From NCBI GenBank assembly GCA_937860145.1, contig CALMBF010000021.1:1-34480 (forward strand): a stretch of DNA of 34,480 nucleotides, written 5' to 3'. Position numbers and translations under genes: made by a program. Of this stretch, positions 1 to 34,480 are shown one piece after another (position 1 is the first letter of the stretch; every line of letters begins with the position of its first letter). Below the pieces are notes generated by a model, which was not told where the DNA came from, made no database searches, and worked only from the letters and a program-made list of their open reading frames with translations. Origin of the DNA: an uncultured Geobacter sp. Its GTDB lineage: Bacteria > Desulfobacterota > Desulfuromonadia > Geobacterales > DSM-12255.

Positions 1-2391
<2,391 letters not shown>

Positions 2392-2456
2392 GTTCGATAA
2401 TCTCCCGAAAAAATGTCTGTCGTAAAGATATTGAAAATATCACAAAGAGGTGGCCC

Positions 2457-2480
2457 CCCTCAAGTTAAAAGGGGGGTGGT
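2457..2480 (-). terminator. Weak GC hairpin between the secreted-protein gene and secA
   Basis: On the minus strand CCCCCCT and AGGGGGG are separated by about nine bases, followed after a few bases by CTCTTTGTG. The stem is GC-rich but the T-tract is poor, so this may be a weak terminator or a processing hairpin. It lies about 25 bases after the stop of the upstream gene and about 65 bases before secA. Confidence 0.35.
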
Positions 2481-2504
2481 GAGGCAACCGGGGAACGGGG
2501 CGGG

Positions 2505-3137
2505 CTAGCGGGGGAGCAGCTCCAGAAGGGCCGGGTACTCGGCAGACCAGTCGACCAGTTGCTGGCTCCGCTTCATGCTCTGGGCATTGAACGCCTCCAT
2601 CTCCTTCAGGTAGGCGGCGTAGTAGCCGTCATAGAGCTTGTTTTCCGCGGGCTGTCCGCTGGTTATGGCCTCCATGTGGTCATTGCAGAACTGGACGAAA
2701 TTGGTGGCCGTGGCAAGAAACCTGTCCAGCGCCAGGTGGTAGGGTTTTTCCACCTCGTCGTTGAGCCTGGCCAGGGGGACGAACCGTTCGTGTCCCCCCT
2801 CGACGAGCCGCCCCTTGACCTCGGCCACGTAGGAACTCAGGGCACCGGCGCTTCTCTCCGCCGCCGTCAATGCTTCCCGTGCGTCGAGGAGGAGCTTGAG
2901 CGAGTCCTTGGTCCGCTCCTGGGACATGATGTTCATCTGCTTGTCGAGACGTTCCAGGGCACGCCGCACCAGGACGGCATGGAGGGAGTGTTCGCCGGCA
3001 AGCCTCTCCGTCTCGAGCACGAGGATCTTTTCGGTCACGACCTCCAGGGGCTTGACCGTCGCCCCCCGTGCGGCGAGGGGCGAGGAGAGCAACAGCAGCG
3101 ACGCCAGAACGACTGCGGGTTTGAAAATCCTGGTCAT
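2505..3137 (-). CDS. Secreted helical protein of unknown function
   Basis: The protein is 210 residues when started at the ATG at 3137, which has GAGGTGACGGT just upstream; an in-frame ATG at 3182 would add 15 charged residues before the signal and is less likely. The N-terminus MTRIFKPAVVLASLLLLSSP with a following ARGA is a typical Sec signal peptide. The mature part is rich in Leu, Glu, Arg and Ala with heptad-like spacing and looks all-helical, as in four-helix or coiled periplasmic proteins. One Cys occurs near residue 160 (FVQFCNDHM). I recognise no catalytic motif or family. It lies between the PMI-type cupin and secA on the same strand and could be co-transcribed with them, but nothing ties it to either function. 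Confidence 0.8.
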   Translation of the reverse strand: MTRIFKPAVVLASLLLLSSPLAARGATVKPLEVVTEKILVLETERLAGEHSLHAVLVRRALERLDKQMNIMSQERTKDSLKLLLDAREALTAAERSAGALSSYVAEVKGRLVEGGHERFVPLARLNDEVEKPYHLALDRFLATATNFVQFCNDHMEAITSGQPAENKLYDGYYAAYLKEMEAFNAQSMKRSQQLVDWSAEYPALLELLPR

Positions 3138-3219
3138 ACCGTCACCTCGACTACCGGTCAGACAATGGGTGCGCCGCCGCACACCGGCCCCGGTTCAGGG
3201 CGGGCACCATGACGTTCCA

Positions 3220-3582
3220 TTACTCGGCAGGAGCCTCTTCCGGGCAACGGTTGTAATCGTCCTGGAAGCGGACGATGTCGTCCTCACCCAGGTACTCGCC
3301 GCTCTGCACCTCGATGATCACCAGGGGGATGACCCCGGGGTTCTCCAGGCGATGGTTCTGCCCCATGGGGATGAAGGTGGACTCGTTGATGTTGACGATC
3401 TTCTCCTCCTCGCCGCAGGTCACTTTGGCGGTACCGGAGACGACGATCCAGTGCTCGCTGCGGTGGTGGTGCATCTGCAGGGAGAGCCGCTGCCCCGGCT
3501 TCACCTCGATCCGCTTGATCTTGTAGCTCCCCTGCTCATCCAGGACCGTGTAGGTTCCCCAGGGCCGTTCCCCTCGTTCCAT
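3220..3582 (-). CDS. Stand-alone mannose-6-phosphate isomerase type II cupin domain
   Basis: The 120-residue protein matches the C-terminal cupin half of bifunctional ManC/WbpW-type enzymes (mannose-1-phosphate guanylyltransferase/phosphomannose isomerase). It begins [20 protein letters not shown] and contains the metal-binding cupin motif [17 protein letters not shown] (His38-40, Glu43, His44) and the second cupin motif around [11 protein letters not shown]. The guanylyltransferase half is absent: upstream is rfbD, not a nucleotidyltransferase. The start is fixed by GGGAGG five bases before the ATG. With rfbD 44 bases upstream, it plausibly serves nucleotide-sugar supply for surface polysaccharide. 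Catalytic isomerase activity is inferred from the family; some stand-alone copies may have other roles. Confidence 0.85.
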
Positions 3583-3626
3583 GTTCCCCTCCCGAAATGC
3601 GGCGTTTCCGCGAAAATGTGATGTCG

Positions 3627-4466
3627 TTACTTCCCGGTCGCTGTTCGTGCCTGCAGGTACTGTTTCAGCGCTTCCCGCCACGGCTGGGGCCGGAACCCCG
3701 TGTCCCTCTCCAGCTTGCCGCAGTCCAGGGTGGAGTAGAGCGGCCGGCGGGCGGGCCGGTTCAGCTGCTCCGTGGTCATGGCATTGACCGTCACGACAAG
3801 GCCGCTTTCGGCGAAAATCGCCTTGGCGAAGTCGTTCCAGGAACAGAAGCCGCTGTTGGCGACGTGGTAGGTGCCGGTGCACCCCGTGTCCAGCAGTGCC
3901 TTGATCGCCCGGGCCAGGTCCCGGGTGAAGGTTGGGGAGCCGACCTGGTCGTCCACCACGGCAAGTTCGCTCCGCTCCGAAGCCAGGCGGAGCATGGTCT
4001 CGACGAAGTTCTTGCCGTGGAGCCCGTAGAGCCACTGGGTCCTGACGATCAGGTGCGCCGGCGCCATGGCGGCATTCAGCTCCCCGGCCAGTTTGGATTC
4101 GCCGTACATGCTCAGGGGGCCGACCGGGTCGTCCTCCAGGTAGGGCTCCCCCTTGGAGCCGTCGAAGACGTAGTCGGTGCTCACCTGCACCAGCGTGGCG
4201 CCGATCTCCCGCGCGGTCAGGGCAAGGAGGCCGACCCCCTCGCCGTTGACGGCCATCGCGGTCTCCACGTTGCTCTCGCAACCGTCCACATCCGTGTAGG
4301 CCGCGGAATTGACGATGACCCTCGGCTTCAGGGTGAGGAGCGCCTTGCGCACCGACACCAGGTCGGTGATATCCAGCTCAGGCAGATCGAGCCCGCGCAC
4401 ATCGCCCTGCAGGACCTCCATCAGGTCGTGGCCGAGCATGCCGTTTGCACCTACAACAAGTATCAT
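3627..4466 (-). CDS. rfbD: dTDP-4-dehydrorhamnose reductase
   Basis: RfbD/RmlD carries out the last step of dTDP-L-rhamnose synthesis, NAD(P)H reduction of dTDP-4-dehydrorhamnose in the cytoplasm. The 279-residue sequence has the full family signature: Rossmann glycine motif GANGMLG (6-12), [12 protein letters not shown], the STDYVFDG segment near 96-103, and the catalytic YGESK (Tyr121, Lys125). Length is normal. The ATG is preceded by AGGAGGG at good spacing. It follows lptD by 60 bases and precedes the PMI-type cupin, giving a small cell-surface group (LPS transport plus sugar-nucleotide synthesis). The other rml genes (A, B, C) are not in the window. Confidence 0.95.
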
Positions 4467-4526
4467 GAAATCCCTCCTGAATGTCAGTGTGAAGCGGGCA
4501 GCACTCCGTCAGCGGCCCCGGCCGGG

Positions 4527-6584
4527 TCAGAACGCCCGTAGCGGGCCGATGGGCCCGAGCCCTGCCAGGGTGAAGCCGAACGTCAGCTCCTTGTTGTCCG
4601 GCCGGTCCCGGTAGGTGACGTTGAAACTCCAGCACTGGTGCTTGTAGTCGATGGAGTACAGCGTTTCGAGAAAACCCGGCTTGTCGAAGGAGTACCTCCC
4701 CATGGCCGAGAAGGAGAACGGCTGCAGGTCCACGTAGGAGAAGCGCCCCTCCAGGTAATCCAGCCTGCCCTGGGCGTGGTGCCAGGAGAGGCCGAGGCTG
4801 TTCCCCTTCGGCCCTCCACCGTCCACGCCGAGGGAGGCATTGGTCAGGCTGCCGGTATAGGGGCTGATCCGCAGGTCGGTCAGCAGCCGGAGGGGGGGGA
4901 GCGGAAAGAGCTCCGCCTTGAGCCGCGTGTCGGCAAAGGGGTGGCCGTCATCGGCCAGCACGAGCAGGTCGCGGCGCTCGCCGCTCAGCTGGTACCCCTG
5001 GCTGACGGTAAGACGGAGCAGGTCGCGGTACCTCACCCCGTCGTTTCCGGTGATTTTGCCGGTGACGAGATTATACAGGGAGAGCGTCACCACCTGGCCG
5101 GTGGTCGGCCGGTCGTCGAAGTCGAAAAACGGCAGGCCCGACTCGTCCCGCTTCTCGCGGAACTCGTAGGTCACTTCGGGGACGACGTGATGCCTGAACG
5201 CCCCCATCTCCCCGGCGGAAATTGGGTAGGTCCGTGCCAGTTCCGTCCGCAGGGCAATCCCCCCCTCGGCCGCCCCCTGGCCGTGCCAGCCGTCGGCGCC
5301 GGTCGCCGCGGTGGCATGGTAGAGCCTCTGGCCGTACCCTCCCCAGAGGCGGCCCGCAAGCACGTCGCCTGCCTGCAGGGCATAGGTGAGCCGGGGGGTG
5401 AGGCTGAAACGCTGGCCGCTGCCGCCGACCTCCCGCTCCATCTGGACGATGGAGGAGTCAAAGGAGACGTACAGGGGGGTGGAGCCGACCGGCGCACCCG
5501 TCCCGGTCAGGCTGAGGAACGGGAGCTTCTGCAGGGTCGCCCGGTTGTTGGCCGCGTCCAGGTCGTCGATGAAGTCGACCCCGCCGGTCACCAGGAGGCT
5601 CTCACTCCTGTGGCTGAGAAAGGCGGTCGTGCCCAGGAACTGCCTGTTGTACTCGCCGCTGGCCTCGCCGTAGTCGCGATAGTAGTCCCTGTCCAGGGTC
5701 AGGTTGGCATCGGCCCGCCAGTAGGTGTCGGCGGAGAAGTTCAGCTGCTGCTTCACCCCCAGGTCGCCACGGAACCGGTCCTGCTGCGTATCGTAGATCA
5801 GGTAGGCACGGTTCATGCCATGCCCGCCATTGGCACTCAGGTACCGGTACTCCGCCCCCACGCCCACACCCCGCTTCGACTGGAGGTCGAGATCGAAGGT
5901 TGCGTCGCTGCTGGGGGAGATGGCCCAGTAGTAGGGGATGTCGAGGAAGACCCCCTTCTTGCTCGAATTGCCGAAGCGGGGGAAGAAGAAGCCCGACTGA
6001 CGCTCCGTCAGCACCGGGAAGACGATGTAGGGGAGCCAGAACACGGGGGTCTCCCCCAGGTAGAAGTAGGCGTTGCGGCCGGTGGCGAAATCGTCCATGG
6101 TGACCTTCAGGTCGTCCAGCACGAATTTCCACGCCGGCTTCTCGGCATCGCAGGTGGTGATGCTCCCCTGGCGCACCCGGTAGTCCTGCTCCCCCGTCTT
6201 CTCTATCGCTCCCCCCCGCAGGTGCAGGTTGTTCTTCTTGACGAACAGGTGACCGTTCTCAACCGTGCCGGTGCGGGGACCGACCTGCAGGGTGGCGCTG
6301 TCGCCCGTCAGGACGTCACCATCCCTGAGGATCTTCACCCCACCCAAGGCCTTGACCACCCCCTCGCCCCGCAGGTACGCGGCCATGTCGGCATACAGCC
6401 TCATGCCGCTCCAGAGGAGCTCCACGTTGCCATCGGCGCGGATGACATCGTCCTTCTGGTCGTGGGCAAGCCGGTCCGCCTGGAGCCGCACCTCGCCCTG
6501 CGGCGGGGGGGGCTGGTCAGCCGCGAGCGCCGGTGCGGAACATGCCGTTGCCAGGAGAAAGGAAAGGAAAACTCTGCGTACCAC
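4527..6584 (-). CDS. lptD: LPS-assembly outer-membrane protein LptD
   Basis: LptD forms the outer-membrane barrel that, with LptE, inserts lipopolysaccharide into the outer leaflet. Started at the GTG at 6584 (GAGG five bases upstream) it has 685 residues; GTG at 6590 would add two. A signal peptide (hydrophobic VFLSFLLATACSAPALA) is followed by an LptA-like OstA_N domain (roughly residues 30-130, with DGDVLTGDSATLQVGPRTG), then the LptD barrel with conserved FPRFGNSSKKGVFLDIPYYW. It ends in Phe, as outer-membrane barrels do. The mature part has only two Cys (ITTCDAEK and HQCWSF), against four in E. coli LptD, so at most one disulfide can form. It starts 26 bases after folC stops and is probably co-transcribed with it. 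Confidence 0.95.
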   Translation of the reverse strand: MVRRVFLSFLLATACSAPALAADQPPPPQGEVRLQADRLAHDQKDDVIRADGNVELLWSGMRLYADMAAYLRGEGVVKALGGVKILRDGDVLTGDSATLQVGPRTGTVENGHLFVKKNNLHLRGGAIEKTGEQDYRVRQGSITTCDAEKPAWKFVLDDLKVTMDDFATGRNAYFYLGETPVFWLPYIVFPVLTERQSGFFFPRFGNSSKKGVFLDIPYYWAISPSSDATFDLDLQSKRGVGVGAEYRYLSANGGHGMNRAYLIYDTQQDRFRGDLGVKQQLNFSADTYWRADANLTLDRDYYRDYGEASGEYNRQFLGTTAFLSHRSESLLVTGGVDFIDDLDAANNRATLQKLPFLSLTGTGAPVGSTPLYVSFDSSIVQMEREVGGSGQRFSLTPRLTYALQAGDVLAGRLWGGYGQRLYHATAATGADGWHGQGAAEGGIALRTELARTYPISAGEMGAFRHHVVPEVTYEFREKRDESGLPFFDFDDRPTTGQVVTLSLYNLVTGKITGNDGVRYRDLLRLTVSQGYQLSGERRDLLVLADDGHPFADTRLKAELFPLPPLRLLTDLRISPYTGSLTNASLGVDGGGPKGNSLGLSWHHAQGRLDYLEGRFSYVDLQPFSFSAMGRYSFDKPGFLETLYSIDYKHQCWSFNVTYRDRPDNKELTFGFTLAGLGPIGPLRAF

Positions 6585-6610
6585 CTGCACCTCAAAAGGA
6601 TAAAGGGGGG

Positions 6611-7885
6611 TCACCCCCGAATCGGCATGAACTCCCTGCCGGTCAGAATCGAACGTGCCTCGCCGACGGTGAAGAGCGACCCGCAGACGAGCACGAGGTC
6701 CCCCTCCCCCGCCAGCCCGCCGGCCACCTCCAGGCCGTGGCCCACCGTGCCGCCAATGGCGGCGGCGCTCCCCCGCTCCCGGCAGAAACCGGCAAGGGTC
6801 TCCGCCGGCAGGGCCCGCTCCAGGGTCGGCTCGACGGCAATGACCTCTGCAGCAAGGGGGAGCAGCGGCTCCAGCAGCTCCTGCCAGTCCTTGTCGGCCA
6901 TCACGCCGACGACCAGGAGCAGGCGCCGGTACGCCATGTCGGCCAGGGAGTCGGCCAGCGCCGCCGCGCCGGCCGGGTTGTGGGCCCCGTCCAGCAGTAT
7001 TGGCGGAGGGCCGGGGAAGAGCTCCATCCTCCCGGGCCACCGGGCGGCCGCCACGCCGCTGCGCAGGTCCCCATCATCGACGATGAACGCGGGGGCGCCG
7101 AGCAGCCGTGCCGCCGTGACGGCGCAGGCCATGTTGACCACCTGGAAGCGCCCCCGCAGGCCGGGGACGAGCCCGTCCAGGAGATAGTCGCCGACCCGGT
7201 AGACGAATCCCCCCCCCGCCTTCTCGCAGCTGAAATCCTCACCCCAGAGATGGCACGGGGCACCGGCCGCGGCGGCGGCTCTCCGTATGGTCTCAAGCGC
7301 CTCCGGGGGCTGGGGGGCGATCACCACCGGCCGTCCGCTCCGGATAATGCCGGCCTTCTCCCCTGCGATCGCCCCGAGGGTCTCCCCCAGGTACTGGCAG
7401 TGGTCGTAACTGACGGGGGTGATGACTGCCAGGAGGCCGTCGCTCACATTGGTGGCATCCCAGCGCCCCCCCATGCCGGCCTCCATGATGGCCAGGTCCA
7501 CCTCCTGCTCGGCAAAGAGCAGGAACCCCATGGCCGTGACGATCTCGAAAAAAGTCGCTTCCGCAGGCGCCACGGCCAGCACCCGGCGGGCAACGGCGGC
7601 GACATCGTCCTCGGCTGCTTCGGCACCATCGATGCGGAATCTTTCTGTAAAATTCGACAGATGGGGAGAAGAGAAGAAGGCCGTCCGGTAACCGGCGGCG
7701 GACATGATCGATGCCAGGAACGACCCCGTCGACCCCTTGCCGTTCGTCCCGGCTATCTGCACCGTTGCCAGCCGCTCCTGGGGATTGCCGAGACGGGAGA
7801 GGATTTCGCGTATCCGCTCCAGCCCCGGCCTGATGCCGAACCGGCCGCGGGCGTAAATATGGGCAAGGATCTCACCGTAGGTCAT
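6611..7885 (-). CDS. folC: Bifunctional folylpolyglutamate/dihydrofolate synthase
   Basis: FolC ligates glutamate to dihydropteroate and to folates in the cytoplasm, using ATP. The 424-residue protein begins MTYGEILAHIYARGRFGI, a usual start for this family. It carries the Mur-ligase-type P-loop GTNGKGST (46-53), the SSPHLSNFTERFRIDG loop, the Mg-binding LAIMEAGMGGRWDATN segment and the C-terminal DGAHNPAGAAAL motif. No Shine-Dalgarno precedes the ATG at 7885. Instead a TATAAT hexamer ends ten bases before it, so the mRNA is probably nearly leaderless. An upstream in-frame ATG at 7975 would add 30 residues and lies across the accD terminator, so I do not favour it. lptD follows 26 bases downstream. 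Confidence 0.96.
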   Translation of the reverse strand: MTYGEILAHIYARGRFGIRPGLERIREILSRLGNPQERLATVQIAGTNGKGSTGSFLASIMSAAGYRTAFFSSPHLSNFTERFRIDGAEAAEDDVAAVARRVLAVAPAEATFFEIVTAMGFLLFAEQEVDLAIMEAGMGGRWDATNVSDGLLAVITPVSYDHCQYLGETLGAIAGEKAGIIRSGRPVVIAPQPPEALETIRRAAAAAGAPCHLWGEDFSCEKAGGGFVYRVGDYLLDGLVPGLRGRFQVVNMACAVTAARLLGAPAFIVDDGDLRSGVAAARWPGRMELFPGPPPILLDGAHNPAGAAALADSLADMAYRRLLLVVGVMADKDWQELLEPLLPLAAEVIAVEPTLERALPAETLAGFCRERGSAAAIGGTVGHGLEVAGGLAGEGDLVLVCGSLFTVGEARSILTGREFMPIRG

Positions 7886-7895
7886 TGCGCCGGGA

Positions 7896-7924
7896 ATTAT
7901 AAGGAATAGAGGTGGGAAAGTCGA
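7896..7924 (-). promoter_or_regulatory. Predicted sigma70 promoter of folC-lptD
   Basis: On the minus strand TCGACT, a 17-base spacer, then a perfect TATAAT. The -10 ends ten bases before the folC ATG, placing transcription start only about three to five bases upstream of the start codon. It lies just downstream of the accD terminator, consistent with a fresh start of transcription. Confidence 0.65.
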
Positions 7925-7958
7925 GGAATTTGGCTCCCGGTGGGGGTCGTGCCGGCAC

Positions 7959-7991
7959 AAAAAAACCTCCGGCACGGGTATGCCGGAGGTT
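7959..7991 (-). terminator. Rho-independent terminator of accD
   Basis: An 11-bp perfect stem (AACCTCCGGCA pairing with TGCCGGAGGTT) with a six-base loop is followed on the minus strand by seven Ts. It lies 24 bases after the accD stop and separates accD from folC. Confidence 0.93.
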
Positions 7992-8015
7992 CGTGACTAG
8001 TCGTGCTCGTGCGGC

Positions 8016-8873
8016 TCAGGCAGCCACCCTGCAGAGCATGCCGAGGATCCTGGCCAGGGTCGCCTTCATCTCCTTCCGCTCCACGATGATATCCACCATG
8101 CCGTGGTCCAGGAGGTACTCGGCCCTCTGGAACCCTTCGGGGAGCTTGGCGCGGATAGTCTGCTCGATGACCCGGGGGCCGGCGAAACCGATGAGCGCCT
8201 TCGGCTCGGCGATGTTCACGTCGCCCAGCATGGCGAAACTGGCCGTGACCCCGCCGGTGGTGGGGTCGGTGAGGATGGAGATGAAGGGGAGCCCCTTGGC
8301 CTTCAGCTTTGCCAGGGCCGCGGAGGTCTTGGCCATCTGCATGAGGGAGAGGATGCTCTCCTGCATCCGGGCGCCACCCGAGGCGGAGACCACGATCACC
8401 GGGGTATTGTTCTCCAGTCCCCGCTCGATGGCCCGGGTGATCTTCTCGCCGACCACGCTCCCCATGCTCCCCCCCATGAAGGAGAAGTCGAACACCGCCA
8501 ACTGGACCTTCAGCCCCTCGATGGTCCCCTCGCCGCAGATGATGGCATCCTTGGAGCCCCCCTTGGCCACGGCGGCGTCGATGCGCGACTGGTAGCTCTT
8601 GGAGTCCTTGAAGTCGAGGAAGTCCACGGAGACCATGCCGGCGTCGTACTCGCTGAAGCTCCCCCCATCGAGGAGGAGGTCGATCCGCTTGCGGGCGGAA
8701 ACGCGGAAATGGTGGCCGCACTTGGGACAGACGTTCAGGTTGGACTCAAGGTCCTTGGTGATGAGGGATTCGCTGCATGATGGGCACTTGGTCCAGAGCC
8801 CTTCGGGGACCTTTACCTTCTTATCCTCTTTGCTTACCGCCATCGGCGCCTTGTCTCGTTTGAACCAGGCCAT
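8016..8873 (-). CDS. accD: Acetyl-CoA carboxylase carboxyltransferase subunit beta
   Basis: AccD pairs with AccA to transfer the carboxyl group from biotin to acetyl-CoA, the first committed step of fatty-acid synthesis. The 285-residue protein has the N-terminal zinc ribbon (CPSC at 30-33, CPKC at 49-52) followed by the carboxyltransferase core, including [29 protein letters not shown] and [17 protein letters not shown] chose the ATG at 8873, which has GAGG six bases upstream; a TTG two codons earlier is less likely. It has its own predicted promoter and a strong terminator, so it is probably monocistronic although it sits between trpA and folC. Confidence 0.97.
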
Positions 8874-8941
8874 TGTCAACCTCGCATGGGGTACCGCACC
8901 GGTACCGGCAGATTTTGTAGTGATAACTTAACGGGTGGGGG

Positions 8942-8970
8942 ATTTTAGCATCAGTAAACGACTCTGGCAA
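8942..8970 (-). promoter_or_regulatory. Predicted sigma70 promoter of accD
   Basis: On the minus strand TTGCCA, 17 bases, TAAAAT, about 70 bases upstream of the accD ATG, within the 127-base trpA-accD gap. Spacing is ideal and each hexamer differs from consensus by only one or two bases. Confidence 0.65.
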
Positions 8971-9000
8971 CAGAAATGGCGCCGGACCGGGGGACCGGGT

Positions 9001-9801
9001 TCAGGAGGCGCTCTCCACCCCGGCCTTCAGGCCGGCGACGGCGGCACGGACCCGGCTGACCAGTTCGTCCCCCCCCCCCTGCTCGAAGAGCTTGACCAGG
9101 GCACTCCCCACCACCACGCCGTCGGCCACCGCGGCCACCGTGGCGGCCTGTTCCGGCGTGGAGATGCCGAAGCCGACGGCCACCGGCAGGCTGGCCCGGG
9201 CACGGATCCTCTCCACCATGGTGCCGATATCCTCGGCGACCGAACTCCTGGCGCCGGTGACGCCGGCAACGGAGACATAGTAGATGAATCCCCGGCCGAC
9301 CCGTTTCACCTTGTCGATGCGCGACCCATCGGAGGTCGGGGTGAGGAGGGAGATCAGGTCGATCCCGGAGGCATCGGACAGGCGGCTGAATTCGCCCGCC
9401 TCCTCCGGCGGCAGGTCCACCAGGAGGACGCCGTCCACCCCGGCGGCCGCCGCGTCGCGGCAGAACCGCTCAGGCCCGTAGATGAACACCGGGTTGTAGT
9501 ACCCCATGAGGAGGATGGGGACGTCGCATCCCCGACGCACCCTTTTTACCATGGCTAAAATGGCGGCAAGGGTAGTGCCGCCGGCAAGCGCCCGCTCGGA
9601 AGAGAGCTGGATGGTCGGGCCGTCGGCCATGGGGTCGGAAAAGGGCATCCCCAGCTCGATGATGTCGGCACCGGCAGCGGCCATCTCCGGGATGAGCCGC
9701 TCGGTCAGGGCCAGGTCCGGATCTCCTGCGGTAATGAAGGTCACCAGCGCCTTGCGCCGCGCCTTTTTCAACTGTGCAAACGTTTTCCCGATCCTGCTCA
9801 T
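9001..9801 (-). CDS. trpA: Tryptophan synthase alpha subunit
   Basis: TrpA cleaves indole-3-glycerol phosphate to indole and glyceraldehyde-3-phosphate and channels indole to TrpB. The 266-residue protein starts [20 protein letters not shown]. The two catalytic acids are in their usual places: Glu49 ([11 protein letters not shown]) and Asp60 (PMADGPTIQ). Later motifs are [24 protein letters not shown] and the phosphate-binding GFGIS segment. GGAG lies at good spacing before the ATG at 9801; the frame is open upstream but that region is the antisense of the neighbouring gene. Its normal partner trpB is about 1.3 kb upstream, separated by a transglycosylase gene and repeats, so TrpA is probably transcribed from the promoter at 10713-10741. 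Confidence 0.97.
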
Positions 9802-9869
9802 GCAAACTCCGGACAGATGGTAGTTGGTTCCTCCCGCGGGGAGACCGGGGGAGCTCGCAGCCGGCCCCG

Positions 9870-10502
9870 TCAGAGGCTGGCCGTCTTCATCTCGACGCCA
9901 GGCTGGAGCGGCTCTCTCGACATCCGCGCCAGGATCTCCCGGCGGTACTTGCGGATTTTTGCCTCGTACATCCTGGCCTGCTTCCCCGTCCCGCAGTAGA
10001 GGCGTTTCGCGTCGGACAGGTCGCCGTCGGCAACCTTGAGCTTGACCTTCAGCTCCCGGACCGCCGCCTCGGCGCACCTATCATCGTGTTTCATCTCTTC
10101 GGGGGCGTAGCCGTGACTCTTCACCCGCTCCGGCATCAGCTGCCAAACCCCCACTGCTCCCCGGGAGGATACGGCCCGGGCCGACAGGGCATGTCCGCCC
10201 GTCTCCGCCAGGGCTATCTCGGCCAGGTCGATCGGCTTGAACGGGGTACCGATGGTTTTCTCGTAACAGAGGTAGGCCAGCCGGTGCGCCCTCTCCCGGG
10301 ATGTCCGCAGGGCGAAGGCGGCGGTAATGGCAGGCACCTGGTGCTGCCGTTCAAGTCTGTCCATCTCCTCTTCCCGTTGTTTGCGGGCAGCCTCTTCGGT
10401 TGTGGCGGGGGGATTTGCAGCCTGGAATGCGTTGAGCGAGGCCTGATTGTTGGTCACGGCGATCAGGAACAGGAGGGCAAGAATTAGTAATGATATTCGC
10501 AT
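9870..10502 (-). CDS. Small lytic transglycosylase-like (SLT domain) protein
   Basis: A 210-residue protein with a short SLT/lysozyme-like fold. Residues 3-16 are a hydrophobic signal or anchor, then a charged helical linker, then [29 protein letters not shown]: the catalytic Glu is Glu100 (AETGG) and the S..GA.G..QLMP motif spans 112-124. A C-terminal [19 protein letters not shown] resembles the YN.G/Y region of the family, with Cys where Asn is usual. It probably cleaves peptidoglycan glycan strands in the periplasm. The start is uncertain: the ATG at 10502 best precedes the signal, but no clear Shine-Dalgarno is seen, and the frame is open further upstream (ATGs near 10628). It lies between trpB and trpA, 68 bases before trpA, although it has no part in tryptophan synthesis. 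Confidence 0.82.
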
Positions 10503-10712
10503 AGGTAATGAGTGTGGAAGCGTAAGTGGCTTTGCCGGCTGCCGGGGTGGACATCGACTCCTGTCCAGCGGCGGGGAGGTGGCTGCAGGGATGCCGGCGG
10601 GGAACTCCTTTCGTGGCTGAATTTCGTTCATGAGACGCATCAAGGGCATTAAACGCCAAAAGGCCCCGCAAAAGGACCTTTCTCTCGACACGCTCTCTAT
10701 GAGCGATAAGGG
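10503..10712 (-). other. Structured ~200-base leader of the transglycosylase-trpA unit
   Basis: Between the predicted promoter and the ATG at 10502 lie about 200 bases. They hold a small CGCTC/GAGCG hairpin near the 5' end, a terminator-like hairpin (separate entry) and an AAAGGAG that is not followed by a start codon at normal distance. The frame of the transglycosylase stays open through the leader, so a longer protein cannot be excluded. No Trp-rich leader peptide was found. Confidence 0.5.
10658..10681 (-). promoter_or_regulatory. Terminator-like hairpin in the leader
   Basis: On the minus strand AAAGGTCC pairs with GGGCCTTT (eight pairs, one G-U) around a TTTTGCG loop, followed by TTGGCGTTT. 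It begins about 25 bases after the predicted transcription start. The tail is only partly T-rich, so it could be an attenuator or simply a 5' stabilising hairpin. Confidence 0.4.
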
Positions 10713-10772
10713 TATATACCCCGCAACCGGGGCACTGTCAACCAACTTTTTTTACTTTTTCTTTATTTTCAA
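10713..10772 (-). promoter_or_regulatory. Strong predicted promoter with UP element
   Basis: On the minus strand TTGACA (10741-10736), exactly 17 bases, TATATA (10718-10713). Upstream of the -35, bases 10742-10772 are almost pure A-tracts on the template-independent (minus) strand, as in an UP element. The -10 lies inside a perfect 12-bp palindrome GGGTATATACCC (10710-10721), and the spacer holds CCCCG/CGGGG. This is the best core promoter in the window and would drive the transglycosylase gene and trpA. Confidence 0.75.
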
Positions 10773-10833
10773 GTGGTTACAGCGGCGTAAACAGCTTGTT
10801 TCCCTGAATTGCGCCCCCACCCCCTCACCTTAT

Positions 10834-10854
10834 CCCTCTCACAAAGGGAGAGGG
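10834..10854. repeat. CCCTCTC/GAGAGGG dyad, common intergenic repeat type
   Basis: A 7-bp dyad (CCCTCTC and GAGAGGG, 7-base loop) preceded by CCCCTCACCTTAT. The wording resembles a short repeat found between genes in many bacteria. It is one of three repeat types packed between trpB and the transglycosylase promoter. Confidence 0.6.
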
Positions 10855-10876
10855 TAAACAAGCCAGTAAGTGAAAC

Positions 10877-10929
10877 GCGGATTTCGCGGCAAGGTCAAGG
10901 CGCCTGACGAGCAGGCCGCGAGGCGTACC
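10877..10929. repeat. Degenerate half copy of the trp-locus palindromic element
   Basis: GCGGATTTCGCGGCAAGGTCAAGG followed by a C/G-rich stretch and GAGGCGTACC parallels, in the same orientation, the left half of the neighbouring full element (GCGGATTTTTCGGCAAGATCAAGG ... GGAGGCGTAGC). No right half is present, so this looks like a truncated or partly duplicated unit. Confidence 0.55.
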
Positions 10930-10940
10930 GATATCCGCAT

Positions 10941-11057
10941 GAGCTGCGGATTTTTCGGCAAGATCAAGGCTGTCGAGGCGCGACGCGGAGGCGTAGCAGC
11001 GCTACGCCGCACAAGGAGCGCCGAAGACTTACGCAGATATTGCCAAAAAGCCGCAGC

Positions 11058-11059
<2 letters not shown>
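10941..11059. repeat. Palindromic repeat element A, on the trpB stop codon
   Basis: A 119-bp imperfect palindrome. Terminal arms share a perfect GAGCTGCGG, then A/C, TTTTT and GGCAA. The centre is an 8-bp stem GGCGTAGC/GCTACGCC with an AGC loop. The right arm reaches into the trpB stop codon (11058-11060). Its core is nearly identical to that of element B after trpB2. Confidence 0.85.
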
Positions 11060-12248
<1,189 letters not shown>

Positions 12249-12389
12249 GGATTCTCCATACTGTTTGTATTTGAGGGTGCGGCCCAGGCAGGGCTGACTC
12301 TTGAACACCCGGTCGCTGTATCGCCTGAAGCAGTTGCAGGGAAAACCGGCCAGAAAAAGCCTTTTCGGTTTCATTGCACCCGAATGATT

Positions 12390-12418
12390 TGATTATCCCA
12401 AGAAGATAGTATCGTCAA
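12390..12418 (-). promoter_or_regulatory. Predicted sigma70 promoter of trpB
   Basis: On the minus strand TTGACG, 17 bases, TAATCA. It gives a leader of about 135 bases before the trpB ATG, which is open in the trpB frame. Confidence 0.5.
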
Positions 12419-12509
12419 GGGATATCAGCTGCGATTTCGTTAAGAGCACCACAAGATTCAAGAAGCAATAAAGCAGCGACGCACCGAGTACCCCATGCGG
12501 GGGCGTCCC

Positions 12510-13283
12510 TCACGACTCGTCGTGCATCGCTCCGGCCAGGCACCGGGCGAGGATGGCTGCCGCCAGGTCCAGGTTGGCATCGGGGTCGACAGCCGGACCG
12601 AGCACTCTGACCTGGCCGGCCCGTTGCAGCAGATGGTCGTCGAACAGGGCGCCGGGACAGAGCCGGCGCAGTTCCGCTACCAGGTGGGAGAAGTTCAGCT
12701 CGCGGGAGAGCTTCATGGCCGGGCCGAAGCCGTCGTAATTCATGCCGTTCTGGCGGAACACCAGGAGCGGCAGCGCTCCGGCGGCGACGAAGAGCATCCG
12801 CTCCCGCTCCTCCGTCTGGACCTCTTCCTGACGCGTCACCTTCTTTGTCATGGGGATCCCCCCCGACAGGAGCGTCTTCCCCAGGCTCAGCTTCCGGTCG
12901 GTAACGGTGACGGATTCGGTCTGCAGGGATATGCCGACGGCCGGCAGGAGCAGCCTCACCGACGCCAGCGGGGTCCGGTCGGTTTCGCCACCCACGGTCT
13001 CCACCGCGAGGGTGCCTGCATCCAGGGTGAAGCGCCGAACCACGTGTCGCCCCCTGCTTCTCGCTTCGTCGCTGTCCAGGACGAAGGCGGCCACGCCGCT
13101 CAGCCGCAGGGTCCCCGCCAGCCGGGCCGCCTGCTCCCCATCCGCATAGCGCCCGACGACCGCCGGCCCTCCCCCCAGGAGCCGCGGCCGCACCTCGAAC
13201 GGGGTCATGCCGAGGACCGTTGCCAGGGACTGGACGAGTTCGGGGCCGGCCTCCTGCCAGCCGTGAATGATCACCAGATGCAT
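12510..13283 (-). CDS. Hypothetical protein with N-terminal L7/L12-like segment
   Basis: A 257-residue cytoplasmic protein without signal or membrane segment; GGGAGGG lies five bases before the ATG. Residues about 15-70 (LVQSLATVLGMTPFEVRPRLLGGGP, then A..LAGTLRLSGVAAFVLDSDE) read like the helix-strand pattern of the ribosomal L7/L12 C-terminal-like fold seen in uncharacterised deltaproteobacterial proteins: partner residues in a small alpha/beta unit that handles a peptide or protein. The middle (VETVGGETDRTPLASVRLLLPAVG) and the rest, with TEERERMLFVAAGALPLLVFRQNGMNYDG, look like a beta-rich domain of unknown type. It starts ten bases after the stop of a decayed gene and about 260 bases before trpB. 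I do not recognise a function; the fold resemblance is my reading and not a search result. Confidence 0.75.
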   Translation of the reverse strand: MHLVIIHGWQEAGPELVQSLATVLGMTPFEVRPRLLGGGPAVVGRYADGEQAARLAGTLRLSGVAAFVLDSDEARSRGRHVVRRFTLDAGTLAVETVGGETDRTPLASVRLLLPAVGISLQTESVTVTDRKLSLGKTLLSGGIPMTKKVTRQEEVQTEERERMLFVAAGALPLLVFRQNGMNYDGFGPAMKLSRELNFSHLVAELRRLCPGALFDDHLLQRAGQVRVLGPAVDPDANLDLAAAILARCLAGAMHDES

Positions 13284-13293
13284 GGAACCCTCC

Positions 13294-13675
13294 CTATTGC
13301 CTGACGGTATCTATATCTATATGCTTTTCCAGCGGCGTACCGACAATCGAGTTGAAGCGAACATACCAGAGCTTCTTTTCTGGTGACCATTTCCCACCTG
13401 CGTCTTTGACCTGTTTTCTCAGGTCAGTTTCGTTTTGCGATTTTCACTGCTACGAGCGAATCCTGGGCTTTTCAGGTGGCGGTTGCCAGTCGGTACGTTA
13501 GATTATCAATTCGACGGTCTTGGTCCGTTGCTTGGTCGTCGGGTCATATTTGAATCGGACACAAACAAGGACATCGCCGTATTGCTCCAAGGCACTTGGT
13601 CCCCCGCTGTCCGGGTTTGAGGCAAGACGTGTTTCATAGGCTCTCGCACGATGAAGGTATCGCCAACTATACGCA
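13294..13675 (-). pseudogene. Decayed conserved hypothetical gene
   Basis: On the minus strand the pieces read ELRIVGDTFIV (one frame), then RARAYETRLASNPDSGG, LEQYGDVLVCVRFKYDP and KTVELII (second frame), a TAA, RTDWQPPPEKPRIRS, two further stops and a frame change around VAVKIA, then TDLRKQVKDAGGKWSPEKK and LWYVRFNSIVG to a final TAG at 13294-13296. Put together this is a recognisable small protein (about 120 residues) of the uncharacterised family with an AGG.W.P....W...Y signature, but with at least two frameshifts and in-frame stops. The final TAG overlaps the ribosome binding site of the gene at 12510-13283, suggesting the two were once translationally coupled. Confidence 0.75.
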
Positions 13676-13888
13676 ATTCCTGGTAGAACGTGAATTAAAA
13701 AACACGTGATTACGATGAGTTCCCTGTCGCCTCATTGGATCACTCCACACCCGGTGAACTCCATTCTCCGCGCCGCTGCACTGCACCGTGTCCTGAACAA
13801 TCACCATGTCCGAAAATGGCGAGCATCACCCCGCGCTCCGTGCTACCCTGTAGTCGTCGGCGAAAAGATCCGACCCACGGAGAACGAT
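13676..13888. other. Intergenic region upstream of ada/alkA
   Basis: About 210 bases between the decayed gene and the ada/alkA start. It is lower in GC than its surroundings and contains a small ACGTG/CACGT dyad near 13690. The frame of ada/alkA is open here but the sequence (many His, Pro and Arg) does not look like protein. I see no convincing -35/-10 pair. Confidence 0.5.
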
Positions 13889-15376
13889 ATGCTGCTGGAT
13901 GCCGAAACATGCTACACCGCCCTCCAGGCCCGCGATCCCCGCTTCGACGGCCGCTTCTTTGTCGGCGTCAGTTCCACTGGGATCTACTGCCGGCCGGTCT
14001 GCCGGGCCATCACCCCCCGGAAGGAGAACTGTTCCTTCTACCCCAGCGCCGCTGCGGCGGAAATGTCGGGCTTTCGTCCCTGCCTGCGCTGCCGGCCCGA
14101 ACTGGCGCCGGGGCTGGGGCGGGTGGATGCCCAGTCCCGGCTGGCACGGCTGGCGGCGGAACGGATGGAAGCGGACGGCCTGTCCGACCAGTCCCTGGCC
14201 GGGCTGGCGGCGTCCCTCGGGGTGACCGACCGGCACCTGCGGCGGGTGTTTGCCCGGGAATACGGGGTGCCACCGGTGGCATGGCTCCAGACCCGGCGAC
14301 TGCTGGCGGCCAAGCAACTGCTGACCGAAACCTCGCTGCCGGTCATGCAGGTGGCCATGGATGCCGGGTTCGGCAGCGTCAGGCGCCTTAATGCCATGTT
14401 CCGCCAGCGCTACGCACTCACACCGGCCGACTGCCGCAAAAAGGAGAGGGTCGTGGCTGGCACGGACGAATCCGTCACCCTGTCGCTGGCCTACCGACCA
14501 CCCTTTGCCTGGGCAACGCTGCTGAAATTCCTCGGGGAGCGGGCCATACCGGGGGTTGAGCAGGTGGAGGGTTCCCGCTACCGCCGTACCGTGGTTGTCA
14601 GCCACAGGGAGTCGACCCTGCGAGGGTGGATCGGGGTGGAGAACCGGCCGGAGCGCAGCGTCCTGGAGGTGACGGTCTCATCCCCCCTGTTTCCGGTCAT
14701 CAACCAGGTGCTGGCACGGGTCCGATTCCTGTTCGACATGAACTGCGTACCGGAAGAGATCGGGGAAAAGCTCGGCGCCTTGCGGATCGGGGGGGAGGCG
14801 GTATTCGAGCCCGGCCTGCGGCTCCCCGGCTGTTTCGACCCTTTCGAGATGACGGTGCGGGCCATCCTGGGGCAGCAGATCACGGTGCGGGCCGCCCGAA
14901 CCCTGGCCGGCCGGATTGCCGCCCGGCTGGGGGAGGCGCTGCCGACCCCCTTCGCGGGGCTGAGTGTTACCTTCCCGACAGCGGAACGGATTTGCGCCCT
15001 GGAGCCGGTGGAAGAGCACTTGGGGCCCCTGGGGGTGATCGGCGCCCGTGCCCGGTCGATCCGTGCCCTGGCAGTGGCGCTGCAGACGGGGGCGATCCGC
15101 CTGGGTCCCGGCGCGGACCCGGAGCGGGAGATGGCCAGCTTGGCGCGGCTGCCAGGCTTCGGCCCCTGGACCGTCCAGTACCTGGCCATGCGGGCCCTGG
15201 GGTGGCCCGATGCGTTTCCCCATACCGACTACGGGGTGCGAAAGGCGCTGGGAAACCTGCCGGCCGGGGAGATCCTGGCTCTCTCCCGGGAGTGGGCCCC
15301 CTGGCGGTCCTATGCCGCCATCAGCCTGTGGAATCATCTGGGACGTACGAGCGAACCGGTTAATGGAAGGGGGTAA
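13889..15376 (+). CDS. alkA: Ada/AraC-AlkA fusion: methyl-phosphotriester sensor and 3-methyladenine DNA glycosylase
   Basis: A 495-residue fusion protein for alkylation repair. Residues 1-75 are an Ada zinc domain with four Cys (34, 38, 65, 68; GIYCRPVC and PCLRC), which in Ada accepts a methyl from DNA phosphotriesters. Residues about 82-185 are an AraC-type helix-turn-helix. From about 195 come the AlkA N-terminal domain and the HhH-GPD glycosylase: LPGFGPWTVQYLAMRALG near 421-438 and the catalytic Asp447 in FPHTDYGV. The Ada C-terminal methyltransferase domain is missing and is supplied by the next gene. I chose the ATG at 13889 with GGAG six bases upstream; the upstream open frame does not look coding. 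It lies on the plus strand, against its neighbours. Confidence 0.93.
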   Translation: MLLDAETCYTALQARDPRFDGRFFVGVSSTGIYCRPVCRAITPRKENCSFYPSAAAAEMSGFRPCLRCRPELAPGLGRVDAQSRLARLAAERMEADGLSDQSLAGLAASLGVTDRHLRRVFAREYGVPPVAWLQTRRLLAAKQLLTETSLPVMQVAMDAGFGSVRRLNAMFRQRYALTPADCRKKERVVAGTDESVTLSLAYRPPFAWATLLKFLGERAIPGVEQVEGSRYRRTVVVSHRESTLRGWIGVENRPERSVLEVTVSSPLFPVINQVLARVRFLFDMNCVPEEIGEKLGALRIGGEAVFEPGLRLPGCFDPFEMTVRAILGQQITVRAARTLAGRIAARLGEALPTPFAGLSVTFPTAERICALEPVEEHLGPLGVIGARARSIRALAVALQTGAIRLGPGADPEREMASLARLPGFGPWTVQYLAMRALGWPDAFPHTDYGVRKALGNLPAGEILALSREWAPWRSYAAISLWNHLGRTSEPVNGRG

Positions 15377-15380
15377 GACC

Positions 15381-15884
15381 ATGAAACGGACCTGCAGAAT
15401 TGAGACCCCTCTGGGCGAGATGATCGCCCTGGCGGAAGGGGATGCCCTGTGCGGCCTCTGGTTTGTGGGGCAGAAATATGCGCCCCACGACACGGCGGAG
15501 TGGACGCCGGACCGGGACCATCCGGTGCTGGCCGACCTGCGCCGTCAGCTGGCAGACTATTTCGCCGGCCGGTCGGCCAGCTTCGATCTCCCCCTGGCCC
15601 CCCGGGGGACCCCCTTTCAGACCGCTGTCTGGGCGCTGTTGCGGACCATTCCCCCGGGCAGTATCGTCACCTACGGTGCACTGGCCCGGCAGGTGGCGGC
15701 AAAGCGTGACGGGCGCGTCCCCTCGGCCCAGGCGGTCGGCGGGGCGGTGGGGCATAACCCGATCAGCATCGTCATCCCCTGCCATCGCGTCGTCGGGGCC
15801 GATGACAGCCTGACCGGGTATGCCGGCGGTCTGGACCGCAAAGCCGCCCTTTTGGCCCTTGAAAAGGGGCTGGGCCTGACGTGA
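15381..15884 (+). CDS. ogt: Methylated-DNA--protein-cysteine methyltransferase
   Basis: This 167-residue protein is an O6-alkylguanine-DNA alkyltransferase: a suicide enzyme that moves the alkyl group from O6-alkylguanine to its own Cys. The active site is Cys134 in IPCHRVVG, with the Asn of GHNPISIVIPCHR and the DNA-binding helix around PPGSIVTYGALARQVA; the C-terminal GYAGGLDRKAALLALE is also typical. The ATG at 15381 is four bases after the ada/alkA stop, and its GGAAGGGGG ribosome site lies inside the end of that gene, so the two are probably translationally coupled. An ATG at 15363 in the same frame is possible but has no good site. Together the pair covers the functions of a full Ada protein plus AlkA. 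Confidence 0.95.
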   Translation: MKRTCRIETPLGEMIALAEGDALCGLWFVGQKYAPHDTAEWTPDRDHPVLADLRRQLADYFAGRSASFDLPLAPRGTPFQTAVWALLRTIPPGSIVTYGALARQVAAKRDGRVPSAQAVGGAVGHNPISIVIPCHRVVGADDSLTGYAGGLDRKAALLALEKGLGLT

Positions 15885-15930
15885 GCCGGTGAGCCAAGGG
15901 CGATGGCGAGTAGGTAAAAGCTGCAAGAAA

Positions 15931-15956
15931 AGGGAACCGGCTTGCACCGGTTCCCT
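15931..15956. terminator. Terminator between convergent ogt and the sialidase-like gene
   Basis: A 10-bp perfect stem AGGGAACCGG/CCGGTTCCCT with a six-base loop. The minus-strand exit reads TTTTCTT, a fair T-tract for the sialidase-like gene; the plus-strand exit (CATGTTTGC) is poor but the stem may serve ogt too. Confidence 0.75.
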
Positions 15957-16047
15957 CATGTTTGCCCCCGCACATCATCCGGGAACAGGCCGGCGTCAGT
16001 CGTGAACTGACCTCCTTTGCCCCGCATGAATCAGGTAGAGCTGACCG

Positions 16048-17514
16048 TTACGGTTTCACGGAGATACGGGAAAAGAATATGTCAGTCGGGTTGGTCGCAT
16101 CATCGTTGGCCATGGGGAAGATGGCAACGAAATCGTTCCCGGCTGCCGTTGTCTTCAGGTAATCCCCCATGAACAGGACCATCGCCCCTGGTTCCGGCGC
16201 ATTGCGCAGGTTGAAGGGCCCTGCCACATGTCCCTCGGTCCAGTTGAGCCCCCCATCCTTGGACACCAGAGCCCAGTAATCGGTCTGCAGTGCCTCGGGA
16301 TCGCTGGTGTCGTTCCGGAAATCGTAGTAGGTGACGGCGACGTCGCCATTATCGGCAACGGCCACGGTGGGGGTGAAGGCAGGCGTTGTCGGCACGGGGT
16401 TGATCCTCTTCGGTGTCGACCAGGTTGCACCGTTGTCAGTGGACTTGATGAGGACAATCCCGCCGCCATAGGGGGCCGGGCCGAACCCCATGTCGCTCCA
16501 GACGATGTAGAGTGCACCACTCTGTTTGTCCACCGCAACATCCAGCAAGCCGCCACCGGTGTTCACCCACTGGCCGGTTGTCGGATCGCTGACATACCCC
16601 GGGTCAAAGGTGGTTATGATACTCGGCGCACTCCAGGTACCCCCCTTATCCACTGAACGAATAAAAGCGATGCTCGCACCACGCGCCCCCTGGGCGTTCT
16701 GGTAATCGGCGAAACGGGAGTACACATTCAGCAGGTCCCCATTGGGGAGGACAATGATCTGATGGCCAATATTGGTATTGTGGACCCCGGCGGACATGAG
16801 CTGCCGGGCAGGTTCCCAGGTGGCACCGGCATCAGTCGTCCGCGTGAACCAGGTGGAGCCCTGGCGTGAACGAGCATTCAGGAAGTTCGGCGTTGCCGTA
16901 TCCGCCGCCCACTCATTCCGGGTGAACGTCAGGTAGGCATAGTTAGCGTCATGGGGATCGGCCGTGATTGCCTGCTTGTCGGCACTGTTATCGGGGGATG
17001 CGTTAAAATAGACCGTCCGGGCCGGTTCCCAGCTATCACCATCATTGTGTGAAACCGAGACATGAAGCACACTGTTGCTGAAATCGGCGTCCATCCCGAG
17101 GGTGGCGAGATAAAGCGTGCCGTTCGGTCCCCATGTCAACCAGGGATCGCCTGCCCGCTGGGTTGTCCCCCCCGTACAGGTGGTCAAGAGCGGCACGGGG
17201 GCCTGCGCCCAGGACCTGCCGCCATCATGGGAAACCCCGGTGGAAACCCCATTCGCCCCACCCCACGACCAGCGGTCAGTCTGCCAGGCTGCAACGATAT
17301 TCTCCGGGGCCGCGGGGTTAACGGCAATGTATGGCTCGATTTCGTAATTGCGGTAATTAACCTGTCCCGGGACAGAACCACCGCAGCTCTCCGTGAACGA
17401 ACTCGCCCCGGAGACCAGTGCCGGGGCGGTCACGTTCAGGTTGAGTGCATGGACTTCCGCCCCGCTTAACCCCAGCAGCATGAGCGCACACCATAATGAT
17501 CTCGTTTTTTGCAT
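16048..17514 (-). CDS. Secreted sialidase-like protein with six Asp-box (BNR) repeats
   Basis: A 488-residue secreted protein. Residues 1-23 form a Sec signal peptide (cut probably after VHA). The mature part holds six Asp-boxes, S.D.G..W: SHDGGRSW 95-102, SHNDGDSW 155-162, TTDAGATW 226-233, SVDKGGTW 287-294, STDNGATW 358-365 and SKDGGLNW 418-425, spaced about 60-70 residues as in a six-bladed propeller. The family includes exo-alpha-sialidases, but Asp-boxes alone do not prove sialidase activity; I did not identify the full catalytic Arg triad. Cys44 and Cys113 may form a disulfide. GGGAGG five bases before the ATG fixes the start. It lies between trpF and ogt as a separate unit with a terminator, and its GC content is lower than that of its neighbours, which hints at acquisition. 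Confidence 0.85.
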   Translation of the reverse strand: MQKTRSLWCALMLLGLSGAEVHALNLNVTAPALVSGASSFTESCGGSVPGQVNYRNYEIEPYIAVNPAAPENIVAAWQTDRWSWGGANGVSTGVSHDGGRSWAQAPVPLLTTCTGGTTQRAGDPWLTWGPNGTLYLATLGMDADFSNSVLHVSVSHNDGDSWEPARTVYFNASPDNSADKQAITADPHDANYAYLTFTRNEWAADTATPNFLNARSRQGSTWFTRTTDAGATWEPARQLMSAGVHNTNIGHQIIVLPNGDLLNVYSRFADYQNAQGARGASIAFIRSVDKGGTWSAPSIITTFDPGYVSDPTTGQWVNTGGGLLDVAVDKQSGALYIVWSDMGFGPAPYGGGIVLIKSTDNGATWSTPKRINPVPTTPAFTPTVAVADNGDVAVTYYDFRNDTSDPEALQTDYWALVSKDGGLNWTEGHVAGPFNLRNAPEPGAMVLFMGDYLKTTAAGNDFVAIFPMANDDATNPTDIFFSRISVKP

Positions 17515-17788
17515 GAATACCTCCCTTTCCTGTTGTAATGACATGAAATATCCGACGACTCTGTCACGAAACGGTTCGCTGCACCCTCCACCGAGTCAAG
17601 GTCCACCTCTTCGTGCACTGGAAGGAAACGGGGAGCGGACCTTTTCATTAAAGAGACGTTGTGACCCGTAGAGGTAAGCAGGTTCCGTACCGATATCGAA
17701 AAAAGAGGCCTCCAACACGATAGGGGCGTAATATCGACAGGTTAGACGAGAGTGAGGATGGAGGTTGATGGCCAGGAATTGCTTAATG

Positions 17789-17811
17789 AAGTGTAAAGAA
17801 ATTTTACACTT
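17789..17811. promoter_or_regulatory. Operator-like palindrome, copy 1
   Basis: AAGTGTAAA, GAAAT, TTTACACTT: perfect 9-base arms around a 5-base centre. The central 19 bases are identical to copy 2. Confidence 0.65.
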
Positions 17812-17822
17812 CAGCGGCAGAT

Positions 17823-17859
17823 ATCCCGTAAAGCCCCATCCGGGGCTATGTTACGGGAT
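17823..17859. promoter_or_regulatory. Hairpin between the two operator-like palindromes
   Basis: ATCCCGTAA and TTACGGGAT form a 9-bp outer stem and AGCCCC/GGGGCT a 6-bp inner stem, with a small asymmetric bulge (TATG side). It fills most of the space between the two palindromes. Confidence 0.6.
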
Positions 17860-17878
17860 GTGTAAAGAAATTTTACAC
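17860..17878. promoter_or_regulatory. Operator-like palindrome, copy 2
   Basis: GTGTAAA, GAAAT, TTTACAC: the same 19 bases as the core of copy 1. Centre-to-centre distance is 69 bases, and copy 2 touches the intervening hairpin. Confidence 0.65.
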
Positions 17879-17960
17879 TGTAAAAAAACCTGCGCCCGCC
17901 GGAGGAAAGAGCAAAAGGAATTGTTCGGTCAAGGTCGGTATTCACCCACGCCACAGACGC

Positions 17961-17996
17961 AAAAAAGCCCCCGGAACCGTTCGTTCCGGGGGCTTT
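17961..17996 (-). terminator. Rho-independent terminator of trpF
   Basis: A 14-bp perfect stem (AAAGCCCCCGGAAC with GTTCCGGGGGCTTT), 5-base loop and a run of six Ts on the minus strand, about 20 bases after the trpF stop. It closes the trpE-to-trpF group. Confidence 0.95.
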
Positions 17997-18017
17997 CCCC
18001 ATGCTCGACAGGAGCGG

Positions 18018-18629
18018 CTACAGCCCCTTCGCCCGCCTGATGAACTCCCGCACCTTGTCCGGGTCCTTTTTCCCCGGGGCCGACTCCACCCCGCTGGAGA
18101 CGTCCACCCCGTAGGGCTGCACGGTCCGGACCGCCTCGGCAACGTTCTCCGGGGTGAGGCCACCGGCGAGGACCACCGGGCCGTACTGCTTCGCCTCGGC
18201 CGCCAGTTCCCAGTTGAAGCTCTTCCCCGTGCCGCCGTAGGCATCGGGACACCAGGCGTCCAGGAGGTAGCCGGCCACCTGGTATTTCGGCAGCGACGCG
18301 ATGCTGGCCGCGTCCTTCACCCGGAACGCCTTGATCACCCGGCGCTCCACCTCGCCGCACTCCTCCGGCTCCTCGTCGCCGTGGAGCTGGACTAGGTCCA
18401 GGCCGCAGAAGCCGGCGGTCCAGTTGACCTTCTCGGTCTCCTCGTTGACGAACAGGCCGACGGTCTGGACGAAGGGGGGGAGCGCGGCGATGATCTTGGC
18501 AGCCAGGAGGGGGTTGATATTACGGGGGGACTTGTCGTAGAAGACGAAGCCGAGGGCATCGGCCCCGGCCTCCACCGCCGTCATGGCATCCTCAAAGGAG
18601 GTTATGCCGCAGATTTTGACTCTCACCAT
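18018..18629 (-). CDS. trpF: Phosphoribosylanthranilate isomerase
   Basis: TrpF performs the Amadori rearrangement of phosphoribosylanthranilate to CdRP. The 203-residue TIM-barrel protein has the catalytic Cys7 in VKICGITSFEDA, then GFVFYDKSPRNI, DLVQLHGDEEPEE, the LLAGG-like VVLAGGLTPENV phosphate loop and GVDVSSGVESAPGKKD with the catalytic Asp. No clear Shine-Dalgarno precedes the ATG at 18629; AAAAGG lies about ten bases upstream, contributed by a short CGCAAAG-type repeat. It ends the E-G-D-C-B2-F order and is followed by a strong terminator. The 237-base gap to trpB2 holds two kinds of repeat. Confidence 0.97.
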   Translation of the reverse strand: MVRVKICGITSFEDAMTAVEAGADALGFVFYDKSPRNINPLLAAKIIAALPPFVQTVGLFVNEETEKVNWTAGFCGLDLVQLHGDEEPEECGEVERRVIKAFRVKDAASIASLPKYQVAGYLLDAWCPDAYGGTGKSFNWELAAEAKQYGPVVLAGGLTPENVAEAVRTVQPYGVDVSSGVESAPGKKDPDKVREFIRRAKGL

Positions 18630-18645
18630 AGGGATAAAACCTTTT

Positions 18646-18672
18646 CACCGCAAAGACGCGAAGGACGCAAAG
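18646..18672. repeat. CGCAAAGACGCG/GGACGCAAAG short repeat
   Basis: CACCGCAAAGACGCGAAGG followed by ACGCAAAG: an imperfect tandem of a CGCAAAG unit just upstream of trpF. It resembles a short intergenic repeat wording seen in many environmental genomes, and it is related to the arms of the repeat at 20278-20356. Confidence 0.55.
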
Positions 18673-18750
18673 AAAACCGAAAACCTGAATTGACAAGGAT
18701 ATTCAGGATGTTCGGGATGAGAAAAAACTGCAACGGCTTGAAACCAACGG

Positions 18751-18866
18751 GGGTTCAATTTTTAGGCAAGATCAAGGCTGTCGAGGGAGTAGGCGGAGGC
18801 GTAGCAGCGCTACGCCGCACAACTGCTCCCGAAGACTTAGGCAGATATTGCCAAAAAGTGAGCGCC
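18751..18866. repeat. Palindromic repeat element B, directly after the trpB2 stop
   Basis: Shares with element A the blocks GGCAAGATCAAGGCTGTCGA, GCGGAGGCGTAGCAGCGCTA and the following CGCCGCACAA, GAAGACTTA.GCAGATATT and GCCAAAAA. Its terminal arms are less well matched than in A. It begins at the base after the trpB2 TAG (18867-18869). Between the shared blocks the sequence differs from A (for example GGAGTA against CGCGAC), so the copies have diverged outside the structured parts. Confidence 0.85.
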
Positions 18867-20222
18867 CTAAAAGGAAACTTTCGGCAGGTGGGCCAGCGAT
18901 TCCTTGATCGCCTCCTCCGGATACTCGTAGTCCGTCAGCTTCCCGGCAAAGTAGTCGTCGTAGGCCGCCATGTCCACGTGGCCGTGGCCCGAGAGGTTGA
19001 AGAGGATGGTCTTCTCCTTCCCCTCCTCCTTGGCCAGGAGCGCCTCGTCGACGGCGCCGCGGATGGCGTGGCTCGACTCGGGGGCGGGGATGATCCCCTC
19101 GCTCCGGGAGAAGAGGACAGCCGCCTCGAAGCAGGCGAGCTGGTGCACGGCCTTTGCCTCGACGACCCCTTCGTGGACCAGCTGGGAGACCAGGGGGGAG
19201 GCGCCGTGGTAGCGGAGGCCGCCGGCGTGGATCCCCGGGGGCATGAAGTCGTGGCCCAGGGTGTACATCTTGGCCACCGGCGCCATCTTGGCGGTGTCGC
19301 CGTAGTCGAAGGCGTAGACCCCGCGGGAGAGGGTCGGGCAGCTGGCCGGCTCCAGGGCCATGATCTTCACCTCCCTGCCGCTCGCCTTGTCGGCGATGAA
19401 CGGGAAGGCGATGCCGGCGAAGTTGGAGCCGCCGCCGTGGCAGCCGATGACCACGTCCGGGTAGTCCCCGGCGATGGCCAGCTGTTCCTTGGCCTCCAGG
19501 CCGATGACCGTCTGGTGGAGGCAGACGTGGTTCAGGACGCTCCCCAGGGCGTAGCGGGTATCCTCACGGGTGGCGGCGTCCTCAACCGCCTCGCTGATGG
19601 CGATCCCGAGGGATCCGTTGCTGGCAGGGTCCTTGGCCAGGATGGACCGGCCGGCGTTGGTCCGGTCCGAGGGCGAGGCGAGGACCTCGGCCCCCCAGAG
19701 CTGCATCATGCTCTTTCTATACGGCTTCTGGTTGAAGGAGACCTTCACCATGTAGACCGTGCACTCCAGGCCGAACATCTGGCAGGCGAGGGAGATGGAG
19801 GAGCCCCACTGGCCGGCGCCGGTCTCGGTGGCGATCCGCTTCGTGCCGGCGACCTTGTTGTAGTAGGCCTGGGGGATGGCGGAGTTGGGCTTGTGGGAGC
19901 CGGCGGGGGAGACCCCTTCGTACTTGTAGTAGATCTTCGCCGGGGTCCCCAGGGTCTTTTCCAGCCGGTGGGCCCGGAACAGGGGGGAGGGCCGCCAGAT
20001 CCGGTAGATGTCGCGCACCGCCTCGGGGATCTCGATCCAGCGCTGGGTGGAGACCTCCTGTTCGATGAGCGCCATGGGGAAGAGGGGGAGCAGGTCATCG
20101 GGGGAGACCGGCTGCATCGTCCCCGGGTGGATCACCGGCGCCAGGGGGCCCGGCATGTCGGGGATGACGTTGTACCACTGCTTCGGAATCCGGTCTTCGG
20201 GCAAGAGAATCTTCGTATCCAT
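18867..20222 (-). CDS. trpB2: TrpB2-type tryptophan synthase beta-like protein
   Basis: A 451-residue PLP enzyme of the TrpB2 branch, distinct from TrpB1 at 11058-12248. The long N-terminal part ([20 protein letters not shown], then IHPGT) and the [12 protein letters not shown] form of the PLP site (Lys111) are typical of TrpB2, as are TETGAGQWG (Glu133) and GGGSN (263-267). TrpB2 enzymes turn indole and serine into tryptophan, generally without tight TrpA partnership. AAGGAG lies seven bases before the ATG at 20222; the adjacent ATG at 20225 is the alternative, and the longer frame to 20321 is rejected because it runs through a repeat. It sits between trpC and trpF, in the position where trpB would be expected in a compact cluster. 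Confidence 0.95.
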
Positions 20223-20277
20223 CATTGAACTCCTTCCACACATAAAGAGATAGCTCAGGTCATATCCAGAAAACAAA

Positions 20278-20356
20278 TCTCGCGCGGAGAGGCCGAGGAC
20301 GCAGAGATAATCCGGCAACATCGATCTTCTCCGCGTCTCTGCGTCTCTGCGCGTGA
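20278..20356. repeat. Large inverted repeat between trpC and trpB2
   Basis: Arms of 29-30 bases, TCTCGCGCGGAGAGG... and ...CTCTGCGTCTCTGCGCGTGA, match at about four fifths of positions with one indel, around a 20-base loop. The arms consist of tandem CGCAGAGA-like units. On the minus strand the hairpin is followed by TTTGTTTTCTGG, so it could act as a weak terminator 55 bases before the trpB2 start. Confidence 0.7.
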
Positions 20357-20374
20357 ATGGTCAGGTCAGGACTG

Positions 20375-21175
20375 TCAGCCCAGCAGCTCCTGCAGCTTGG
20401 CGCCGATGTCAGCCTCACGCATGAGCGACTCGCCGACCAGGAAGGCCCTGGCACCGGCACCCTGCAGCCGCTCCACGTCGGCACGGCTGTTGATGCCGCT
20501 CTCGGCCACGATCAGCCGCTCCGCCGGCACCATCGGGGCCAGCCTCTCCGTGGTCCCCAGGTCGGTGACGAAGGTGTGGAGGCTCCGGTTGTTGATGCCG
20601 ACGAGGGTGCAGTCGGTGCGGAGCGCCATCTCCAGCTCCCGCTCGTCGTGGACCTCCAGCAGCACGTCCAGGTAGAGCTCCCGGGCCAGTCCCAGCAGGT
20701 CCTCCAGCTGCGCCTGCTCCAGCATGGCGGCGATGAGGAGCACCGCGTCGGCGCCGACGGCGGATGCCTCGTAGACCTGGTAGGGGTCGAAGAGGAAGTC
20801 CTTGCGCAGGAGCGGCAGCCCCACCTGTTCGCGGATGAGGGCGAGGTAGCGGAGGTGGCCGAGGAAGAACTTCTCGTCGGTCAGCACGGAGAGGCAGGTG
20901 GCGCCGCTCTCCTGGTAGATGGAGGCGATCTCCAGGGGGTCGAAGTCGGGCCGGATGATCCCCTTGCTGGGGGACCCCTTCTTGACCTCGGCGATGACTG
21001 CCGTCCACCCGGAGGCCGAAGCATCCCGGAGCGCCCGCTCAAAGCCCCGGGGCTGGTCCTCCCGGTCTGCCACGCGGGCCTTCATGTCGGCAAGGGGCTG
21101 GGCCGAGCGGGCAGCGGCCACCTCGTCCCGCTTGTGGCTGACGATCTTCTGCAGTATATCCGGCGTCGCGGTCAT
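20375..21175 (-). CDS. trpC: Indole-3-glycerol phosphate synthase
   Basis: TrpC closes the indole ring, converting CdRP to indole-3-glycerol phosphate with loss of CO2. The 266-residue TIM barrel has VIAEVKKGSPSKGIIRPDFD with the catalytic Lys/Glu pair and phosphate site, LRKDFLFDPYQ, LEVHDERELEMAL, LVGINNRSL and the ESGI segment near the end. I chose the ATG at 21175, with AGGTGA at normal distance. An in-frame ATG at 21223 would add 16 residues (MSCSSPLPPHFFSGES) encoded by the terminator hairpin and its T-tract, so it is unlikely as the main start but worth noting. TrpC is separate from TrpF here, unlike the E. coli fusion. Transcription reaching it must pass the terminator at 21187-21238. 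Confidence 0.97.
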   Translation of the reverse strand: MTATPDILQKIVSHKRDEVAAARSAQPLADMKARVADREDQPRGFERALRDASASGWTAVIAEVKKGSPSKGIIRPDFDPLEIASIYQESGATCLSVLTDEKFFLGHLRYLALIREQVGLPLLRKDFLFDPYQVYEASAVGADAVLLIAAMLEQAQLEDLLGLARELYLDVLLEVHDERELEMALRTDCTLVGINNRSLHTFVTDLGTTERLAPMVPAERLIVAESGINSRADVERLQGAGARAFLVGESLMREADIGAKLQELLG

Positions 21176-21186
21176 GGACTCACCTG

Positions 21187-21238
21187 AAAAAAAATGCGGG
21201 GGCAGCGGCGAGGAGCAGCTCATCGCCGCAGCCCCCGC
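21187..21238 (-). terminator. Intrinsic terminator/attenuator between trpD and trpC
   Basis: On the minus strand a 16-base arm (GCGGGGGCTGCGGCGA) pairs with TCGCCGCTGCCCCCGC at 15 of 16 positions, with a small inner GAG/CTC stem in the 11-base loop, followed after one A by eight Ts. This is a textbook Rho-independent terminator placed 11 bases before the trpC start and 13 bases after the trpD stop. I see no clear competing antiterminator. Confidence 0.88.
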
Positions 21239-21251
21239 CGCACCCTGTTCA

Positions 21252-22304
21252 CTACTCGTTGGTCATCTTCACCAGCTTGTCCAACTGGGCGAGGGCCCGG
21301 CCGGAATCGATGGCGTCGGCCGCCATGGCGACCCCGTCAGGGAGCGTCCCCACCTTGCCGGCAGCCACCAGGGCGAAGGCGGCGTTCAGCAGGACGACGT
21401 CGCGCCGGGCTCCCCGCTCACCGGCGAGGATGCTCCGGACGGTCTCCGCATTCTGCACGGCATCGCCGCCGCGCAGGTCGTCCATGGTGCAGAACTCCAT
21501 CCCCAGCTCTTCGGGGGAGAAGAGCCGGACCTGCACCCCTTCCGGAGTTACCTCGGCCACCGAGGTGGCGGCGGTGAGGGTGACCTCGTCCATGCCGTCC
21601 AGGCCGTGGACCACGAAGCCGCGGCGGCACCCCAGGCGCCGCAGCACCTGGGCCAGGGGCTCAACCAGGTCCTCGCGGTAGACCCCCATGACCTGGCACT
21701 CGGCACCCGCCGGGTTGGTGAGGGGGCCGAGGATATTGAAGATGGTCCGGATGCCGATCTCCTTGCGCGGGCCGATGGCATGCTTCATGGCGCCGTGGAG
21801 GGCCGGGGCGAAGAGGAAGCCGACGCCGATCTCGCCTATGCAGCGCTCCACCGTCTCCGGGGTGACGTCCAGGTTGACCCCCAGCTTCTCCAGCACGTCG
21901 GCGCTGCCGCAGAGGGAGGAGACCGACCGGTTGCCGTGCTTGGCGACCTTGACGCCGCAGGCGGAGACCACGAAGGTGACGGTGGTGGAGATGTTGAACG
22001 AGTTGGTGCCGTCGCCGCCGGTGCCGACGACGTCGAGGATCGTCTCCTGGTCGATGTTGATGTCGTCCCGGTCGATGTCCACGGCCCCCCGGCCGACGCG
22101 GATCGGCGTGGCCCTGTCCCGCATCACCCGGGCGGCGCCGGTGATCTCGTCCACCGTCTCCCCCTTCATCCGGAGGGCGGTGATGAAAGCGCCGATCTGG
22201 GCCGGGGTCGCCCCGCCGGACATGATCTGGTCCATGACCTCGATCATTTCACCTTCGCTCAGGTCTTCCCGCTCGACAACCTTGGCAATCGCTTTCTTGA
22301 TCAT
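21252..22304 (-). CDS. trpD: Anthranilate phosphoribosyltransferase
   Basis: TrpD joins anthranilate to PRPP. The 350-residue protein carries the PRPP loop [14 protein letters not shown] (from 94), [15 protein letters not shown] (from 122), [20 protein letters not shown] and GPLTNPAGA. Length is normal for a stand-alone TrpD, without the TrpG fusion. The start is the ATG at 22304, five bases after AAAGG; a GTG two codons upstream is too close to that site. The gap to trpG (131 bases) is almost entirely palindromic element C, and the gap to trpC carries an intrinsic terminator. Confidence 0.97.
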
Positions 22305-22318
22305 ATGCACCTTTCTCT

Positions 22319-22437
22319 GAAATGCGGATATTTTGCAAGTTCAAGGCGACCGATGCAGGAGAGCGCAGGCGTACCTCTTGGTACGTCGAGCATCTCAAGC
22401 AGAGGTCAACGCCGAAATTGCGAAAAAGTCGCATTTC
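22319..22437. repeat. Palindromic repeat element C, on the trpG stop codon
   Basis: A 119-bp imperfect palindrome, the same length as element A. Terminal arms start GAAATGCG on both sides (16 of 20 positions match). The centre is GGCGTACC/GGTACGTC around TCTT. The right arm overlaps the trpG TGA (22436-22438). The centre and the flanking GTCGAGCAT match element D. Confidence 0.85.
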
Positions 22438-23005
22438 ATTTCGACATCTCCAGGAAGTTTTTCAGGATCTGCATCCCCCCCTCGGTCAGGATCGACTCGG
22501 GGTGGAACTGAACCCCCCAGATCGGGAGCGACGTGTGCTCGAGCCCCATCACCTCGCCATTGTCGACCCAGGCGGTGATCTCAAGGCAGGCGGGGAAACT
22601 CTCCCGCTCGACGACCAGGGAGTGGTAGCGGGTGGCGCTGAAGGGGTTCGGCAGGCCGGCGAACAGCCCCCGGCCGTTATGGTGGATGGGGGACGTCTTG
22701 CCGTGCATGAGGGAGACGCTCCGCACCACCTTGCCGCCATAGGCGGCGCCGATGGACTGGTGGCCGAGGCAGACCCCCAGGATGGGGATCTTCCCGGCAA
22801 AATGCCTGATGGCGGCAACGGAGATCCCCGCCTCCTCCGGCGAACAGGGGCCGGGCGAGATCACCAGGCGGGCGGGCTTGAGCGCCTCGATCTCCTCCAG
22901 GGTGATCCGGTCGTTGCGGTAGACCTGCACCTCCTCCCCGAGCTCGCCGAAATACTGGACGATGTTGTAGGTGAAGGAGTCGTAGTTGTCGATCATCAGT
23001 AACAT
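22436..23005 (-). CDS. trpG: Anthranilate synthase component II (glutamine amidotransferase)
   Basis: TrpG hydrolyses glutamine and passes ammonia to TrpE. The 189-residue class I amidotransferase starts [20 protein letters not shown] and has the triad Cys79 (GVCLGHQ), His168 and Glu170 ([13 protein letters not shown]). In many bacteria the same protein also serves PabB for folate; no pabB is seen here. AGAGGAG lies about 11 bases before the ATG. It follows trpE after a 150-base gap filled by element D, so classical translational coupling of TrpE and TrpG is absent. Confidence 0.97.
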
Positions 23006-23022
23006 GTTTTTTGAAACTCCTC

Positions 23023-23158
23023 TAACGGTTCAGGAACGTGGATTTTTCGATGAGCGCAAGGCGCTTGAGGGGGCGAAGCGGAGGCGTACTGCTGTACGTC
23101 GAGCATTTGCGCCCGAAAAGCAACGCCGCGATCGCGGAAAAGCCGCGTTCCTCCGTTA
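23023..23158. repeat. Palindromic repeat element D, on the trpE stop codon
   Basis: A 136-bp imperfect palindrome with arms TAACGG ... GGAACGTGG on the left and CCGCGTTCC ... CCGTTA on the right. The right end includes the complete trpE TAA (23156-23158). The centre is GGCGTAC/GTACGTC around TGCT, followed by GAGCAT as in element C. Confidence 0.82.
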
Positions 23159-24637
23159 ATCCAGCCCCTTTTCGGCGGTTTCGATCGCCTTGACCACCGC
23201 CATCCCCTTGTTGACCGTCTCCTGGTATTCGGCAGCCGGGTCGGAGTCGGCAACCAGGCCGGCCCCGGCCTGCAGGTGGATCCGCCCATCCTTCACCACC
23301 AGGGTACGGATGGCAATGGCCAGGTCCATGTTGTCGGAAAAGGAGAAGTAGCCGACGGCCCCGCCGTAGATCTCCCTGCGGCACGGCTCCAGCTCGTCGA
23401 TGATCTCCATGGCCCGCACCTTGGGGGCACCGGAGAGGGTCCCGGCGGGGAAGGTCGCCCGCACCAGGTCGAAGGCGTCGTTTCCCGGGGAGAGCTCCCC
23501 CTGGACGTTGGAGACAATGTGCATGACATGGGAGTAGCGTTCCACCGTCATGAGCTCGGAGACGCGGACCGTCCCGGTCCTGCAGACCCGGCCGAGATCG
23601 TTCCGCCCCAGGTCGACCAGCATGACGTGCTCGGCCCGCTCCTTGGGGTCGGCCAGGAGCTCCTCCTCCAGCCGCCGGTCCTCTTCCGGGGAACCACCCC
23701 GGGGGCGGGTGCCGGCGATGGGGCGCAGCTCCACCCGCTCCCCCTCCTTGCGGACCATGACCTCGGGGGAGGCGCCGAGGACGACCGTATCGTCCATGCG
23801 GAGGAAGAACATGTAGGGTGAGGGATTGAGGGTGCGGAGCACCCGGTAGATATCGAGGGGGTCCTGGGTCAGCTCCCCGGAAAAGCGCTGGGAGAGGACC
23901 ACCTGGATGATGTCGCCGGCACGGATGTATTCCTTGGCCTTTTCCACCGCAGCCTCGAACTCCTCCCGCCCCATGTTGGACGTGAAGGAGACCGGCCTGG
24001 ACGTGGCGGCAGCGGGCCGCGGTGCCGGCAGCGGTCCCTTGAGGCGGGCGATCAGGGCGTCGATCCTGCCCATCGCCTCCTCGTAGGCCTCATCCGGGGA
24101 TACCCCCTCGTCCAGGTGGGCATTGGCCACCACCTTGATCTTCTGGCGCACGTTGTCGAAGATCAGCAGGGTGTCGGTGATGAGGAAGCAGGAGTCCCAG
24201 GCACCGATGAGTGCCGGCTTGTCCGTGGGGAGGTCCTCGAAGAAACGAACCATGTCGTAGCCGAGGTACCCGACCGCTCCGCCGAAAAACCGGGGGAGTC
24301 CGTCGATCTCCACCGGCTGGAAACGCTTGAGATAGTCCCTGACAACCCCGAGGGGGTCGGCCGTTTCGGTCACCTCGGGGGGGGAGCCGTTTCTCAGGAG
24401 CTCGACCCTGGTGCCACGGGAGCGGATGACCACGGACGGGGTGGCGCCGAGAAAGGTGTAACGGGCCCACTTTTCACCCCCCTCGATACTCTCCAGGAGG
24501 AAGGCGTGACGGCCATCGTCGATCTTTTTGAAGGCAGTGACCGGGGTGTCCATGTCCGCCATGATCTCGCGGTAGACGGGAATCAGGTTCCCCTGGGCGG
24601 CCAGGCGGGAAAAACTTTCTCTATCGGGGGAATACAT
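23156..24637 (-). CDS. trpE: Anthranilate synthase component I
   Basis: TrpE converts chorismate and ammonia to anthranilate, the first committed and feedback-inhibited step. The 493-residue protein has the tryptophan-sensing LLES motif at 47-50, PSPYMFFL (272-279), PIAGTRPRG (306-314), then LVDLGRNDLGRV, AGTLSGAPKVRAMEIIDELE and the C-terminal chorismate-site IRTLVVKDGRIHLQAGAGLV. Feedback inhibition is inferred from the family and the intact motif. GGAG lies five bases before the ATG at 24637. Only 81 bases separate it from the upstream histidine kinase on the same strand. This gap contains a small CATCCC/GGGATG hairpin and a ten-codon frame without Trp, so no classical leader-peptide attenuator is present. 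Confidence 0.97.
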   Translation of the reverse strand: MYSPDRESFSRLAAQGNLIPVYREIMADMDTPVTAFKKIDDGRHAFLLESIEGGEKWARYTFLGATPSVVIRSRGTRVELLRNGSPPEVTETADPLGVVRDYLKRFQPVEIDGLPRFFGGAVGYLGYDMVRFFEDLPTDKPALIGAWDSCFLITDTLLIFDNVRQKIKVVANAHLDEGVSPDEAYEEAMGRIDALIARLKGPLPAPRPAAATSRPVSFTSNMGREEFEAAVEKAKEYIRAGDIIQVVLSQRFSGELTQDPLDIYRVLRTLNPSPYMFFLRMDDTVVLGASPEVMVRKEGERVELRPIAGTRPRGGSPEEDRRLEEELLADPKERAEHVMLVDLGRNDLGRVCRTGTVRVSELMTVERYSHVMHIVSNVQGELSPGNDAFDLVRATFPAGTLSGAPKVRAMEIIDELEPCRREIYGGAVGYFSFSDNMDLAIAIRTLVVKDGRIHLQAGAGLVADSDPAAEYQETVNKGMAVVKAIETAEKGLD

Positions 24638-24718
24638 CGTTACTCCAGGGTGGAAAATATTCTGAACGTATCACAGGGGGGGCGGGTTAGGCAAACATTT
24701 CATCCCGTGGGGATGCAC

Positions 24719-26959
24719 TCATCTCAGGGTAAAATAAAAGGTAGCCCCCTCCCCTTCGACGGAGTCGGCCCAGATCTTGCCGCCGTGACGGTGGATGACC
24801 CGCTGCACGATCGCCAGGCCGATGCCGGTCCCCTCGAACTCCTGGCCGTGCAGCCTGCTGAAGGGCATGAACAGCTTGTCGGCATAGCTCTTGTCAAAGC
24901 CTGCCCCGTTGTCCTTGACGAAGAAGACCGGGCGGGCGGCCAGCTTCTGGCTGCCGAACCGGATCACCCCTTCATCCTTGCGGGAGGTGTATTTCCAGGC
25001 ATTGTGCATGAGGTTGTTCAGCACGATCTCCAGGAGGCGCTCGTCACCGGTTGCGGCAAGGCCTTCCGCGATCTCGAAACGTACGCTCCTCTCCGGCGCG
25101 TGCTCCTGCAGGCTAGTGGCAATCCTCCTGGCGATCCTGGTGAGGTCGACGTGCTCCCTCTTCAGGCCGTGACGGGAAACGTAGGAGAGCTCCAGGATGT
25201 CGTCGATAAGTTTCCCCATCTTCTCGCAGCCGGCGACGATCCTGCCGAGGAGGTGGTGCGCCTCCCCGGAAAGTTCCCCTGCATGTTCCCTGCTGAGAAT
25301 GGAGCTGAAGCTGCTGATATGGCGCAGCGGCGCCCGGAGGTCATGGGACACCGAATAGCTGAAGGCCTCCAGTTCCCGGTTGGCGATCTCCAGCTCGGAG
25401 GTCCTCTCGATGACCCGCTCCTCCAGCTCCTGGTTGAGGCGACGGACCTCCTGCTCGGCCGTGATCCGGTCGGTGACGTCCCGCACGATCTCGATGCCGC
25501 CGACTATGTCACCGGCGGCATCCTTGAACGGCGACGCGGTGACTTCGAGGTAGTGTGACGCCCCCTCCTTATGGACATGCCGAAGTATCACATGGGTACC
25601 CCCGTCGCCGAGGGCGGAGAGGACGGGGCAGTTATCGCAGGGCTTTTCGTTGTGGTCGTACATCTCATAACAGGGCTTGCCGACAAAATCGCCGACCATC
25701 CCCCTGTGGGCATCGTTCTGCAGGATCACTCGCAGGTTGCGGTCCTGGATGCTGAGCCCTTCCCCCATGCAGGCGAGGATGGACTCGAGTTTTTTCTTTT
25801 CCGCCAGGAGCTCCTCGTGGGTCCGCAGGTACTCGTCGATCTGGTGGCGCAGCTCCTCCTGGGCCGCCGCCAGTTCGTCGTTCCGGTCCTGCAGGTCCCG
25901 TTCCCGGGCCCTGACCGCGGAAGCCATGATCTGGAAATTGTCGTACAGGTCGTGAATCTCAAGATAAGCGGAAAACCCTTTCTGCTCCCGGACTTCCGCC
26001 CCCGCCGCCAGCTGCCGGCTCGATTCGGTCAGGGCCAAGAGCGGCGCCGTTATCTTGCCGATCTTCAGATAGACGAGGATCAACGCCCCGGCGAGGACGA
26101 AGACCGCCAGGATGGCGAGAAGCCGTTCCATCTCCATGAGGGGGGCGAAAGCCAGCGTCTTGTCATGGACCGACACGATGACCCAGTCGTTCTGGGCAAA
26201 GGGGAGGACACTGCCGATGACCCTGCGCTCACCGAGCTTGAAGGAGTAGGTACCGCTGGTCCCCTGGAAACCGGCGGTGATCTGGGGGAGGGAGATGAAT
26301 GCCTCTTTCTCACCGACGAGCGCCCTGTCCGGGTGGGCGATGAGCCTCCCTGCCGGGCTGACGATGAAGGCATAGGCCTTGGAAGCGGTACGCGTGGGTT
26401 CGACCAGCTTGCAGAGGTAGGAGAGGTTCATGGTGCCGGTGATCACCCCCCGCTCCCACGGTATTGCCACGGAGATGACCGATTCGCCGCTTTTCAGCGA
26501 GACGAAGGGCTCCGACCAGGCAATCCGGCCGGTTTCCCGCACCTTCTTGAAGGGTTCGGAGGCGGCAAAGTTCTGCTTCTGCGCCGGTCCGCCGGCAGTC
26601 GCGACGGGGCCGGCGACACCAAGGAGGGCGCCGCGTTCGTCAAGGAACGTGATGGACTCGAAGAGCGGATCGTCTTCCAGCACCTGCTCGACCAGGGGGC
26701 GGATCCGCTTCTCCTCGAAGCTTCTGCCGTCGTTGACCACGTCCCGGACATGCTTGAGCATGACCACCGGCCGGGCAAGGAACAGCTCGACGGCCGTGGC
26801 GACGGTCTGGGCGACCTTCAGATTCTCCTGGCGGATGCGCGCCGAGGTCTCCAGGTGAAACAGGGTCACCGAAACCGCCATGGCAATAAGCATCGGCACA
26901 AGAGTGAAAAATGAGACGCTCGCAATAAGAGCCTTGCGAATACCCATCGGCTTGTTCAT
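24719..26959 (-). CDS. Membrane histidine kinase with Cache sensor and Cys-rich PAS domain
   Basis: A 746-residue sensor kinase (start at the ATG at 26959). Domain order: transmembrane helix about 7-30, a periplasmic Cache-type sensor to about 270, a second transmembrane helix (LLAILAVFVLAGALILVYL), a HAMP-like and coiled linker, a PAS domain, then HisKA (SYSVSHDLRAPLRH) and HATPase with NLMHNAWKYT, DNGAGFD and GTGIGLAIV. The PAS domain carries KPCYEMYDHNEKPCDNCPV, a cysteine cluster that could bind a metal or act as redox switch. There is no receiver domain and no adjacent regulator. The start is uncertain: an ATG at 27019 exists, but a TATAGT -10-like hexamer at 26999-26994 lies downstream of it. 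It lies directly before trpE; a functional link is not shown. Confidence 0.9.
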   Translation of the reverse strand: MNKPMGIRKALIASVSFFTLVPMLIAMAVSVTLFHLETSARIRQENLKVAQTVATAVELFLARPVVMLKHVRDVVNDGRSFEEKRIRPLVEQVLEDDPLFESITFLDERGALLGVAGPVATAGGPAQKQNFAASEPFKKVRETGRIAWSEPFVSLKSGESVISVAIPWERGVITGTMNLSYLCKLVEPTRTASKAYAFIVSPAGRLIAHPDRALVGEKEAFISLPQITAGFQGTSGTYSFKLGERRVIGSVLPFAQNDWVIVSVHDKTLAFAPLMEMERLLAILAVFVLAGALILVYLKIGKITAPLLALTESSRQLAAGAEVREQKGFSAYLEIHDLYDNFQIMASAVRARERDLQDRNDELAAAQEELRHQIDEYLRTHEELLAEKKKLESILACMGEGLSIQDRNLRVILQNDAHRGMVGDFVGKPCYEMYDHNEKPCDNCPVLSALGDGGTHVILRHVHKEGASHYLEVTASPFKDAAGDIVGGIEIVRDVTDRITAEQEVRRLNQELEERVIERTSELEIANRELEAFSYSVSHDLRAPLRHISSFSSILSREHAGELSGEAHHLLGRIVAGCEKMGKLIDDILELSYVSRHGLKREHVDLTRIARRIATSLQEHAPERSVRFEIAEGLAATGDERLLEIVLNNLMHNAWKYTSRKDEGVIRFGSQKLAARPVFFVKDNGAGFDKSYADKLFMPFSRLHGQEFEGTGIGLAIVQRVIHRHGGKIWADSVEGEGATFYFTLR

Positions 26960-27075
26960 CAACGACCCCGGGTGAGGATTTTGACCATTTGGCACTATAT
27001 CATGAAAAAGTTTTCGCATAAAACAGATTTCAGAGGGAGGTGACCGGCTGGTCGAACTTTTTTTCCCTGACCCAC

Positions 27076-27104
27076 TTGCATTTATCCGGAGGAGTGATTA
27101 TTTT
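27076..27104 (+). promoter_or_regulatory. Predicted sigma70 promoter of htpG
   Basis: TTGCAT, 17 bases, TATTTT, ending 42 bases before the htpG ATG. I saw no CIRCE element and no convincing heat-shock sigma promoter. Confidence 0.55.
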
Positions 27105-27146
27105 CTGACCGCCTGCATGTAACCACACAAAGGAGAACAGACTTCG

Positions 27147-29078
27147 ATGAAGACGACAAAACAGTTCCAGACCGAAGTGCAGAAACTGCTCGATCTGGTC
27201 ATCCACTCTCTCTACTCCAACCGGGACATTTTCCTGCGCGAGCTGATATCCAACGCTTCGGACGCCATCGACAAGGTCCGTTTCGAAGCCCATTCCAACG
27301 AGGCGCTCCTCGAGGGGAACAGCGACTGGAAGATCAAGCTGGTCCCGGACAAAGCGGCCGGCACCCTGACCATTGTCGACAACGGCATCGGCATGGGGAT
27401 GACCGAGGTGGAGGAGAATATCGGCACCATCGCCCGCTCCGGCACCAAGGCCTTCATGGATGCGCTGAAAGAGGCGAAGGAGAGCAACAATCCCGAGCTG
27501 ATCGGCCAGTTCGGCGTCGGTTTCTACTCATCCTTCATGGTCGCCGACAAGGTGACCCTCACCACCCGCAAGGCCGGTAGTCCTGCCGCCGGCTGCCGCT
27601 GGGAGTCCACCGGCGACGGCACCTACACCGTGGAAGAGTGTGAGAAGCCGACCCGCGGCACGGAGATCGTCCTCCACCTGAAGGAGGACATGAAGGAGTA
27701 CCTTGACGAGTGGAAGATCCGCTCCATCGTCAAGAAATACTCCGACTACGTCCAGTACCCGGTGGTCATGGTCATCACCCGCACCGAACCGGCGAAGGGG
27801 GTCGACGGCAAGGTGATCGAAGGTGGCGGTGAGATCGAGAAGACCACGGAAGAGACCCTCAACTCCATGAAGGCGATCTGGACCCGGCCCAAAAACGACA
27901 TCACCGACGAAGAGCACGAGGAGTTCTACAAGCATATCTCCCACGACTTCGACAAGCCGTTCCGCTCCATCCACTATGCCGCGGAAGGGGTCAGCGAATT
28001 CAAGGCCCTTCTCTACCTCCCGGCCCACAAGCCGTTCGACCTGTTCATGCAGGACCGCAAACGGGGGGTCCACCTCTACGTCAAGCGGGTCTTCATCACC
28101 GACAACTGCGAGGCGCTCCTCCCCGACTACCTCCGCTTCGTCCGCGGCGTGGTCGACTCCAGCGACCTCCCCCTGAACGTCTCCCGGGAGATCCTCCAGG
28201 AGGACGTGCAGATCAGGCGGATCCAGAAGAGCCTGGTGGGGAAGATCCTCTCCACCCTGGCGGAGATCAAGGAGAAGGAATTCGAAGAGTACCTGAAGTT
28301 CTACGGCGAGTTCGGGCCGGTGCTGAAGGAGGGGCTCCACTTCGACTATACCAACAAGGAGAAGCTGCAGGACCTGGTGCTGTTCGAGAGTACGGCAACC
28401 GAGGCGGGCAGGCCCGTCTCCCTGAAGGAGTACACCGAGAGGATGCCGGAGGGGCAGAAGGAGATCTACTTCATCACCGGCACCAGCCGGGAGATGGTCG
28501 CCAACTCACCCCTCCTGGAGGCGTTCCGGAGCAAGGGGTACGAAGTCCTCTTCCTCACCGACCCGGTTGACGAGTGGGTGGTCCAGGCTCTCACCGAGTA
28601 CGACGGCAAGAAGCTGAAGGCGGTCGACCGGGGGGATATAGAACTGGAGAGCGAGGAGGAGAAGAAGGCCAGCGAAGAGAAGAAGAAGGAGCAGCAGGAG
28701 CAGTACAAGGGGCTCCTGGAGTTCATCAAGGGGAAACTGGAGGAGAACGTCAAGGAGGTCCGCTTCTCCAGCCGCCTGACCGAGAGCGCCTGCTGCCTGG
28801 TGGCTGACGAATACGGCCTGAACGCCAACATGGAACGGATCATGAAGGCCATGAACCAGGAGGTGCCGAAATCGAAGCGGATCCTGGAATTGAACCCCAA
28901 TCACCCGATCGTCCAGGTTCTGGAGGAGATGTACGCCGCGGACAACACCAATCCCCGCCTGGCCGACTACTGCGGGCTGCTCCTCGACCAGGCGCTCCTG
29001 ACCGAAGGGTCACCGATCAAGGATCCGCTCAAGTTCACTCGGCTGGTCTCCGAGCTGATGGTCAAGGCCAAGGGGTAA
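27147..29078 (+). CDS. htpG: Hsp90-family molecular chaperone HtpG
   Basis: HtpG is the bacterial Hsp90, an ATP-driven dimeric chaperone in the cytoplasm. The 643-residue protein has the GHKL ATPase motifs: [12 protein letters not shown] (Glu32, Asn36), DNGIGM (78-83) and the lid glycine motif GQFGVGFYS (120-128). The middle-domain catalytic-loop region includes [18 protein letters not shown] charged Lys/Glu-rich stretch near residues 500-525 joins the middle and C-terminal domains. As in other bacterial forms there is no EEVD tail. AAAGGAG precedes the ATG by about 11 bases. It is flanked by kinase genes on the opposite strand and followed by a strong hairpin terminator, so it is monocistronic. 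Confidence 0.98.
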
Positions 29079-29101
29079 CCGCCTCTACCGTCCCCGGGTA
29101 C

Positions 29102-29137
29102 CACGAAGGGGGAGAGCCTTGGCTCTCCCCCTTCGTG
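29102..29137. terminator. Terminator between convergent htpG and response regulator
   Basis: A perfect 17-bp dyad (CACGAAGGGGGAGAGCC and its complement, two-base centre). The plus-strand tail is CTTGTCGTTC, so it is a strong stem with a modest T-tract; it probably serves both converging genes. Confidence 0.85.
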
Positions 29138-29168
29138 CTTGTCGTTCACCCCATCCGTTCCACCACGG

Positions 29169-29582
29169 TCACCGCACTCCGACACGGTCCAGAATCCCGC
29201 GCAGTGCCCCCTCCTTCAGGGGTTTGTAACAGTAGTCGATGATCCCGAGACGCCGGCACGACTCCTTGTCTCCCGCGTCCTCCGACGATGTCAGGACAAG
29301 CACCGGGAGATCCGAGGTCCTGGCATCCTCCCTGATCCTTTTCAATACCTCGATACCGTCGATCCTCGGCAGGCGCAGGTCGAGGATCACCAGATCGGGG
29401 ACGCCCCCCTCCCCTCCGGCGGCATCAGAGAGCAGGTCGAGGGCCTCCCTGCCGTCACGGGCAACGGACACCCTCTTCAACCCGACCTTCCGCAGAACCC
29501 ACATGGCCAGGAATTCGTCGTCGGGATTGTCTTCGACCAGCAGCACCCTGAAGTCTGCCAGCAGCGCCCCCTGCTCCGTCAT
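29169..29582 (-). CDS. Single-domain response regulator
   Basis: A 137-residue CheY-like receiver with no output domain. The phospho-acceptor is Asp68 (VILDLRLPRIDG), with acidic Glu17/Asp18 (VEDNPDDE), Thr98 (VLTSSED) and Lys120 (YCYKPLKEG). The VEDNPDDEFL type is common in regulators paired with PAS-rich hybrid-like kinases. Its ATG overlaps the stop of the upstream kinase gene (ATGA), so the two are translationally coupled and the kinase is its likely partner. The output must be through protein contact or a downstream relay not in the window. Confidence 0.95.
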   Translation of the reverse strand: MTEQGALLADFRVLLVEDNPDDEFLAMWVLRKVGLKRVSVARDGREALDLLSDAAGGEGGVPDLVILDLRLPRIDGIEVLKRIREDARTSDLPVLVLTSSEDAGDKESCRRLGIIDYCYKPLKEGALRGILDRVGVR

Positions 29583-32200
29583 CGTTTCTCTCCCAGGGTA
29601 AAGAAGAACGTAGCCCCTTTGCCGACGGCCGATTCAGCCCAGATGTGCCCTCCGTGACGTTCGATGATCCTTTTCACCGTTGCCAGCCCGAGGCCCATGC
29701 CCGGGAACTCCACGTGCTGGTGAAGGCGCTGGAACGGCGCATAGAGCTTTTCGGCATAGCTCATGTCGAAGCCGGCGCCGTTGTCCCGCACGAAGTACGC
29801 CGTGGTACCGGCATCATCACAGACACCGAATTCGATGCGGGCCCGGGGGGTCGTGCCGGTATACTTGAAGGCGTTGCCGATCAGGTTGTCCAGGCAGATT
29901 TCCATCAGGCTCGCATCGGCGACGGCCGTGATGCCCGGGGCAACGACCGGAACCACCTGGCGTTCCGGGTCCTCGGCACGGAGCATCGCCAGCTTCCTCT
30001 CTGCCATTTCGCTCAGGTCCACCTGCCTGAGGGAGAGCTCCATCCGGGAAAGCCGGCTCAGCATGAGGATCGAATCGACAACCGTCTGCAGTTGCCTGCT
30101 GGCGGCCTCTATCCGGGCCGCCATGAATGCCGTCGTTTCCCCCGCTTCCTGGCAGACCTCGCCGAGGATCGAACTGAACCCCTGCAGGCGAACGATGGGA
30201 GCCCGGAGCTCATGGGATACGGCGTAGCAGAAGCTGGCGAGCTCCTCGTTGCTCTTTTCCAGGTCGGCGGTCCGTTCCGCGACGAGCTGCTCCAGCTGCT
30301 CGTTCAGGGCACGGACCGCTCGCTGCGCCTCGGCCAGATCGGTCACGTCAACCGTGTAGCCGGCAAGAAGCGGCGGGCGCCCCTCGAGAAAGATCGGGAA
30401 CTTGAAGGTCTTGTAGCTGTTCCCCTCGAACTCTTCGTCGATCTCCACGGGGACACCGTCACGGAGGACCTTCCGGTCGTCCGCCACCATCTTCCTGGCG
30501 AACTCTTCCGGGAAGAGCTCTTCCATGCTCCTGCCGAGAATCTGTTCGACGGGTCTACCGAGCAGTTTTTCGAAATTTCTGCTCACCCTGATCGCCCTCA
30601 TGTTCTCGTCCTTGAAAAAGACATAGACCGGGCTGTACTCGAGGAACAGGTTGAAAATGGCCTCCTCCCGCCTGAGGGCGACCTCGATATCCTTGCGCTT
30701 GGTGATATCCCGTGACGCCCCGAAGAGCAGCAGTTCGCCGGATGAATCGCCCGCTTCGCACGTGCAGACCTCGTGGATCCAGCGGATCTCCCCGTCCTTC
30801 CTGACGATTCTGAACTCATCGCGGCTGCTCTCTCCCGGAGCGAGGTCCTGCAGCCGTTTACCGATCCTCCCCGCATCATCGGGATGCACGATGGGCAACC
30901 AGCACCCCTGGGCCATGATCTCATCGGGGGTGTAGCCGCTGATCGTTTCGATCGCACCAGCCAGCCACTGGACCCTGAACGGCCGGTCGCCGCTGCGGCG
31001 GCAGGCATAGACATAGTCTGAGGTAAGGGTGGAAAAGTGCCGGTAGCGCTCCTCGCTCTCCGCAAGCACCTTCTCGGTCCGCTTCCGTTCGGTGATATCC
31101 CTGATGACGCTGAAATAGACCTGTTTCCCTTCGTACTCCAGCAGCCGGCAATTGATCTCGACCGGCATGAACGAACCTTCCTTGCGCCGGTGTGCGGACT
31201 CGAAAACGGCGCCCCCCTCCCCACGGACCTTCTGCAGACGGGCGGGGACCATGGCGGCATACTCGGGGGGATCCAGCTGGGTGATATGCAGGGCCAGGAG
31301 TTCATCCCTGGCATATCCCAGGCGGGTGTAGCCGGCCTTGTTGACGTCGATGAAATACCCATCCATGTCGAGGATGAAGATGGCGTCCAGTGCCGAGTCG
31401 AACAGGTTGCGATACTTGAGCTCGCTGTCGATGAGCCGTCTCTCCGTCCGCTTCCGTTCCGTGATGTCCTGGATGGTGCCGATCATCCTGAAAGGGTTCC
31501 CCTGTTCGTCGCAGGAGAACTCTCCCGTACCGTACACCCAGCACTCCTGGCCGTCGCAGGGGCGGATGATCCGGTACTCCATGTCGAACCACCGGACGTC
31601 TTCCAGGAGCGAGGCAAAATACCGCTCCATCTCGGTGCGGCACTCCGGGTGGATCAGCTCCAGCCAGGAACCAAGGGTCCTGGGATAGCTCCCGTCGATG
31701 CCGAAGATACGGTCCATCTCCCGGGAGCTCGCCCAGCAGTCCTTCACGAGATCGTAGTCATAAACCCCCAGGTTGCCGATACGCTGGGCTTCCCTCAGCA
31801 GAGTCTCCTTGTCGCTGAGGGCCCGGGCAGCCTGGACCCGCTCGGTCACATCGTGCATGACACAGAAGACATGTTCCCGCCCGGTGGCGGCGAACTCGAC
31901 GACGCGACGGGTCCCGTCCCTGCGGGTGATCGTGAGCTCCCGGGAGACGGGGAAACCGGCTGCCCTGTCCTGCTCGAAATGTTCCCGCATGGCGGCGTGG
32001 TCCGGACCGAAAAGGTTGAGCAACCACCGGCTGAAGGTAGTCAGTTCACTCCGCTGATACCCGGTGAGGTGTTCCGCGGCCCTGTTGCAGAAAAGGGCGT
32101 CACCATCGATCAAGACTGCCGCAATGGGGATCTCTTCCACCAGGGAGAGGAGGAGTTCGCGGCTGAGGCCGGAAACTTCGTGGGGAGGGAAACCGTTCAT
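29579..32200 (-). CDS. Soluble histidine kinase with five PAS domains
   Basis: An 873-residue kinase without membrane segments. Five PAS/PAC units follow one another at about 20-125, 135-255, 265-385, 395-520 and 525-640; three of the junctions repeat the DITERKRTE type of linker. They are followed by HisKA (SFCYAVSHELRAPIVRLQGF) and HATPase with NLIGNAFKYT, DNGAGFDMSY and GMGLGLATV. I chose the ATG at 32200; a TTG at 32248 would add 16 residues. A TTGACG-N16-TATCAT promoter lies just upstream. The signal sensed is unknown; no heme- or flavin-binding motif is obvious to me. The stop overlaps the response regulator start. Confidence 0.93.
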   Translation of the reverse strand: MNGFPPHEVSGLSRELLLSLVEEIPIAAVLIDGDALFCNRAAEHLTGYQRSELTTFSRWLLNLFGPDHAAMREHFEQDRAAGFPVSRELTITRRDGTRRVVEFAATGREHVFCVMHDVTERVQAARALSDKETLLREAQRIGNLGVYDYDLVKDCWASSREMDRIFGIDGSYPRTLGSWLELIHPECRTEMERYFASLLEDVRWFDMEYRIIRPCDGQECWVYGTGEFSCDEQGNPFRMIGTIQDITERKRTERRLIDSELKYRNLFDSALDAIFILDMDGYFIDVNKAGYTRLGYARDELLALHITQLDPPEYAAMVPARLQKVRGEGGAVFESAHRRKEGSFMPVEINCRLLEYEGKQVYFSVIRDITERKRTEKVLAESEERYRHFSTLTSDYVYACRRSGDRPFRVQWLAGAIETISGYTPDEIMAQGCWLPIVHPDDAGRIGKRLQDLAPGESSRDEFRIVRKDGEIRWIHEVCTCEAGDSSGELLLFGASRDITKRKDIEVALRREEAIFNLFLEYSPVYVFFKDENMRAIRVSRNFEKLLGRPVEQILGRSMEELFPEEFARKMVADDRKVLRDGVPVEIDEEFEGNSYKTFKFPIFLEGRPPLLAGYTVDVTDLAEAQRAVRALNEQLEQLVAERTADLEKSNEELASFCYAVSHELRAPIVRLQGFSSILGEVCQEAGETTAFMAARIEAASRQLQTVVDSILMLSRLSRMELSLRQVDLSEMAERKLAMLRAEDPERQVVPVVAPGITAVADASLMEICLDNLIGNAFKYTGTTPRARIEFGVCDDAGTTAYFVRDNGAGFDMSYAEKLYAPFQRLHQHVEFPGMGLGLATVKRIIERHGGHIWAESAVGKGATFFFTLGEKR

Positions 32201-32252
32201 AATCTCTGCCGACACCGTCCGCAACGCGAAATAAATAAATTCTAACAATCAC

Positions 32253-32280
32253 ATGATAACGCAGCATCAAACAACGTCAA
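32253..32280 (-). promoter_or_regulatory. Predicted promoter of the PAS kinase-regulator pair
   Basis: On the minus strand TTGACG, 16 bases, TATCAT, about 50 bases upstream of the kinase ATG. Confidence 0.55.
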
Positions 32281-32400
32281 CAGAATTAATTCGCAAAACC
32301 GCCCGCGCTTCGCTCCTGACGCAGGAGGAGAGAGGGGGGGAGTGGAGGACGCCCCCCTGCGGCAGGGCAGGAACTCATGGAGGAGAGGAATGTCTGGCAG

Positions 32401-32643
32401 CTATTTCTTTGGCAGGAGGCAGTAGTGGAGTCCGTTGACATCCGGAAGGGGCTTTTGCCGTATCTCGCGGCGCTCCGGCCCGTCGTAGTCACCCCCGTCG
32501 CCCCGGATCGCGTCGACGCCGATCCTGGCCCAGCCAGCCCCCCGCCGGAACGCCAGGATCCTGTTTTCGGCAATCAGCCGCCTGAGCTCCCGCGCATCGA
32601 CCCTTTCAATACTGTCGAACTCGGACAGGGCAAAAATCTTCAT
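32401..32643 (-). CDS. Small conserved-looking protein of unknown function
   Basis: An 80-residue protein with an excellent ribosome site (AGAGGAGG, six bases to the ATG), which supports real translation. It starts MKIFALSEFDSIERVDAREL and continues RRLIAENRILAFRRGAGWARIGVD, then a Gly/Asp-rich GDGGDYDGPERRE segment. I recall similar short proteins in Geobacter genomes but no function. The pattern (a small alpha/beta unit and a basic-acidic tail) would fit a binding or adaptor protein. It stands alone between the methyltransferase and the PAS kinase, 101 bases from the former. The gap after it (32249-32400) holds a short CTCCTG/CAGGAG dyad but no clear terminator. Confidence 0.7.
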   Translation of the reverse strand: MKIFALSEFDSIERVDARELRRLIAENRILAFRRGAGWARIGVDAIRGDGGDYDGPERREIRQKPLPDVNGLHYCLLPKK

Positions 32644-32744
32644 GATCGGCCTCCTCTGTCACGACGTGTGGCATAAAGTTTAATGCAACAGTTTTAAATT
32701 TACACTAGTCAAAAATAGAACAGGTAGGGGTGGAGAAGGGGACG

Positions 32745-33761
32745 TTACGCCCGGCAGGCAACGAGAGCGTGGGAGAGGGAAGGGAGCGCCAGGGAGCGGC
32801 AGACGCCGAAACCGGCCCCTGACAGCATCCCGGCCGTTTCGGCAAGGGTGTAGGTCCGGCCGTTGTAGGTGTTGACCAGCATGTGCAGATCGTACAGGGC
32901 GCCGAAGGGGTTGCCGTCGGTGAAAAAATCGTGGATCACCACCCTGCCGTCGCGGGCGACCAGCTCACCCAGGTCGGCAAGCATGGCAACAACCTCGTAC
33001 CGGTCATAACAGTGGATGAAATTCGACAGGAGCAGGAGGTCCGCGGTACCCCGGTACCTGCCGGCAACTTCCCGGCGCTCGGCGGGGTCCAGCAGGTTGC
33101 ACGGACAGAGGGTGACCGCATCGTCCTCCCCCGGCCCGGTCACCACGGTCAGCACGTCTCCCAGATCGCAGGCAAGGGCGCGCCACCCGGGATAGCGCCC
33201 CAGGAAACTCTTCAGGTAGGTGCCGTCCCCGGCGCCGGCGTCGATGACGAACCCCGTCGGCGACACGGTGCCGAGGGCGTCCCACAGCTCCCGGGACCTG
33301 ACGGCCGCCGCCTCGTGCATGGCACGGTGGAACAGGCCGAGCCGCTCCCGGTACACCTCCGGAGGATGCTCCTCCACCACGCTCCCCTGGCCTGCCGTCA
33401 GCTGGTCTCCCAGGGTTTCCCAGCGGCGCTGCAGCTGGCGCTCGAACGCCAGCACCCCCCGCTGGCAGAGTTCGCTCTCCCGGCTGAGGTAGGTGGCTGC
33501 GAAGGGGGAGAGCCGGAGCACCCCGTCACGCTCCTCAATGAGCCCGGAGCCTGCAAGCTGCCGGACGAACCGCTCTCCCTCCCGCGCCTTCATCCCCGTG
33601 ATCTCCAGGAGCGCTTCCAAGGTGCAGGGGGAGTCTGTGAGCGCATCGATGATGCCGCAGTCAACAGCCGCCATGACCACGGCAAGTTGCCGGTAGCCGG
33701 TGATCATGGCGCAGAACCCTGCGTAGTCGCCAGCCGCCGGCGGCGGGTTCAGGATCTCCAC
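32745..33761 (-). CDS. SAM-dependent methyltransferase, O-methyltransferase family 2 type
   Basis: A 338-residue protein with the two-part layout of family-2 O-methyltransferases: an N-terminal winged-helix dimerisation domain (about 15-95; CGIIDALTDSPCTLEALLEITGM) and a Rossmann methyltransferase domain with the SAM loop VIDAGAGDGTYL (172-183), the acidic ALACDLGDV and LLLLSNFIHCYDRYE. Relatives methylate hydroxyls or other groups in pigments, quinones and natural products; the substrate cannot be told from the sequence. It starts at a GTG preceded by GAGGGGGGG, 16 bases after the nudC stop, so it is probably co-transcribed with nudC. Confidence 0.88.
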   Translation of the reverse strand: MEILNPPPAAGDYAGFCAMITGYRQLAVVMAAVDCGIIDALTDSPCTLEALLEITGMKAREGERFVRQLAGSGLIEERDGVLRLSPFAATYLSRESELCQRGVLAFERQLQRRWETLGDQLTAGQGSVVEEHPPEVYRERLGLFHRAMHEAAAVRSRELWDALGTVSPTGFVIDAGAGDGTYLKSFLGRYPGWRALACDLGDVLTVVTGPGEDDAVTLCPCNLLDPAERREVAGRYRGTADLLLLSNFIHCYDRYEVVAMLADLGELVARDGRVVIHDFFTDGNPFGALYDLHMLVNTYNGRTYTLAETAGMLSGAGFGVCRSLALPSLSHALVACRA

Positions 33762-33777
33762 GGCAGGCGTCCCCCCC

Positions 33778-34480
33778 TCACCACGCTGCGCCCGTCATGT
33801 AGCGGTCGATGATCCACCGGGCAATGCTGCGCCGGGAGGGGAATCCCGGTGGCGGCTCCTGCCGGCTGAACCAGCGGGCATCCTCCAGCTCGGTTTCATC
33901 CACCCGGATCTCACCGCCGGCGTACTCGGCAATGAAACCGGCCATCAGCTGGCTGGGGAAAGGCCAGCACTGGCTCCCCACGTACCGGACGTTTTTCACC
34001 GTGATCCCCGTCTCTTCCAGCACCTCCCGGGCGGCGCACTCCTCCAGGGACTCGCCGAAATCGAGGAAGCCGGCGACCAGGCTGTAACGCCCCGGCAGCC
34101 ATTCGCGTTTCCGCGCAAAGAGGAACTCCTCTCCCCGCCTCACCAGGATGATGCTGCAGGGGTGGAGGCAGGGGAAATGCTCGTGGCCGCAGCCGGCACA
34201 GCGCCGCCCCCAGCTCCCCGTCGTGGGGACGAGGCCGGCACCGCAGAGGGAGCAGAAGCGGCTCTCCTTCAGCCAGTAGAGGATCTGCTTCCCCATCCCC
34301 CCCAGGGTCAGGAGCAGGTCGTCAAGGCGATCCTCCACGGCGTTGAACGCCTCCTCCTGCCAGGGCGCGGGGACCTCGACCTTGCCGCTGACCGCAACGG
34401 CATAGAGCGGCTCCCCCTGCCAGAGCCCGATGCAGAGGGGTTCACGCCCCCCCTCGAGCCAGTCGGGCAGCCCGCCGTGG
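33778..34480 (-). CDS. nudC: NAD+/NADH diphosphatase NudC (N-terminus cut by window edge)
   Basis: NudC cleaves NADH or NAD to NMN and AMP and can remove NAD caps from RNA. The frame is open to the right edge, so the N-terminal part is missing; about 233 residues remain. It has the zinc ribbon (CSLCGAG ... RRCAGCGHEH), the Nudix box GFLDFGESLEECAAREVLEE with the following TGITV, and the family-specific SQCWPFPSQLM, where Pro of the usual SQPWPFP is replaced by Cys. This Cys change is a small oddity next to the NADH-specific motif. An internal GTG at 34338 is not the start, because NudC-like sequence continues upstream (GLWQGEPLYAVAVSG). Confidence 0.95.
   Translation of the reverse strand, partial: HGGLPDWLEGGREPLCIGLWQGEPLYAVAVSGKVEVPAPWQEEAFNAVEDRLDDLLLTLGGMGKQILYWLKESRFCSLCGAGLVPTTGSWGRRCAGCGHEHFPCLHPCSIILVRRGEEFLFARKREWLPGRYSLVAGFLDFGESLEECAAREVLEETGITVKNVRYVGSQCWPFPSQLMAGFIAEYAGGEIRVDETELEDARWFSRQEPPPGFPSRRSIARWIIDRYMTGAAW

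Follow-up and report, generated by a model that had tools for sequence, protein, structure and literature searches.

A putative intrinsic terminator between trpD and trpC of an uncultured Geobacter sp., absent from this junction in the relatives examined

The trp cluster of an uncultured Geobacter sp. carries, between trpD and trpC, an unusually stable hairpin followed by a run of eight T. We consider it most likely to be an intrinsic terminator of the ordinary kind that is unusual in its placement, probably of recent origin and leaky, and not a conserved switch. The hairpin was analyzed within a window of 34,480 nt, the whole stretch of DNA under study, and reading of the minus strand found it at exactly the position that had been reported. 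It occupies a gap of 76 nt between the trpD stop codon (TAG, 21254-21252) and the trpC start codon (ATG, 21175), and the sequence bears out the original prediction of a 16-position stem with one mismatch, eight U, and a trpD stop located 13 bases upstream of the stem. The outer stem is made of 15 pairs and a U-U mismatch, to which RNAfold adds three inner pairs and a 3-nt apical loop, giving a predicted free energy of −37.2 kcal/mol. A single A (21195) separates the stem from the T-run, which is present on the operon's strand only. The stem is stable and GC rich and the U-tract stands right behind it; direction, stem, and U-tract together fit an intrinsic (Rho-independent) terminator, at which release of the RNA is predicted.

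The genes of the cluster follow one another on the minus strand in the order trpE-trpG-trpD-trpC-trpB2-trpF (Table 1). A mechanical list of open reading frames places the trpC start at an ATG at 21223, within the hairpin; because of the Shine-Dalgarno-like site and the alignment with relatives, the start was taken to be at 21175. This leaves only 11 nt from the end of the T-tract to the start codon of trpC, so no promoter fits there, and none was listed, in agreement with the earlier observation that no promoter is visible between hairpin and gene. The only trpC match of the genome is downstream of the hairpin, and therefore either read-through or another start is needed if the pathway runs. 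The second strong terminator of the cluster, 22 nt past the trpF stop, is likely to be the ordinary end of the operon.

Table 1. Features of the trp cluster around the trpD-trpC hairpin (window coordinates)
Feature	Position	Strand	Basis
Related sequence in trpE-trpG gap	23077..23149	-	73% to the trpG-trpD element, E 0.0015
Dispersed repeat filling trpG-trpD gap	22311..22435	-	8 own-genome matches at E<=0.01, itself and the trpE-trpG piece included
trpD, upstream of hairpin, no Trp codon	21252..22310	-	translation
Spacer of 13 nt, trpD stop codon to first stem base	21239..21251	-	sequence
Putative terminator hairpin, 43 nt	21196..21238	-	sequence and RNAfold
U-tract, eight T	21187..21194	-	sequence
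Shine-Dalgarno-like AGGTGAG of trpC, directly after T-tract	21179..21185	-	sequence
trpC, downstream of hairpin	20375..21175	-	sole trpC match of the genome
trpB2	18867..20225	-	homologues in relatives
Palindrome GGCGTAGCGCTGCTACGCC in trpB2-trpF gap	18798..18816	-	exact match to published Geobacter repeat core
trpF, last gene of cluster	18018..18629	-	open reading frame list and relatives
Second strong terminator, −27.0 kcal/mol	17965..17995	-	hairpin scan

The stability of the hairpin was compared with chance in a sample of its own genome comprising 424,880 nt (the window plus 390,400 nt of sampled sequence), scanned on both strands for hairpins (loops of up to 12, arms of at most 20) with a T-rich octamer behind them; three dinucleotide shuffles served as controls. 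The scan returned 128 hairpins with a T-tract. At −15 kcal/mol or lower there were 45 in the genome sample and 3, 3, and 5 in the shuffles, and at −30 kcal/mol or lower there were 2 and none in any of the three shuffles. The trpD-trpC hairpin was the most stable hairpin-plus-T-tract in these ~425 kb (the runner-up had −36.3 kcal/mol), and so it is not a chance match. The 91-nt stretch that holds it folded with a z score of −2.3, with 3 of 200 shuffles equally good, and a score of the d'Aubenton-Carafa type ranked it 14th of the 128. A simple terminator scan of the window did not include it in its list. When the window and contigs C79, C77, and C164 were examined for co-directional gaps no longer than 100 nt, with sample gene calls from a crude script, 4 of 87 such gaps carried a terminator of this sort, one of the four depending on a doubtful gene call (15360-15959); contig C155 (62% coding) was excluded from this count for its poor gene calls. 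The trpD-trpC hairpin is thus unusual in this genome but does not stand alone.

Conservation of the junction was assessed by searching for TrpC in 97 genomes, from collections that hold one genome per species, of which 93 gave a match. Fragments (G010 and G069) and G048 were left out, and 90 loci were examined, including the window's own: 4 were without trpD, 10 had a trpD-trpC gap of more than 320 nt, and 76 had the two genes adjacent. Of these adjacent loci, 51 (the window's own and 50 relatives) were scanned; in the remaining 25 the two genes overlap or are no more than 12 nt apart, which leaves too little room for a terminator. A terminator in the trpD-trpC gap was found in none of the 75 relatives with adjacent genes, the window's own locus alone being positive. 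G001, the other genome of the genus, has a gap of 3 nt by extrapolation and 6 nt to the first ATG; among nine further family members, the extrapolated gap is −8 to 5 nt in seven, and two (G005 and G008) have an extra open frame between trpD and trpC. These lengths were extrapolated to TrpC residue 1 and may be in error by a few bases. Eight of the 10 large-gap loci were without a terminator-like site, and the remaining two (L020 and L082) have several, in stretches that contain an open frame of ~400 codons. A second set of 64 trpD-trpC pairs, which includes the window and whose genomes partly overlap those of the first set, gave two weak candidates (−10.2 and −12.3 kcal/mol) at one distant locus, L174. 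Since the hairpin is absent in all 75 examined relatives, the same-genus genome among them, it was probably gained late. The original prediction had named loss of the stem or T-tract in close relatives as one result that would refute it; the stem is absent from the close relatives examined, and by that criterion the reading of a conserved function fails. These comparisons give no support to the view that the trp operons of Geobacterales share the hairpin as a conserved element of regulation. An open frame of one kind, with 194 to 222 codons, lies between trpD and trpC in seven relatives (L006, L007, L035, L072, L078, L081, and L089), and by its sequence it may be Uma2-like. In view of the extra open frames found in this gap in relatives, the trpD-trpC junction seems to tolerate insertions.

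The possibility that the hairpin is a second copy of something or a mobile element was rejected, as it is single-copy in its own genome. A 77-nt query covering the gap found no second copy there (next best match, E of 0.27), and a 20-base pattern with up to 3 mismatches had 11 matches in the same genome and 15 in a reversed control. A 64-nt query matched 40 of the 97 genomes (its own included) at an E value of 0.05 or lower, the matches other than its own site being pieces of 17 to 49 bases. Four of these were inspected. The best (L218, E of 1e-5; genome G065, C1:2431246-2431294, from another genus) is a similar GC-rich hairpin with eight T, located 3' of a gene whose product looks like a sigma-54-type regulator. 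A pattern for shapes like that of L218, run on 13 family genomes, found the window's site and one place in G009. We take this as convergence and not as proof of a family. A search of open-licence PubMed Central, by title or start of abstract, returned no paper on a trpD-trpC terminator in Geobacter.

We hypothesize that the hairpin is a recently gained, constitutive, partial intrinsic terminator whose strength is set by translation of trpD and which has no dedicated sensor, a reading that we regard as about evenly balanced between right and wrong. A ribosome close behind RNA polymerase at the trpD stop, 13 nt before the stem, would keep the hairpin from folding in time, and transcription would then run on into trpC-trpB2-trpF; where translation of trpD lags, polymerase would stop at the U-tract. 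Overall, message for trpC-trpB2-trpF would be somewhat scarcer than that for trpE-trpG-trpD. Termination, read-through, and ribosome gating are all things that we infer from what was observed, namely, the sequence of the hairpin, the stability predicted for it, its absence from the trpD-trpC junction of the relatives examined, and its single copy in the assembly. More tentatively, and at a probability that we would put well below that of the constitutive reading, it is possible that the hairpin constitutes a lineage-specific attenuator free of a sensor, in which expression of the second half of the operon would depend on how near ribosomes stay to polymerase at the end of trpD, the balance between the halves being set by the overall speed of translation instead of by tryptophan.

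The closest parallel is that of the constructs made with the E. coli terminator tR2 (Li et al. 2015, PMC4824070), in which, as in the trpD-trpC gap, an intrinsic terminator lies between two operon genes at a short distance from the upstream stop. The trpD-trpC hairpin differs in being a natural site with another stem, in an organism other than E. coli, known here from sequence. In that report, the ribosome that followed the polymerase silenced most of the activity of tR2 when the terminator stood a short way past a stop codon. Repression was almost complete at short distances, in two series that began at 8 and 9 bp; for 17 bp one series gave a TE of ~0.12 and for 18 bp the other gave ~0.8, the TE beyond 30 bp was ~0.9, and repression was lost when translation was uncoupled. 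The same paper states that numerous terminators are located between operon genes. The 13-nt distance falls within the tR2 range of strong to partial repression by the ribosome, and by analogy a ribosome keeping pace with the polymerase should suppress the hairpin in part or in large measure. The original prediction that the hairpin, read literally, would stop most transcripts before trpC is therefore not safe, given the silencing of tR2 described in PMC4824070, and its idea that a ribosome translating the last part of trpD could mask the stem is, on the same analogy, plausible. The footprint figures given in PMC4824070 (a ribosome protects ~10 nt beyond the A site, and 10 to 15 nt of free RNA are enough for folding) place direct masking of the stem at 13 nt as borderline and not clearly inside the protected range. 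Attenuation of the pyrBI type, as described in PMC4824070, is alike in that termination would depend on the distance between ribosome and polymerase, and differs in that the trpD-trpC site is in mid-operon. Several points weigh against the preferred reading: a hairpin of such unusual stability may fold despite the ribosome, the tR2 result comes from one E. coli system, and the trpD-trpC hairpin is known from one draft assembly only. Until the 3' arm has been transcribed, the 5' arm of the stem is predicted to pair with trpD sequence, and in this model such pairing could also weaken termination without any ribosome.

That pairing of the 5' arm with upstream trpD, available before the 3' arm is made, is also what a dedicated mid-operon attenuator sensing tryptophan, another ligand, or a protein might exploit, and a strong terminator placed in a biosynthetic operon invites such a reading, which we nevertheless judge highly improbable. 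The best competitor for the 5' arm reaches −26.7 kcal/mol, compared with −34.8 kcal/mol for the native duplex, and 24 of 60 shuffles provided an equally good alternative pairing; once the whole hairpin is present, the terminator fold is predicted to win over the pairing with trpD. An alternative pairing of the 5' arm thus exists but does not surpass that of shuffled sequence, and the idea of an antiterminator was dropped. TrpD has no Trp residue, and so a tryptophan-starved ribosome would have no cause to stall in trpD; the 13 nt behind its stop leave little room for an aptamer. Rfam gave no match at gathering scores. Five sub-threshold matches at E<=1 (E of 0.13 to 0.74, within 17900-24800), two of them over the hairpin (mir-939 and isrG), were taken as chance. 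The hairpin's absence in 75 of 75 relatives with adjacent genes adds to this. The lack of Trp residues, of an RNA family, and of a competitor pairing above chance level makes a conserved or sensing attenuator unlikely, and the original suggestion of a mid-operon attenuator that is conserved or responds to a ligand found no support in these comparisons.

A role in mRNA stability, in which the hairpin would protect the 3' end of trpEGD after processing and have little part in termination, seems to us unlikely. Strong stem-loops between operon genes are reported to set transcript ratios in Clostridium (selective RNA processing and stabilization; PMC8219983), and nine relatives (L010, L012, L040, L044, L067, L074, L076, L077, and L086) have strongly folding trpD-trpC gaps of at least 60 nt, with z scores of −2.4 or lower and no terminator-like T-tract. 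The trpD-trpC hairpin shares with the Clostridium elements its place between operon genes and differs in its long poly(U) tail; by the rules given in PMC8219983, a poly(U) tail of at least 4 with a U content of at least 7 denotes a terminator, and the eight U found here would be classed accordingly. Since the hairpin is not conserved, no selected role in stoichiometry is visible. It is less likely still that the hairpin is a full terminator ending the upstream unit, with trpC-trpB2-trpF served by a separate promoter. Two further short co-directional gaps combine a strong terminator with sound gene calls, and one of them, rpsI-argC (names read from translations), looks like the end of a unit, which lends this reading some color, but 11 nt are too few for a promoter and one located further upstream would transcribe through the hairpin. 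A scan for the sigma-70 consensus only, across 15000-27000, listed 2 promoter-like sites where 1.8 were expected, neither of them in the trp genes. An artefact of assembly or strain, by which the hairpin would be missing from most cells of the species, appears very improbable. The locus comes from a single assembly of 207 contigs with an estimated contamination of 3.84%, and each species is represented by one genome in the collections searched. Against an artefact, the genes on either side of the hairpin are intact, the nearest match of trpD is in the same-genus genome (87%), that of trpC in this genome is among the nearest (83%, compared with 84% for G005), and the hairpin is no copied repeat that would mislead an assembler.

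The other gaps of the cluster were compared with those of relatives. The gap before trpE is 81 nt (read by eye). The trpE-trpG gap is 150 nt here and a 1-base overlap in the seven family loci in which both genes were seen (L108 to L111, L113, L114, and L120). The trpG-trpD gap is 125 nt here, compared with an overlap of 10 in G001, G012, and G007; it is 60 to 72 nt in four others and 2,556 nt in G006. The trpC-trpB2 gap (149 nt here, 205 in G001, and 208 in G003) and the trpB2-trpF gap (237 nt here, 231 in G001, and 221 in G003) are much alike. In G001, trpE is not adjacent to trpG (L107, C208 5000-7460), the best trpE match being on another contig (C263:5126-6601), and so the operon seems to be split there. 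In the window, trpA lies at 9076-9780 on the same strand, ~8 kb past trpF and behind other genes; trpB1 and trpA are reported to be placed likewise in two Geobacter species (PMC2700814).

Repeats occupy other gaps of the cluster. The core GRCGTAGCGCTGCTACGCC, which the trpB2-trpF palindrome matches exactly, is described as a Geobacter (metallireducens) repeat by Aklujkar et al. 2009 (PMC2700814). Like those multicopy palindromes, the trpD-trpC hairpin is a palindromic sequence in an intergenic gap; it differs in being without that core, single-copy, and ending in a T-tract. The published core has 39 matches with at most one mismatch in the window's own genome, and a further exact copy lies in the window at 10990-11008. 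G001 carries a one-mismatch copy in its own trpB2-trpF gap, and the palindrome of that gap may therefore be older. In G. bemidjiensis, multicopy sequences are reported in 12% of the regions between genes (PMC2996986). Terminator-like sites, mostly weaker, were also flagged in other trp gaps of 21 to 699 nt, in counts of pairs that include the window and duplicate genomes: trpC-trpB2, 6 of 41 (for example, −17.5 kcal/mol in G007 and −22.6 in L178); trpE-trpG, 3 of 34 (−25.4 kcal/mol in L187); trpB2-trpF, 1 of 32; and trpG-trpD, 0 of 41. The window's own weak sites are in the trpC-trpB2 (−10.5 kcal/mol) and trpB2-trpF (−11.9 kcal/mol) gaps. Terminator-like sites within the operon are thus not unheard of in relatives, at other junctions.

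If the proposed gating is true, the trpD-trpC hairpin would illustrate, at a natural site, how the distance to a stop codon can set the strength of a terminator. The junction concerned is one at which close relatives mostly keep trpD and trpC abutting, and the hairpin would offer a view of an operon that puts up with, or makes use of, a stop signal acquired of late. Should the operon do no more than put up with it, the case would warn against assuming that each strong hairpin within an operon has a regulatory role.
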